Part shown: positions 1 through 64,000 of the stretch, piece after piece
How positions within the stretch are numbered: position 1 is the first letter of the stretch
Layout: each line of letters opens with the position of its first letter
Assembly (NCBI RefSeq): GCF_002778315.1
Contig: NZ_NESA01000003.1
Location: 186,001-250,000 of the forward strand
Direction of reading: 5' to 3'
Length of the DNA stretch: 64,000 nucleotides
From: Limnohabitans sp. JirII-31
GTDB lineage: Bacteria > Pseudomonadota > Gammaproteobacteria > Burkholderiales > Burkholderiaceae_C
Translations under genes and position numbers: made by a program
Notes under the pieces: generated by a model
Told to the model about the DNA's origin: nothing
What the model saw: only the letters and a program-made list of their open reading frames with translations
Database searches by the model: none

Positions 1-1
1 G

Positions 2-529
2 AATGAACAAATCAAAGCTGGCGCGCAGGCTGTGATGATCTTTGACAGCTGGGGCGGCGTCTTGGCCGACGGTGCATTTCAAGAGTTCAGCTTGGCCTAC
101 ACCGCCAAGGTGTTGGCCCATGTGCACACCCACCATGAAGGACAACAAATTCCACGCATTGTGTTCACGAAGGGGGGCGGCCTTTGGCTCGAAGAAATGA
201 ACCAATTGGACTGCGACGTGCTGGGCCTGGACTGGACCGTTAACTTGGGCAAAGCACGCGCTTTGGTCGGGGGCAAGGTGGGTGGCCCGGGCAAAGCCCT
301 GCAAGGCAACATCGACCCCAATGTGCTGTTTGCACCGCCTGAGCAGATCGCCACCGAGGTGCGCCGTGTGCTCGACAGCTTTGGTCAACCCCATACTGAC
401 CCCAGCACGACCGGCCCAACCCACATTTTCAACTTGGGGCACGGCATCAGCCAATACACGCCGCCAGAGCATGTGGCTGCCTTGGTGGAGGCGGTACACA
501 GCCACTCGCGCCAAATGCGCGCGCCTTGA
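2..529 (+). CDS. hemE: Uroporphyrinogen decarboxylase, C-terminal part (cut by window edge)
   Basis: This frame is open from the first base of the window, so the gene starts upstream and only about 175 C-terminal residues are seen. HemE decarboxylates the four acetate groups of uroporphyrinogen III to give coproporphyrinogen III, in the common trunk of haem and bacteriochlorophyll synthesis in the cytoplasm. The stretch [11 protein letters not shown] near the left edge is the conserved HemE segment with its aspartate. Later come [15 protein letters not shown] and the family's C-terminal HIFNLGHGI. The gene ends 4 bases before the bciB-like gene, so co-transcription is likely. The pathway link to the following bch genes supports the call. 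Confidence 0.93.
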
Positions 530-533
530 TCGC

Positions 534-1814
534 ATGGCGCCTTCATCCCTTGCCCACGATACAGCCCCCAGCCGGAGGCTCTGCACAGACTGCGGCTTGT
601 CGCGCACCGACGACCCCAAGCGCTGCGGCCAAGCCTGCCAATTCATTCAGCCCAACTACCCTGGCTTGGAGACACAGGTCCACGGTCGCCAGCGCCAGCA
701 AACCACCGCCGAACACACAGCGCAGTCTGACGAGCTGTTCTTTGGCCCCTACCAGCAGATCCTGAGTGCCCGCATGAAGTCACCCTCAGAGGGTGCGCAA
801 TGGACGGGCATCACCACCCGGCTGGCCGAGGTGCTGCTTGAGCAGGGATTGGTGGACGCGGTGATCGCCATGGCAGCCGACCCCAACGACCGCTGGCGTC
901 CGCGCCCGGTGCTGGTCACACGCGCCCAAGACATGCAGCAATGCCGGGGCATGCGGATGGGCTATGCGCCCTTGCTGAGTTTGGTCGAACCGGCCCTGGC
1001 CCAAGGCCACAAACGCTTGGCGGTGATTGGCATTCCCTGCCAAATTTACGCACTGCGGGCCATCCAAGCGCAACTCGAGCGTGAGCAGGGTTTGAAAGAG
1101 CTGTTCGTCATTGGCACACCTTGCTCAGACAACACCACCACGGAGAACTTCCACCAGTTTCTTGGCTTGATCTCGGACCGACCGCAAGACATCAGCTATG
1201 TCGAGTTCCGCGCCGATTACAAGGTGGAAGTGCGCACCGACCAAGGCGACAAGCGCCTGATTCCGTTTTTGAACCTGCCCTTGTCCACCCTCCCGCCAGA
1301 CTTCTTTCCCCTCACCTGCCGCACTTGCGTGGACTACACCAATGTGCTGTCGGACATCACGGTGGGCTACATGGGCGGACATGGCCAGCAATGGGTGTTG
1401 GTGCGCAACGCCCGCGGTCAGGCCATGCTCGATGGCCTCAGCACGCAACTCATCACCAGCGTGCCCATCAGCAAAGGCCGTCGCGAGGGGCCGGTGCGCG
1501 GCTTCATGGCCAACACCGAACGCGCTGCCGGGGGACTGCCACTGCGTCGCATGCCTGCTTGGATCAAGCCGCTGGTCAACTGGCTCATGCCCCGGGTGGG
1601 GCCGCGCGGTTTGGAGTTTGCACGCGCGCGCATCGAGATGAAGGCGATCGAATCGATCTTGCATCTGCGTCGCGAAGCCCCGGCGCGAATCAAAAACATG
1701 CTGCCGGCTCATGTCTGGGCACTGGCAGCTCGCTATGGGCTAAAACCCGAACATGATGCTCAAAAATCCGACAAAACCAACTCTGACACTTCAACAAGTG
1801 TAAATTTAACTTGA
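534..1814 (+). CDS. bciB: BciB-type divinyl (proto)chlorophyllide 8-vinyl reductase, F420H2-dehydrogenase beta-subunit fold
   Basis: The 426-aa protein belongs to the FrhB/FpoF-like flavin and iron-sulfur family that includes BciB, which reduces the C8 vinyl group of chlorophyllide precursors with reduced ferredoxin. The N-terminus has paired cysteines (CTDC at about residue 22, then CGQAC), and later there are GTPCSDNTTTEN and CRTCVDYTN, all consistent with Fe-S ligands. The start chosen is ATG 534, 4 bases after hemE; the same frame stays open further upstream inside hemE, but that part reads as a shadow. No bciA or bchJ is seen in the window, so this would fill the 8-vinyl step. The first cluster reads CGLS where cyanobacterial BciB has CGLC. 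The family is clear; the exact substrate is inferred from context. The stop lies inside a PpsR operator. Confidence 0.75.
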   Translation: MAPSSLAHDTAPSRRLCTDCGLSRTDDPKRCGQACQFIQPNYPGLETQVHGRQRQQTTAEHTAQSDELFFGPYQQILSARMKSPSEGAQWTGITTRLAEVLLEQGLVDAVIAMAADPNDRWRPRPVLVTRAQDMQQCRGMRMGYAPLLSLVEPALAQGHKRLAVIGIPCQIYALRAIQAQLEREQGLKELFVIGTPCSDNTTTENFHQFLGLISDRPQDISYVEFRADYKVEVRTDQGDKRLIPFLNLPLSTLPPDFFPLTCRTCVDYTNVLSDITVGYMGGHGQQWVLVRNARGQAMLDGLSTQLITSVPISKGRREGPVRGFMANTERAAGGLPLRRMPAWIKPLVNWLMPRVGPRGLEFARARIEMKAIESILHLRREAPARIKNMLPAHVWALAARYGLKPEHDAQKSDKTNSDTSTSVNLT

Positions 1815-1816
1815 CA
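1799..1816. promoter_or_regulatory. PpsR/CrtJ operator upstream of bchI
   Basis: This is TGT-N12-ACA inside a longer inverted repeat, AAGTGT-N12-ACACTT (1796-1819). It overlaps the stop codon of the bciB-like gene and lies about 50 bases before bchI. A further inverted repeat, ACACTTCAACAAGTGT, precedes it and shares its left arm. TGT-N12-ACA is the known operator of PpsR/CrtJ. Control of bchI-bchD-bchO from here is inference. Confidence 0.8.
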
Positions 1817-1868
1817 CTTGAGACTCTCTTTTGGATGATGACTTGAAAACAGCTTTGCGGAACGCCCC

Positions 1869-2894
1869 ATGGCATTGACCTTTCCTTTTGCGGCCATCGT
1901 CGGTCAAGACGAAATGACACTCGCCATCCAAGTGGTGGCGGTCGACCCTTCCATCGGTGGCGTGCTGGTGCTGGGTGACCGTGGCACCGGCAAATCCACC
2001 GCGGTGCGCGCGCTGGCCGACTTGCTGCCACCTATCCAGGTGGTCAAAGGCTGCCCCTACCGCTGCGATCCGGGCCAACCCGCCCAAGCTTGCCCCGTGT
2101 GCCAGGCCAAAGACCCGAAAGTCAAAACCGTGGTGGAGCGCCAAGCGGTGGCCGTGGTAGACCTGCCTTTGGGTGCCACCGAAGACCGCGTGGTCGGCGC
2201 GCTGGACCTGGAAAAAGCCTTGTCCCAAGGCATCAAGCAGTTCTCGCCGGGCTTGCTGGCACAAGCTCACCGGGGCTTTTTGTACATCGACGAAGTCAAT
2301 CTGTTGGACGACCACTTGGTCGACCTGCTGATTGATGTGGCCGCCTCGGGCGAAAACCTAGTCGAGCGCGAAGGCCTGAGCGTGCGTCACCCCGCGCGCT
2401 TTGTGTTGGTCGGCAGCGGCAACCCCGAAGAAGGCGAACTGCGCCCCCAGTTGCTCGACCGCTTTGGCCTGTCGGTGCAGGTGCGCACGCCACAAGACTT
2501 GGCGCTGCGGGTCGAGATCATCAAACGCCGTGACGAATTTGAAAGAGACCCCAGCGCATTCAAAGCGCACTGGCACAAAGACAACCAAAAGCTGCAAAAA
2601 CGCATTGTCAAAGCGCGTGAACGTTTGGCCCAAGTCACCGTGAGCGACGACATGTTGATGCTGTGTGCACGGCTGTGCCAACAACTGGGCACCGATGGCC
2701 TACGCGCCGAGCTCACCTTGCTCAGAGCCACGCGGGCCTTTGCCGCGCTGCAAGGTCAGTCCAGCGTTCAAGCCCAACACCTGCAAAGCATGGCGCCTTT
2801 GGCCCTGCGCCATCGGCTACGACGCAACCCGCTGGACGACACCGACTCTGGCACCCGCGTGCAGCGCAGTTTGCAAGAAGTGCTGGCGGCCTGA
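1869..2894 (+). CDS. bchI: Magnesium chelatase ATPase subunit BchI
   Basis: BchI is the AAA+ motor of magnesium chelatase. With BchD it forms the ATP-driven ring that lets BchH insert Mg2+ into protoporphyrin IX, the first committed bacteriochlorophyll step. The 341-aa protein has Walker A GDRGTGKST near residue 38, the CPYRCDPG segment typical of BchI, a Walker B region (FLYIDEVNLL) and GSGNPEEGELRPQLLDRFGL with the sensor-1 asparagine and arginine finger. Length is normal. It starts 54 bases after the bciB-like stop, behind a PpsR operator, and bchD follows 15 bases after its stop. The ribosome site before the ATG is weak. Confidence 0.97.
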   Translation: MALTFPFAAIVGQDEMTLAIQVVAVDPSIGGVLVLGDRGTGKSTAVRALADLLPPIQVVKGCPYRCDPGQPAQACPVCQAKDPKVKTVVERQAVAVVDLPLGATEDRVVGALDLEKALSQGIKQFSPGLLAQAHRGFLYIDEVNLLDDHLVDLLIDVAASGENLVEREGLSVRHPARFVLVGSGNPEEGELRPQLLDRFGLSVQVRTPQDLALRVEIIKRRDEFERDPSAFKAHWHKDNQKLQKRIVKARERLAQVTVSDDMLMLCARLCQQLGTDGLRAELTLLRATRAFAALQGQSSVQAQHLQSMAPLALRHRLRRNPLDDTDSGTRVQRSLQEVLAA

Positions 2895-2909
2895 GTCTGC
2901 GGGCTGGCC

Positions 2910-4868
2910 ATGAAGCGCGACCACCTCCCCCCTGCCGAGCCCCTGAACGCTTGGCACGATGCCTTGCTCAGTTTGCAAATTTTGCAACTCGACCCGCAGG
3001 GCTTTGGCGGAGTGTGTCTGCGTGCGCCACATGGCCCGGTGCGTGACCGATGGCTCAGCGCGCTGGCAAGTCTGGGACTGCCGCTGGTCAAAGTTCCAGG
3101 CTCCGCCGATGCCGAACGGCTGCTGGGTGGCATTGACTTGGCCCACACCCTGCAAACCGGTCAGTTGCGCATGCAAGCCGGTTTGCTCCAGCAAGCAGAC
3201 CAAGGTCTGGTCTGCCTGCCCATGGCCGAGCGCCTGCCCCCGTCCCTGTTGGCACCCTTGGTCCAGGCACTCGACACCCACCAAGTGCCGGCCACACACC
3301 ACCACACCCAAGCCAGCACCAGCCGCTTTGGCGTGGTGGCACTCGACGAGTCGTTGCCCGATGAACCCGGCTTGGGGGCTGCGCTGATGGAGCGTCTGGG
3401 CCTTTGGCTCGACTTGCAAGCGCTCTCGCTCTCAGACATCGACCTAGGACTGTCCGATAGCGTCAACGGTGAGCCAGGTGACCTTGAAGATGCGCTGCAC
3501 ATCCGGCTCAGCCCCCTGGCCCTGACGCAAGCACGCGAGCGCCTGCTTCACATTCAAGCCAGCGACGCACAACTGCAAGCGCTGTGTGCTTCGGCCATGG
3601 CCTTAGGGATAGGCTCCCTGCGTGCACCGAGTCTGGCTTTGCGCGTGGCCTGTGCCCATGCGGCCGTGAACGGCCGCAGCACCCTCGACGACGAAGACCT
3701 CGGCTTTGCCGCCCGTTGTGTGTTGGCCCCACGCGCCACCCAGTGGCCCAGCGAGCCTTCAGACGATGCGCTGTCTGACCCGCCGCCACCCGAAGAAAAC
3801 ACCGAGGCAGAGCCACCGCCTCCGAAGGCCCAAGAGCCCGACCCAGCCCCCGAATTGCCGCAAGACTCGCCCCCTGAATCGGCCCAAGAGTCGCCCCCAG
3901 ATTCACCGCCGGATTCGCCGCCCGAGTCTGAGGCGACGCCCCCCGAACCCAGCGCCGAAGACCTGCAAGAGATGATGGTGGCGGCGGCTCTGGCCAGCTT
4001 GCCACCGCACATGCTGGATGCCTTGGCCGCACAAAACCGTGCGCGTCAAAGCAACACCTCGGGCCGCAGCGGCCAAACGCGGGCCGGCAAACAGCGCGGC
4101 AGGCCCCTGCCGCCTCGCCCGGGACGACCGGGTGGGCATGCGCGCTTGCATGTGCTCGCCACCTTGAGGGCCGCCGCGCCGCGCCAACGTTTGCGCCAGA
4201 CGGGCAGCGTCGCCTCGCACCAGGCTGACCTGCCAGCCCCCCATCGAAGCCGCGTGCTCATCCGGGCCGAGGACTTTCACATTCAGCGCTACCAGCAGCG
4301 CGCATCAAGTTGCGTGATCTTGGCGCTGGACGCCTCGGGCTCTGCTGCGCTACAGCGCTTGGCCGAAGCCAAAGGCGCGGTCGAGCTGCTGTTGCAACAG
4401 TCGTACGCGCGCCGCGACAGCGTGTGCATCGTGGCTTTTCGGGGCGCCCAAGCGCAACTGCTGCTGCCAGCCACGCGCTCCTTGGTGCGCGCCAAGAGGG
4501 CCATGACGGGCTTGCCTGGGGGCGGCGGCACACCGCTGGCACTGGCGCTCAAGATGGCCCATGAGCAGGCTTTGCAATTGCAGCGTCAAGGTGTCACGCC
4601 GATACTGGTGGTGCTCAGCGATGGCCGCGCCAACGTCACCTTGCAAGGCCTGGGTGGTCGCGCCCAGGCTCAGGCCGATGCCCAGCTCTGGGCTCAGCAA
4701 TGGCAACGCAGCGGTCACCGCGCCTTGTGGATCGACACCAGCATGCAGCCCGACGCGCAAGCGCAACAGCTGGCCGCCACGCTGGGTGCAGGCTACCTGC
4801 CCATGCCGCACGTGCAGGCGCAGCGGATGGCCAACGCGATGGACAGTCTTCGCACGGGGGCAAGTTGA
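2910..4868 (+). CDS. bchD: Magnesium chelatase subunit BchD
   Basis: BchD is the partner of BchI in magnesium chelatase, bridging the BchI ring and BchH. The 652-aa protein shows the normal layout: an N-terminal AAA+-like half without a good Walker A; an acidic, proline-rich linker at about residues 285-350 with repeated PPDSPPDSPPE-type units; and a C-terminal von Willebrand A domain whose metal-site motif DASGSAA sits near residue 475. The threonine loop GGGGTPLA and the aspartate in LSDGRANVT are also visible. It follows bchI by 15 bases and precedes bchO by 44, so bchIDO reads as one operon. Confidence 0.96.
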   Translation: MKRDHLPPAEPLNAWHDALLSLQILQLDPQGFGGVCLRAPHGPVRDRWLSALASLGLPLVKVPGSADAERLLGGIDLAHTLQTGQLRMQAGLLQQADQGLVCLPMAERLPPSLLAPLVQALDTHQVPATHHHTQASTSRFGVVALDESLPDEPGLGAALMERLGLWLDLQALSLSDIDLGLSDSVNGEPGDLEDALHIRLSPLALTQARERLLHIQASDAQLQALCASAMALGIGSLRAPSLALRVACAHAAVNGRSTLDDEDLGFAARCVLAPRATQWPSEPSDDALSDPPPPEENTEAEPPPPKAQEPDPAPELPQDSPPESAQESPPDSPPDSPPESEATPPEPSAEDLQEMMVAAALASLPPHMLDALAAQNRARQSNTSGRSGQTRAGKQRGRPLPPRPGRPGGHARLHVLATLRAAAPRQRLRQTGSVASHQADLPAPHRSRVLIRAEDFHIQRYQQRASSCVILALDASGSAALQRLAEAKGAVELLLQQSYARRDSVCIVAFRGAQAQLLLPATRSLVRAKRAMTGLPGGGGTPLALALKMAHEQALQLQRQGVTPILVVLSDGRANVTLQGLGGRAQAQADAQLWAQQWQRSGHRALWIDTSMQPDAQAQQLAATLGAGYLPMPHVQAQRMANAMDSLRTGAS

Positions 4869-4912
4869 GCTTGCGACGGCGCACACGCTTGCTTCAAACG
4901 ACCTGAACGATC

Positions 4913-5800
4913 ATGTACGAAAGCTTCTACCCCGGCATGGCATGGGCTGCGCACCGGGGCACTTGGCCACATGCCCAGCACAGCCGCTTTGTGCAAGCGG
5001 GTGCCATCCACTGGCATGTGCAAATGCTGGGACAGGGCCCCTGCATGCTGCTGTTGCACGGCACAGGATCGGGCAACTTCAGTTGGCGAGGCCTGCTGCC
5101 CTTGTTGGCTGAGCACTTCACGGTGATTGCGCCCGACCTGCCCGGCCACGCTTTTTCGAGTCGTGGACCTGAAGGCTCCCTGTCTCTGCCTGGCATGAGC
5201 GAAGGCCTGCGTGCCTTGATGCGGCAACTCAACCTCACACCTCAGGTGATCGTCGGCCATTCAGCGGGTGCCGCGATTGGGGCACACATGGTGCTCAGCC
5301 ACGCCAGCTTGGCGCACAGCACCCTGATCGGGCTCAACCCGGCGTGGTTGCCATTGCCCGGCATGTCCTCATGGCTGTTTGGACCTGCCGCCAAACTGGC
5401 CCAACTCAACCCGCTGTCGGCCTGGGCCACCGCCAAAATGGCTGCCCAAGAAGGTGCCGTGGCGCGTTGGATTGAGCGCACCGGCTCCACATTGGATGTG
5501 CAAGGCATTGAGCTCTACCGCAGCGTGCTCAGGAACTCTGGCCATGTTCACGGTGTGTTGTCGATGATGGCAGCTTGGCAGCTCAAGCCGCTGGCCGCAC
5601 GCTTGCACAACATCCGCAACCCCGTGTTCATGGCGATAGGAAGCCAAGACCAGACGGTTCCCCCCACCATGGCCCATGAAGCCAGCCTGCGCTTGCCGCA
5701 AGCAAAGTTGGTGATGCAAACTGCACTGGGGCATCTGGCACACGAGCAGGACCCCGTCGGCACGGCGCAACTCGTCATGACATGGAGCACCTCCACATGA
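4913..5800 (+). CDS. bchO: BchO, alpha/beta-hydrolase of the magnesium chelatase operon
   Basis: This 295-aa alpha/beta-hydrolase is the usual third gene of bchIDO operons; the family is annotated as an accessory of Mg insertion with no settled reaction. HGTGSGNFSW gives the oxyanion region, GHSAGAAIG the nucleophile elbow (Ser in G-H-S-A-G), and the C-terminal ALGHLAHEQDP supplies the likely catalytic histidine. It faces the convergent B12-domain gene, whose stop is 43 bases away. No clear terminator is visible in that short gap. Confidence 0.92.
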   Translation: MYESFYPGMAWAAHRGTWPHAQHSRFVQAGAIHWHVQMLGQGPCMLLLHGTGSGNFSWRGLLPLLAEHFTVIAPDLPGHAFSSRGPEGSLSLPGMSEGLRALMRQLNLTPQVIVGHSAGAAIGAHMVLSHASLAHSTLIGLNPAWLPLPGMSSWLFGPAAKLAQLNPLSAWATAKMAAQEGAVARWIERTGSTLDVQGIELYRSVLRNSGHVHGVLSMMAAWQLKPLAARLHNIRNPVFMAIGSQDQTVPPTMAHEASLRLPQAKLVMQTALGHLAHEQDPVGTAQLVMTWSTST

Positions 5801-5842
5801 ACACCTGGATGTCAGCAAGCTGCCAACTGTTAACCCAGGGAT

Positions 5843-6676
5843 TTATGCGCCACGAACCAAACGCCTGACAGCCCCCACGGCTTCTCGTGCATCGGTGAAG
5901 ATGGCATCGGCACCCAAAGTTTGGGGGCTGAATTCTTTGAGCAAAAAAATGGGGCCGCCGAGCACCACACGAACTTTGGGATTCCCCGAGCTTTCCCTGA
6001 TGTGTTGAATCAATGCGGGCAAGGCCTGCAATTGCACCTCCAGGGCGACCGAAATGCCAACCACATCAAACCACTCGTTGGCAACCGCGCGCAGCAACTC
6101 CGATTCTGTGGATGAGATTTCCAGCACCACCTCGGCCCCGGACTTACGGAAAAAGTCAGCCACGATGGTCAGCCCCAAAAAATGCTGGGACCCAGGCGCG
6201 CAAGCCAGCATGATCCGTTCGGTATCACCGTCTTCGCGAGGTCTTGCTGGCGACTCGTAGCCCAGCCGGTAAATCGTCTGGTGCATGATCGCTAGGCCGC
6301 AAGTCACTTGCGTGAAGTCACACAGGTCTTGCTCCCACAAAACACCCAATTGCCGGGCGGCGGGTGTGATCAGTTCCAGAAAAATTTGCTCTTGTGACAA
6401 ACCTTTCGCCATCAGCGTATCAACGATGCCATTGGCGGTGGGTGAATCACCTTTCAAGCAAGACTGCGTGAAGGCTTCGTATTCAGGCTGCGCAGCAATA
6501 AAGCCCGAGTCATCCAATGCTTTGGATTTGCCTGTGAAGAATTGCTGAACATTGAGCAGGCGCGGAATGATCTGCTTTTCGATCACCGCCAGAAGAGATT
6601 CTTTGCAATCCTCCTCCAGACTTCGGGTCGGTTTGTAACCATTCGAGTGACCACCCAAGCCGTTGAACTCAGACAT
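5843..6676 (-). CDS. ppaA: PpaA/AerR-type regulator with a SCHIC (B12-binding-like) domain
   Basis: This 277-aa cytoplasmic protein resembles the PpaA/AerR family, which bind a corrinoid or haem and relieve or tune PpsR/CrtJ repression. The cap-like segment GVLWEQDLCDFTQVT (about 111-125) precedes a Rossmann-like cobalamin fold. GSQHFLG keeps the ligand-type histidine (His165) and glycine of the DxHxxG motif, with Ser in place of Asp. VVLGGPIFL is the late glycine motif. The start is ATG 6676; an upstream ATG at 6694 would add six residues. A PpsR operator sits about 120 bases upstream, suggesting feedback. A second member of the family is at 12511-13317. Confidence 0.87.
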   Translation of the reverse strand: MSEFNGLGGHSNGYKPTRSLEEDCKESLLAVIEKQIIPRLLNVQQFFTGKSKALDDSGFIAAQPEYEAFTQSCLKGDSPTANGIVDTLMAKGLSQEQIFLELITPAARQLGVLWEQDLCDFTQVTCGLAIMHQTIYRLGYESPARPREDGDTERIMLACAPGSQHFLGLTIVADFFRKSGAEVVLEISSTESELLRAVANEWFDVVGISVALEVQLQALPALIQHIRESSGNPKVRVVLGGPIFLLKEFSPQTLGADAIFTDAREAVGAVRRLVRGA

Positions 6677-6795
6677 ACGCGTTCCTAGCAGCATGTGCGC
6701 GTTACCCTGGGGAAGGTAAAAACCGGGGCGTTAATCCGCCAGCAACATAGCATTCCGGTCCGCAGCTGTAGATGGGTTTGTAATTTTTTTAGCCC

Positions 6796-6813
6796 TGTCG
6801 ATCAAGCCTGACA
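6796..6813. promoter_or_regulatory. PpsR/CrtJ operator upstream of the ppaA-like gene
   Basis: The sequence TGTCGATCAAGCCTGACA is a TGT-N12-ACA operator between the tspO stop and the ppaA-like start. The arms extend as TGTC/GACA with a mixed centre. It would place an antirepressor gene under the repressor it acts on, a feedback loop. The rest of the 6695-6867 gap holds no gene I can support. A short inverted repeat, AAGGGTTTACCCTT, lies just left of the tspO stop. Confidence 0.68.
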
Positions 6814-6867
6814 AACCCTAGAGAGGCCAAACCATCAAGGGTTTACCCTTTTAACCGCCCTGTTAAA

Positions 6868-7359
6868 TCAGGAAAAAGTGCCGAATGGGCCATTGAGGTA
6901 GATGGTTTGCAGGTTCAGCACTGACGCAACCGAGACCCACACCCAGTAGGGGATCAACAACCCACTGGCCAAGCGCGACAAGCGCCACAAACCCACGATC
7001 AGGGCCCCGATCGAGAGCCATAAAAACACCACCTCAACCATTGCCCAATCCGGGCGCTGGAGTTTGAAATAGAGCGCACTCCACACCATGTTGAGCACCG
7101 CGTTGATGCCAAACAAGATGACCACACGAAGGCGAAGCGCACGGGTGTTGGCCGCTTGCCACGCCAGCCAACCGCTGATGGCACACAAGGTGAAGATCGT
7201 GGTCCAAATCACGCCAAAGGCAGCGTCTGGCGGCTTCCAGTCGGGTTGACGCAAGCTGTAGTACCAAGGCCCTAAATCCGTCAGGGCCCCACCAATGCCT
7301 GCGGTGGTGTAGCTCAACACCACGGCCAGAAAGAGACGAAAGAAGGCTTGTCGATTCAT
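6868..7359 (-). CDS. tspO: TspO/MBR family tryptophan-rich sensory protein
   Basis: This is a 163-aa membrane protein with five predicted spans, matching TspO (the bacterial translocator-protein homologue; CrtK in Rhodobacter). TspO binds porphyrins in the outer or cytoplasmic membrane and modulates photosynthesis gene expression in response to oxygen. The conserved GPWYYSLRQPDWKPPDAAFGVIW segment (shortened here: WYYSLRQPDW, then FGVIW) and the many tryptophans are diagnostic. The gene lies 66 bases after bchP on the same strand, as often in photosynthesis clusters, so it is probably the last gene of the bchG operon. Confidence 0.93.
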   Translation of the reverse strand: MNRQAFFRLFLAVVLSYTTAGIGGALTDLGPWYYSLRQPDWKPPDAAFGVIWTTIFTLCAISGWLAWQAANTRALRLRVVILFGINAVLNMVWSALYFKLQRPDWAMVEVVFLWLSIGALIVGLWRLSRLASGLLIPYWVWVSVASVLNLQTIYLNGPFGTFS

Positions 7360-7425
7360 CTCTGCATTGTCGCCAGAAACAGGTAAGCACCGGGGCCCCC
7401 TAACCGAGCCGACCCCGACGCGCCA

Positions 7426-8634
7426 CTAAGTGCGTGCCAAGCCCAGCAAGTGGGCCATGTCCTTGATGAAGATGCGCACATGCGCCATCGGGTCTTTACG
7501 GGCAAGTTCTTTGTTCATGTAAGACTCGAAGGTCAAGCGCTGTACATCACGGTCCTCACAGATTTTGACGAACTTCTCGCGACGGCGGTCGTTTTGGTAC
7601 CAAAAGTACTGCATCACCCCCAAGATCCAGAACACGCGGCCATGCTGCTTCATGAAGCTCTTTCGGCCTTCTTTGAGGCAGGCGCTGTTGCCTGTTTTCA
7701 AGGCCTCGTGTGCTGCTTTGGCGACGCGCCTGGCGCAGTCCATCGCGTAATAAATACCCTCGCCCGAAGACGGTGCCACCACACCCGCGGCATCACCCAC
7801 CACCACCACATCGCGTCCGTTGTCCCATTGCGGCAAAGGCTTGAGTGGGATGGGTGCGCCCTCACGACGCAAGGTGGGTGCTTGGGTCAGTCCTGCCATC
7901 TCACGAAGGCGCGCCGTGGCACTGCGCAGCGAATAACCTTTGTCGGCACTGCCCATGCCCACACTCATGGTCTTGCCATGTGGAAACACCCAGCCGTAAA
8001 AATCGGGCGAGACCTCGCCTTGGTAATACACGTCACAGCGCGCTGCGTCATAACCAGGTTGCCCCACAGGCGACTCGATGATCTCGTGGTACGCGAACAC
8101 GTATTTGGTTTTATGCGCATTGGGAATGGCTTGGCGCGCCACTTCTGAGCGGGCACCATCAGCCCCCACCACCATGCGCGTGCTGACTCTGACCGACCTG
8201 GCGTGTTCGCTGGCTGCATGTTCTTTAGAGGTGACCGGGGTGTAGTGCACCCACAATTGGCCGCTGTCGTCGTGCTCGATCTTGTCAAAGATGGCCCGGC
8301 AACGCTCTGCGCCCGCTTGAGCGGCGCGCACGCGCAAAAACTCATCAAATTCGTCGCGGTCCACCATGCCAACAAAGCCGTTGTCGATCGGAATGTCCAC
8401 TTTGTTGTTGGCTGGCGAGATCATGCGCGCACAACGCACCTTGGCCACCAGCAGGTGGTCCGGAATGTCGAAGTCCTTGATCAACCGAGGTGGAATCGCA
8501 CCGCCGCAGGGTTTGGTACGTCCCTGACGGTCAATCAGCAAGACGCGCCAGCCTTGACGTACTAAATCGTGTGCAGCCGTGGCACCCGATGGGCCGCCGC
8601 CCACCACAACAAAATCGTAGTTGGTATGCTTCAT
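7426..8634 (-). CDS. bchP: Geranylgeranyl reductase BchP
   Basis: BchP reduces the geranylgeranyl tail of bacteriochlorophyll to phytyl, the last pigment step, at the membrane. The 402-aa flavoprotein opens with the FAD motif VVGGGPSGATAAHDL, followed by TKPCGGAIPP, a signature of the geranylgeranyl reductase family. VVVVGDAAGVVAPSSGEGIYY is the second FAD region. The start at 8634 was chosen because ATG overlaps the stop of the upstream pucC-like gene as ATGA; the frame is open 27 codons further upstream but that part is inside the neighbour. It forms bchG > pucC-like > bchP. Confidence 0.96.
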   Translation of the reverse strand: MKHTNYDFVVVGGGPSGATAAHDLVRQGWRVLLIDRQGRTKPCGGAIPPRLIKDFDIPDHLLVAKVRCARMISPANNKVDIPIDNGFVGMVDRDEFDEFLRVRAAQAGAERCRAIFDKIEHDDSGQLWVHYTPVTSKEHAASEHARSVRVSTRMVVGADGARSEVARQAIPNAHKTKYVFAYHEIIESPVGQPGYDAARCDVYYQGEVSPDFYGWVFPHGKTMSVGMGSADKGYSLRSATARLREMAGLTQAPTLRREGAPIPLKPLPQWDNGRDVVVVGDAAGVVAPSSGEGIYYAMDCARRVAKAAHEALKTGNSACLKEGRKSFMKQHGRVFWILGVMQYFWYQNDRRREKFVKICEDRDVQRLTFESYMNKELARKDPMAHVRIFIKDMAHLLGLART

Positions 8635-9986
8635 GAGCGAGACCTGCCTTTCAGCAAAAAAACCGGACCAAATCGCAAAGGCTCGCGTTTTGCAGCACCG
8701 TTGCGCAGGCCCCAAGCCAGTGCAGCCGACAGAGCAAACATCAGCGCTTGCATGCCAAATACGGCCGCATAGGCCGTTCGTTGTTCTCCGAGCAAGGCGT
8801 GGGCCAAGTCACTTGCCGCTGTACCCAGCAAACCACCCAAGCCAAAGGCTGCGGCCTGCGCCGCCCCCCACAAGCCCATGCGCGTCCCCTCGCGCCCGGG
8901 CCCGCCCTCACCGGCTAGACGCATCATGGTGGCAATGGCGGCGATTGAAAACGCACCGTTGGCCACTCCCAAAAACACCACATTCGCCCGCAGCGGCCAG
9001 CCCACTGCCAGGGACGAGCTGCACAAGCCCACAGTGGCCAATGCCGACAGCAGGCACCCTCCCACCATCCAATCCTGTACAGAGCCGAGTCGTCCAGCCA
9101 CCCGACGTGACCCAGCGCCCGCCACAGCCAACATGCCAATCAATACGCCCATGTGATGCCAGCCAGACAACTGCGTAGTTTGGCCCGGAGAGAACCCATG
9201 AACGGCCCCCGCAAAGGGCTCAAGAATCAGATCTTGCGCGCTGTATGCCAGCATGGACATGAACACAAACACGGTGAACCTACGCGCGGCAGGCTCACGC
9301 CACACTTCCTGCAAAGCTTGGTTGAAGTTCTGTTTTTCCACAGGCTCGCTCGCTCCATGGGGGGAGGCAGGCTGAACCGGCTCAACAGTCTTCTCCAGCC
9401 CCCACAAACAAATAGCCGTGATCAAGGCGGTCAAGACACTCAATCCCGCCGAGACTTGCAACAACACCTGTGGGCTGTAAGGATCAATCAGCTTGCCCAC
9501 CACACCCGCAGTGATGGCAAAGCCCAGAATCATCATCATCCAGACCGTGGTGGCGGCGGGTGCGCGCTGGTCTTCGGGCACTTGCTTGGCCATCAAAGCC
9601 AGTAACGACGTGCCGCAAGCGCTCACCCCTAGTCCAATCAGGCTGAAGGACAGCATGGCCAGCAAAGCGCCATACAACGGTTGCATAGCCATCCACACGG
9701 TGGCCGATGCAGCCATCACACCGCCCACGCCCAGCACCAACATCCCGCCCATCATCCACGGTGTGCAACGGCGCCCCTTGTCGGCACCAAAGCCCATGCG
9801 CGGGCGCACGATTTGCACAGCGTAATGCCAAGCCACCAAAAAACCAGGCAACAAAGCAGGCAGCGCCAGCTCGACCACCATGATGCGGTTGAGCGTGGAG
9901 GTGGTGACCACCACCACAGCCCCCAAACACGCCTGAATCAGACCCAGGCGGACGATCTGAAACCAACCGAAATACGGCGTGCTCAT
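8631..9986 (-). CDS. PucC/LhaA-family MFS protein between bchG and bchP
   Basis: This 451-aa, roughly 12-span membrane protein belongs to the PucC/BCD subgroup of the major facilitator family. It holds the position of Rhodobacter ORF428 between bchG and bchP. Members deliver bacteriochlorophyll to, or assist assembly of, antenna complexes. The near-N-terminal NRIMVVELALPALLPGFLV is the family signature also seen in the two other copies of this window (NRVMIVEL). Start ATG 9986 overlaps the bchG stop as ATGA, and its own stop overlaps the bchP start the same way. Which pigment-protein complex it serves cannot be read from the sequence. Confidence 0.9.
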   Translation of the reverse strand: MSTPYFGWFQIVRLGLIQACLGAVVVVTTSTLNRIMVVELALPALLPGFLVAWHYAVQIVRPRMGFGADKGRRCTPWMMGGMLVLGVGGVMAASATVWMAMQPLYGALLAMLSFSLIGLGVSACGTSLLALMAKQVPEDQRAPAATTVWMMMILGFAITAGVVGKLIDPYSPQVLLQVSAGLSVLTALITAICLWGLEKTVEPVQPASPHGASEPVEKQNFNQALQEVWREPAARRFTVFVFMSMLAYSAQDLILEPFAGAVHGFSPGQTTQLSGWHHMGVLIGMLAVAGAGSRRVAGRLGSVQDWMVGGCLLSALATVGLCSSSLAVGWPLRANVVFLGVANGAFSIAAIATMMRLAGEGGPGREGTRMGLWGAAQAAAFGLGGLLGTAASDLAHALLGEQRTAYAAVFGMQALMFALSAALAWGLRNGAAKREPLRFGPVFLLKGRSRS

Positions 9987-10939
9987 GCAACCTCCAGAAG
10001 TTGTTGCAAGGGTTGGAGTTGGCGCAGACCCCAAGCGCTGACCATCATGCCACTGACAAACATAGGCACCCCCAAAGCACTGACTTGCAAGGCACGCTCA
10101 ACCGGTTGTTGCATAAATTTGGCCATCAGTGGCCACTGGGCCAACGCCAGTGCCAGCACCGCAACACCATGCCAAGGCAGTTGCCAAAACCACAAAAACA
10201 GTGCTACCGCGACCTGCGCCAGCCCCATGAACACACAAGCCACACGCGCTGCGCCTACCGCGCCTAACTGCACCGGCAGTGATGCAATGCCCATGCGGCG
10301 ATCACCTTCAATGGCCTTGAAATCGTTGAGCGTCATGATGCCGTGCGCACCAATGCTGTAGAGAAGAGCCAGCGCCAAAGCATGCGGCCCCGGCCAAGCC
10401 CCCCCCAGCATCACCGCTGTTCCGGTCAACCAGGCCAGCCCTTCGTAGCTCAGCGCACAAGCCGCGTTACCCCACCAACCGTTGTTTTTCAGGCGAACAG
10501 GGGGCGCGCTGTAGGCCCACGACAAAGCAATTGCCAACCCGCAGGCGGCAAAACCCCAAGGCCCCATGAGCGTGGCCCAGAGCAAAGACAGCAGCGTCCA
10601 GCCCACGGCAATCCCCAATCCCCAGCGCCCAGGCATGCGGCCCGAAGGGATGGGCCGGTGAGGTTCGTTGATGGCGTCGACATGGCGGTCAAACCAGTCG
10701 TTGACAGCTTGGCTACTGGCACATACCAAAGGGCCTGTGAGTACAAGGCCTAACAGCAGCAAGCCCCAATGAGCACTCAGGCTCTGACCGGATGCCACCA
10801 CGCCACAAGCAAAAGCCCACATGGGCGGGAACCAGGTGATGGGCTTGAGAAGTTCGGCTACCGTGCCCAGCGTAGGGCGGGTGCGAGCTGCATCAAAAGC
10901 AAGAGGCGGGGTGTCCATATCTGCATTTTGATAGGACAT
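9983..10939 (-). CDS. bchG: Bacteriochlorophyll synthase BchG
   Basis: BchG is the UbiA-family membrane prenyltransferase that esterifies bacteriochlorophyllide a with geranylgeranyl (or phytyl) diphosphate. The 318-aa protein has NDWFDRHVDAINEPHRPIPSGR, the Asp-rich diphosphate site and the EPxRPIPSG signature of chlorophyll synthases (here quoted from NDWFDRHVDA to RPIPSG), and about eight hydrophobic spans. ATG 10939 sits inside a small palindrome next to a PpsR operator; an in-frame ATG at 10918 is a possible alternative. It heads bchG > pucC-like > bchP, perhaps with tspO. Confidence 0.96.
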   Translation of the reverse strand: MSYQNADMDTPPLAFDAARTRPTLGTVAELLKPITWFPPMWAFACGVVASGQSLSAHWGLLLLGLVLTGPLVCASSQAVNDWFDRHVDAINEPHRPIPSGRMPGRWGLGIAVGWTLLSLLWATLMGPWGFAACGLAIALSWAYSAPPVRLKNNGWWGNAACALSYEGLAWLTGTAVMLGGAWPGPHALALALLYSIGAHGIMTLNDFKAIEGDRRMGIASLPVQLGAVGAARVACVFMGLAQVAVALFLWFWQLPWHGVAVLALALAQWPLMAKFMQQPVERALQVSALGVPMFVSGMMVSAWGLRQLQPLQQLLEVA

Positions 10940-10946
10940 TTAGAAA

Positions 10947-10964
10947 TGTCAACTAGAGTTGACA
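10947..10964. promoter_or_regulatory. PpsR/CrtJ operator upstream of bchG
   Basis: TGTCAACTAGAGTTGACA is a perfect 18-base palindrome of the TGT-N12-ACA class in the 52-base gap between bchG and the ppsR stop. A second perfect palindrome, GACATTTAGAAATGTC (10935-10950), overlaps it by four bases and contains the bchG start codon. Repression of the bchG operon here is the simple reading. Confidence 0.83.
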
Positions 10965-10991
10965 CCTACGATCAAGATCAGAGAGTTCTCG

Positions 10992-12392
10992 CTAGGAGTT
11001 GTCAACTTCGACTTCGGCAACCATGCCAAATCGACGCAGCTTGACATAGAGGCTTTGGCGGGACAGACCCAACATTTCCGCCGCCGAAGCACGGTTGTTG
11101 TGGGTCAGCTCTAGGGCAGCTTCAATGCACATGCGCTCAATGGTGTCCACCGTCTCACCCACAATGTCCTTGATCGGACGGCGCCCCACCAGTTGGGACA
11201 ATTCGGCAAATGGGTTGACCAGGTTTTTCGCCATCGATGGACCTGCGGGCAGCCTACGGTCCATGTCACGCACAAAGAACGCGTACATGGGCTCGGGGTG
11301 GGCCAAATAAACGGCCGAGACCTCAACTGGCAAGGTCATTCCCGAGAGGGTTCGCACCTCGGTGGCGAAATTGCGCACAGGCAACTGCTGACGCAAACTG
11401 GTATTGAGCACCCCCCAATCCACCGCCCCCCTTATCAACCAACGCTCTAAGCTCTGCCCCACCACCTGAGAAGAAGCGGTCAGACCTAACAAGGCCATGC
11501 CTTCGTCGTTGACGCTTTTGATCGCGCCTGAGGTGTCGGTAAGCAACCAACCGTCGGGAAAATGCGCCATGGCCTCACTGAGCACCGCAGAAGAATGCGA
11601 GTCGTGGCGTAGTTCAGGGGCGGCCTCTCGGGTCACCAAGCGCACCAGAAACTGCGCCCCTCCCTCTTGGCGAAACACCGTGGCAGACACAGTCCAAGGG
11701 GCTGTCAGCCCCGCCACACGGGCGGCGCACATTTCGATGCGTCCTGTGGCCAGAGCCATGCGCAACAAAGACTGCACTTCACCCTGGCTGTCTGCTTCAA
11801 AGCATTCGCGCACGTCGCGACCGACGAGGCGCTTCCCCGCATCTTTGAGCAGCGATTGGGCGCCCAAATTGGCCTCCAACACCCTCTGGGTGTTCGCGTC
11901 GACCACCAACACAGCCTCAGGCGAGGTGTCAAACAAGACGCGATAACGCGCCTCGATATGGCGCAAGCGCAAATAGTCACGCTCCATGGATTGCTGGGTT
12001 TCTACCAAGCGACGCTGGAGTTCGGCCAGACTTTCCAAGTCACGGCCGATGGCCAACAATTGACCCGCACCCAAGGGCACCACCACGTACTGCAAGGCGA
12101 TTTCATTGCCCAAAGGGGAAATGTGATTCACATGCCGCCAGCGCATCACATTGGAGGCGTCCTGAGATTGCAGCATCTCTTGAATTTTGATGCGGCTTTC
12201 GCTGGTGACGGTGTCCATCCAGCGTCGGCCGATCCAAGCTTGGCACCCCAAGGAGGCAAGCTTGTCGCGTCCCGTCGACACGTCTTCAATCACACCTTGT
12301 GCATCCATGACCAAGGTGATGTCCGACACAACACCCAGCAATTGGGAAAAGGTTGACGGGTCCAACGAACCAAGCTTCATACTGTAAACCAT
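10992..12392 (-). CDS. ppsR: PpsR/CrtJ repressor of photosynthesis genes
   Basis: PpsR is the aerobic and light-dependent repressor of bch, crt and puc genes, binding TGT-N12-ACA pairs. The 466-aa protein has the expected PAS architecture: an N-terminal PAS-like region, a PAS domain from about residue 155 (LFDTSPEAVLVVDANTQRVL region), a further PAS from about 275 (FPDGWLLTDTSGAIKSVNDEG region), and a C-terminal Fis-type helix-turn-helix (NNRASAAEMLGLSRQSLYVK). A cysteine just before that helix-turn-helix (ERMCIEAAL) corresponds in position to the redox-active cysteine of CrtJ. The start is ATG 12392; ATG 12380 is possible. It lies downstream of the second SCHIC gene and upstream of bchG on the same strand. 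Confidence 0.95.
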   Translation of the reverse strand: MVYSMKLGSLDPSTFSQLLGVVSDITLVMDAQGVIEDVSTGRDKLASLGCQAWIGRRWMDTVTSESRIKIQEMLQSQDASNVMRWRHVNHISPLGNEIALQYVVVPLGAGQLLAIGRDLESLAELQRRLVETQQSMERDYLRLRHIEARYRVLFDTSPEAVLVVDANTQRVLEANLGAQSLLKDAGKRLVGRDVRECFEADSQGEVQSLLRMALATGRIEMCAARVAGLTAPWTVSATVFRQEGGAQFLVRLVTREAAPELRHDSHSSAVLSEAMAHFPDGWLLTDTSGAIKSVNDEGMALLGLTASSQVVGQSLERWLIRGAVDWGVLNTSLRQQLPVRNFATEVRTLSGMTLPVEVSAVYLAHPEPMYAFFVRDMDRRLPAGPSMAKNLVNPFAELSQLVGRRPIKDIVGETVDTIERMCIEAALELTHNNRASAAEMLGLSRQSLYVKLRRFGMVAEVEVDNS

Positions 12393-12414
12393 GGGTGTTC
12401 AGGTATCAGAAAGT

Positions 12415-12432
12415 TGACACTTGAATTTGTCA
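12415..12432. promoter_or_regulatory. TGACA-N8-TGTCA inverted repeat before ppsR
   Basis: The sequence TGACACTTGAATTTGTCA lies 22 bases before the ppsR start. It is an inverted repeat in the opposite sense to the normal PpsR box. On the complementary strand a copy differing at one base occurs in the crtE control region (47550-47567). Upstream on the ppsR strand, TTGACC and TATACT with a 19-base spacer could form a weak promoter, which would put this repeat at or after the transcription start. Autoregulation of ppsR is inference. Confidence 0.5.
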
Positions 12433-12510
12433 TGTAAGTATAGGCTTATAAAGTGCCTTATGGTCAACCGCGTTGGATTTGAAATACAAATAAATACAAG
12501 TTGCACTTCA

Positions 12511-13317
12511 TCACACCTTGAAAGAGGCTAAATGCATGCATTGCGTGATCCATTTCACGGCTGTAGGTGCATCTTCGGCCACCACGTCTGCGGCAATTGA
12601 CTTCAAGCGGGCAGGTTCGCGCATGGCCATGGGGCCGCCCAAAAACATACGCATACTCGGGTTCAACGAACAGTCCTTGAGTTGCGGCAACAAAGCGGCC
12701 AAGGTGCCCAAATGTCGATCGGTGCTGACGGACACCCCCACCGCATCAAACCAATCGGACTGAAACAGACGCTTGAATTCAGCCACATCCTGGGGTACAC
12801 CCAAAGTCACCGCCCAACCCTCAAGCTTGAAAAATTCGCTCAGCATGAACAAGCCCATGCTGTGCTGGGCCCCAGGCTCGGTCAACAAAAGCACGCTCCA
12901 GCCATGACGCTGAGGCGATGCCTCTTGCAAAAACTCGGCGCTGAAGTCATGCAACAGCTGTTGCAAATGCGTTGAAACGATGGTCGTCATCGCAAAATCC
13001 AATCGGTCCGCTGTCCACCATTCACCGATCAAACGGGCGCACGGGGTAATGCCCCGCACATAGATATCAGCCAGCGATTGCCCCTGCCTTTGCCAGCCAA
13101 ACACCACCTGTCGTGCCGCATCCAAGCCCTGCAAACAGGCTTGCGCCAAGAGATGAACCTGCGCCCCATCCAGCGCCAATTTGCCGTTGAAAGATGTGCC
13201 TCCTACCAAGCGCGGACCTATCGGCACGTCTCTTCGTAACGCTTCAGGCAAGTGAGCGGTCAACCCAGGCTCCAAGACTGTGGGCTGTGCGCTGTCGAAA
13301 TTGAATTGCTGAGCCAT
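12511..13317 (-). CDS. Second SCHIC/B12-domain regulator of the PpaA/AerR type
   Basis: This 268-aa soluble protein has the same two-part plan as the ppaA-like gene at 5843-6676: a helical cap with GEWWTADRLDFAMTTIV (about 98-114) followed by a Rossmann-like cobalamin fold. GAQHSMG keeps the histidine (His152) and glycine of the B12 motif, and MFLGGPMAM is the late glycine motif. Overall it is clearly diverged from the first copy. It sits 118 bases upstream of ppsR on the same strand and diverges from bchF. The ATG 13317 start was chosen over a TTG at 13329. A role as a PpsR partner (AerR-like) is inferred from domain and position. Confidence 0.83.
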   Translation of the reverse strand: MAQQFNFDSAQPTVLEPGLTAHLPEALRRDVPIGPRLVGGTSFNGKLALDGAQVHLLAQACLQGLDAARQVVFGWQRQGQSLADIYVRGITPCARLIGEWWTADRLDFAMTTIVSTHLQQLLHDFSAEFLQEASPQRHGWSVLLLTEPGAQHSMGLFMLSEFFKLEGWAVTLGVPQDVAEFKRLFQSDWFDAVGVSVSTDRHLGTLAALLPQLKDCSLNPSMRMFLGGPMAMREPARLKSIAADVVAEDAPTAVKWITQCMHLASFKV

Positions 13318-13464
13318 GACAAACACCAATCATGAAAGGGATACACCAGCGGCAGGCTCCAACCGATCAGAGTACGCGTCGCAAGAGTCATATCCAGCAA
13401 GGCAAGCAATGCCTTAACCAAATACATGCTGAAGTTTGATTTGATTCTTCTCATTTCTATTTGG

Positions 13465-13480
13465 TGTAAACCCTAAAACA
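13465..13480. promoter_or_regulatory. TGT-N10-ACA half-operator beside the bchF box
   Basis: GTGT-N10-ACAC lies 9 bases before the full PpsR box of bchF. The spacing is two bases shorter than the PpsR consensus. PpsR often binds two sites cooperatively, so this could be the second one, or a chance match. It lies between the divergent second SCHIC gene and bchF. Confidence 0.4.
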
Positions 13481-13489
13481 CTAAATTAA

Positions 13490-13507
13490 TGTCAATTTAT
13501 GTTGACA
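13490..13507. promoter_or_regulatory. PpsR/CrtJ operator upstream of bchF
   Basis: TGTCAATTTATGTTGACA fits TGT-N12-ACA with five-base arms TGTCA/TGACA. It lies 56 bases before the chosen bchF start and argues against an earlier in-frame ATG at 13489, which would place the operator inside the coding region. It is the only strong operator before the long + strand run bchF to crtB. Confidence 0.82.
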
Positions 13508-13563
13508 CACTGCATATCGAGGCATACATTCTTTCCAAAGATAGCCATCAGACAAGGTATTGC

Positions 13564-15344
<1,781 letters not shown>

Positions 15345-15361
15345 AAGCGCAGGAACACACC

Positions 15362-16964
15362 ATGCAACTGACGCTCTGGACATATGAAGGCCCACCCCAC
15401 GTGGGCGCGATGCGCGTGGCCACCGCCATGCGCGATGTGCACTACGTGCTGCACGCGCCGCAAGGCGACACCTACGCCGACTTGCTGTTCACCATGATTG
15501 AGCGGCTGCCACGCCGCCCGCCCGTGACCTACACCACATTTCAGGCGCGTGACCTCGGGGGAGACACCGCCGAACTCTTCAAAGACGCCGCCCGAAAGGC
15601 CGTGGCACGCTTCAAGCCTGCGGCCATGCTGGTGGGCTCGTCTTGCACCGCCGAGCTGATCCAAGACGACCCGGGTGGCTTGGCCCAGGCACTGCAACTG
15701 CCCATTCCCGTGGTGGCGCTGGAGCTGCCTTCTTACCAGCGCAAAGAAAACTGGGGTGCGAGCGAAACCTTCTACCAACTCTGCCGGCACCTGGTGCACA
15801 AGCCCACCGAGCGTCAGCCCAAGGCCCGGCCCAGCTGCAACATCTTGGGCCCCAGCGCTCTGGGGTTTCGCCACCGTGACGATGTCAAAGAAATCACCCA
15901 GCTGCTCAACCAGCTCGGTGTCGATGTGTCTGTGGTGGCACCGCTCAACGCCAGCGTGGCCGACATCCAGCAATTGGCCAATGCCGATTTCAACGTGGTG
16001 CTCTACCCTGAGATCGGCCTCAGCGCCGCGCAGTGGTTGCAGCGTCAGTTTGACCAGTCCTTCACCAAAACCGTGCCCTTGGGCAGCCGCGCCACCCGCG
16101 ACTTCATCGCCGAGGTCTGCGCCCTCACAGGCTTGGCCCAGCCCACCCACGACCCCGACAACGCACACGCCACGTGGTACGCCAAGTCTGTGGACTCCAC
16201 CTACCTCACCGGCAAGCGCGTGTACATCTTTGGCGACGCCACGCATGCCGTTGCGGCGGCGCGCATTGCCAGCCAAGAAATGGGCTTTGAGGTGGTGGGC
16301 TTGGGCACCTACAGCCGCGAATTCGCACGCGAGGTGCGCGACTGCGCCAAGGCACTGGGCATCGAGGCGCTGATCACCGACGACTACCTCGAAGTCGAAG
16401 ACCAAATTCAAGCGCTGCAACCCGAGCTGATTTTGGGCACACAAATGGAGCGCCACATCGCCAAGCGCCAAGGCATTCCATGTGCGGTGATTTCGGCCCC
16501 CGTGCACGTGCAAGACTTCCCGGCACGCTACGCACCGCAAATGGGTTTTGAAGGTGCCAATGTGTTGTTTGACACCTGGGTCCACCCCCTGATGATGGGC
16601 CTGGAAGAACACCTGATCGGCATGTTCCGCGAAGACTTTGAGTTCCACGCCGGCGCTGCCCCCTCGCACCTGGGCAGCACCCGCCCCGCAGCAGACATCA
16701 GCGCTGCCCAACCCGCTTCACCCCAAACACCCGCAGCGCTGACGCCCAGCGAACCCAGCACGCCCAAGCCACCCAGCTCGCCAACCAGCTCACCTGCCAG
16801 TGCCCTGCCCACCCAAGCAGCTTCTAACCAAGCCACCTGGAGCATCGAGGCCGAGAAGGAGCTGGGAAAAATTCCGTTCTTTGTGCGCGGCAAAGCGCGT
16901 CGCAACACCGAACGATTCGCCCAGGACCTGGGTGTTGCCACCATCACCGTGGAGACGCTCTACG

Positions 16965-16990
<26 letters not shown>
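15362..16990 (+). CDS. bchB: Dark-operative protochlorophyllide reductase subunit BchB
   Basis: BchB forms the catalytic alpha2beta2-type core with BchN and holds the substrate pocket. Asp36 (in [10 protein letters not shown]), the unusual aspartate ligand of the NB cluster, and Cys95 (VGSSCTAEL) sit at exactly the positions known from Rhodobacter. At 542 aa it is on the long side because of an Ala/Pro/Ser/Thr-rich linker (about residues 430-485) before the C-terminal PCP-reductase domain ([14 protein letters not shown]). Its last 26 bases overlap the chosen bchH start, so the two are translationally coupled. Confidence 0.97.
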
Positions 16991-21706
<4,716 letters not shown>

Positions 21707-21729
21707 AATTCGTCCATGAGAAACACACC

Positions 21730-22437
21730 ATGAACACCACCGCCTACGAACAACGTCGCAGCCAAATCGAACACTACTTCGACCGCACAGCCGCCGACGC
21801 CTGGGCCCGCCTGACGTCGAACGAGCCTGTGGGGCGCATCCGTGCCACCGTGCGCGCCGGGCGCGACACCATGCGCGAAACACTGCTGTCGTGGCTGCCG
21901 CAAGACATGCACGGCCTGCGTGTGCTCGATGCCGGTTGCGGCACTGGCGCGCTGGCCCTGCAAGCTGCGCTGCGCGGTGCTGAGGTGGTGGCCATCGACC
22001 TGTCGCCCACGCTGGTCAAGCTGGCCGCCGAGCGCATGGCCGCCGAGCACCCGCACCTGCCCGGCTCGGTGCAGTTTTTGTCGGGCGACATGCTCAGCCC
22101 TGAGCTGGGCGAGTTTGACCACGTGGTGTGCATGGACTCGCTCATCCATTACGACAGCGACCAAATTGCCCAAGCCCTGGCGGGCTTGGCGCAACGCACA
22201 CGCACCTCCATGGCCTTCACCTTCGCGCCACGCACGCCGCTGTTGGCCTTGATGCACCGCGCAGGCCGACTGTTTCCGCGCAGCGACCGCTCGCCGTCGC
22301 TGTCGCCAGTGGCGCATGCCGACTTACTGCATCGCATGCAAGGTCACACCCATTTGCACCACTGGCAAGGCGCACGCATGCAGCGCGTGGCCCGTGGTTT
22401 TTACACCTCACAAGCGTGGGAGTGGACACGTTCATGA
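21730..22437 (+). CDS. bchM: Mg-protoporphyrin IX O-methyltransferase BchM
   Basis: BchM methylates the C13 propionate of Mg-protoporphyrin IX using S-adenosylmethionine, giving the substrate of AcsF. The 235-aa protein has the class I SAM motif VLDAGCGTGALALQA near residue 60, HVVCMDSLIHYD as motif II region, and FAPRTPLLA typical of BchM. It begins 23 bases after bchL, and its stop overlaps the lhaA start as ATGA. Confidence 0.95.
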   Translation: MNTTAYEQRRSQIEHYFDRTAADAWARLTSNEPVGRIRATVRAGRDTMRETLLSWLPQDMHGLRVLDAGCGTGALALQAALRGAEVVAIDLSPTLVKLAAERMAAEHPHLPGSVQFLSGDMLSPELGEFDHVVCMDSLIHYDSDQIAQALAGLAQRTRTSMAFTFAPRTPLLALMHRAGRLFPRSDRSPSLSPVAHADLLHRMQGHTHLHHWQGARMQRVARGFYTSQAWEWTRS

Positions 22438-23894
22438 AACTGCACATCCCGGTCCCCCGCTGGCTCAGCGCCTACGGCACACGCTTCATGCCGTTTGCCG
22501 ATGCCGCCTCGCCTGAACTGCCCATGGCGCGCTTGCTGCGCCTGTCGTTGTTCCAAGTGGCGATTGGTATGGTCACCGCGCTGCTGGTGGGCACGCTCAA
22601 CCGGGTGATGATTGTGGAATTGCAAGTGCCCGCCTGGTGGGTGGCACTGGCAGTGGCCATCCCCATGGTGTTTGCCCCGCTGCGCACACTGATTGGCTAC
22701 GGCAGCGACACACACCCCTCGGCGCTGGGCTTGCGCCGCATTCCCTACCTGTGGACGGGCACGCTGCTGCTGTTTGGTGGCCTGTCCATCATGCCGTTTG
22801 CCTTGCTGCTGCTGTCTGAGCCCGAGAGCGCCAACCTGTGGGTGGGGCAAATTGGCGCATGCCTGGCCTTTGTGCTGGTGGGTGCGGGCATCCAGGTCAC
22901 CCAAACCGCGGGCATGGCGCTGGCGCACGACCTGGCCAGCGACGACAAACGCCCCCGCGTGGTGGCCTTGCTCTACAGCATGCTGCTGGTGGGCATGATC
23001 GTCAGCAGCACCGTGTTTGGTTGGGTGCTCCATGACTTCAGCCCGCAAAAACTGATCCAGCTGGTACAGGGCTGCGCGGTGATGGTGGCGGTGATGAACC
23101 TCGCTTCGCTTTGGAAGCAAGAGGCCCGCAGTGCCAAGCGTGGACAACGCGAAGCCGGTGGCTTTGCCAACAGCTGGCGCGATCTGATGGCCCAGCCACA
23201 GATGCGCCGCTTCTTGTGGACCCTGGCCTTGGGCACCTTCGCTTTCAACATGCAAGACATCGTGCTCGAGCCCTATGCGGCCGAAATTCTGAAGCTCGAT
23301 GTGGGCATGACCAGCGCCTTGACGGCGCTGAGCGCGGGCGGGGCCTTGTTGGCTTTTCTCTTGTCGGCGCGTTGGCTTGTCGGTGGCTTGCATGCCTGCC
23401 GCTTGGCAAGCTTAGGCATTGTGTTGGGCTTGCCCGCGTTTGCCATGGTGATTTTTTCGGGTCCGCTGCAGGCGGCTTGGATGTTCCGCATCGGCGTGGG
23501 CCTGATTGGTTTCAGCGGCGGTCTGTTTTCGGTGGGCATGCTGGTCACCGCGATGGGCATGGCGCAAGACGGCAGCCCGCTCGGTCACTTGGCCGGTTTG
23601 GTCATGGGCACTTGGGGTGCCGTGCAAGCCACCAGCGCCGGTGCGGCCATGGCGTTCGGTGGCGCGCTGCGTGACGGGGTCTCGGTACTGGCCATGTCGG
23701 GCGCGTTGGGTGAGGTGCTGGTCACCCCCATCACCGCCTACAGCTTCGTCTACCACTTTGAAATGTATTTGTTGTTTGTCGTGCTGGTGGCGCTGGGCCC
23801 CATGTTGCGCGCCAGCCGTTTGGCCGCCCGCGATCAAGCCCAAAACCCCGGTCAACCCGTCACCCCTTTTGGTTTGGCACAACTGCCGGGCTGA
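22434..23894 (+). CDS. lhaA: LhaA, PucC-family LH1 assembly protein
   Basis: This 486-aa membrane protein (about 12 spans) is the PucC-family member found just before puhA, called LhaA in Rhodobacter, where it is needed for LH1 assembly. It shares the RFMPFADAASPELPMARLLRLSLFQ / GTLNRVMIVELQVPAWWV pattern (quoted in part) with the pucC copy at 31317-32714. The start is ATG 22434, overlapping the bchM stop as ATGA. A long upstream extension of the frame lies inside bchM and is not real. Confidence 0.93.
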   Translation: MKLHIPVPRWLSAYGTRFMPFADAASPELPMARLLRLSLFQVAIGMVTALLVGTLNRVMIVELQVPAWWVALAVAIPMVFAPLRTLIGYGSDTHPSALGLRRIPYLWTGTLLLFGGLSIMPFALLLLSEPESANLWVGQIGACLAFVLVGAGIQVTQTAGMALAHDLASDDKRPRVVALLYSMLLVGMIVSSTVFGWVLHDFSPQKLIQLVQGCAVMVAVMNLASLWKQEARSAKRGQREAGGFANSWRDLMAQPQMRRFLWTLALGTFAFNMQDIVLEPYAAEILKLDVGMTSALTALSAGGALLAFLLSARWLVGGLHACRLASLGIVLGLPAFAMVIFSGPLQAAWMFRIGVGLIGFSGGLFSVGMLVTAMGMAQDGSPLGHLAGLVMGTWGAVQATSAGAAMAFGGALRDGVSVLAMSGALGEVLVTPITAYSFVYHFEMYLLFVVLVALGPMLRASRLAARDQAQNPGQPVTPFGLAQLPG

Positions 23895-23921
23895 TGCAAT
23901 GATTTTTTGAAGGAGACAGCC

Positions 23922-24686
23922 ATGGAAACAGGCGCAATCACACAGTACATCGATGTGGCCCAAATCGTTTTGTACATGTTTTGGGCATTTTTTGCGGGGC
24001 TGATTTACTACCTCTTGCGTGAGAACCACCGCGAGGGCTACCCCATGGATTCGGGCCGCGAGAACGGCCCCAAGATCGAAGGCTGGCCACCCGTGCCCTC
24101 ACCCAAGGTCTTTAAAACGCAAGACGGTCACACCTACTTGGCTCCCGATTTGGCCCGCCCCGACGGCGAGTACAGCGCCCAGACCATGCACGGCTGGAAC
24201 GGCGCACCGCTAGAGCCGCTGGGTGACCCACTGCTGGCCGGCGTGGGCCCTGGCGCCTGGGCCATGCGCGCCGACATCCCGGACATGGACCCGCATGGTC
24301 ACGCCAAAATCGTCCCCCTGCGCGTGGCCGCTGATCACTCGGTAGCCAAACAGGACGTGGACCCCCGTGGCTTGCCCGTTTGGGGCGCTGACAAGGTCGT
24401 GGCAGGCACCGTGGTCGAACTCTGGGTCGACCGCATGGAGATGCTGTTTCGCTACGCCGAAGTGCAGTTGGTGAACTCGGAAAAGCGTGTCTTGTTGCCC
24501 ATGACCTTTGCGCGCATCAAGAAAGACGGCACGCATGTGCAGGCGATCTTGGGCCACCAGTTTGTGAACGTGCCGCAGACAAAATCACCCGAACAAATCA
24601 CCTTGCTCGAAGAAGAAAAGATCACCGCCTATTACGGCGCGGGCACCTTGTACGCCACCCCAGAGCGTCAGGAGCCCATCCTGTGA
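23922..24686 (+). CDS. puhA: Photosynthetic reaction centre H subunit
   Basis: PuhA (H subunit) caps the cytoplasmic face of the L/M core and guides protons to the QB quinone. The 254-aa protein has one N-terminal membrane span (VAQIVLYMFWAFFAGLIYYL), then DSGRENGPKIEGWPPVPSPK and the soluble barrel. GAWAMRADIPDMD is a conserved block. Start ATG 23922 has AGGAGA five bases upstream; an ATG five codons earlier overlaps this site and is rejected. The stop overlaps a GTG start of puhB. Confidence 0.97.
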   Translation: METGAITQYIDVAQIVLYMFWAFFAGLIYYLLRENHREGYPMDSGRENGPKIEGWPPVPSPKVFKTQDGHTYLAPDLARPDGEYSAQTMHGWNGAPLEPLGDPLLAGVGPGAWAMRADIPDMDPHGHAKIVPLRVAADHSVAKQDVDPRGLPVWGADKVVAGTVVELWVDRMEMLFRYAEVQLVNSEKRVLLPMTFARIKKDGTHVQAILGHQFVNVPQTKSPEQITLLEEEKITAYYGAGTLYATPERQEPIL

Positions 24687-25366
24687 AAGCCACCCACGAA
24701 CACGAGTGGGAAGCGGCCCCTGGGTTGCCCAGTGCCCTGCCCCCTGGCGAACACGTGGTCTGGCAAGGCGCGCCCGATTGGCGCAGCCTGGCCGTGCATG
24801 CGTTTCATGTGCGCAAGATCGCTGTGTATTTTGTGTTCATGCTGGCCCTGCAAGCCATCAACCTGACGGCACCCGACAGTGGCGCAGGCTGGAAGCCGCT
24901 GACCGAGGTGGCATGGAAACCTTTGCTGGTCGCAGCCAGTCTTTATGCCTTTGCCTTAGGTTTGCTGCTGGGCACCGCTTGGCTGTCGGCCAGCAGCACG
25001 CTCTACACCCTGACCAACAAGCGGGTGGTCATGCGCATTGGCATCGTGCTGACGCTGACCTTCAACCTGCCCTACAAGCGCATCGCGGGTGCATCGCTCA
25101 AGTCTTACGCCAAAGGCGTGGGCGACATGGCCTTGGCGCTTCACCCCGAGGACCGCATTGGCTGGGCCCACTTGTGGCCGCACCAGCGCGCTTGGCACAT
25201 CAGCCAGCCACAGCCCACCTTGCGTTGCTTGGCCGGGTGTGAGGCAGTCGGCCAACAGCTGCTGGCTTTGTGGCGTGCCGAACGCGCCAACGACAGCCTG
25301 CGCTTGGGACAACCATCTGCCGACTCGGCCCCACCTGCGCATCGCTCCCACGGGGTACTGGCATGA
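24683..25366 (+). CDS. puhB: Photosynthetic complex assembly protein PuhB
   Basis: PuhB is a membrane protein that assists reaction-centre assembly. The 227-aa sequence fits the family: a cytoplasmic N-terminus with PSALPPGEHVVWQGAPDWRS, two to three spans, and a PH-like domain containing TLTNKRVVMRIGIVLTLTFN and LPYKRIAGASLKSY (both shortened family blocks). It starts with GTG overlapping the puhA stop (GTGA), so translation is coupled. PuhC follows by an ATGA overlap. Confidence 0.94.
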   Translation: MKATHEHEWEAAPGLPSALPPGEHVVWQGAPDWRSLAVHAFHVRKIAVYFVFMLALQAINLTAPDSGAGWKPLTEVAWKPLLVAASLYAFALGLLLGTAWLSASSTLYTLTNKRVVMRIGIVLTLTFNLPYKRIAGASLKSYAKGVGDMALALHPEDRIGWAHLWPHQRAWHISQPQPTLRCLAGCEAVGQQLLALWRAERANDSLRLGQPSADSAPPAHRSHGVLA

Positions 25367-25836
25367 GCACCTTGCACAACGACCACTGGTCACAGCACAA
25401 CCACGGCCTGAGCCGCCCCATGGCCTGGATTGGTGTGGTGCTGCTGGCCGTGTTGGTGGCGTTGGGCTTGGCGCGTTGGTCGGGTCTGGACCCACGCACA
25501 CCCGACGCCGCCGTGCAATGGCAACGTGCGCTGCAATTCAGCGACCTGCCCAATGGCGACATCGCGGTGCTCGACGCCGACACCCAAAAGCGCGTGGCCC
25601 GTTTTTCTGGTGAACAAGGTTTTTTACGCAGCACTCTGCGCGCGCTCGCACGTGAACGGCACCGCGAAAAAATTGGGCCCGAAGCACCGCTGTTGCTGAT
25701 GGGCCGCACCGATGGTCGCCTGACCTTGCTTGACCCCACCACCCAACAACGCATCGACCTGGAGTCCTTTGGACCCAGCAACGCTGCCGTGTTTGCTGGC
25801 CTGCGTTTGGCAGGCCACGACACCCCAATCCGTTAA
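25363..25836 (+). CDS. puhC: Photosynthetic complex assembly protein PuhC
   Basis: PuhC is a small single-span assembly factor whose loss lowers reaction centre-LH1 levels in Rhodobacter. The 157-aa protein has a short N-terminal cytoplasmic tail, one span (WIGVVLLAVLVALGLARW), and a periplasmic domain with LQFSDLPNGDIAVLDADT and FGPSNAAVFAGLRL, typical of the family. Start ATG 25363 overlaps the puhB stop. It ends 33 bases before acsF, which has its own GGAG site. Confidence 0.92.
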   Translation: MSTLHNDHWSQHNHGLSRPMAWIGVVLLAVLVALGLARWSGLDPRTPDAAVQWQRALQFSDLPNGDIAVLDADTQKRVARFSGEQGFLRSTLRALARERHREKIGPEAPLLLMGRTDGRLTLLDPTTQQRIDLESFGPSNAAVFAGLRLAGHDTPIR

Positions 25837-25869
25837 GCCCAACACCCATCACACACCACGGAGACTGCC

Positions 25870-26952
25870 ATGAACGCCACTGCTGTCCACCCCATCGAAA
25901 CGGCGGAAGACGCCAACAAAAAAGCCGTGCACAGCGACATGATCAGCCCGCGCTTTTACACCACCGACTTTGCCGCCATGGACCGCATCAGCGTCGAGCC
26001 CGTGCGTGCCGAGTGGGACAAGATGATGGCCGAGTACGAAGGCGACAACAACCACGACCACTTCCAGCGCGATGCGGCGTTTGCCGACGAAGTGGCAGCG
26101 GGCATGGCCACGCTCTCGCCCGAGATGCGCCAAGAATTCATGGACTTTTTGGTCAGCTCTCTGACCTCGGAGTTTTCGGGCTGCGTGCTCTACAACGAGA
26201 TCCGCAAGAACGTCGACAACCCAGACATCAAACGACTGATGACTTACTTGGCGCGCGACGAATCGCGCCACGCGGGCTTCATCAACCTATCGCTGCGCGA
26301 CTTCAATTTAGGGATCGACCTGGGCAACCTCAAGCGGACCAAGAAAGTCACCTTCTTCAAGCCCAAATACATTTACTACGCGACCTACTTGTCCGAAAAA
26401 ATTGGTTATGCGCGCTACATCACCATCTTCCGCCAGCTCGAAAAGCACCCCGAAAAACGCTTCCACCCGATCTTTCGCTGGTTCGATCTGTGGTGCAACG
26501 ACGAGTTTCGCCACGGCGAATCCTTTGCCCTGATCATGCGGGCCAACCCGCATTTGCTGCGCGGTGGTAACAAGCTGTGGATTCGCTTTTTCTTGCTGGC
26601 CGTCTACGCCACCATGTACGTGCGCGACCACACCCGCCCCATGCTGCACGAGGCCATGGGCCTCGATTCGAGCGACTACGACTACCAGGTGTTTCGTATC
26701 ACCACCGCTATCACGCAGCAGGTCTTCCCGCTGGCGCTCGACACCGACAACCCGGCTTTCCGACGCGGCCTGGAACGCCTGTTCACCATTTCGCAAGCCA
26801 TGGAAAAAGCCAAGGCACGAGGCGGCGTGTTGGGCAAACTTCAGCAAGGGGTGTGCGCCCTGCAAGCCGCTGCCACCTTTGCCCGTCTGTACTTCATGCC
26901 GGTGATTCAACAAGACCTGTCACCTCAGGTGCGCATGGAACCCGCATGGTGA
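25870..26952 (+). CDS. acsF: Aerobic Mg-protoporphyrin IX monomethyl ester cyclase AcsF
   Basis: AcsF is the oxygen-dependent di-iron enzyme that builds the fifth ring (E ring) of protochlorophyllide from Mg-protoporphyrin monomethyl ester. The 360-aa protein has paired ExxH motifs in RDESRHAGF and NDEFRHGES, matching the di-iron ligands of the family. The alternative anaerobic enzyme BchE is absent from this window, which points to pigment synthesis under oxygen. CGGAGACTGCC precedes the ATG. The puhE start overlaps its last seven bases. Confidence 0.96.
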
Positions 26953-27728
26953 ATGAAGTGGTTTGGGCCTGCGTGTTCACGGCCCTGTGCTGGTGGCTCG
27001 GCACGGGTGTGATCCTGTGGCTCGACCGCTTGCCTGCGCGCAGCTTCCGGTTCAGTCTGGCGGGCTGGACGGTGTTGCTGGCTTTGAGTTTCTGGGGTGT
27101 CGCGCACAGCATGCGCGAGGTCAGCGTGGTCAACGCTTACTTGGCCTTTGGCAGCGTGATCGTCATGTGGGGGTGGCACGAGTTGACCTTTCTCACCGGC
27201 TGGATCACCGGCCCACGCAAAACGCCGCTGGATGCGGGCGCCCAAGGCTGGCCGCGTTTTGTGCAATCGGTGCAGGTCATGCTCTACCACGAGCTGGCCT
27301 TGCTGGCTAACTTCGCCGTGCTGTGGTGGATGCAAGAAGGCGAGCACAACCACGTGGCCATTTGCACCTACGCGCTGCTGTGGTGCATGCGCCTGTCGGC
27401 CAAATTGAATTTGTTTTTTGGTGTGCCGCAAAACGGGGCGCAATACCTGCCCGCGCACCTCAAGTACCTGGCCAGTTATTTCCGCACCCGCGACATGACC
27501 GTCTGGTTTGTGCTGTCCATGGGCGTGGCCATGGGCACCTGGTTCTGGTTGGTCTGGCTGGCCCAACAAGGTGCAGTGGCCATCACCACCGGTTGGGTCA
27601 TGCTGGCCACGCTGCTGGGGCTGGCGATCGTTGAACACGTCATCATGATTTTTCCTTGGCCACTGGAGCGGCTGTGGGGTTGGGCCATGGGCCAGACCAC
27701 CAAACCGGCTTTGACCTCACCCCCTTGA
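26946..27728 (+). CDS. puhE: Photosynthetic complex assembly protein PuhE
   Basis: PuhE (DUF3623 family) is a polytopic membrane protein always found near puhABC and acsF; deletion affects LH1/RC assembly and pigment synthesis, but the mechanism is not settled. The 260-aa protein has about seven spans and conserved [25 protein letters not shown] (quoted from [10 protein letters not shown]). The start at 26946 overlaps acsF by 7 bases; a GTG at 26949 is nearly equivalent. CrtI begins 8 bases after the stop. Confidence 0.92.
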
Positions 27729-27736
27729 AGGCCCCC

Positions 27737-29314
27737 ATGAATACCTTGACCCTCACCCCCGCCCTGCGCGCCGATGGCTTTGACACACCAGGCATCCCAC
27801 CACGCGCCAATGCCGGTGAAGTGAGCCGCAAACACCAGCGCCCTGTGGCGGTGGTCATTGGCAGCGGCTTTGGCGGGCTGGCCGCAGCCATTCGCCTGAG
27901 CGTCAAAGGCTACGAAGTCAAAGTCTTTGAAAAACTCGACGCCCCTGGGGGCCGCGCCTATGTGCACCACCAAGACGGCTTCACCTTCGACGCAGGCCCC
28001 ACCATCATCACCGCACCGTTTTTGCTCGAAGAGCTGTGGGCGCTGTGTGGCAAACGCTTTGCAGACGACGTGAAGCTGGTGGCCATGGACCCGTTTTACC
28101 GCGTGCGTTTTGCCGACGGCACTTGGTTCGATTACAACGGCGACCCCGAACACATGCGCGCTGAAGTGGCGCGCTTTGAGCCCTCAGACCTGGCGGGTTA
28201 CGAACGCTTTTTAGAAGAAGCCGAGCGCTGCAAGACGCTGGGTTTTGAAGGCATGGGTGACATGGCTTTTGACAAGATCAGCGACCTGATGGCGGCCATC
28301 CCCGACTTCTTGCGCATGGGCGCCTGGCGCAGCCTCTACAGCCTGGTGGCCAAACACATGCGCAACGACAAGCTGCGCATCGTGATGAGCTTTCACCCGC
28401 TGCTGATCGGCGGCAACCCCTTTGCCGTGACCTGTGCTTATGCGCTGATCAATTCACTGGAGCGCACTTGGGGTGTGCACTCGGCCATGGGCGGCACTGG
28501 GGCCATCGTGCGCGGCCTGGTGGGCCTGCTGGAAGATCGTGGTGTACAGCTGCGCTGCAACGCACCCGTCACGCAAATCCGCATCGAGGGCGGTCGTGCC
28601 TGTGGCGTGGCGTTGGACACGGGCGAGTTCATCGCCGCCGACATCGTGGTCAGCAATGCCGACACGGCCTGGACCTACAAGCACTTGGTGGCCCCCCAAC
28701 ACCGCCGCGTGTGGAGCGACCGCAAGATCGACAAGGGCCATTACTCCATGGGCCTGTTTGTCTGGTACTTCGGCACCTCGCGCCAATACGCCGATGTGCC
28801 GCATCACATGATGGTGCTGGGCCCGCGATACGAGGGCCTGCTGCAAGACATCTTCAAAAAGCACAAACTGGCCAAAGACTTCAGCCTCTATTTGCACCGC
28901 CCCACCGCCACCGACCCCTCGCTGGCGCCCGAGGGCTGCGACACCTTTTATGTGCTCTCGCCCGTGCCGCACCTCGACAGTGGCACCGACTGGCCCGCCT
29001 TTGCTGAAACCTACCGCGCGGCCATTGCCGAGAGCCTGCAAGCCAGCGTGTTGCCGGGCCTGCGCAACTGCATCGTGACCAGCAAGGTCACCACACCGCA
29101 GGACTTTCACGACAACTTGTGGTCTTACAAAGGCGCGGGCTTTGGCTTGGAGCCTTTGCTGCTGCAAAGCGCCTGGTTTCGTCCGCACAATCGCAGTGAA
29201 GATGTGCCGGGTCTGTTTGTGGTGGGGGCCAGCACGCACCCAGGTGCAGGTGTACCGGGTGTACTGATGTCAGCCAAAGCTTTGGAAACGGTGGTGCCCC
29301 ATGTCCAGGCCTGA
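27737..29314 (+). CDS. crtI: Phytoene desaturase CrtI
   Basis: CrtI introduces the conjugated double bonds into phytoene to give neurosporene (three steps) or lycopene (four steps). The 525-aa flavoprotein has the FAD motif VVIGSGFGGLAAAIRL at about residue 38, GYEVKVFEKLDAPGGRAY, and the carotenoid oxidoreductase C-terminal block GLFVVGASTHPGAGVPGVL. Start ATG 27737 follows puhE by 8 bases. The last 14 bases overlap crtB. Whether it makes three or four desaturations cannot be told by eye; crtA downstream suggests the spheroidene branch. Confidence 0.96.
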   Translation: MNTLTLTPALRADGFDTPGIPPRANAGEVSRKHQRPVAVVIGSGFGGLAAAIRLSVKGYEVKVFEKLDAPGGRAYVHHQDGFTFDAGPTIITAPFLLEELWALCGKRFADDVKLVAMDPFYRVRFADGTWFDYNGDPEHMRAEVARFEPSDLAGYERFLEEAERCKTLGFEGMGDMAFDKISDLMAAIPDFLRMGAWRSLYSLVAKHMRNDKLRIVMSFHPLLIGGNPFAVTCAYALINSLERTWGVHSAMGGTGAIVRGLVGLLEDRGVQLRCNAPVTQIRIEGGRACGVALDTGEFIAADIVVSNADTAWTYKHLVAPQHRRVWSDRKIDKGHYSMGLFVWYFGTSRQYADVPHHMMVLGPRYEGLLQDIFKKHKLAKDFSLYLHRPTATDPSLAPEGCDTFYVLSPVPHLDSGTDWPAFAETYRAAIAESLQASVLPGLRNCIVTSKVTTPQDFHDNLWSYKGAGFGLEPLLLQSAWFRPHNRSEDVPGLFVVGASTHPGAGVPGVLMSAKALETVVPHVQA

Positions 29315-30452
29315 ACGCACGCAACCACTCGCACACACGCCAAGCGCAGCACCGCACCTGTATGCCGTGGCAACGGCCGCTGAACCTGCGGTGTTCAAAG
29401 AACTCGACTTTGGCTCGCAGGACCTGCAAGCCTGCGTGGCGATGATGCAAGGCGGCTCCAAAACGTTCTTTGCGGCCAGCCGCTTGTTGCCACCCCGTGT
29501 GCGCACCGCCGCCATCGCGCTGTATGCCTTTTGCCGCGTGGCCGATGACCTGGTGGACGAAGCTGCGCCCGGCGATACGCCGTTGGTGGTGTTGCAAGCG
29601 CGGCTGGACGCCATCTATGTCGGCACCCCACACGACCACGTCGAAGACCACGCCTTGAGCTTGTTGGTGCAGCAGTACAAACTGCCTCGCCATTTGTTGG
29701 ACGCGCTGATCGAGGGCTTTGCCTGGGATGCAGCTGGGCGCACTTACGAGAGCATGGAAGACCTGCATGCCTACGGTGCCCGCGTGGCGGGCAGTGTGGG
29801 CGCGATGATGGCTTGGATCATGGGCACACACAACATGGACACCTTGGCACGCGCCTGCGAGCTGGGCGTGGCCATGCAGCTGACCAACATTGCCCGCGAC
29901 GTGGGGCACGACGCCAGCATTGGCCGCTTGTACCTGCCGCGTCAATGGTTGGTCGAAGCGGGCATCAACCCCGACGAATGGTTGGCCAAGCCAAGCTTCA
30001 CGCTTGGCATTGCACAAGTGGTGACGCGCTTGCTCGATGAGGCAGACCGCCTGTACAAGCAAGCGCACTCGGGCATCGCCGCTTTGCCGCCCGACTGCCG
30101 CGCGGCCATTTGTGCAGCGAGCATGATCTACGCCGAGATCGGCCATCAGCTGCGCCGCGAAGGCTTGGATTCGGTCAACAAACGCACGGTGGTCAGCACC
30201 ACGCGCAAGCTCATGCTGCTGGCCAGCGCTTGGACCCAAGTGCACTGGATCCGCGTGAGCGAGCACACGCCTGAGCCGTTGGGCGCCATCGTCGCCATGG
30301 TGCAAGGCTGCCGCAACGCCACGCCGTTCACAGGCCACAAAGCTTTTTTCCCAAACCGCGCCATGCCCCAGCGCGTGGCTTGGATGTTCGAGTTGCTTGA
30401 GCGCCGGGAAGCCGAGCGCCTGGGCCTCAACAACCCGCAACAAACGACCTAA
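29301..30452 (+). CDS. crtB: Phytoene synthase CrtB
   Basis: CrtB condenses two geranylgeranyl diphosphates into phytoene. The 383-aa protein shows the two Asp-rich substrate motifs of trans-isoprenyl squalene/phytoene synthases: DDLVDEA near residue 83, and NIARDVGHDASIGRLYLP near 196. Length is a little above the bacterial average because of an extended N-terminus. Its start overlaps crtI by 14 bases. The BLUF gene follows 17 bases after its stop and is probably co-transcribed. Confidence 0.96.
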   Translation: MSRPERTQPLAHTPSAAPHLYAVATAAEPAVFKELDFGSQDLQACVAMMQGGSKTFFAASRLLPPRVRTAAIALYAFCRVADDLVDEAAPGDTPLVVLQARLDAIYVGTPHDHVEDHALSLLVQQYKLPRHLLDALIEGFAWDAAGRTYESMEDLHAYGARVAGSVGAMMAWIMGTHNMDTLARACELGVAMQLTNIARDVGHDASIGRLYLPRQWLVEAGINPDEWLAKPSFTLGIAQVVTRLLDEADRLYKQAHSGIAALPPDCRAAICAASMIYAEIGHQLRREGLDSVNKRTVVSTTRKLMLLASAWTQVHWIRVSEHTPEPLGAIVAMVQGCRNATPFTGHKAFFPNRAMPQRVAWMFELLERREAERLGLNNPQQTT

Positions 30453-30469
30453 CGCCTGAGGCCACAACG

Positions 30470-30913
30470 ATGAGAGACGACCGCCACAGCATTCGGGTGC
30501 GTTTGCTGTATGTCAGCCAGGCGGTGGGTCCGCAAACCACCACCGTCACCACCAGCATCTTGCTACAGGCGCAAACACACAATGCGGTGCTGGGCATCAC
30601 GGGCGTGCTGTGTCAAGGTCAGGGCTTCTTTTTTCAAGTGCTAGAGGGCGAACGCAGCCGTGTGAATGCGTTATACCGACGCATTTGTATCGACAAACGG
30701 CACCACGCAGTGGACCTGCTGCATTACGAAGAAATCAAGGAACGTTTGTTTGACCAGTGGTCCATGGCACTGATACGGCTGCCCGTGGACGACCCGATGC
30801 TCAACAGGCAGCATGCTGACTTTGACCCCTACGCCACTTCTGGCACAGAAGTGATGGCGCAGCTGCTGAATTGGGTGGCGACGGGTCAGCCGATTGAGAT
30901 GACGGCCCCCTGA
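30470..30913 (+). CDS. Stand-alone BLUF-domain blue-light photoreceptor
   Basis: This 147-aa protein is a BLUF domain (blue light using FAD) with a short C-terminal tail and no output domain. Tyr14, Asn38, Gln56, Trp97 and Met99 align with AppA Tyr21, Asn45, Gln63, Trp104 and Met106 at a constant offset of seven, so the full photoactive set is present. It is the last gene of the + strand photosynthesis run, right behind crtB. In Rhodobacter the BLUF domain of AppA controls PpsR; here the SCHIC parts are separate genes. A role in light control of this cluster is inference. Confidence 0.93.
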   Translation: MRDDRHSIRVRLLYVSQAVGPQTTTVTTSILLQAQTHNAVLGITGVLCQGQGFFFQVLEGERSRVNALYRRICIDKRHHAVDLLHYEEIKERLFDQWSMALIRLPVDDPMLNRQHADFDPYATSGTEVMAQLLNWVATGQPIEMTAP

Positions 30914-30956
30914 GCGTCACCCGTCGCTGGTGCGCACAGCAAAGCTTCTGCGCGGG

Positions 30957-31085
30957 TCAGCTGTTGCTTGAGATCAACTTGGCGATCACCGCAATCACGA
31001 CGAAAAATGAAGAAAACAGCGCAATGCCAACGGCGTAGTAGGTGCCCGACTTTTGGCGGATTTGAGAAATTGTCAATTTGTTCAT
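30957..31085 (-). CDS. 42-aa single-span membrane protein, last gene of the puc segment
   Basis: I do not recognise this gene. It encodes MNKLTISQIRQKSGTYYAVG followed by a hydrophobic stretch (about residues 17-37) and a short polar tail, ending at TGA 30957-30959. It has an AAGG site 8 bases before the ATG. There is no histidine in the span, so it is unlikely to bind bacteriochlorophyll as an antenna alpha or beta chain. It lies 50 bases after the 39-aa frame and converges on the BLUF gene. Candidate small subunit or assembly factor of an antenna or reaction-centre complex. Confidence 0.65.
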   Translation of the reverse strand: MNKLTISQIRQKSGTYYAVGIALFSSFFVVIAVIAKLISSNS

Positions 31086-31135
31086 GGTTTCAACCTTGTT
31101 TTAAAAAACGATCTATCAAGAAGCAGCTGACGCCA

Positions 31136-31255
31136 TCACTCGCTTGGGTGATCCGACGTTTTATGGAATGGGCGTTTGGGGCGATTCAACCAATTGGCCA
31201 CCATAAACGCGCAAAAAACGACAAACATGATGATGAGGATGTGTTTGATTTCCAT
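31136..31255 (-). CDS. 39-aa single-span membrane protein after pucC
   Basis: I do not recognise this gene. The product starts MEIKHILIIMFVVFCAFMVA, giving one span at the N-terminus, and continues with a basic segment (NWLNRPKRPFHK) and a short acidic end. The ribosome site AAGGA lies 8 bases before the ATG. It starts 61 bases after the pucC stop on the same strand and is followed by the 42-aa frame. The charge pattern suggests an N-out or small anchored peptide with a positively charged cytoplasmic tail. There is no clear resemblance to PucD or PucE. Confidence 0.65.
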   Translation of the reverse strand: MEIKHILIIMFVVFCAFMVANWLNRPKRPFHKTSDHPSE

Positions 31256-31316
31256 GGTGTTTTCCTTGTGTTGAGGGAGGATAAAAAGAGTCGCAAAAAA
31301 TGAGGGGATAGATCAA

Positions 31317-32714
31317 CTATACGGATGGCGTTTGTGCTGAATCAAGTGCACGCCAAGGTCGTATCAATGGGGACATGGCCCACAACGTCAGCGCCAGCAA
31401 CCCAATTTCAAGACCGTACACGGCCGAGTAACCCACCACCGAACTGCTGCCCAGCGCCACGCCGTCGCGCACCAAACCGCCCACAGCCATGCCGACACCC
31501 GCGGCTGTGGCCTGCACCGCGCCCCAAGCGCCCATGGCCAAACCGACATGCTCGGGTGGCGCCATTTGCATGGTGGCCGTGAGTGTGCCGTGGGCAAACA
31601 AACCGCCACCCAAGCCAATCAAGAAAATGCCCATGGCAAACAAAACGGGCGAATCAAAAGGGGCTGAGGCGATCACCGCCACAAACGCTGGCACGCCCAC
31701 CCAAGCACCCCAACTGGCCATGCGGTAAGCATCTGCACCACGACTGAGCACCCGCGAGGCCCAAGCAAACCCAATCAAACCACCCAGCGCCAGCGTGGCG
31801 GTGAGCATGGTGGTGGTGGAGACACTGAGGTTCAAAATCTCGCCGCCATAGGGCTCGAGCAACACATCTTCCATGGTGAAGGCCATGGTGCCCAAGCCCA
31901 CGGCCAGCAAGCGCCGCAGCGTATTCGGGCCTTGACAAAACAGTTGCCAGGCTTGGGCGAAGGTGTGCTCAATCGGCGTGCCGGGTTTGCGTGTGCGGCT
32001 GCGCGGCTCTTGTTTCCACAGGGCCACCACGTTGAGCACCAGCGTCATCACAGCCACGGCTTGCACCACGCGAATCAGCTGACCGGGGCTGTAATCGCGC
32101 AGCAAATGGCCCAGCATCAAGGCGCTGCCGATCATGCCGACCAGTTGCATCACATACATGAGGCCCACCACCTTGGGTTGGCTCTCGGGCGGGGCCAAGT
32201 CAGTGGCCAGCGCCAGACCTGCGGTTTGTACCGTGTGCATGCCTATGCCCACCAACACAAAAGCACCCCCAGCCCCGACCAAACCCACCCAGCTGGGGGC
32301 CTGACTCGACTGGCCTGCACCGGCCAACACCAGCAGCGCAAAGGGCATGATGGAGAAACCACCGAACTGCAGCAAACTGCCCATCCAGATGTAGGGCACA
32401 CGCCGCCAGCCCAGTTGTGAGCGGTGGTTGTCTGAGCGAAATCCAATGAGCGCCCGAAACGGCGCCACGAGCAAAGGCAGGGCCACCATCAACGACACCA
32501 GCGTGACGGGCACTTTGAGCTCGACGATCATCACGCGGTTGAGGGTGCCCACCAGCATGACCATGGCCATGCCGACAGAGATTTGAAACAGCGACAAGCG
32601 CAACAGACGAGACAGCGGCAAGTCATCGCTGGCAGCGTCTGCAAAGGGCATGAATCTCGGGCCCATCGAGGCCAGCGAATTCGCCCATGAAGCATGTGTT
32701 TTGGTTTTGGTCAT
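31317..32714 (-). CDS. pucC: PucC, LH2 assembly / pigment carrier protein
   Basis: PucC is the major-facilitator-type membrane protein required for LH2 assembly. The 465-aa protein has about 12 spans and begins with RFMPFADAASDDLPLSRLLR, nearly the same block as lhaA, then GTLNRVMIVELKVPVTLVS. ATG 32714 was chosen; the frame is open far upstream through pucA, but the family block starts here. It follows pucB-pucA after a strong hairpin, the normal puc order. Two small frames follow it. Confidence 0.93.
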   Translation of the reverse strand: MTKTKTHASWANSLASMGPRFMPFADAASDDLPLSRLLRLSLFQISVGMAMVMLVGTLNRVMIVELKVPVTLVSLMVALPLLVAPFRALIGFRSDNHRSQLGWRRVPYIWMGSLLQFGGFSIMPFALLVLAGAGQSSQAPSWVGLVGAGGAFVLVGIGMHTVQTAGLALATDLAPPESQPKVVGLMYVMQLVGMIGSALMLGHLLRDYSPGQLIRVVQAVAVMTLVLNVVALWKQEPRSRTRKPGTPIEHTFAQAWQLFCQGPNTLRRLLAVGLGTMAFTMEDVLLEPYGGEILNLSVSTTTMLTATLALGGLIGFAWASRVLSRGADAYRMASWGAWVGVPAFVAVIASAPFDSPVLFAMGIFLIGLGGGLFAHGTLTATMQMAPPEHVGLAMGAWGAVQATAAGVGMAVGGLVRDGVALGSSSVVGYSAVYGLEIGLLALTLWAMSPLIRPWRALDSAQTPSV

Positions 32715-32720
32715 AGATTG

Positions 32721-32746
32721 AAAAGACCAAGCGCTTGCGCGCTTGG
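32721..32746 (-). terminator. Hairpin between pucA and pucC (attenuator or mRNA stabiliser)
   Basis: On the - strand CCAAGCGC-GCAA-GCGCTTGG forms a perfect 8-bp stem with a GCAA (GNRA) tetraloop, followed by TCTTTTC. It lies between the pucA stop and the pucC start. Hairpins here typically keep antenna mRNA abundant relative to pucC by stalling decay or ending part of the transcripts; that role is inferred. Confidence 0.7.
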
Positions 32747-32767
32747 CCGTTCGACGGGTAGCACCCG

Positions 32768-32965
32768 CTACTTCTTCACCGTGGCATCGGCCGCCGCAGG
32801 CGCAACAGCGACCACTTTGGCACCACCGTTGAGGTAGTTTTTCACCCAGCTGGTGTTCATGGTCAGCGCCAAGTGCACGCTGAAGGACGAGATCGCCACA
32901 GCAGCAATGAACACAGGGATCCCAACCGATGGTTTCACCACGCACCACATTTTCGAATAGATCAT
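32768..32965 (-). CDS. pucA: LH2 antenna alpha polypeptide
   Basis: PucA is the alpha chain of the peripheral antenna. The 65-aa protein has the family start (MWCVVKPSVGIPVF), a span with His31 as the B850 bacteriochlorophyll ligand, and an Ala/Val-rich C-terminal tail (AAADATVKK). Counting from Met1, residues align without gaps to Rhodoblastus acidophilus LH2 alpha: Trp40 is kept, Tyr44 is kept, and residue 45 is Leu where high-absorbing B850 forms have Trp. It follows pucB by 11 bases with AGGAG before the ATG. Confidence 0.95.
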   Translation of the reverse strand: MIYSKMWCVVKPSVGIPVFIAAVAISSFSVHLALTMNTSWVKNYLNGGAKVVAVAPAAADATVKK

Positions 32966-32976
32966 GAGGTTCTCCT

Positions 32977-33129
32977 TTACTTGAGCCAGGGTGAATAGAT
33001 GTAGGCCAGCAGATGGGCAAATGCGGCAATCATGCCGAATATCTGCGTGCCCTGGATGAGATTGCGGTGAATCTCTTCCGATTCGGCCTCGGTCAGTCCC
33101 GTTGGCCAGACTTTGTCTGAGTTAGACAT
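32977..33129 (-). CDS. pucB: LH2 antenna beta polypeptide
   Basis: PucB is the beta chain partner. The 50-aa product reads GLTEAESEEIHRNLIQGTQ and then a span with AHLLAYIYSPWLK; His21 and His39 are the conserved pair, with His39 the B850 ligand. AAGGAG sits before the ATG at 33129; the frame is open 12 codons upstream but that would bury the ribosome site. No PpsR box is found in the roughly 100 bases before it, so it may depend on the puf-crt transcript or on an unrecognised promoter. Confidence 0.95.
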   Translation of the reverse strand: MSNSDKVWPTGLTEAESEEIHRNLIQGTQIFGMIAAFAHLLAYIYSPWLK

Positions 33130-33232
33130 AGTTTTCTCCTTGCAGAAGACGTGCACGGCCCGCACGAGGGCTATTCAAGGCCACCATGGCCAGGAATGGG
33201 GTTGCCTTGAAAGCGAGTTCAAGCGTGTTCAT
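33122..33232 (-). CDS. 36-codon frame bridging crtC and pucB (possible leader)
   Basis: An ATG one base after the crtC stop opens a 36-codon frame (starts MNTLELAFKATPFLAMVALN) that ends eight bases inside pucB, filling the whole gap. It has no strong ribosome site of its own and no family resemblance. It could be a leader peptide that couples crtC and pucB translation, or chance. Treat as tentative. Confidence 0.3.
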   Translation of the reverse strand: MNTLELAFKATPFLAMVALNSPRAGRARLLQGENYV

Positions 33233-33233
33233 C

Positions 33234-34097
33234 TCAAGCCCGCCTCGGCATGCGCCAAGGCAGCATGGCTTGAACCACCGGTGACACCAAACGCGGCACC
33301 GACAAGGTTTCGTGGAAGGCGAGCAAGGGCTCACCTGCGTGATCAAATTGCAGCAAGGCGCGCTGGTAAAAGGGCGTGTCTTCGAGTTGCTCTTGCACCT
33401 GAACAGCTTGCTCACTGCGCATACGCCGATCAATGCGCCAACCCGTTTTGGGCAAGCGTTGAACCGGCGGCGTGTCGGTGGTTTCCACCTTGCCTTTGGG
33501 CGTGAAGCGCAGCGAGAGCACGCGATCTTGTGTGTTTGGGGCTTGCATGTCGTAGAACACCAAGGTGCTGCCATCACGCATGCGGGCACGCGACCAGTCC
33601 CAGGTGTGAAAGCCTTGGTCGATGGGTTCGTCGCCCTCGTTCGAATCCAAGTAAGCATGGCCCTGCCACTTCAGATCGGGCGAGCTCAACTCGACCTCAA
33701 TCCGCGACGCTGGCGCCAAAGGTCCCCAGCGGTGTCGGCCAAACACATCGAGACGCGTCGAGAAGGCGCACAGGTGTTGAGGCCACAGCTTGATACGGCC
33801 TCGGATGCGCCGAGGCAGCGGGACGCACACCTCGTTGATGTCGATGGTCAAACAGTCGCCGTCCCACTGCAACTGACTCGGACCAATGACGAACGCTTGG
33901 GCACTGCGCGCCGACTGTCTGTGACCTCGCTCGGTCATCGCCCAACGTCCATGGCCTTTGCTGTAGAGGGCCACGTTCAATGCGCAATGGTTGTCTGGGT
34001 CTGCACGGCCACGTTGGCGAGCCCAGGCGTAATAAGGCGAGAACACGCTGCCCACAAACGCGATGAGGGTGATGCCGTGTTGGCCGTCGTCACTCAT
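33234..34097 (-). CDS. crtC: Acyclic carotenoid 1,2-hydratase CrtC
   Basis: CrtC adds water across the C1-C2 double bond of neurosporene or lycopene, giving the 1-hydroxy carotenoids of the spheroidene and spirilloxanthin routes. The 287-aa protein contains FVGSVFSPYYAWARQRG, CALNVALYSKGHGRWAMTERG (shortened) and RIEVELSSPDLKWQGHAYLD, all typical of the family. Start ATG 34097 overlaps the crtD stop as ATGA; an upstream extension runs inside crtD. It is followed directly by the LH2 genes. Confidence 0.93.
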   Translation of the reverse strand: MSDDGQHGITLIAFVGSVFSPYYAWARQRGRADPDNHCALNVALYSKGHGRWAMTERGHRQSARSAQAFVIGPSQLQWDGDCLTIDINEVCVPLPRRIRGRIKLWPQHLCAFSTRLDVFGRHRWGPLAPASRIEVELSSPDLKWQGHAYLDSNEGDEPIDQGFHTWDWSRARMRDGSTLVFYDMQAPNTQDRVLSLRFTPKGKVETTDTPPVQRLPKTGWRIDRRMRSEQAVQVQEQLEDTPFYQRALLQFDHAGEPLLAFHETLSVPRLVSPVVQAMLPWRMPRRA

Positions 34098-35626
34098 GGC
34101 GTCGACGTACCACCAAAGGTAGCCCCCATCTGGAACATGCTGGTCGAAGCGAGGCTCGCCATCAGGGCCTCGGCCGCCCGCTGCCCGGACAAGGCCGCCA
34201 TCGGCACGCCCGGCCCCGGATGCACGCTGCCCCCAGCCAGAAAGAGGCCCGGCAGGGGCGTGTTGGAGCCAGGTCGGCTGAAGATGCTGGTCCAGCCGTG
34301 CGTCGCCTGCCCGTACAGGGCTCCCCCACTGGCTGGAAAACGCCGATGGAAATCCTGCGGCGTGGCGCGCAGGCTGTGAGTCGCCGTGGGTTGCAATTGC
34401 AAGCCCAGCTGACGCAGGTGTTGAAAGGTGTGTGTTTGGCATTGTTCTAAAGCCTCCTCAGTGATCGCATTGCCATCACCGCTGGCAGGGGCGTTGACCA
34501 AACAAAAAATGCGCTCGGCTTGGCCGAGTGCGAGTGGCGCAGGCCGATCTTGTGCGCAGACATAGACGGTGGGTTGTTGCGGCAGGCGCTGGCGCTCGAA
34601 GATGTCCTCGAACTCACTGGCGTAAGTGTTTTGAAAAAACACGTTGTGGCGGTCAAGTGCCACCCCTTCTGTCGCGGTGTGCATGGACCACGTCAAGGCC
34701 GACAAAGACCTCGGCGGCGATGCTTTAGGTACAGCTTGGCGCGCTTCGTCACCCAACAAACCTTGTCGCAAAGCAGCGGCATCGCCATTGAAAATCACAC
34801 GGTCTGCGGGCAAAAACTCGCCCGACTGCAAGCGCACGCCACACACCCTGCCCTGACGCTTTTCGATGCGCTGACACGTGCTGTGATAACGAAACACCGC
34901 GCCACGGCGGCGGGCCACGCGGACCAGCGCCTCAGCCATGCCGACCATGCCGCCTTGTACCGACCAGACACCATCCATCTCAACCTGAGCGATCAGCATG
35001 AGGGTGGCAGGCGACTGCCAAGGCGATGAGCCGCAGTAGGTGGCGTAGCGGGCAAACAATTGGCGCAAGCGTGGGTCGGTGAATTGGTGGCCCAGCTGCT
35101 GCCACAGGCTGCGCATGGGGCCAAGTTGGGCCAGCACGCCCAAGCCTTTGAAACCTAAGTCCCCCATGAAGCCGCCCATGCTGGGGCGCTGAGCACGGAT
35201 CATCGGCCCTTCCAGCGCGGCATACAGCGCGCGCGTGGTTTGGCAAAATTTTTGAAAACGCCGCGCCTCGTCACCACCCGACCAAGCGGCAATGGCTGCT
35301 TCGCTGAGGCGCGCATCGGCAGACAAATCCAACTGGCTGCCATCGGGCCAGAAGTGGCGTGCCAACACCTGCAAAGGCGTGATCTGCATCTCTGCTTCGA
35401 CACTGGTGCCCACGCTGTGCAGCAAGGCGTCAAACACCCAACGCATGGTGAACACCGTGGGCCCGCTGTCGATGGCCACACCGTCGACCTCACGGCTGTG
35501 CACTTTGCCACCGGGCTCGCCCGCGGCTTCGACCACCGTGACATCCAGGCCCTGATGCGCCAGCAACAAGGCGCTGCTCAAGCCGCCCATACCCGCCCCA
35601 ACAATGACCACCTTGTGCTCAGACAT
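34094..35626 (-). CDS. crtD: Methoxyneurosporene / hydroxyneurosporene desaturase CrtD
   Basis: CrtD introduces the C3-C4 double bond of 1-hydroxy or 1-methoxy carotenoids. The 510-aa FAD enzyme has VVIVGAGMGGLSSALLLA at its N-terminus, DSGPTVFTMRWVFD, and the carotenoid oxidoreductase block LFLAGGSVHPGPGVPMAAL at the C-terminus. ATG 35626 overlaps the crtA stop by eight bases; the longer open frame further upstream runs antisense-like through crtA and is not real. Confidence 0.94.
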   Translation of the reverse strand: MSEHKVVIVGAGMGGLSSALLLAHQGLDVTVVEAAGEPGGKVHSREVDGVAIDSGPTVFTMRWVFDALLHSVGTSVEAEMQITPLQVLARHFWPDGSQLDLSADARLSEAAIAAWSGGDEARRFQKFCQTTRALYAALEGPMIRAQRPSMGGFMGDLGFKGLGVLAQLGPMRSLWQQLGHQFTDPRLRQLFARYATYCGSSPWQSPATLMLIAQVEMDGVWSVQGGMVGMAEALVRVARRRGAVFRYHSTCQRIEKRQGRVCGVRLQSGEFLPADRVIFNGDAAALRQGLLGDEARQAVPKASPPRSLSALTWSMHTATEGVALDRHNVFFQNTYASEFEDIFERQRLPQQPTVYVCAQDRPAPLALGQAERIFCLVNAPASGDGNAITEEALEQCQTHTFQHLRQLGLQLQPTATHSLRATPQDFHRRFPASGGALYGQATHGWTSIFSRPGSNTPLPGLFLAGGSVHPGPGVPMAALSGQRAAEALMASLASTSMFQMGATFGGTSTP

Positions 35627-36434
35627 GGCTGGGCTCCAAGTCATGCAAACCCAAAGCGGGCTCCGTTGGCAAGGGCAATGCATCGGCGCGTGCGGGTGCG
35701 CTTGGCATCTCCAAAGCCCGGCCTTGCCAAACGCCGGACATGTGAAGAACCTGCATGCGCACAAACATCGATTCCGAAAAAAACTGGTGCTTGTAGGCTG
35801 CGGCGCTGGCCACTTGATGCGCGCCCTGATGGGCGTACTGCAACATGGACGCCGTGTCTTGCCACAGGCTGAAAGTGCATTGACGCACCAACGGTGCCTC
35901 GCCCAACCCCATGGACAACAAGCAGCCTTTGGACTGGCTGAGTCCGGCTTGTGCCGCGGGTGCATAACGCCAAAAAGCCATGGCTTTGGTGGGCACAATG
36001 CTGGCCCGTGTCAACACCGCCAACGGACCCTGTGGGTCGACTTGTCCATCCAGTGCGTCGGGCGCAGTGGCGAGCCAGGCTTGTTTGTCCCATTGGCCTC
36101 TGGCCGATTGCACGCTCAGCACACCGCTCCAAAGTTCACGGGCACGGTCACGGTAGGCCTGCACCCAAGCACTGCCGAGAAATTTCATGGCCAAGTCAAA
36201 GTGCGTGAACGTACAGATGAGTCCTTGGTGGGTGGCACTGGGCCGCAAGCTAAAGCCGCCACCGTGGCCACTGCCCATGACCTTGGCAGCCGTCAAGCCC
36301 GGCACTTCTTTGTAGGGGGATGCGCCTGCCACCAAGCGTAACCAACCCCACCCCTGATGCTGTCGCAAAAAATCAGCAAGCAACACGACCACCACGCCTG
36401 ACAAGGGGTCGTGAAGAGGTGCAAGGGTGTCCAT
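35619..36434 (-). CDS. crtA: Spheroidene monooxygenase CrtA
   Basis: CrtA adds a keto group at C2, turning spheroidene into spheroidenone in the presence of oxygen. The 271-aa product has the CrtA blocks GSGHGGGFSLRPSATHQGLI (20 residues), RASIVPTKAMAFWRYAPAA and FSESMFVRMQVL near the C-terminus. It lies 32 bases after pufC and leads crtA-crtD-crtC. Its presence predicts that the cell turns redder under oxygen through spheroidenone. Confidence 0.93.
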   Translation of the reverse strand: MDTLAPLHDPLSGVVVVLLADFLRQHQGWGWLRLVAGASPYKEVPGLTAAKVMGSGHGGGFSLRPSATHQGLICTFTHFDLAMKFLGSAWVQAYRDRARELWSGVLSVQSARGQWDKQAWLATAPDALDGQVDPQGPLAVLTRASIVPTKAMAFWRYAPAAQAGLSQSKGCLLSMGLGEAPLVRQCTFSLWQDTASMLQYAHQGAHQVASAAAYKHQFFSESMFVRMQVLHMSGVWQGRALEMPSAPARADALPLPTEPALGLHDLEPSHV

Positions 36435-36466
36435 GACGGGGCGTCCGGCAAGTTGGCTGAGGACGG

Positions 36467-37546
36467 CTATTTGGTTGCAACTTTGGTGGTTACCAAAGCC
36501 GGTTTGAGTAACTCAGGAAAGTCCTTGGCCATCGGTGCCCCGTTGAGCGGCTTGTAGGCCCCTTGGTGGCACGTGGCGCAGTTGAGCTTGGGCACATCAC
36601 CCGTGGGGCCTTTGCGATGGTCTGGGAACACGTCGGTCAAAGATTCCATGTAGCTCGTATTGAGATCACGCGCCATGCGTATGCCATGCCAAGCCGTCGT
36701 GCGCTGAGGCGGACTTTTCTCCCAGCTTTGGAACGACTGGGTGTTGTGGCAATAGGTGCAATTCACGCCCAAAGACGTTGACATGTGGGTCATCAACCCA
36801 TAGGTCCACTCGGCTTGCTTGATCGACTGGCGGTTACCAGACGGCAGCGCGGTCGGCCCATTGACGCGGATTTTTTCCTCACCCAACAAAAATGGTGTGA
36901 ACGGATCGTTGGGCAACGAGGACAAATTCACCACGGCCGAAGGCGTGTTTTGCCCCGCCTTGTCGCCGATGAAGTTGGCGCCTTTGGGCTGAGGATCGGA
37001 CTTGAACCAGATGGCACTGGGCACAGGCTGGCCGCGGTGGCAGGTGTAGCACGTCACACCCGTCTCTGCGACGTGGGGTTTCCAGTCGGCGTTGATGTGT
37101 TGCGTCATCTGAATCATCTTGCGCGCCACCACTTTGGTGTACTTGCTGTCCTCTTGAAAGTTGGGCAGCTGGTGGCAATAGGCACAACCTTCTTCAGGTG
37201 CCACCCAACTGCTCATAGAGACCATCAGGCGGTTGAATTCGCCCACACTCAAGTTGCCCAGCACCTTCACATTTTTGTAGACCTGTGATGCCTTCGGGCC
37301 GTCAGAGCCGGGCGAAGGAATGGCCATGGGCGGTTGGTTCTTCTCGGTTTTCGCGTCCAGCAAGCGGACGTTGTAGACCTGCACCATGCCAGTACCGCGG
37401 TAGCCGCTTTGCACCGATTCGGGACTGGGCCGCTCACACCCGCTCAACAACAAAGCGGCCAGCGCAAGGCCGATGGTTTGCAACAGACGCGCCGCCCATG
37501 GGGTGCGCAAGCGTGGGCTGCAAGAGGTCATGGTGTGTGTGCTCAT
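36467..37546 (-). CDS. pufC: Tetrahaem cytochrome subunit of the reaction centre, PufC
   Basis: PufC re-reduces the special pair from soluble donors. The 359-aa protein is a lipoprotein: a hydrophobic signal ends LLLSGC with Cys37 as the lipidated residue. Four CxxCH haem sites are present: CAYCH, CYTCH, CTYCH and CATCH, in the usual two-pair arrangement. The start overlaps the pufM stop as ATGA. Normal length and full haem set. Confidence 0.97.
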
Positions 37547-38520
37547 GGCTTCACTCCAGTAGCCAGCGCGGGGTCAACCATCGCTGGAAAAATTTCGGGA
37601 TAAGGTGGTGCCACGCCATGCTTGATAGCCCACAAGTACCAGTTGTCCACCACGGTGCCTGTCAGCAAAATGCCGATGCCACCGGTGATGGGACACAGCA
37701 CCGCAAACCACCACGCCCAGCGGTGGATCGACTCCATGGTGGCGTTGAAGCCCATGGTCCAGCGCCAAAACAAGGCAGCTCGCTCGGAGGCTGTGCCACG
37801 GTCGGTGATTTGTTCAATCTCGCGCTCACCACCAAAGCGGGTCACCGCCAAAATGGTGGCGCCGTGCATGGCAAACAGCAAGGCGGAGCCATACAAGAAC
37901 ACGATCGACAGGGCATGGAAGGGGTTGTAGAACAAGTTGCCGTAGCGCAGTGAGAAAGCCGCCGTCCAGTCCAAGTGGGGGAAGATGCCGTAAGGCACGG
38001 CCTCGCCCCAAGAGCCCATCAGGATCGGACGGAACAAGCCCAACACCAGGAACAACCAGATGGCCGCAGCAAAAGCCCACGCGATGTGCGTGCCCATGCC
38101 CAGCTCCACCGCACGGCGGTAGGTGCGCGCCCACCACAGCATCACCGAGGCTGTGAAGAACAAGCCCACGATCAAGAACCAGCCGCCTTGGTTGAGCGGT
38201 GGAATGCTCAGCCCGTAGCTCGGAGGCGGTGGCTCGAGGGAAAGCCAAAACAGCTGACGCACAAACTGGATCGGGTCGTAGTTGACCGAGGCCAGCATGT
38301 TCATGCCAATCAAGGTGAACGCGATCAGACCGCAAAACAGAGAAGCCAAGCCAAGGCCCCCCAAATAGATCGGCCCAAGCTGGGCATTGCCCAACTTGCC
38401 AATCCAATAGCTCAGCAGGGGTTGTCCAGTGCGTGGGCTGTTGCCATGCCCAAGGGCTACCCCTTGGTGTACAGGTCCCACGGCTTGCACCGTGGTGAAT
38501 AGGTTTTGATAGTCGGCCAT
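37543..38520 (-). CDS. pufM: Photosynthetic reaction centre M subunit
   Basis: PufM is one of the two core subunits that hold the special pair, accessory pigments, quinones and the non-haem iron. The 325-aa protein has five spans; [20 protein letters not shown] and [19 protein letters not shown] include pigment and iron ligands, and [18 protein letters not shown] is the family's iron/quinone region. ATG 38520 was chosen ([10 protein letters not shown]), five codons inside a longer frame. It follows pufL by 48 bases. Confidence 0.97.
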
Positions 38521-38568
38521 GGGCTGTCTCCTCAATTCTTTGGATTCGGTCTGTGTGTGCAGTCCAAC

Positions 38569-39405
38569 TCAGACGGGCCACTGGGACCAGATCGGCATGT
38601 TCAGCCACCAGCTCCACCACTCAGGCCAGCCACGGCTCCAGAAGGGGCCGCTGAGCACGATGCACAAGGCGCTGAACAGCACGGCGGCCAAGGCCAGGAA
38701 CAGCCCCAAGCGGTGGATACCCAAAGTGCCGATCGAGTAACCGATGATGTCGCGGAAGAACGTGTCTTCGTGTTCGGGGGTCTTGACCACGGTGCCCGGT
38801 GTGGGGTTGGTAGACGAGAGGATCAGGCCACCGTGCAGCGACAAGGCAAACACACTGGCGAAGAAGAAACTCACGGCAATCATGTGCGCCGGGTTGTAAT
38901 GAAAGTGCAGGTACTGGTAGCCCACGTTGGACACCCAGTCGAGGTGGCTGTAGATGCCATACGGAAAACCGTGACCCCAAGCGCCCATGAGCACAGGGCG
39001 AATCACCACCAACGTGAAGTACGCTGAAATCGCGACACCGAAAGCCACAGGGACGTGATAGCCCATGCCCAGCTTGCGACAGATTTCGACCTCACGCATC
39101 ATCCAAGAGCCGAAGGCCCCCAACGCACAAACGGTGATGAATTGCCAAAGCCCGCCCTCCATCAGAGGCGCAAGGCGAAGGCCGTAAGACAAATCAGGCG
39201 GTGCGATGCTGATCTGCCAAAGGTTCCAGGTCGGGCCTTGTGAGGCTCCCCACAAAATGAGCGCCGTGCCCAGGAACGAAAAGAACAAGGTTGTCACGCC
39301 GAAGAAGCCGACGTAAAACGGTCCGACCCAAAAGTCAAACAAATCACCACCCAGCAGGGTACCTCCGCGGACACGGTACTTTTTCTCAAAACTTAGCATG
39401 GCCAT
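38569..39405 (-). CDS. pufL: Photosynthetic reaction centre L subunit
   Basis: PufL is the second core subunit. The 278-aa protein starts [20 protein letters not shown], the classical L start, and has five spans. [20 protein letters not shown] carries the special-pair histidine and [10 protein letters not shown] the iron-ligand region. GGACC-rich GAGGACCCAACC precedes the ATG. A strong hairpin separates it from pufA. Confidence 0.97.
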
Positions 39406-39434
39406 GGTTGGGTCCTCCTGCTTCAGTGGATCAA

Positions 39435-39472
39435 CAGATGCCGCATTGACACGGGTTCAATGACGGCATCTG
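39435..39472 (-). other. pufA-pufL intercistronic hairpin
   Basis: CAGATGCCG-CATTGA pairs with TCAATG-A-CGGCATCTG: a 15-bp stem with a single bulged base and a 7-base loop in the 83-base gap between pufA and pufL. Comparable hairpins in Rhodobacter slow 3' decay and keep antenna mRNA in excess over reaction-centre mRNA. No T-run follows on the - strand, so a stabiliser fits better than a terminator. Confidence 0.75.
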
Positions 39473-39488
39473 AACGGCAAGTCCTGGA

Positions 39489-39698
39489 TCAGGACTTGGG
39501 CAAGGTGAGCGAAGCCACCGAAGTCGGCAACGGCGAGTTTTGCGCCGATGCTGCTACGGGTTTTTTCGCGCCGTCTAGCCAATTGAATTTGTTCGTGCTG
39601 AGCAAGATGAGGTGAATCATCGCGGCCAAACCAAACAAGAAAATGCCTTGCAATACCATGGCACGCAAAGGATCGAAAAGTCGCCAAATTCTCCACAT
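39489..39698 (-). CDS. pufA: LH1 antenna alpha polypeptide
   Basis: PufA is the alpha chain of the LH1 ring around the reaction centre. The 69-aa protein has [15 protein letters not shown], His29 in the span ([11 protein letters not shown]) as the B875 ligand, and NKFNWLDG after the span, all canonical. The tail is Ser/Ala-rich. The ribosome site is formed by TAGGAG, in which TAG is the stop of the preceding 74-codon gene, so initiation is tied to that gene. Confidence 0.97.
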
Positions 39699-39708
39699 GG
39701 TGAATCTC

Positions 39709-39933
39709 CTAAGTGATGTTGGACATGAAGGTGTACACCGCAGCTTTCACGCCATGGCTCATGCTCTTGGCATCCTCTGCACCAGGCAACAGATCACGCC
39801 ACTGAACGCCGACCAGTTTGGCCAGTACGACGAGCGCGAAGAGAAATCCGAAACTGATGAAAAAAATAGTCCAATACGCTTGAGATTCATCCTCGCGCGG
39901 ATGGTCCTCATTGAGATGGCTTGTGTTTTGCAT
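39709..39933 (-). CDS. 74-aa single-span protein encoded between pufB and pufA
   Basis: I do not recognise this gene. The product has an acidic N-terminus ([16 protein letters not shown]), one span at about residues 20-42 ([20 protein letters not shown]), and a 32-residue soluble tail ([15 protein letters not shown], then YTFMSNIT). GGAG lies 9 bases before the ATG, and the stop TAG is part of the pufA ribosome site, so the gene is actively coupled to pufA. There is no His in the span, so it is not a third antenna chain. pufB and pufA are normally adjacent, which makes the insertion notable. Candidate: an extra RC-LH1 subunit or assembly factor. Confidence 0.75.
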
Positions 39934-39977
39934 GACAGTGTCTCCGTCAATCTAGGGTTTAAAAATCAGGCTCTGAA

Positions 39978-40121
39978 TCAGAACCAGGGACGCCACGCCC
40001 AGACCAAGATGTGCGCCAATACAGCGACCGCTGTAAAGCCTACGGCACCTTGCATCCAGTAATGGTGGAACTCCTGGGCTTCCTCATCGGTGAGTCCGGA
40101 AATAGATGTCTTTGTGGACAT
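39978..40121 (-). CDS. pufB: LH1 antenna beta polypeptide
   Basis: PufB is the beta chain of LH1. This 47-aa frame reads [20 protein letters not shown], then a span with [12 protein letters not shown] at the end; the histidine in AHILVW is the B875 ligand and the WRPW motif is conserved. AGGAG sits six bases before ATG 40121, just after the stop of the 44-codon frame. Confidence 0.96.
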
Positions 40122-40133
40122 TTTTTGCTCCTG

Positions 40134-40268
40134 TTAACGAGGCCTTGCGGCCCGGGATGCGCACAGCCCGCGCAGATAGGCATCCGCAGCCAAAGGCCAC
40201 GACATCTTGAACAAGGGGCCGCGCTTTGCGCCACCCGTTGGCGTGTAAAAACGTGTGTCGACCTTCAT
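40134..40268 (-). CDS. 44-codon frame between bchZ and pufB (pufQ position)
   Basis: An ATG overlapping the bchZ stop (ATGA) opens a 44-codon frame that ends next to the pufB ribosome site. The product (starts [20 protein letters not shown]) is basic and has no membrane span, unlike PufQ, which is about 70 aa with one span. In Rhodobacter, pufQ and the short pufK lie at exactly this position. It may be a translation-coupling leader or a short regulator. I cannot assign a function. Confidence 0.5.
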
Positions 40269-41770
40269 GCCGCCACTCCCAAACCGAGTTCGCGGCTGGC
40301 CGCGTTGACGTGGTCTTCGGTCACTTCGCTCAGGCCTTGTGCTTGCGACAGTTGCTCTGACTGATCGCGCAAACGCTTAGCCGCAGAAATTTGCACCAGC
40401 ACCGGCTGGCTTTGCACCACATCGCGCAAACGCTGCTGGGCCTTGTCTTGCCAGTTGGCATTGGGGGGTGCCACGCCACGCGCTTGCGTGGCCTCGACTT
40501 TGTCCATCTCGGTGGCCAAGGGCAGGATGTGAAACAGGGCATCGAACAGCGCGTTACAGACTTCTTGCACCACGTAGGTGGCGCCGCTGTACCCCATGAA
40601 GGGCGTGCCGGTGTGGCGGCGGATGATGGCGCCCGGAAACGACGCCGGAATGAACGCTGCGCGCATGGGACTGCCCCCCGAGATCTCGCTCAGGTACATG
40701 CGCTCGTTGTAGCTGCCAAACATGATCAGCGGCGTTTGGGTTTTGACCAACTCGCGCACGGTGGCGTTGTCGGTCTTGGTGCCTGCGGTGCGCGAAACGC
40801 TGAAACGGCAAGGCAGGCCCATCTCAAATTCAAGGAAATTTTTCAGACCGCGTGCATAGGTCTCTCCAGCCACCACCGCAAAGCTGGCGGTGGCAAAGAA
40901 GTCTTGCGTGACCGAACGCCACAAGTCCCACAGTGGCTTCAAGGTGGTGTGTTTTTCACGCTCGATGAAAGGCTCTGGATCGAGGTTGAGCAACTGTCCG
41001 AGCTTGCGTAAAAACTGCGTGGTGCTGTGCATGCCAATGGGGGCTTGCAGGTAGGGGCGCTCCAACGCCTCGCACAACATGCGGCCAAATTCGCGGTACA
41101 TGCAGATGTTCACATCGGCCTCAACGAGGCGCGAGACGTCGGCCAAGTGGCTGCCCAGGGGGAACACCATGTTGACCTCGGCCCCAATGCCCTGAACGAG
41201 GCGGCGAATTTCGGCCAAGTCGCTGGCACTGTTGAAGGTGCCGTATGAGGGGCCAATGATGTTGACGCGGGGTTTTTCACCTGCGGGTCGCTCGGCGAAT
41301 GGTTTGCGGGCAGGCACTTTGCGCAAGCCGTACTCGCTCCACAACCAATACATGGCGCGGTTGGCACACTGCCATTGGTCTTCGTCAATGGTGCGTGGCA
41401 AAAAGCGGGCAATGTTGGTGCCCTCAGGTGTCACGCCACCCCCAATCATTTCGGCGATGGAGCCGGTGACCACCACGGCAGGGAGTTCGGGGTCGAGTGT
41501 GGCGTGGGCACGTTTCATGGCACCTTCGGTGCCCTCTCGGCCGAGTTGCTCTTCGGCCAGGCCCGTCACCACAATGGGCAGTTCATGCGGCGGCAGTGCA
41601 TCGGTGTAATGCAGCACAGAGGTGACAGGCAAGTTTTCGCAACCCACAGGGCCGTCGATGACCACTTGCAATCCCTTGATGGCGGTGAACACATACACCG
41701 CACCCCAGTAACCGCCTGCACGGTCGTGGTCGAGGATCAAGGGCGACTTGGGCAGATTTGGCTGGCTCAT
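40265..41770 (-). CDS. bchZ: Chlorophyllide a reductase subunit BchZ
   Basis: BchZ pairs with BchY in the nitrogenase-like chlorophyllide a reductase that reduces the B ring (C7-C8), fed by BchX. The 501-aa protein begins [20 protein letters not shown] and contains [20 protein letters not shown], a BchZ block with the cluster cysteine, and [23 protein letters not shown] sequence near the C-terminus. The ATG overlaps the bchY stop as ATGA. Confidence 0.95.
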
Positions 41771-43320
41771 GACCCCATCTCCTCGGCTTTGCGTTTTTTC
41801 AACAGCTTGTCCAGCTGGCGGCGGGTTTCGGTCTTGAACTCTGGGCGATCTTTGGGCACGGACTCCCAGATGCCCGCCGCATGGCCTGCGCCCACGTCGC
41901 CAAAGAAACTCTTCATCGCGTCGAAGCGGCTTTGGTTGCCCATAGCCGCCTGCACCACCTGCACCAAGGAACCCGCACCCGCCACGCCCATCAGAGGACG
42001 CGCAGAAATCAGGTTGGTGAAGTACAGCGAGGGCACGCTGTTTTGCTTGGCGATTTGCACCACCGGTGTCGTACCAATGGCCAACTGGGGCCGGTACTCG
42101 TACATGGCGTGAAGGTCTTGCTCCAGTGAAGCGCGCATTTGCACTTGCACGCCCTTGGCCTGTAACCAAGCGATGTCGTGCGCGTTCCACTCTGTGGCCG
42201 GACACGCCGAGCCCACGTAACGCAAGTCGGCACCGCACTCGATGAGCAAGCGGCCCACCAGCAATTCAGAACCCTCGTAGCCACTGAGCGTGATGCGGCC
42301 TGAAATTGGCTTTTGCATCAAGAGGCCACGCATTTGCGTCAGGGCTTGGTTGCGCGACAAATCAATCTGAGACTGCGCCAAACCAGCGGCCTGCCCAATG
42401 TTTTGCAACCAGTCTTGCGTGCCTTCTAGACCCACAGGCGCGGAGCCCACCACGGGGCGTCCCGCAGCTTTGAACTCGCGCACACTGGCGGTGTAAAAAG
42501 GGTGGATGGCGGCAGCCACGCTGCAGTCGAGCGCGGCATACAGCTCACGCCATTCGCGTGTGGGGACCACGGGGCCTGCGGCCAAGCCCATGGGTTCGAG
42601 CATCTGCCCAATGATGACGGGGTCGGCCGGGAACATTTCGCCCAGCAATGCAACGGTGGGCTTGCTGCCACGTCCGGCGCGCGGTGCGGCCACCGGGCCA
42701 CTGATGATTTCTTCGCGGGCGTATTTCAACATCGCACCCGCCAGCACATCTTTGGCCTCTGCGTGGGTGGGCACACCAAAGCCCGGCACATCGATGCCGA
42801 TGATGCGCACGCCGTTGATCTCTTTGGGCAACAGTTGCAGAGGCACCCCACTGGCGGTGGGGACGCACAGGTTGATGATGATCACCGTGTCGACCTGAGC
42901 CGGATCAGCTTGCGCATGCACGGCCTCACGAATGTCTTCAAACAGTTTGCCCGTGACGAGTGACTCAGAGTTGAAGGGCACGTAGCCCACGCTGCGGCGC
43001 GCACCGTAGAAATGCGAGGTGAACGTCAGGCCATACACACAGCATGCCGAGCCCGACAAGATAGTCGCCGTGCGTTTCATGCGCAAGCCCACGCGAAGCG
43101 AACCAAAAGCGGGGCACATGCTCTGTGGCTGATCGTGCGGACCAGCGTCTGGCTGGCGCGGGTAATCGCGTGCGTATTGATCGAGCACGTCGGATTTGCC
43201 TGCCTCTTTGGCAGCGGCCACCATGGCCTCGGTGCCAGCATGGCAACCCATGCCGTCGCCTTGCAGGCCTGCTGGGTTGGCAGCTTGCGGGCTTGGGTGA
43301 ATCGGGATGGTGCGTGTCAT
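41767..43320 (-). CDS. bchY: Chlorophyllide a reductase subunit BchY
   Basis: BchY is the partner of BchZ. The 517-aa protein has the N-terminal [20 protein letters not shown] with one cluster cysteine, [20 protein letters not shown] with the cysteine pair region, and [18 protein letters not shown] with a further ligand candidate. It starts 35 bases after bchX. The bchXYZ order and the ATGA overlap with bchZ are standard. Confidence 0.95.
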
Positions 43321-43355
43321 GAGCTGTTCCTGTGAGGTGTCTTGTATTGCTGCGT

Positions 43356-44360
43356 TTAGGCAGCGTCGTAGACCACTTCCAGCGAGGGTTTGATGTTTTC
43401 GTCTTTGCCCACCATGTCAAACACGGTGGCAGGTTCAAGCACCACATTGCGGCCCACCACATCGGCGCTGAACAAGCCCAGCAATTGGTCTTGCGTTTGT
43501 GGCTTGGGACGCTGGGGTGGCGCCTCGGCCACGTTCTTGGCCAACTCGGCAAACAGCGGGCCCCATTCACCATCAGGGCGGCCAATGATTTCGTAGCTGG
43601 CGCTCTTGCGGCGGATGTCTTCGTTGGCCGGAATGGAGGCCAGCACCGGAATGCCAGCGTTGCTGGCAAAGGCCTGGGCTTCGCCCGTGCCGTCGTCCTT
43701 GTTGATGACCATGCCTGCCACGCCGACGTTGCCACCGAGCTTGCGGAAATACTCCACCGCCGAGCACACGTTGTTGGCCACATACAGGGACTGCAAGTCG
43801 TTGCTGGCCACCACGATGACTTTTTGGCACATGTCGCGGGCAATCGGCAAACCGAAGCCACCGCACACCACATCGCCCAGAAAATCGAGCAGCACGTAGT
43901 CAAAGCCCCAGTCGTGAAAGCCCAGTTTTTCGAGCGTTTCAAAGCCGTGGATGATGCCGCGTCCGCCGCAGCCACGACCGACTTCAGGGCCGCCGAGTTC
44001 CATGGCAAACACACCATCGCGCTTGAAGCACACGTCGCCAATGCTGACCGCTTGGCCCGATAGCTTCAGACGCGAAGAGGTCTCGATGATGGTGGGACAG
44101 GCCTTGCCGCCAAACAGCAAGCTGGTGGTGTCGCTCTTGGGGTCGCAACCGATGAGCAGCACTTTTTTGCCTTGCTGGGCCATCATGTAAGACAGGTTGG
44201 CCAGCGTGAAGCTTTTGCCAATACCGCCCTTGCCGTAGATCGCAATGATTTGCGTCTCTTTGGTCACTTCGCTCGTGCTCACGGTGTCGGGCTCGACATC
44301 GGCCTCACGGCGCAGAACTTCTACGAACTTGATGGGTTGTGTGGTGGTGTCGGTGTTCAT
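43356..44360 (-). CDS. bchX: Chlorophyllide a reductase iron protein BchX
   Basis: BchX is the NifH-like ATPase that donates electrons to BchYZ. The 334-aa protein has Walker [17 protein letters not shown] near residue 43, GCDPKSDTTSLLFGG, and the cluster cysteines in EVGRGCGGRG and DVVCGGFGLP. It carries the 25-30 residue N-terminal extension that separates BchX from BchL. Start ATG 44360 overlaps the bchC stop. Confidence 0.96.
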   Translation of the reverse strand: MNTDTTTQPIKFVEVLRREADVEPDTVSTSEVTKETQIIAIYGKGGIGKSFTLANLSYMMAQQGKKVLLIGCDPKSDTTSLLFGGKACPTIIETSSRLKLSGQAVSIGDVCFKRDGVFAMELGGPEVGRGCGGRGIIHGFETLEKLGFHDWGFDYVLLDFLGDVVCGGFGLPIARDMCQKVIVVASNDLQSLYVANNVCSAVEYFRKLGGNVGVAGMVINKDDGTGEAQAFASNAGIPVLASIPANEDIRRKSASYEIIGRPDGEWGPLFAELAKNVAEAPPQRPKPQTQDQLLGLFSADVVGRNVVLEPATVFDMVGKDENIKPSLEVVYDAA

Positions 44361-45310
44361 GCGGAAGCACTCCAATCCAGGATCATCTTGAGACAGCTCG
44401 CATCTCCGAAGGCGGTCTCGTAGGCAGAACCAGCTTGTGTCGATGGCTGGGTGTGGGTGATCAAACCGTCAAGGGACAAACGACCGGTGTGCACCAGCTC
44501 GCTGACGGCCAGTAAATCGGGGCGCTTCCACTCGGCAGCGATGCGCATGCGTGCTTCACGCATGAAGGCTGGGGCGTAGGCAAATTTCAGGTCTTGTTTG
44601 TAGAAACCAGCCAGCACCAGTTCGCCGCCGGGGCGCAAGCGCTGGATCAGACTGTCAAGCAGGCTGCCGTCACCGCTCACGTCGTAAATCGCGGCATAGT
44701 CGCGACGCGGGTCGTCTTGCGGTTGAATCACGGTGTAGCCCTGGGCACCCGCAAAACGCGCGGCCTGGGTTTCCCACACGGTAGGTGCTGGCAGCCCGGC
44801 AGCCACGGTCAGACGCGCCAGCAAACGGCCCATGACGCCATGGCCAATGATCAGCTCTGGCGCAGCAAAGGGTTCTTGCTGCCCACCACCAGACACCGCG
44901 TGGTAGGCCGTGGCAGCCAGCGCCAGCAGCACAGCCTGGGCACCCAAATGGTCGGCCACTGGCATGACTTTTTGAGCCGTGACCACCAAGCGTGAAGCCG
45001 CACCCCCAAACAAACTTTTGACACCAGAAAAACAGTTGGCACCTGGCACGAAGACGCGCTGCCCTTCTTGCACGCCGGTGTCTGTGGCCGAACGAACCAC
45101 ACGACCCACCGTTTCGTAGCCCGGCACCAAGGGGTATCCCATGCCTGGAAATGGCGGCATGCTGCCGTCCCAAAGCATGCGCTCGGTCCCGGTGCTGATG
45201 CCGCTGTATTCGACGGCGACCTCCAGTTGCCCAGCCTGCAAATCAGGCAAGTCCAAGGCCTGCAAGCTCAATTGCTTGGGGCTGTTGAAAACGACGGCTT
45301 GAGATTTCAT
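44357..45310 (-). CDS. bchC: Bacteriochlorophyllide a dehydrogenase BchC
   Basis: BchC oxidises the 3-hydroxyethyl group to 3-acetyl, the step that follows BchXYZ and gives bacteriochlorophyllide a its colour. The 317-aa medium-chain dehydrogenase-like protein has GISTGTERMLWDGSMPPFPG and GYPLVPGYETVGRV at the N-terminus and the NAD-domain glycine region GHGVMGRLLARLTVAAG. It heads bchCXYZ-puf and sits 30 bases after a PpsR operator containing its likely -35 element. Confidence 0.95.
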   Translation of the reverse strand: MKSQAVVFNSPKQLSLQALDLPDLQAGQLEVAVEYSGISTGTERMLWDGSMPPFPGMGYPLVPGYETVGRVVRSATDTGVQEGQRVFVPGANCFSGVKSLFGGAASRLVVTAQKVMPVADHLGAQAVLLALAATAYHAVSGGGQQEPFAAPELIIGHGVMGRLLARLTVAAGLPAPTVWETQAARFAGAQGYTVIQPQDDPRRDYAAIYDVSGDGSLLDSLIQRLRPGGELVLAGFYKQDLKFAYAPAFMREARMRIAAEWKRPDLLAVSELVHTGRLSLDGLITHTQPSTQAGSAYETAFGDASCLKMILDWSASA

Positions 45311-45339
45311 AGCTGTATTCTTTACCTTACATTGTCATA

Positions 45340-45357
45340 TGTCAAAGTTAATTGACA
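45340..45357. promoter_or_regulatory. PpsR/CrtJ operator and promoter of bchC
   Basis: TGTCAAAGTTAATTGACA fits TGT-N12-ACA and overlaps the crtF stop. On the - strand its inner arm reads TTGACA and is followed after 17 bases by AAGAAT, a plausible -35/-10 pair for bchC. PpsR binding would block that -35. The box sits 30 bases before the bchC start and would control the bchCXYZ-puf run. Confidence 0.83.
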
Positions 45358-46562
45358 CTTTTTTCAATACCAACGGGTAAACACTTAGATTTACGCCCCA
45401 AAAGTATCTGGGCGTGTATGGGCATGGCGTTGGGCACCCGCTCGACATGGGTGAAGCCAGCCGCTTTGATCATGTCCATCAACTCTTGCGGGGTGCGCAG
45501 GCGTCCATCCCCCATGGCCAGCAGATAAAAATGGAAATAAGCATCGACCGAGGCGTCGTTTGAGCCCCCTCCAGGCTCGGACAGGGCCATCGGCTCGGCC
45601 ACCAAAATAGTGCCCCCGACAGGCAAGGCGTCGTAGGCTTTTTGCAAAATCTGACGCACCACGGCATCGGGGTGGTCGTGGGCCACACGGACCAAGCTGA
45701 TGAGGTCAGCCCCTTGAGGCAAAGGGTCATCCAGAAAACTTCCCGGGTGCAGGCTGACCCGATCACTCAAGCCCTTGGCTTGAAGGTTTTCGCGCGCCAA
45801 CGACAGCACGGGGGGCAAGTCAAACATCATGAAGTTCAGGTGTGGCGCATGCACGGCCAACTCGCTCACAAACCGACCCCGGCCTGCCCCCACGTCGAGT
45901 ACGCAGCGGTGTTCGCCAAAAAAATACGACGACAAAATCTCTTGCACCACAAAGCCTTGAGAGGCCGCCATCAGCTCGGAGTACCGGGTGAACTTGTCTA
46001 CACCGTTCGCGTCAGGTGTGGGTGCGGATTTGACATGCGCATAGGGCCAGTAATCGGCCATGCCACCGCGCCAAGCGTCGCCCAAGAAGTGCAATGGGTC
46101 CTGCATGTCTTGGTAGAGCAAATGGTTGTGCTCAATCATTTGAGCAATGCCCTCATGTTGTGCGAGTGGCACGCCCAAGGGACCGAGGCCATAACGCCCA
46201 TGACTGCGTTGCTCTAACAGGCCCAAGGCCACGGCAGACAGGAGCAAGCGCTGCAAAACACTGGGAGCGAGCTTTGTGCGACGCGCTAGCTCTGCCAGAT
46301 CGGCGGGAGCATGGTGCAAGGCCCGAAACAAGTCCAGACGCACACACGCCAGCAGAACTTGGCTGTGCACAAAACCGGACATGAGGTCAAACAGCTTGTG
46401 TGTGCGCCGGCGCGTGAGCCAGCGGGTCAAAGGGTTGCTCAAAGACCACCGGTACAAGCCCGGATGCGCATACCAGCGCTCAAGCTGGGCTTGCCAGAGG
46501 TCTTTGAATGTGGTCCTCGCACGATGGCCGGCGACAGTGGTCAGATCGAGTGGCTGAGACAT
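45348..46562 (-). CDS. crtF: Hydroxyneurosporene O-methyltransferase CrtF
   Basis: CrtF methylates the 1-hydroxyl of acyclic carotenoids with SAM. The 404-aa protein has a dimerisation/winged-helix N-terminal half and a class I SAM domain with VLDVGAGRGRFVSELA near residue 225 and VRVAHDHPDAVVRQIL. ATG 46562 (MSQPLDLTTV) was chosen; the frame is open 66 codons further through crtE territory but without family likeness. It lies 37 bases after crtE. Confidence 0.94.
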   Translation of the reverse strand: MSQPLDLTTVAGHRARTTFKDLWQAQLERWYAHPGLYRWSLSNPLTRWLTRRRTHKLFDLMSGFVHSQVLLACVRLDLFRALHHAPADLAELARRTKLAPSVLQRLLLSAVALGLLEQRSHGRYGLGPLGVPLAQHEGIAQMIEHNHLLYQDMQDPLHFLGDAWRGGMADYWPYAHVKSAPTPDANGVDKFTRYSELMAASQGFVVQEILSSYFFGEHRCVLDVGAGRGRFVSELAVHAPHLNFMMFDLPPVLSLARENLQAKGLSDRVSLHPGSFLDDPLPQGADLISLVRVAHDHPDAVVRQILQKAYDALPVGGTILVAEPMALSEPGGGSNDASVDAYFHFYLLAMGDGRLRTPQELMDMIKAAGFTHVERVPNAMPIHAQILLGRKSKCLPVGIEKSVN

Positions 46563-46599
46563 GTGGATTCTTTCGCGTGAGGAGGTATTCAGCCCGCGC

Positions 46600-47514
46600 T
46601 CAGTGCGGCGTGCTGACTCGGCCAGAGGCCAAGCTCGCATGAGCTTTGAAATAACCATCGCACAGCGCCTTGGGCACCAAGCGTTCAGCTTCGTGCTGCA
46701 CCAACTGACACAACATGTCACGGTAAGAGCAAGGAGGGATAGATGAAGCCGCTTGGTCAATCAGGCGGTCAAAATGTGCGATGGCCCCTTCCAGGCCTAG
46801 CGCTTGTGCTGAGCTGGGCCGCGCATGCAACACGTCCTGACCAACTGGCTTGCCCAAGCTGGCAGCATCGGCGATCACGTCCCGGATATCGTCTGCCACT
46901 TGATACGCCTCACCCAAATACGCCCCCAGGGGTGTCCAAGGTTCGGGGGGATGGCCACTGCTGAGTGCGCCCGCGCGGGTCGCTGAAACGAACAACGCTC
47001 CGGTCTTGGCCCTTTGATATCGCCCCAGGTCGGCACTGATTTCGCACTCCCAGGCCTGACCAGCCACGATGCCATGGGGCAAGCCCACGCCCTGCGTCAA
47101 GTTGTTCATCAAGGTCAAAAGTCGCTCGGTGTGCGGAGCTCCGGCTTGCAGCATGACCCGATAGGCCATGACGATCAGTCCGTCCCCAGCCAGCAACGCC
47201 AGCGGTTCGCTGAATGCCTTGTGCACAGAGGGGCGACCGCGCCTGGTGTCGGCATTGTCAAAAGCAGGCATATCGTCGTGTACCAGCGAAGCGCAATGCA
47301 TCAGCTCCAGGGCCACCGCAGCGGCATTGGTCAACTCGGGCGCATCGTCACCGCATGCAGCAGCCACCGCCATGCACAACTGGGGCCGAATGCGGGCTCC
47401 TCCCGAAAAAACCGCATGCCGCATCGCGGCGACCAAACGCGGCGGGGCCCCGTCCCCCACCGCTTGCTCGAAATGGATGCGCAAGGCTTGCTCGGTGCGT
47501 GTCAATAAACTCAT
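46600..47514 (-). CDS. crtE: Geranylgeranyl diphosphate synthase CrtE
   Basis: CrtE makes geranylgeranyl diphosphate, the shared precursor for carotenoids and the bacteriochlorophyll tail. The 304-aa polyprenyl synthase has the first Asp-rich motif HDDMPAFDNADTRRG and the second as YQVADDIRDVIAD. A strong GGAGG lies before the ATG, and two PpsR boxes lie further upstream. crtE-crtF form a short operon in front of bchC. Confidence 0.95.
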   Translation of the reverse strand: MSLLTRTEQALRIHFEQAVGDGAPPRLVAAMRHAVFSGGARIRPQLCMAVAAACGDDAPELTNAAAVALELMHCASLVHDDMPAFDNADTRRGRPSVHKAFSEPLALLAGDGLIVMAYRVMLQAGAPHTERLLTLMNNLTQGVGLPHGIVAGQAWECEISADLGRYQRAKTGALFVSATRAGALSSGHPPEPWTPLGAYLGEAYQVADDIRDVIADAASLGKPVGQDVLHARPSSAQALGLEGAIAHFDRLIDQAASSIPPCSYRDMLCQLVQHEAERLVPKALCDGYFKAHASLASGRVSTPH

Positions 47515-47536
47515 GGAACCTCCGATACGGAAGACT

Positions 47537-47554
47537 TGTCAACTGAAACTGACA
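47537..47554. promoter_or_regulatory. PpsR/CrtJ operator 1 upstream of crtE
   Basis: TGTCAACTGAAACTGACA fits TGT-N12-ACA. It is 23 bases before the crtE start and 52 bases, about five helical turns, from operator 2. The pair fits cooperative binding by a PpsR tetramer. Confidence 0.78.
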
Positions 47555-47567
47555 AATACAAGTGTCA
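47550..47567. promoter_or_regulatory. TGACA-N8-TGTCA repeat in the crtE control region
   Basis: On the - strand this reads TGACACTTGTATTTGTCA, one base different from the repeat before ppsR. It overlaps operator 1 by five bases. A good -10 candidate (TATATT) lies next to it, 16 bases after the TTGACA of operator 2, so the repeat would fall just downstream of that -10 on the - strand. Confidence 0.55.
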
Positions 47568-47588
47568 ATATAGTCTTAATATTTTTGC

Positions 47589-47606
47589 TGTCAATCCTAA
47601 TTGACA
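47589..47606. promoter_or_regulatory. PpsR/CrtJ operator 2 and promoter of crtE
   Basis: TGTCAATCCTAATTGACA fits TGT-N12-ACA. Its left arm gives TTGACA on the - strand, followed after 16 bases by TATATT: a good promoter for crtE whose -35 is covered by the operator. This is the highest-quality promoter plus operator overlap in the window. Confidence 0.82.
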
Positions 47607-47689
47607 CCAACCCTCATGATGAACACAAAATTACAGAATCACCATGCGCGACCAAGCCCAGCTACCATGCCCACCCAAGGGGGCGCACC

Positions 47690-47869
47690 ATGGGCATTTG
47701 GTTGGAGTTAGGTATTTTTGGGTTGGTATTTGTGTTTGCTTTTTGGCAAATGCACGATGTGCGCAAGGCACAAGAAAAAACTCGTCAGCAGCGGGCTTTG
47801 GAGCAAACTCGCAAGGAGGCGGCATCGACGCAAACGACAGACGCCAACACTCAAAACGAAACCACCTAA
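47690..47869 (+). CDS. Small single-span membrane protein, 59 aa, function unknown
   Basis: I do not recognise a function. The product has one N-terminal span (MGIWLELGIFGLVFVFAFWQ) and then a charged, probably helical tail rich in Lys, Arg, Gln and Glu (KAQEKTRQQRALEQTR), ending in a Thr/Asn-rich tip. AGGGGG lies 5-6 bases before the ATG. It diverges from crtE across the PpsR boxes and could be transcribed from that shared control region. Confidence 0.6.
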   Translation: MGIWLELGIFGLVFVFAFWQMHDVRKAQEKTRQQRALEQTRKEAASTQTTDANTQNETT

Positions 47870-48128
47870 GCTTAGGGTGAGCAGCGAATTGCGGTCAACG
47901 CAGTACGGTTGAGGACAAACAACTTAGTTGAGCGACGATTGCATGCCGAGCCCCCCCGATCAGAGATGGAAAGGCGGCTTCACATACATGTGGGGACAGC
48001 AAAGAACTGTTTGTATGTGCTGGTTGAGATGGACTTGTCCTCTCGACCTTTCATAGTTTGGCCGTTTTAATCACAGCCAAACTCATCTCTGAAATTCAGT
48101 GACATCCATCGTCACATGGAGAACGGCC
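47870..48128. other. Region without a recognised gene
   Basis: I see no supported gene here. There are several inverted repeats, for example GTTTGGC...GCCAAAC (13-base loop) and CATACA...TGTATG. A short stretch (about 47990-48040) could be a remnant of a mobile or coding element, but stops in all frames prevent any call. The right end passes into the tRNA-His terminator. Confidence 0.4.
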
Positions 48129-48166
48129 AAAAGAAAAGCACTTAGGCGTTTCCGCTCTAAGTGCTT
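48129..48166 (-). terminator. Intrinsic terminator after tRNA-His
   Basis: On the - strand AAGCACTTAG pairs perfectly with CTAAGTGCTT (10 bp), with a small inner GCG-GAAA-CGC hairpin, followed by TTCTTTT. It lies just past the CCA end of the tRNA-His gene, so it ends that transcript. Confidence 0.85.
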
Positions 48167-48174
48167 GCTTTATT

Positions 48175-48251
48175 TGGGGTGGCTGATGGGGCTCGAACCC
48201 ACGACAACAGGAATCACAATCCTGGACTCTACCAACTGAGCTACAGCCACC
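48175..48251 (-). tRNA. tRNA-His (GTG anticodon)
   Basis: The - strand reads GTGGCTGTAGCTCAGTTGG at the 5' end with an extra G-1, anticodon loop TTGTGAT (anticodon GTG), T-loop GGTTCGAGCC, acceptor CAGCCAC, discriminator C and an encoded CCA. The extra 5' G paired with C73 is the tRNA-His hallmark. Total 77 bases. Confidence 0.95.
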
Positions 48252-48263
48252 GTAGAGGCAATA

Positions 48264-50162
48264 TTATAACCGAGGAGTTTTGATCTCCACCTTGAATTTT
48301 TCTTTCAATAAGCCGTAATAGGCCAAACCTTCTGCCGATGCCCACCACTGGGCGTATTGCGCACGTTCTCGATCACGATTCTGAGCTGCGGCCCCCTCAC
48401 GTGACATGATTTTTTCCACTTTAACAACGGCATACCCACTCGTGCCGAGGTCCACACCCACCCAAGCTGGCAGTTTTTGAGCATCAGCGCGCAAGGCGGC
48501 TTCAACCAGCGCACTGGGCTGTTGCTGAGTTTGCTCACGCGAGATCACCAGTGCAGCAGGCAGTTTGGCCGTGTCTGCATTGGCCTTCCACTCAGCCAAC
48601 TTGGCAATGCCCTCTTGGCGAGCGCGTGCAGCAGACTGCTCTGCCACCCATTGTTGACGTACACGGGCTTTGACCTCATCCAATGGCAGTGTGCGTGCCG
48701 GGCTGTACTGAATCACACGCGCAGCAGCCAACTGGTTGGCTCCAACTTCCACCGCTTCGGTGTTGCGCTTTTTCTCAATTGAATCAGCAGAAAAAACGGC
48801 CGCCAACAGTTTGGGATTATTCAAAGGCGCGGTAGCTGTTTCTGCAGGCTCACGGCTTAAGTTTTTCGCCGTCAACACGTCAAGTTTCAAGCGCTCAGCA
48901 ACGGGCTTGAGGCTGTCCGACTGCTCGTACACCATGTTGGTGAATTGCTCGGCCACCTCAGCAAATTTGCGTTGTGCCAACTGACGGCGCACCTCAGCTT
49001 CCAAGCTCGGGCGTTGCTCTTCAAAGCTCTTGACTTTAGGTTGCTTGATGTCTGTCAAACGGATGATATGAAAACCAAACTCTGTTTCCACCACCCCACT
49101 GGTCTCACCCTTTTTCAAAGAGAAAGCGACATCTTCAAAAGCCTTGACCATGGCACCACGGGCAAAGAAATCCAAGTCGCCCCCTTTGGCTGCAGAGCCA
49201 GGGTCTTGTGAGTTTTTACGAGCCAAGTCTGCAAACTTGTCAGGCGACTGTTGAACCAAGGCCAACAACTCTTGCGCTTTGGCGCGGGCTTTGTCGCGCT
49301 CAGCAGAAGGCATGGATTTGTCTGCACCAATCAAAATGTGGCTAACCCGACGCTCTTCGAGTGCGGCCAAACGCGACTGGTTTTGTTCGTAATAGGTTTT
49401 GAGCTCAGCTTCAGGCACTGCAATGCCTTTTTGCAAAGCAGCCAAGTCCAGCAACACATATTCCACATCGGCACGCTCCGTGGATTGAAAACGATCTGCG
49501 TGGGCTTTGTAATACGCCTGCAAGTCCTCATCGCTTGGGCTGACCTTGGTCACAAAATCAGCAGCAGCAAAGCGCACAATTTGCACTTGGCGTTGTTCAT
49601 AAAAAGCATTCAGCGTCACATCGGCCAATGCAGCAGGCGCAAAACTCGTCACCCCTACACCTGCCATGACCTGGCGTGATGCCAAGTCAACCCGGACTTG
49701 GTTTTCAAAAGACTCTGGCGTCATACCCTGACTGCCCAATAGCTGGCGATAGCGCTCCATGTCTAACGTGCCATCGGCGCGACGCAATGCGGCAATGCTG
49801 GGGTTTTGTTGCAACTCAGTGGCCAAACGCTGGTCACTGGCGCCGAGTCGCAATTGACTGGCCGCAGCTTGCAACAAGCGATCTCGCACCAAGCGCTCCA
49901 GCGTGCTGTATTTGGCCTGGGGGCTGTCAAACACCTTCACGTCCACGTTGGGCATGCTCGCTCGCATGCGTTCGACCTGCGCACGATGCGCGTTGTCCCA
50001 CTCGGACTGGGTGATCTCTTGTCCATTCACGTAAGCGACGGCCTCGCCTTTTTCACGAAAACGGTTGTAGCCATCGATGCCAAACAAAACAAACGATGGA
50101 AAGATCAGCAGGAACAGCAAAAACTGCATGATCCGGGTGTGGCGACGGACAAAATCAAACAT
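48264..50162 (-). CDS. ppiD: Periplasmic chaperone / peptidyl-prolyl isomerase PpiD
   Basis: PpiD is an inner-membrane-anchored parvulin that helps fold proteins emerging from the Sec channel. The 632-aa protein has an N-terminal anchor (MQFLLFLLIFPSFVLFGIDG), SurA-like N-terminal helices (about 35-160), and one parvulin domain at about 260-365 containing RRVSHILIG, DPGSAAKGGDLDFFARG and ETEFGFHIIRL. The ATG 50162 start gives the typical MFDFVRRHTR; an upstream ATG at 50192 runs into the terminator. It is separated from tRNA-Val by that terminator. Confidence 0.93.
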   Translation of the reverse strand: MFDFVRRHTRIMQFLLFLLIFPSFVLFGIDGYNRFREKGEAVAYVNGQEITQSEWDNAHRAQVERMRASMPNVDVKVFDSPQAKYSTLERLVRDRLLQAAASQLRLGASDQRLATELQQNPSIAALRRADGTLDMERYRQLLGSQGMTPESFENQVRVDLASRQVMAGVGVTSFAPAALADVTLNAFYEQRQVQIVRFAAADFVTKVSPSDEDLQAYYKAHADRFQSTERADVEYVLLDLAALQKGIAVPEAELKTYYEQNQSRLAALEERRVSHILIGADKSMPSAERDKARAKAQELLALVQQSPDKFADLARKNSQDPGSAAKGGDLDFFARGAMVKAFEDVAFSLKKGETSGVVETEFGFHIIRLTDIKQPKVKSFEEQRPSLEAEVRRQLAQRKFAEVAEQFTNMVYEQSDSLKPVAERLKLDVLTAKNLSREPAETATAPLNNPKLLAAVFSADSIEKKRNTEAVEVGANQLAAARVIQYSPARTLPLDEVKARVRQQWVAEQSAARARQEGIAKLAEWKANADTAKLPAALVISREQTQQQPSALVEAALRADAQKLPAWVGVDLGTSGYAVVKVEKIMSREGAAAQNRDRERAQYAQWWASAEGLAYYGLLKEKFKVEIKTPRL

Positions 50163-50192
50163 GCTGTGAACTCGACATACTTTGGGTATCAA

Positions 50193-50222
50193 TAAAAAAG
50201 GCGAACTGTGGTGTTCGCCTTA
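50193..50222 (-). terminator. Intrinsic terminator after tRNA-Val
   Basis: AAGGCGAAC-TGTGGT-GTTCGCCTT is a perfect 9-bp stem with a 6-base loop, followed on the - strand by TTTT. It ends the hupB-tRNA-Val transcript before ppiD. Confidence 0.85.
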
Positions 50223-50230
50223 TTCGAAAG

Positions 50231-50306
50231 TGGTGGGTGCTGACGGGGTCGAACCGCCGACCTACTGCGTGTAAGGCAGCCGCTCTGCCAACTGAGCTAA
50301 GCACCC
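50231..50306 (-). tRNA. tRNA-Val (TAC anticodon)
   Basis: On the - strand the acceptor GGGTGCT pairs with AGCACCC, followed by A and an encoded CCA. The D-arm is TTAGCTCAGTTGGCAGAG, the anticodon loop is CTTACAC (anticodon TAC), and the T-loop is GGTTCGACC. It spans 76 bases, 16 bases after hupB. Confidence 0.95.
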
Positions 50307-50322
50307 ATCCTTGATCCGAAGA

Positions 50323-50595
50323 TCAGTTCAAAGCGTCTTTCAGACCTTTGCCTGGACGGAACTTTGGCACCTTGGCTGCTTTGATTTTGATCGCAGCGCC
50401 AGTACGGGGGTTACGACCCGTACGTGCAGCACGCTTGCCCACAGCAAAAGTACCAAAACCAACCAAAGAAACCGTGCCGCCTTTTTTCAAGGTGGTCTTC
50501 ACAGCACCAATGGTGGACTCCAAAGCACGGGTAGCCGCAGCTTTGGAAATGTCAGCGTGCTTGGCAATGTGCTCAATCAGTTCAGTCTTATTCAC
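50323..50595 (-). CDS. hupB: DNA-binding protein HU
   Basis: HU bends and packages DNA in the nucleoid as a dimer. The 90-aa protein is the standard length. [20 protein letters not shown] starts the helical dimer part, and [20 protein letters not shown] includes the RNP-type beta arm motif. AGGGGA lies 6-7 bases before the ATG. It is probably co-transcribed with the downstream tRNA-Val. Confidence 0.96.
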
Positions 50596-50830
50596 AAAAA
50601 TCCCCTCTCAATGAGATGTGATGTTGATCAAAATTTACAGCTGGTTTAACCCTAAGAAAAGATCACTGATCTTGTCTCAGAAACAGTCTGCGTTGGCAGT
50701 GACGCTGCTGTTGGCATTAGAGCCATGGCCCTTGTGGGTGTCAATCAGACAAACACCGGGCATCGCAGCGTGGCAGCGGATTCTAGTCGTTTTTTTAAGT
50801 GATTTGATGAAATTGCGAATGATAGAAATC

Positions 50831-51916
50831 TCACAAAACTTCAGCAATTGCTTTGCCCACATCGCTGGTGCGCGCGGTCCCACCAATGTCTGGCGTCTTA
50901 GGCGCACCACTCTTGGGATCGAGCACTTTTTCGATCGCGGCAAGCACTGCATCGTGCGCATCTTTGTGTCCTAAGAATTCCAACATCATGGCACCGCACC
51001 AAATTTGACCAATCGGATTGGCCAAACCTTTGCCTGCAATATCGGGGGCAGAGCCATGCACAGGTTCGAACAGCGAAGGAAATTTTCCTTCTGGATTCAA
51101 GTTGGCACTGGGCGCAATACCGATGGTACCGGTACATGCGGGGCCCAGGTCACTCAAGATGTCGCCAAACAAATTGCTGGCAACCACCACATCAAAGAAA
51201 TCAGGACGTTGCACAAAGTGTGCGGTCAAGATGTCGATGTGAAATTTGTCGACGTTGATACCGGGGTAGCCCTTGGCCATCTCCACCACACGCTCGTCCC
51301 AGTAAGGCATGGTGATCGCAATGCCGTTGGATTTGGTGGCACTGGTCAAATGCTTTTTGGGGCGGCTTTGCGCCAATTCAAATGCGAACTTCAGCACACG
51401 GTCCACGCCAATGCGCGACATCACCGTCTCTTGCATCACGATTTCGCGCTCTGTCCCTGGGTACATGCGCCCACCAATGCTGGAATACTCACCCTCGGTG
51501 TTTTCACGCACGATGTACATGTCAATCTCACCCGGCTGACGTGGCGTGCCATCGCGACGTACCACGGGAGCAATGATGCCGGGCATCAAGCGCGCTGGGC
51601 GCAAGTTGATGTACTGGTCAAACTCACGACGAAACATCAGCAAAGAGCCCCACAGCGACACATGGTCTGCAATCTTTTCAGGCCAGCCCACGGCACCAAA
51701 GTAAATGGCATCGTGGCCACCGATTTGGTCTTTCCAGTTGTCAGGCAACATCTGGCCGTGCTTTTCGTAATAGTCCCAGCTCGAAAAATCGAAATGGTCA
51801 AACTTCAAATCAATGCCAAATTTGCGCGCAGCAGCATCCATCACACGGATACCCTCAGGCATCACCTCTTTGCCAATGCCGTCGCCAGCAATGACCGCAA
51901 TTCGTTTTTGACTCAT
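50831..51916 (-). CDS. Tartrate / D-malate dehydrogenase family protein
   Basis: This is a 361-aa NAD-dependent beta-hydroxyacid oxidative decarboxylase of the isocitrate/isopropylmalate dehydrogenase family. The features FGAVGWPEKIADHVSLWGSL, RRDGTPRQPGEIDMYIVREN (20 residues) and PVHGSAPDIAGKG favour the tartrate dehydrogenase / D-malate dehydrogenase (TtuC/DmlA) branch over LeuB. The start is ATG 51916 with AAAGG before it; a TTG two codons earlier is less likely. It may let the cell use C4 hydroxyacids. The exact substrate is not certain. Confidence 0.85.
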   Translation of the reverse strand: MSQKRIAVIAGDGIGKEVMPEGIRVMDAAARKFGIDLKFDHFDFSSWDYYEKHGQMLPDNWKDQIGGHDAIYFGAVGWPEKIADHVSLWGSLLMFRREFDQYINLRPARLMPGIIAPVVRRDGTPRQPGEIDMYIVRENTEGEYSSIGGRMYPGTEREIVMQETVMSRIGVDRVLKFAFELAQSRPKKHLTSATKSNGIAITMPYWDERVVEMAKGYPGINVDKFHIDILTAHFVQRPDFFDVVVASNLFGDILSDLGPACTGTIGIAPSANLNPEGKFPSLFEPVHGSAPDIAGKGLANPIGQIWCGAMMLEFLGHKDAHDAVLAAIEKVLDPKSGAPKTPDIGGTARTSDVGKAIAEVL

Positions 51917-51932
51917 CTTCAACCTTTAAAAA

Positions 51933-52820
51933 TCAAGCGTCAATTTTAGGTGGACGCACCACCAAGCTGACGCCCAAAGCCGTCAGCGCAATGCCAGCGA
52001 TTGTCACGAAGGTGATCGCTTCACCAAACAAAAACCAAGCAATCACCGCCGTGGTGGGAGGCACCAGATACATCAGACTTGTCACAGAAGCCGCAGCGCC
52101 GCGTTGGATCAGCATGTACAGCAGTGAACTCCCGCCAAGAGTCAGCCCCACCACAGACCAAGCCATCGCGCCAACCATCTCGCCATTCCATTGCGCCTGC
52201 TCTGTTTCCATCAATGCAATCGGCAAAGTCACCAACAAAGCGGCCATCAGTTGCACTGTGTTGGCACTGCGCACATCACACGGCGTGACATAGCGTTTTT
52301 GGTACAAGGTTCCGGTGGTGATGGACAGCAAAGCCATGGTGGCCATCGTCAAACTCCATGCACTCACCTCCACGCCACCTTCAAATTTGCGCGCCAAAAC
52401 CAGTGCCAAACCTAAAAATCCGAGCAACAAACCTAACCACTGCCGACGTGACACATGACCACCGCGAGAGGACAACCACACCGCCGTCAGCACGGGTTGC
52501 AAGCCGACAATCAAGGCAGACAAGCCCGATCCCATCCCCACTTTGACGGCAGCCCACACGCCCCCCAAGTAGCCTGCGTGCATCAACACGCCCGTGACAG
52601 CCAAGTGCCCCCATTGCGCCCGCCCTTGAGGCCATTGAACACGAGCCACGCGGATCCACACCAAGAAACAGGCAATCGAGAAAAAGTAACGCCACGCCAA
52701 AAAGGTAAACGGCGGCGAATTGGGCATGCCATAGCGCGCCACGATAAAACCGGTGCTCCAGATGCCCACAAACACGACGGGCATGACACGCAACCAGGCC
52801 AGCTTGTGCTGATCTCCCAT
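51933..52820 (-). CDS. EamA-family (DMT) transporter
   Basis: This 295-aa membrane protein has ten predicted spans in two EamA repeats, as in drug/metabolite transporters such as RhaT or YedA. The first repeat includes WSTGFIVARYG and PFTFLAWRYFF; the second ends with LIQRGAAASVTSLMYLVPPT. Substrate unknown. ATG 52820 was chosen with an in-frame upstream stretch lacking family likeness. It lies 16 bases before the dehydrogenase and just after pgsA. Confidence 0.85.
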   Translation of the reverse strand: MGDQHKLAWLRVMPVVFVGIWSTGFIVARYGMPNSPPFTFLAWRYFFSIACFLVWIRVARVQWPQGRAQWGHLAVTGVLMHAGYLGGVWAAVKVGMGSGLSALIVGLQPVLTAVWLSSRGGHVSRRQWLGLLLGFLGLALVLARKFEGGVEVSAWSLTMATMALLSITTGTLYQKRYVTPCDVRSANTVQLMAALLVTLPIALMETEQAQWNGEMVGAMAWSVVGLTLGGSSLLYMLIQRGAAASVTSLMYLVPPTTAVIAWFLFGEAITFVTIAGIALTALGVSLVVRPPKIDA

Positions 52821-52825
52821 AAAGA

Positions 52826-53389
52826 TTATTTGGCGTGGCGCAATATGTCTGGCCAGGCTTTTTGCAGGTAGTACACCATCGACCACACGGTCAAGACACC
52901 GGCAATCCAAATCAGCACCAAGCCCCACATCGCCGTGTCAATGACGCCAAACAACATGCCATCAAACAGCAAAAACGGAATCGCCACCATCTGTACCGTC
53001 GTCTTGAGCTTGCCCAGCACATGCACGGCCACGCTGCGCGAGGCGCCAATTTGTGCCATCCACTCACGCAAGGCCGAAATGGCAATCTCACGACCAATGA
53101 TGATCAAAGCCACCAACACATCAGCACGCCCCAAATGAACCAACACCAGCAAACTGGCACACACCAAAAACTTGTCGGCCACCGGGTCTAAGAAGGCACC
53201 AAAAGCAGATGTTTGATTGAGCTTGCGCGCCAAGTAACCATCCAGCCAATCGGTCAAGGCGAACACCACGAACATCACCGTCGCCCAAAGGTTTTGATCT
53301 GCCTTGTCCATCGGCAAATAAAACAGCCCCACGATCAGCGGAATCGCCACGATTCGGGTCAAAGTCATCAAAGTGGGAATGGTCCACAT
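52826..53389 (-). CDS. pgsA: CDP-diacylglycerol-glycerol-3-phosphate phosphatidyltransferase PgsA
   Basis: PgsA makes phosphatidylglycerol phosphate, the first step to phosphatidylglycerol and cardiolipin, at the inner membrane. The 187-aa protein carries the CDP-alcohol phosphotransferase motif D-x2-D-G-x2-A-R-x8-G-x3-D-x3-D (DWLDGYLAR, then GAFLDPVAD). ATG 53389 gives MWTIPTLMTLTRI, the family's usual start; a GTG at 53398 overlaps the dnaE stop and would add three residues. Four to five spans. Confidence 0.92.
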   Translation of the reverse strand: MWTIPTLMTLTRIVAIPLIVGLFYLPMDKADQNLWATVMFVVFALTDWLDGYLARKLNQTSAFGAFLDPVADKFLVCASLLVLVHLGRADVLVALIIIGREIAISALREWMAQIGASRSVAVHVLGKLKTTVQMVAIPFLLFDGMLFGVIDTAMWGLVLIWIAGVLTVWSMVYYLQKAWPDILRHAK

Positions 53390-53394
53390 AAGCG

Positions 53395-56300
53395 TCACTC
53401 GTAAACGATTTGGGCCTGACCCTGGTGGGCCTGAGCCATCCAGCTGGCCAGTGCCGCATCGCTGGGGAAAAATTTGGCGTTGTCGCCAAGTTGTATCTCG
53501 GCCTTGGCGCCCTCGCGCAACAGCCGCAAGCGTACACCCATGCCACGCACCAACTCGCCCTGCTCCGATTGCTCCACCTTGGCGGGGTGCTCACGCAGCA
53601 AACGGGCAATGTCGGGGGCCGTGCCGTTGACCAACACGCGCAGGTATTTGCCAAAGCGGCAACGGGCCTGCGCCAAATCCCACACCTGGGTGATCGAAAA
53701 CCGCAAGCCGCCCGAGAAACGATCTGGCGTGGCCTTGCCCATGACAATCACCAACTCATCGTCTTTCAAGGTATTGCGGTAGGTGTTGATGGTGGCCTCG
53801 TCGGCCGTGGCTTCAATCACCGCCGACTTGTCGTCGAGCTTGAAGATGGCCAACTTGCCGCGCTGGCCATTGATCACCCGCATGTCACTCACAATGCCCG
53901 CCAACAACTGTGGCTCACGTGAATCCATCAGGTTTTCAATGCGCTGCTTGGCAAACTGGCGCACCTCACGCTCCACTTCGTCAAACAAGTGGCCTGAGAT
54001 GTAAAAACCCAAAGCCACTTTCTCGTGTGTCAAACGCTCTTTGACGCCCCATGGCAAGGTCTCCACCAAATCGGGCTCTTGCGTGCTCGAACCGTGGGTG
54101 TCCTCACCCATCATGTCAAACAAGCCTCCCTGATTGGCATTGGCCTCGCTGGCACTGGCAAAGTCAAACGCGCGTTCCACGCTGGCCAGCAGGGCCGCAC
54201 GGTTCAAATGCAAGTTATCAAACGCACCGGCTTTGATCAACGCCTCCACCGTGCGCTTGTTCAGGCGGCTGCGGTCCACACGGCGGCAAAAATCGAACAA
54301 GCTCGTGAAAGGCCCCTCGGCCTCGCGTGCGGCCACGATGGCCTCGATCGCTTGCTGGCCCGAACCCTTGATGGCTCCCAGGCCATAACGAATCACTTTG
54401 TCTGAAATCGGTTCAAACCGGTAGACACCGCGGTTGACGTCGGGCGACTCGAACGACAAGCCCATCTTCTGCGCATCTTCAAACAAGACCTTGAGCTTGT
54501 CGGTGTCGTCCATCTCCACCGTCATGTTGGCGCAGAAAAACTCGGCCGTGTAATGCACCTTCAGCCAACCCGTGTGATAGGCCAGCAGCGAGTAAGCAGC
54601 AGCGTGCGACTTGTTGAAGCCGTAGCCCGCGAACTTCTCCATCAAGTCGAAAATCTCGTCGGCTTTTTCTTGGGGAATATTGTTCTTGGCTGCACCGGCG
54701 CGGAAGATTTCGCGGTGCTCGGCCATCTCTTCGGCCTTCTTCTTACCCATCGCACGGCGCAACAAGTCGGCGCCGCCCAGTGAATAGCCACCCAAGATCT
54801 GCGCGGTCTGCATCACCTGCTCTTGGTAGACCATGATGCCGTAGGTCTCCGACAACATCTCAGACACCAAAGGGTGCGGGTACTCGATCTCTTCGCGCCC
54901 GTGCTTGCGCGCCACAAAGCTCGGGATCAGGTCCATCGGGCCTGGGCGGTACAAGGCGTTGAGCGCGATCAGGTCTTCCAGGCGCGTCGGGCGCGCGTCG
55001 CGCAACATGCCTTGCATGCCACGACTTTCAAACTGAAAGACGGCTTCGGTTTTGCCGTCTTGGAACAAGCGGTACGTCGCCGCGTCGTTGAGTGGAATGT
55101 TCTCAAACGCGAAGTTTTCTTGGCCTTTGTGGCGTTGGATGATGAAGTCGCGCGCAATCTCCAAGATGGTCAGCGTGGCCAAGCCCAAAAAGTCGAACTT
55201 CACCAAGCCAGCGGCTTCCACATCGTCTTTGTCGTACTGGCTCACCGCCGAGTCACTGCCAGGCTGCTGGTACAGCGGACAAAAATCTGTCAGCTTGCCC
55301 GGCGCAATCAATACACCCCCAGCATGCATGCCCACGTTGCGGGTCATCCCTTCAAGTTTTTGCGCCAACGCCAGCAAAGTTTTGACTTCGTCTTCTTTGT
55401 CCAGACGCTCGGCCAAGATGGGCTCGGCCTCAATGGCCCCTGCGATCGTGATGTGCTGACCCGGTTTGTTCGGAATGAGTTTGCTGATGCCGTCGCAAAA
55501 GGTGTAGCTCATATCCAGCACACGTCCCACATCACGGATGGCCGCACGTGCGGCCATGGTGCCGAAAGTGGCAATCTGGCTCACCGCATCACGACCGTAC
55601 TTGTCTTTCACATAGTCAATCACGCGGTCGCGGTTGGTCTGGCAAAAGTCAATGTCAAAGTCGGGCATTGACACCCGTTCAGGGTTCAAGAACCGCTCGA
55701 ACAGCAAGTTGTATTGCAGCGGGTCCAAGTCGGTGATCTTGAGGGCATACGCAACCAACGACCCGGCACCCGAACCACGGCCCGGCCCTACGGGACAGCC
55801 GTTTTTCTTGGCCCAGTTGATGAAATCGCCCACGATCAAAAAGTAGCCCGGAAAGCCCATCTTCAAAATCGTGCCGATTTCGAACTCCAAGCGCTCCACA
55901 TAACGTGGGCGCTCTTTGTCTCGCACACCCACATCAGGGTACAGATGGGCCAAGCGTTCTTCCAGCCCTTCGTGCGAGGCAAAACGGAAATACTCGTCAA
56001 TCGGCATGCCGTTGGGCGTGGGGTAATTAGGCAACTGCGGCTTGCCCAGCGACAAGGTGAGGTTGCAGCGGCGCGCGATCTCCACCGTGTTGGCCAAGGC
56101 CGAGGGCACATCGGCAAACAAGGCCTGCATTTCAGCCGATGACTTGAAGTACTGATCGCGGGTGAAGCGTCGCACACGACGCTGGTTGCCCAAAATCTCG
56201 CCCTCAGAAATACACACCCGCGCCTCATGAGCCTCGTAGTCGTCAGGCAAGGTGAACTGCACCGGATGCGTGGCCACCACTGGCAAGCTCAAGCGCGCAG

Positions 56301-56856
56301 CCAACTGCACCGCGGCCAGCACATGGGCTTCGTCTTCGGGCCGCCCGGCGCGTTGCAACTCCACATAAAAGCGGTGCGGAAAAATACCCGCCAACTGCAA
56401 AGCCACTTCGCTGGCCCGCGTGGTGTCGCCTTGCACCAAGGCCTGGCCCAATGCACCCGCCTGGGCGCCTGACAAGGCAATCAAGCCTTGCGACAGCTCC
56501 TTGAGCCATTCCAGTTTGATGACACCCACCGCCTTGATGACGTTTTGCGTCCAGCCACGGCTGATCAATTCGCACAGATTCAAATAGCCTTGGTGGTTTT
56601 GCACCAACAAAATCATGCGCGAGGTCTGCGCTGCGTCTTGGGTCAGGCTTTCCAGAAAAATTTCTGCCCCCACCAAGGGCTTGACGCCTTTGCCACGCGT
56701 CTCTTTGTAGAACTTGATGGCACCGTACAGGTTGTTGAGATCGGTGATGGCCAAGGCTGGCTGCTCATCGGCCGCGGCAGCCTTCACGATCTCGTCAATG
56801 CGGTTGGTTCCATCGACGACAGAAAACTCGGTGTGAAGGCGCAGGTGAACAAACAT
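53395..56856 (-). CDS. dnaE: DNA polymerase III alpha subunit
   Basis: DnaE is the replicative polymerase catalytic subunit. The 1153-aa protein has the PHP domain ([30 protein letters not shown]), the polymerase core with [20 protein letters not shown] containing the catalytic Asp pair and [16 protein letters not shown], and helix-hairpin-helix and OB-fold regions toward the C-terminus. Length is normal. It starts about 50 bases from the divergent trhO start. Confidence 0.96.
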
Positions 56857-56908
56857 GCCGCAGATTGTAGGGATTCAAACGACCGCACGACCTCTTTAAA
56901 ATCGTTGG

Positions 56909-57643
56909 GTGAACACGATTTTGAATATTTCTTGCTACAAGTTTGTCGCCATGCCCGACGCGGCCGACTTGCACCAACCTTGTCTTGACCAAGCGCTCGC
57001 GCGTCAACTCAAAGGCACGATTTTGATTGCCGAAGAAGGCATCAACTTTTTTCTGGCGGGCTCTGCTGAAAGCGTGCGCGGTTTTTTGGACTGGCTGCGC
57101 CTAGACCCGCGCCTGGCAGATCTCAACCCCAAAGAGAGTTGGTCAGCCACACAGCCCTTTCGCAAAATGCTGGTCAAGGTCAAGCGCGAGATCATTCGCA
57201 TGAACCACCCCAGCATCCGCCCCGAACAAAGCCGCGCTCCTGCGGTCACACCGGCCACTGCCAAACGCTGGCTCGACCAAGGCCATGACGACGAAGGCCG
57301 CGCAGTGGTGACACTGGACACACGCAACCAATTTGAAATTGACCACGGCACGTTTGACAACACCCTCAACTGGGGTTTGTCCAAATTCACCGAATTCCCA
57401 GATGCTGTGCAAGCGCACAAAGCGGCGCTGCAAGACAAAACCGTGATCAGCTTTTGCACCGGTGGAATTCGCTGCGAAAAGGCCGCCATCTACATGCGCA
57501 ACGCCGGTCTGGAACACGTCTACCAGCTCGAAGGCGGCATTCTCAAATACTTTGAAGAAGTGGGCGACGCGCACTACAACGGAGGTTGCTTTGTGTTCGA
57601 TGAGCGCGAAGCCCTGGCACCTGACTTGAGTGCCGTCAAATAA
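56909..57643 (+). CDS. trhO: tRNA uridine(34) hydroxylase TrhO (rhodanese family)
   Basis: TrhO (YceA) makes 5-hydroxyuridine at the wobble position of certain tRNAs using oxygen. The 244-aa protein has the N-terminal domain with GTILIAEEGINFFLAGSAES and a rhodanese domain at about 125-225 with the catalytic cysteine in SFCTGGIRCEKAAIYM. It starts with GTG, as judged by NTILNISCYKFV matching the family start. It diverges from dnaE. Confidence 0.9.
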   Translation: MNTILNISCYKFVAMPDAADLHQPCLDQALARQLKGTILIAEEGINFFLAGSAESVRGFLDWLRLDPRLADLNPKESWSATQPFRKMLVKVKREIIRMNHPSIRPEQSRAPAVTPATAKRWLDQGHDDEGRAVVTLDTRNQFEIDHGTFDNTLNWGLSKFTEFPDAVQAHKAALQDKTVISFCTGGIRCEKAAIYMRNAGLEHVYQLEGGILKYFEEVGDAHYNGGCFVFDEREALAPDLSAVK

Positions 57644-57655
57644 ACACCTGGGCAG

Positions 57656-58351
57656 TCACGCCTGCAACAAATGCAGCACGTCTGAGCGGAACTCGCGGGT
57701 GTACAAGATGGCCACCACCAGCATGGTGGTCAACACAAAAATCAACGGTGAAAAAAACCAGCCCATGGCGGCGAATGAAAAATAATAGGCTCGTAAGCCA
57801 CCATTGAATGTTTCTGCGGCCAAGCCCGTCATGGCAGCAGCCCGGTTGGCAAACACCACCGGATCAGCCAGCCCTTGCTCAAAGTCTTTGGCAGGTGGCA
57901 TTGAGCCGATCAACAACGAGACAAACGTGTATTGACGCATTGACCACGAAAAGCGGAAAAACGCGTACACAAAAATCACCACCAACACCAAGATCTTGAA
58001 CTCAAACACCAAGGTGGGGGTTTGTTCGGCAAACGGTATCTCGCGCACCAGTTCTGCGGCTTTGTCGGTGGTGCCTAACAAAGCAAACAAACCACCCAAA
58101 ATCAAAATGGTGGTGGAGCAAAAAAACGAAGGGGTGGCCGACAGGCTTTGCGTGATGATGCCGTCGAGCATGCGTGGATCACGCGCTGTGGCCTGGAGCA
58201 TCCACAGATGACGGTAACGATTCGTCAGGACGAGGATAGAAGTTTGATCATCGCTCCAGTGCTTGGCAAACAACGCGTAGCCCGCCCACAGCACCACAAA
58301 AAATCCGAGTGCAAACCAATCGGCCCAGGGGAGGAGTTGAATGATTTTCAT
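57656..58351 (-). CDS. DUF599 family membrane protein
   Basis: This 231-aa protein has four predicted spans and the features of the DUF599 family: NRYRHLWMLQATARDPRMLDG after the first span, and FRFSWSMRQYTFVSLLIGSM before the third. The function is unknown. It converges on trhO with 12 bases between the stops and follows the flavodoxin-like gene by 38 bases. Confidence 0.82.
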   Translation of the reverse strand: MKIIQLLPWADWFALGFFVVLWAGYALFAKHWSDDQTSILVLTNRYRHLWMLQATARDPRMLDGIITQSLSATPSFFCSTTILILGGLFALLGTTDKAAELVREIPFAEQTPTLVFEFKILVLVVIFVYAFFRFSWSMRQYTFVSLLIGSMPPAKDFEQGLADPVVFANRAAAMTGLAAETFNGGLRAYYFSFAAMGWFFSPLIFVLTTMLVVAILYTREFRSDVLHLLQA

Positions 58352-58389
58352 GGAATCATGCTAACCCCAATCCTCCCCTCTTCAAACAC

Positions 58390-58923
58390 TCAGCCGCGCA
58401 ACTTGGCAGCCACTTGGGCCACACGTTCGCCATAGGCTTTGGCGGTGTCCAAGTCACCTTGGGGAATGTCGGCTGCGGGGCTGGTGGGGCCAACTTGCGC
58501 CATCAAACCCGAGTTAGAACCGATGCGGTTGATGTTGCCATCGTTCAGTGCGGGTTGACCCACCCAGATCATGCCGTTTTGCATGGCCAAGGTGATGAAG
58601 TACTGAATGGTCGACAACTTGTCGCCGCTTGGGCTGGCCGAGATGGTGAAGCCACCCGCCACTTTGTCTTTCCAAGCACTGGTGAACCAACGCTTAGACG
58701 TTGCGTCAGCAAACTTCTTGAACTGCCATGACGCCATACCCATGTAGGTGGGCGAGCCAAAGATGATGGCGTCAGCCGCATCCACCACCGCCCAGTCGGC
58801 ATCGCTCAAATTGCCATCGGCGTCGATGGTGATCAGATCCGCTTTGGCACCTTCGGCCACAAATTGAGCCACGCGCTGGGTATGGCCGTAACCGGAATGG
58901 AAAACAACAACAGTTTTTGTCAT
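58390..58923 (-). CDS. Flavodoxin-like NAD(P)H-dependent oxidoreductase
   Basis: This 177-aa flavoprotein has the flavodoxin phosphate loop HSGYGHTQRVAQ (about 8-19), then FGSPTYMGMASWQFKKFADA and GGFTISASPSGDK, as in WrbA/NQO-like reductases. It probably reduces quinones or nitroso compounds with FMN. It is the third gene of a small group with pirin and DoxX, facing a LysR gene, which suggests a quinone- or redox-stress role. Confidence 0.85.
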   Translation of the reverse strand: MTKTVVVFHSGYGHTQRVAQFVAEGAKADLITIDADGNLSDADWAVVDAADAIIFGSPTYMGMASWQFKKFADATSKRWFTSAWKDKVAGGFTISASPSGDKLSTIQYFITLAMQNGMIWVGQPALNDGNINRIGSNSGLMAQVGPTSPAADIPQGDLDTAKAYGERVAQVAAKLRG

Positions 58924-58978
58924 GAGAGGGTCCTAAGTAAACGAAAGAAAAAGAGTGACTATGTTTTGTCGGTACGAA

Positions 58979-59380
58979 TTATTCCGCGGCCTTTTTGGCG
59001 TCCAGGCTGAAAGCACCGGCACCCGCAGAAGCCAACACCAACAAGCCACCGACAACAGCCACGTTCTTGAAGAACAACAATTGCTGCACAAAAGCTTGGT
59101 CAGGCGCAGCCGCCCAGAAAGCGTGGAAGAAGAACGTCGCGACCAAAGTAAACAAGGCCAGCACTGCCGCTGCAATGCGGGTTTGGAAGCCCACGATCAG
59201 TGCCACAGAGCCCACAATTTCGACCGCCAGGGCCAAAGCCGCACCGACCTGAGGCAAGGGCAAACCGACCGAAGCGATGTAACCCACAGTGCCTTCGAAG
59301 CCCGTGAGTTTGGACAAACCTGCGGGCAAAAACAAAGCAACAAACAGCAAACGACCGACGAGATTGAGAACGTTGTTCAT
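58979..59380 (-). CDS. DoxX family membrane protein
   Basis: This 133-aa protein has four spans and the DoxX start (LVGRLLFVALFLPAGLSKLTG), plus FQTRIAAAVLALFTLVATFFFH and LFFKNVAVVGGLLVLASAG. The family is often linked to thiol and quinone stress. ATG 59380 has a ribosome site (AGGAAATT) ahead. It lies 38 bases after pirin and 55 before the flavodoxin-like gene. Confidence 0.87.
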   Translation of the reverse strand: MNNVLNLVGRLLFVALFLPAGLSKLTGFEGTVGYIASVGLPLPQVGAALALAVEIVGSVALIVGFQTRIAAAVLALFTLVATFFFHAFWAAAPDQAFVQQLLFFKNVAVVGGLLVLASAGAGAFSLDAKKAAE

Positions 59381-59418
59381 GAAAATTTCCTTTAAGAAGA
59401 GAAGTGAAAAATAAAAAA

Positions 59419-60114
59419 TCAAGATGCCAGGTCAAAGACCAGCACCTCGGCTTCTGTTCCCTGATTCAGGGTGATGTTCGATTCGCCATCCAGCATGGCG
59501 GCGTCGCCAGCATTCAATGCCACGCCGTTGACGTGTACGCTGCCGCGCACCAGATGGACATAACCTTTGCGATGAGGGGCCAACACCAGCGTTGCGGTTT
59601 CGGCACCGTCAAACAAACCGGCGTACAAGGCGGCATCGGCGTGGATCTTGACCAAGGCACCCTCTGGCCCGGCAATGCGGCTCAAGGCACCGCGTTTGCT
59701 GGCGGGTGGCACTGTGTGCTGCTCGTAACTCGGTGCAATGCCGCGTACATTGGGTTCGATCCAAATTTGAAAGAAATGGGTGGTTTGCTCAGGCGCGTGA
59801 TTGAACTCGCTGTGCATCACGCCACTGCCTGCGCTCATGCGCTGCACGTCGCCCGGTGGAATGCCTTTGACATTGCCCATGTTGTCTTTGTGCGCCAACT
59901 CACCGCTGAGCACGTAGCTGATGATTTCCATGTCACGATGGCCATGGGTGCCAAAACCCGTGCCGGGTGCAATGCGGTCTTCATTGATCACACGCAAATT
60001 GCCCCAGCCCATGAACTCGGGATCATGGTAATTGGCGAATGAAAAACTGTGGAACGAGCGCAACCAGCCGTGGTCGGCGTAGCCGCGATCTTGGGATTTG
60101 CGAAGGGTCAGCAT
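59419..60114 (-). CDS. Pirin family protein
   Basis: This 231-aa bicupin has RSFHSFSFANYHDPEFMGWG and the metal-site block GTGFGTHGHRDMEIISYVL, where the histidines and glutamate of the N-terminal cupin are seen, followed by HNHAPEQTTHFFQIWIEP-like sequence. Some pirins are quercetinases or redox sensors. ATG 60114 (MLTLRKSQDR) is the family start. It is divergent from the LysR gene with a 106-base gap. Confidence 0.9.
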   Translation of the reverse strand: MLTLRKSQDRGYADHGWLRSFHSFSFANYHDPEFMGWGNLRVINEDRIAPGTGFGTHGHRDMEIISYVLSGELAHKDNMGNVKGIPPGDVQRMSAGSGVMHSEFNHAPEQTTHFFQIWIEPNVRGIAPSYEQHTVPPASKRGALSRIAGPEGALVKIHADAALYAGLFDGAETATLVLAPHRKGYVHLVRGSVHVNGVALNAGDAAMLDGESNITLNQGTEAEVLVFDLAS

Positions 60115-60220
60115 GGTTTGATTTCTCCTGTGACCTGAACTGTAGGCCTGACCAACACCTGGCAAGTGCATCTCATTTGATGGCATCATTCAAATAATTT
60201 GAACGATCAGGCCCAACCCC

Positions 60221-61198
60221 ATGCCCTCTCCCCGTGACGTCCTGACCCCAGATTCGCTGGCCATGCTCCACGCCATTGAAAAAGCAGGCAGCTTTGCCGC
60301 CGCAGCGCGAGGCCTCGGCCTGGTGCCCAGCGCTCTCACCTACCGTGTGCGCCAAATCGAAGACGCGCTGGATGTGCTGCTGTTTGACCGCAGTTCACGC
60401 CACGCCAAACTCACCGCCGCAGGCCATGAACTGATGCGTGAGGGTGAGCGACTGTTGGCCGACATGGACGCCATTGCCAACCGCGTGCGCCGCGTGGCCA
60501 CAGGTTGGGAGAGTCAGTTCACCATTGCAGTGGACGGCATCATCGATCGCATCACCGTGATGGAGCTGTGCGAAGCCTTCTTGGCGCAATCACCCCCTAC
60601 CCGCTTGAAGCTGCGCGACGAAACCCTCACCGGCACCCTGGAGGCACTGACCAACGGCCAAGCGGACTTGGCCCTTGGCATTCCCGGCAACCCCGGCGGC
60701 AGCGGCACTGCAGCGGGCATCCACAGCCACCTTCTGGGCCCAATGCGTTTTGTCTTTGCCGTGTGTCCACAGCATCCGCTGGCAAAAGCCCCGGAGCCCT
60801 TGAGCGATGTGCTGATTGGCCAACACCGCGCGGTGGCCGTGGCCGACTCGGTGCAACGCGGCAGCGGCATGACGATTGGCTTGCTGCCAGGGCAAGACGT
60901 ATTCACCGTCCCCAACATGATCGCCAAGATTGACGCCCAGGTGCGCGGTTTGGGCGTGGGTTTTGTCCCCGAGTCTCTGGCCCAGCCCTTGATCGATGCC
61001 GGACGCCTTCAAGTGCGCGAGGTCGAGCGCCCACGACGCGAAGCGCAACTCAGCTACGCCTGGCGCATTCCCGATGGCAGCGAAGGCGAACGCGGCGGGC
61101 GCGCCTTGCAGTGGTGGCTCAAGCAACTCAAGAGCCCGGCCACGCGTGCTGCCTTGTTGGTGAACCCCCGACGTCCAAAAGCCTCTCGCAGCGTGTAG
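60221..61198 (+). CDS. LysR-family transcriptional regulator
   Basis: This 325-aa protein has a winged helix-turn-helix at about 8-65 (AMLHAIEKAGSFAAAARGLG, then LVPSALTYRVRQIE) and a substrate-binding-like effector domain from about 95 on. It diverges from the pirin-DoxX-flavodoxin group and is likely their regulator; the 106-base gap would hold the sites. The inducer is unknown. Confidence 0.88.
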   Translation: MPSPRDVLTPDSLAMLHAIEKAGSFAAAARGLGLVPSALTYRVRQIEDALDVLLFDRSSRHAKLTAAGHELMREGERLLADMDAIANRVRRVATGWESQFTIAVDGIIDRITVMELCEAFLAQSPPTRLKLRDETLTGTLEALTNGQADLALGIPGNPGGSGTAAGIHSHLLGPMRFVFAVCPQHPLAKAPEPLSDVLIGQHRAVAVADSVQRGSGMTIGLLPGQDVFTVPNMIAKIDAQVRGLGVGFVPESLAQPLIDAGRLQVREVERPRREAQLSYAWRIPDGSEGERGGRALQWWLKQLKSPATRAALLVNPRRPKASRSV

Positions 61199-61207
61199 AG
61201 TGCAGCT

Positions 61208-62278
61208 ATGACACTTCACATCGCCATCATCGGCGCCGGCATGGCCGGCATCACCGCCGCACGCACCCTGACCCAAGCAGGACACCAGGTGCATGTGTTT
61301 GAAAAAAGCCACGGCGCGGGCGGACGCATGTCCACCCGTGACAGCGCGTTTGGCAACTTCGACCATGGCACGCAGTACTTCACTGTGCGCGACGCCCGTT
61401 TTTCGTTGGCGCTGCAAACCGTGCCCGGCACCACGGAAATTTGCCGCCCCTGGAGCGCCAACGCCGTGCGCGTGCTCGACCCACTGGGCCATGTGTTTGA
61501 AGCCGCACGCCCCACCAAAGAAGCCCACTTTGTAGCCAGCCCAGGCATGAACGCGCTGGTGCGCCACTGGGCACAACCGCTGGGCAATGCCTTGCATTTT
61601 CAAAACCAAGTGCAACGCCTGGAACGCAACGCCAAAGGTCAGTGGACCGTGCACAGCCTCAACAGCAGCACGGGCAAAGACGTGGCAGAAAAGCACAGCG
61701 GCTACGACCGTGTGTTGTTGGCCATGCCATCGGTGCAAGCCCAACAGCTGTTGCGCAACTCAGGCAGCGCTGTCGCCAAGACGCACTTCATGGAAGCCAT
61801 GGCCAAGGTGCAAGTGGCTCCTTGCTGGACGCTGATGCTGGCCTTCCCCAACGCGAGCCAACCCAACCTGCCCCACCTGGGGCCGCAGTGGAACGCCGCG
61901 CGCAGCACCCACCACCGTGTGGCTTGGTTGGCGCGTGAATCGTCCAAACCCAAACGCAGCAAGATCGAGCGCTGGACCGTACAGGCCAGTGCCACCTGGT
62001 CGCAAGAGCACCTGGAAGACGATGCACCCCGCGTGCAAGCCAAACTCTTGCGTGCGTTCTCTGAACTCACAGGCATCCGCGCAGAGCCCAGCCATGCCGA
62101 AGTCCACCGTTGGCGCTATGCCCAAACCTTGGTGCCGTTGGGTGTGTCCCACCAGTACCACGCAGGCACAGGCCTGGGCACCTGTGGCGACTGGCACTTG
62201 GGCCACCGCGTTGAAGACGCCTTTGTGTCGGGCCTGGAGTTGGCTTTGACCGTGTGTCAATCGGCACACCGTTTGTAA
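61208..62278 (+). CDS. FAD-dependent oxidoreductase, renalase/amine-oxidase-like
   Basis: This 356-aa flavoprotein begins with IAIIGAGMAGITAARTLTQA and FEKSHGAGGRMSTR, the NAD(P)/FAD-binding start of the renalase-like family. It also has FDHGTQYFTVRD, and a C-terminal CGDWHLGHRVEDAFVSG that closes the FAD site. Function is not known precisely. It starts 9 bases after the LysR stop, and gluQ begins at the next base after its stop, so the three may be co-transcribed. Confidence 0.83.
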   Translation: MTLHIAIIGAGMAGITAARTLTQAGHQVHVFEKSHGAGGRMSTRDSAFGNFDHGTQYFTVRDARFSLALQTVPGTTEICRPWSANAVRVLDPLGHVFEAARPTKEAHFVASPGMNALVRHWAQPLGNALHFQNQVQRLERNAKGQWTVHSLNSSTGKDVAEKHSGYDRVLLAMPSVQAQQLLRNSGSAVAKTHFMEAMAKVQVAPCWTLMLAFPNASQPNLPHLGPQWNAARSTHHRVAWLARESSKPKRSKIERWTVQASATWSQEHLEDDAPRVQAKLLRAFSELTGIRAEPSHAEVHRWRYAQTLVPLGVSHQYHAGTGLGTCGDWHLGHRVEDAFVSGLELALTVCQSAHRL

Positions 62279-63181
62279 TTGCCCTACATCGGTCGTTTCG
62301 CTCCCTCTCCCACGGGCCCGCTGCATGCGGGCTCGTTGGTTGCTGCCCTGGCCAGTTGGCTCGACGCACGCGCACACGGCGGGCAATGGCAGGTGCGCAT
62401 CGAGGACGTGGACACACCGCGCTGCATACCTGGTGTCGACCAGCTCATCTTGCAACAACTGGTGCGCTGCGGCTTGGTGTCCGATGGACCGGTGTTGTGG
62501 CAATCCACGCGCGATGACGCCTACCAAACGGCGCTGAACCACCTCATGGCCCAAGGCTGGGCTTACCCCTGTGGCTGTTCACGCAAAGACATTGAAACCG
62601 CCCAGGCCCTGCAAGGCCACGCACGCCAACGTCACGCAGCTGCCGTCTACCCCGGTACTTGTCGCCACGGCCTGAACGGCAAAGCCGCACGCGCCTGGCG
62701 CTTGAATGTGCAGCGCGTGATCGACGACTTGAAACTCACCGTGCCCTTGACCTGGCAAGACCGTGCATTGGGCCCTCAAAACCAAGACGTGGCGCAAGAG
62801 GTGGGCGACTTCGTGCTGCGTCGTGCCGATGGCCTGTGGGCCTACCAACTCGCCGTGGTGGTGGACGATGGCGCGCAAGGCATCAGCCACATCGTGCGTG
62901 GTGCAGACCTCACCGACAACACCGCCCGCCAAATCGTGCTGCAACAGGCCTTGGGCTTGCCCACACCCAGCTACCTGCACACGCCCTTGGTGTTGGGTGA
63001 GAACGGTGAGAAATTGAGCAAACAAAACGGGGCGCAAGCTTTGGACTTGCATGATCCACTGGCGGCCTTGAATGCAGCGGCGCAAGTGCTGGGTCTTGCG
63101 GCCTGCACAAGCTCTATAGAAGACGCTTTACGTCAGTGGACGCAAGCCTCACTCTCGCCAAGCTTCGTACCCCAAAGGTAA
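62279..63181 (+). CDS. gluQ: Glutamyl-Q tRNA(Asp) synthetase
   Basis: GluQ attaches glutamate to the queuosine base of tRNA-Asp; it is a truncated glutamyl-tRNA synthetase lacking the anticodon domain. The 300-aa protein has the HIGH-like start [19 protein letters not shown], a zinc site with paired cysteines ([10 protein letters not shown] and YPGTCRHG), and the KMSKS-like KLSKQNGA. The start is a TTG directly after the TAA of the previous gene and in the same frame; no ATG lies closer to the conserved start. Confidence 0.93.
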
Positions 63182-63243
63182 AAGCATTTAATTTTTGATT
63201 CAACTTCGGTAAAATTTAAACGTTCACCATACAACGCTGCAAC

Positions 63244-63408
63244 ATGATCAAAACCACCGCACTCAAACACAAACAGCCGAGCCTAAAGGCTGTGATGCGT
63301 GCTGTGGCTAGCTCCACCGCTGTGGAAACAGGTCAAAACATTGCGCAGCTAGAACAAAAACTACGCCCCCCCCAAAACCGTTTTGCGCACATCAAGCTGG
63401 CTCGTTAA
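63244..63408 (+). CDS. 54-aa frame of unknown function
   Basis: I do not recognise this gene. It reads MIKTTALKHKQPSLKAVMRA and continues to QLEQKLRPPQNRFAHIKLAR, a basic product without a membrane span. There is no strong ribosome site. It runs tail to tail into the Fic remnant, overlapping by 17 bases. An antitoxin role has been considered because of the Fic neighbour, but orientation does not support it. Confidence 0.35.
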   Translation: MIKTTALKHKQPSLKAVMRAVASSTAVETGQNIAQLEQKLRPPQNRFAHIKLAR

Positions 63409-63853
63409 GGTTGTCGTCACCCGCAACCATCGCCGCGCGTACAAACTCGCACATTGGCTCGTAGTTTCCAGAAAAACCAGCGTGAATCGCGTTGATGTAA
63501 TCCGTCTTGCGAAGTTCCCAAGCGCTGTAATCTAGCGGCCCATGGTCGGCCTGCACGGCCATCACATCAGCCAACAAGCGCGACAAACGGCCGTTGCCCT
63601 CGCGAAATGGGTGAATAAGGATGAACTCCACATGCGTCACTGCGATGGACATCACTAACTCGTCTTCCGAAAGTTGGCTACACGGTGTATGGAGCGCCAA
63701 ACAATGCGTCGCAAGAGGCCCAAAGGGAGGAATACAGGTCGGATTTTTTAATGGCCATAGCCGATGATTATCAGTGCCTATCCTCGGTGAAACGTCGATG
63801 ACAACACCCGCCAGCCTTGGGGAAGCTGTATCAGCTGGTACGACTGTCGCCAA
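63392..63853 (-). pseudogene. Fic-domain protein, N-terminally truncated
   Basis: The C-terminal half has a perfect Fic motif HPFREGNGRLSRLL, preceded by NPTCIPPFGPLATHCLAL (family-like). Fic enzymes transfer AMP or related groups to proteins. A typical Fic is 190-250 aa; only about 115 residues here look like the family. The first 75 bases of the open frame overlap the 3' end of the neighbouring gene in another frame and read as shadow. So the gene seems to have lost its 5' end and is probably inactive, though an internal start is possible. Confidence 0.55.
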
Positions 63854-64000
63854 CGCCGAACGAGTGATCCGTCCTCACGCAGCATGAGCCAGTCAAACGA
63901 CACCAAGCAGCTATCGCAGCCCATGCGCAAGATATCAAAGTCCTGCATCTCAAACCGAGCATAGCCTTCGCTTCGCCAAGTTTGTGCCACTGCTGCATAC
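63778..64000 (-). CDS. SnoaL/NTF2-like protein, C-terminal part (cut by window edge)
   Basis: The frame is open to the right edge, so the start lies outside the window. The visible 73 residues (CDSCLVSFDWLMLREDGSLV, RRWRQSYQLIQLPQGWRVLS, then STFHRG) look like the last strands of an NTF2/SnoaL-like fold. No function can be given. Its stop overlaps the Fic remnant. Confidence 0.5.
   Translation of the reverse strand, partial: YAAVAQTWRSEGYARFEMQDFDILRMGCDSCLVSFDWLMLREDGSLVRRWRQSYQLIQLPQGWRVLSSTFHRG

Follow-up and report, generated by a model that had tools for sequence, protein, structure and literature searches.

A constrained gene between pufB and pufA of Burkholderiales encodes a putative pigment-less relative of the LH1 beta chain

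Small genes of the puf operon and the locus in Limnohabitans

In Rhodobacter, the small protein PufQ is required for the levels of bacteriochlorophyll (BChl) and of light-harvesting (LH) complexes; in Rhodobacter sphaeroides it is needed for BChl supply and binds ferrochelatase (PMC5725709, in excerpt). Betaproteobacterial puf operons carry another small gene, here called X, which a preliminary description of the DNA analysed below took to be undescribed. This is not the case, as the same gene is ORF74 of Roseateles depolymerans (PMC10037100) and ORF2 of Rubrivivax gelatinosus (PMC12817894), with no function given in the excerpts of either paper. In Roseateles, pufB, ORF74 and pufA lie on one major 1-kb transcript and are the three most sigma-factor-dependent loci (PMC10037100, in excerpt). 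The ORF2 paper of 2025, in the passages concerned, limited its alignment of the protein to PufA chains and found against a link with pufA2 (PMC12817894). We equate ORF74 with X on the strength of its name and length and of a locus tag that falls between pufB and pufA, as given in the excerpts of its source, and ORF2 by place and sequence (Rubrivivax loci L072, L073 and L077). The original papers on these ORFs are reportedly those of Nagashima in 1994 and Suyama in 2002. Among open-licence papers we found no statement of the beta-paralogue identity of X or of its relatives at the PufQ position, none pairing pufQ with Burkholderiales and none on PDB entry 8Z81.

The DNA analysed here (the window) is a stretch of 64,000 nucleotides from Limnohabitans sp. 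JirII-31. Its puf genes run in the order pufB, X, pufA, then pufL, pufM and the gene of a pufC-type cytochrome, with bchZ upstream:

36467..37546, minus strand: pufC-type reaction-centre cytochrome, named by sequence and place
37543..38520, minus strand: pufM, reaction-centre M
38569..39405, minus strand: pufL, reaction-centre L
39489..39698, minus strand: pufA, LH1 alpha, 69 aa; Pfam LHC, NCBIfam pufA_517; ATG at 39698-39696
39706..39711, minus strand: TAGGAG, the X stop TAG overlapping the pufA ribosome site GGAG, read from the sequence
39709..39933, minus strand: gene X (ORF74/ORF2), 74 aa, paralogue of LH1 beta in which Lys39 takes the place of the BChl-ligand histidine
39711-39709, minus strand: stop TAG of X
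39933-39931, minus strand: start ATG of X
39945-39942, minus strand: ribosome site GGAG of X, 8 nt ahead of the ATG, read from the sequence
39978..40121, minus strand: pufB, LH1 beta, 47 aa, short form ending in WRPWF; Pfam LHC, NCBIfam pufB_517

The preliminary description had placed between pufB and pufA a frame with a GGAG ribosome site, its stop codon forming part of the ribosome site of pufA, and had given the product a histidine-free span, an acidic head and a tail of 32 residues. The frame is indeed there, with 74 codons for amino acids on the minus strand; its TAG has one G in common with the GGAG of pufA (39709-39706), and head, span and tail (about 30 residues) are as described. No strand had been given, and the plus-strand reading of 39709-39933 is a different frame. 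An AlphaFold model of X is poor (pLDDT 62.7) and predicts a helix at 13-41 and a tail helix at 58-73; a Foldseek search of the PDB with this poor model gave no match at E<=0.001 and seven at E 5.4-9.1. No Rfam elements were found in 38400-41000.

Further small frames accompany the operon. One of 44 aa in the gap between bchZ and pufB (40134-40268, minus strand), without a match in Pfam or NCBIfam, occupies the place of the 'ORF1' of Rubrivivax. A second antenna pair (32768-32965 and 32977-33129, minus strand) looks like pucA and pucB of the LH2 type and accounts for the two further LHC matches of the genome; it is followed by a large MFS-like frame of the PucC/LhaA type.

Conservation of X and its relatives

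X is a real, old and constrained gene. A protein search gave 44 homologues, and a comparison of 41 close relatives counted 16542 differences at codon position 3, 5529 at position 1 and 4097 at position 2. The median dN/dS of these relatives is 0.123 for X (dS was usable in 766 of the 820 pairs; the other 54, with dS outside 0.1-1.5, were omitted), 0.019 for pufB and 0.078 for pufA. Along X, pN/pS drops from 0.41 (head) through 0.21 (span) to its lowest value, 0.07, in the tail, whose PGAE... sequence is the most constrained part; the WR at the end of the span is retained. Over 160 loci, the residues kept in X include W45 (159), R46 (156), G51 (160), V62 (159) and S71 (158). The dN/dS of about 0.12 and the codon-position pattern led us to reject a chance frame or a pseudogene. 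The preliminary description had taken the frame for a genuine gene linked to the LH1 antenna and proposed for its product either an RC-LH1 subunit or an LH1 assembly factor, both of which are kept as candidates below. It was to be doubted if conservation and codon bias were lacking; the frame is conserved and shows the position-3 bias, which upholds it as a gene.

The closest relatives of X are LH1 beta chains, a kinship that the preliminary description had missed. Alignment A2, made of 62 diverse X proteins, was used as a profile and matched that of PufB with a probability of 98.8% (E 8e-17), while a relation to PufA, compared as a control, was rejected at 6.8%. In the PDB, antenna chains make up 40 of the 45 sequences that the A2 profile matched at E<=10, with a best E of 2.8e-16; the best E of a first profile of 42 proteins was 2.1e-8, and a single Rubrivivax X sequence matched chain 9m8m_B, an LH1 beta, with an E of 2e-10. 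The X of the window matched none of the families of Pfam and NCBIfam, and ten of its 62 relatives matched LHC at E<=10 (best 4.4e-6). To exclude a mere likeness of hydrophobic spans, the profile was split into the helix and the 24-residue tail. The helix-only profile also ranks PufBs; when the tail-only profile was run against 21,234 frames, the X copies came first, five PufBs with long tails followed immediately (E 2e-5 to 7e-3) and below these was noise. At the level of sequence profiles, X is thus homologous to PufB along the helix and along the tail, each taken separately. In a tree of X and PufB, X forms one clade adjoining PufB (support 99/95; of 200 bootstrap trees, 98% give it a single origin), the tree being unrooted, with 74 columns and 102 rows and a bootstrap not quite settled.

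Five of the long-tailed PufBs, all with the histidine (L242-L246), have the closest known tails to that of X. Three metagenomic sequences (P0047, P0048 and P0050) are in-frame fusions of PufB and X, either real or produced by read errors; being single sequences, they were omitted from the evidence.

What sets X apart from PufB is the pigment ligand. The histidine that ligates the B880-type bacteriochlorophyll is lost in 159 of the 160 X loci, and the AHx[LATS] motif is kept in all 175 PufBs scanned. The ligand place of X holds Gln in 79 loci, Lys in 44 (the window among them), Ser in 16, Thr in seven, Ala in four, Leu in three, Asn in two, and Arg, Glu, Gly, Cys and His in one each. The database name 'light-harvesting complex 1 beta chain', carried by 13 of the 44 homologues, is consequently half right: the family is that of the beta chains, but X is not a pigment binder through the usual ligand.

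The single X with a histidine at this place (L125:1887-2108) comes from an operon belonging to a group with odd LH1 alpha chains. In that group (L124-L129 and L236-L238), a divergent LH1 alpha with the motif IHLIxISGDRYNINxWHP is accompanied by a matching beta type, and X still lies between the two genes.

The X profile also matched, in phototrophs outside the order, a small gene upstream of pufB, that is at the place of pufQ. In 27 genomes from outside the order, this place is held by a canonical PufQ of the PF05398 type in ten and by a protein of another type, called Q here, in ten, one of them weak (L187, absent from the initial PufQ-position screen). Profile-profile comparison gave a probability of 96.2% (E 2e-9) for X with nine Q proteins and of 95.5% for Q with PufB. 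When eight of ten proteins were checked against Pfam, six of the Q type and L180 were without a family above the cut-off. An 18-protein PufQ-position profile, run against the 64 phototrophs of the family, gave 15 matches, namely ten X, four long-tailed PufBs and a gene of genome G115. The last was the best match (E 2.8e-8); it lies upstream of pufB in the only assessable genome of the family that has a short PufB but lacks X, and it shares four bases with the end of bchZ. The same four-base overlap is stated for Rhodobacter sphaeroides (PMC5725709, in excerpt).

Canonical PufQ behaved otherwise in these tests. Its probabilities were 26.6-31% with X (Rhodobacter PufQ, PF05398) 5.5-6.3% with Q and 0.4% with PufB, none of them significant; among the Pfam matches of A2 members, PF05398 does not occur in the 25 of 29 families listed. 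By these tests X, Q and PufB are one family, which PufQ proper joins only by place, size and shape. Beta chains have their N-terminus inside, so the tail of X would be outside. The predicted location of the PufQ C-terminus is cytoplasmic (PMC5725709, in excerpt), which creates a tension for any reading of X and PufQ as one family. The widest such reading is that X, Q and Rhodobacter PufQ are all LH1 beta chains which abandoned pigment binding and became a factor linking the supply of pigment to the assembly of the antenna. PufQ, believed to be missing from betaproteobacteria, would then be present in them, moved to a place between pufB and pufA, and the tail of PufB in some operons would be this module in fused form. 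We consider this unlikely.

Distribution of X and layouts of the puf operon

In a sample of 399 genomes of the family, 64 have Photo_RC genes, and the order pufB-X-pufA was found in 54 of these. The other ten comprise seven with a long-tailed PufB directly followed by pufA, G115 with its PufQ-position gene, and two left unjudged (G209 and G374), with pufB and pufA outside the stretch examined. In an order-wide set of 300 genomes, 39 were matched by the X profile, three of them already counted; the remaining 36 divide into 27 with X, five with a long PufB and neither X nor Q, three with Q upstream and one chance match (G707, dropped), in a set gathered by the X profile, which also matches PufB, and not by reaction-centre genes, phototrophs that it missed being uncounted. 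A contig search confirmed 120 places of X. Among the best 80 of these, which include named Limnohabitans strains, Rubrivivax gelatinosus and Rubrivivax benzoatilyticus, 78 have pufB-X-pufA and two are cut by contig ends, a set fetched by the motifs of X itself and uninformative on the frequency of its absence. X lies between pufB and pufA wherever a locus includes both genes. Two contigs of metagenome-assembled genomes titled Akkermansia muciniphila and Candidatus Fonsibacter lacus (L007 and L058) carry puf operons of Burkholderiales; these titles are probable binning or naming errors.

Across this order (Burkholderiales), X accompanies a short PufB in 81 genomes, Q accompanies a short PufB in four, and a long PufB stands alone in 12, counts that come from related species and are not independent trials. 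No assessable puf operon of the order had a short PufB with neither X nor Q, or a long PufB with either. The Q model of these counts includes G115, judged by the 18-protein profile search; G841, G983 and G954 were judged separately.

An evenly spread sample of the phylum supplied the genomes outside the order: among its 398 genomes, 31 have Photo_RC genes, four of them belonging to this family and 27 not. None of the 27 had a gene between pufB and pufA, the gap from pufB to the start of the PufA match being 10-89 nt. The premise of the preliminary description, that the two genes are normally adjacent, therefore stands outside the order (27/27) and fails inside it, where pufB-X-pufA is the commonest layout. 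That a tail replaces X or Q was rejected as a general rule: it holds in the order, but outside it ten of the 27 have both Q and a long tail, and three have a short PufB without a detected upstream gene. X and Q are both missing from seven of the 27 and from 12 genomes of the order, which indicates that the function is not universal.

Candidate roles of X

We favour, tentatively and with a probability of about 0.48, the reading in which X, a pigment-less LH1-beta paralogue judging by its sequence, acts as a PufQ-like assembly or pigment-supply factor of LH1. X probably helps to build or shape the antenna rather than to catch light. It would be made in step with alpha and beta, as suggested by the common transcript of Roseateles and by the overlap of its stop with the ribosome site of pufA, and would insert into the membrane as a beta chain does. 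Its beta-like surfaces could then contact the nascent LH1 alpha or the reaction centre, the B880-type pigment not being bound, and X might in this way serve LH1 as a factor of the PufQ type. The PufQ-type role is argued because relatives of X, in other phototrophs and in the four X-less genomes of the order, sit at the pufQ position, and by what PufQ does in Rhodobacter; the pufBA transcript and the beta ancestry fit both this reading and the following one. For the PufQ-type role X is a candidate in betaproteobacteria, among them the laboratory organism Rubrivivax gelatinosus, which makes the question directly testable.

Nearly as likely as a PufQ-like factor, X could be a structural, pigment-free subunit of the mature RC-LH1 complex that replaces or flanks one or more beta chains and closes, interrupts or seals the ring, acting in the manner of PufX, protein-W or gamma chains. 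A beta paralogue that keeps the WR ending its span and has lost the pigment ligand would suit such a part, as would its place inside the pufB-pufA unit, with which the abundant pufBA transcript of Roseateles agrees (PMC10037100, in excerpt), and in Rhodopila gamma-like extra chains lie between LH1 beta chains (PMC9640540, in excerpt). However, X is absent from the 12 long-PufB and four Q genomes of the order, and its PufQ-position relatives, provided that PufQ is homologous, speak for a role other than a structural one. The PDB copy searched holds no X-like chain beyond the beta chains. A ring subunit of this kind would mean that antenna chains were recycled into pigment-free architecture and that betaproteobacterial RC-LH1 models with alpha and beta only are incomplete.

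It is improbable that X is a true minor antenna chain binding bacteriochlorophyll through Gln or Asn. Both residues can ligate chlorophyll in other proteins, and Gln is the commonest at the ligand place; yet Lys, as in the window, Ser, Thr, Ala, Leu, Arg, Glu, Gly and Cys are found there too, and the conservation expected of a ligand is lacking. Slighter still is the chance that X is mainly a translational device tuning the ratio of beta to alpha, its peptide being unimportant. The stop of X carries the GGAG in 139 of the 160 loci and lies 10-12 nt from the ATG of pufA in 133, and such a role has been proposed for pufK in Rhodobacter (PMC5725709, in excerpt). Against it stand the strong constraint on the protein, most of all in the tail, the homology to PufB over the full length and the conserved length. 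A decaying copy of pufB, which a beta paralogue without the ligand histidine might bring to mind, is hardly credible for a single clade spread across many families with a dN/dS near 0.12 and no stop codons.

Comparison with the known systems places X among the small proteins of the photosynthetic apparatus as follows. PufX, protein-U/Y, protein-W and the gamma chains are small single- or few-span additions to RC-LH1, and X may work alike. Their genes sit elsewhere than X, that of PufX after pufM (PMC9640540, in excerpt). The likeness to PufX or protein-U suggested in the preliminary description does not extend to sequence: as none of the 45 PDB matches at E<=10 is a PufX, protein-U, W or gamma chain, a relation by sequence to any of them was rejected. 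The PufQ of Rhodobacterales resembles X in its length of 72-75 aa, single span, conserved C-terminus and membership of the puf operon (PMC5725709, in excerpt); it is encoded between bchZ and pufB, whereas X is encoded between pufB and pufA. Q (alignment A5) is a single-span protein of about 72-95 aa, its tail ending in FM[GSR] in most cases; its genes and those of G115, G841, G983 and G954 in this order also lie between bchZ and pufB, unlike X. PufB (PF00556, NCBIfam NF040862) shares with X the operon, the single span and a homologous helix, and the PufBs beside X have 47-50 aa compared with the 74 aa of X in the window. In the long-tailed forms of PufB, the homology to X includes the tail.
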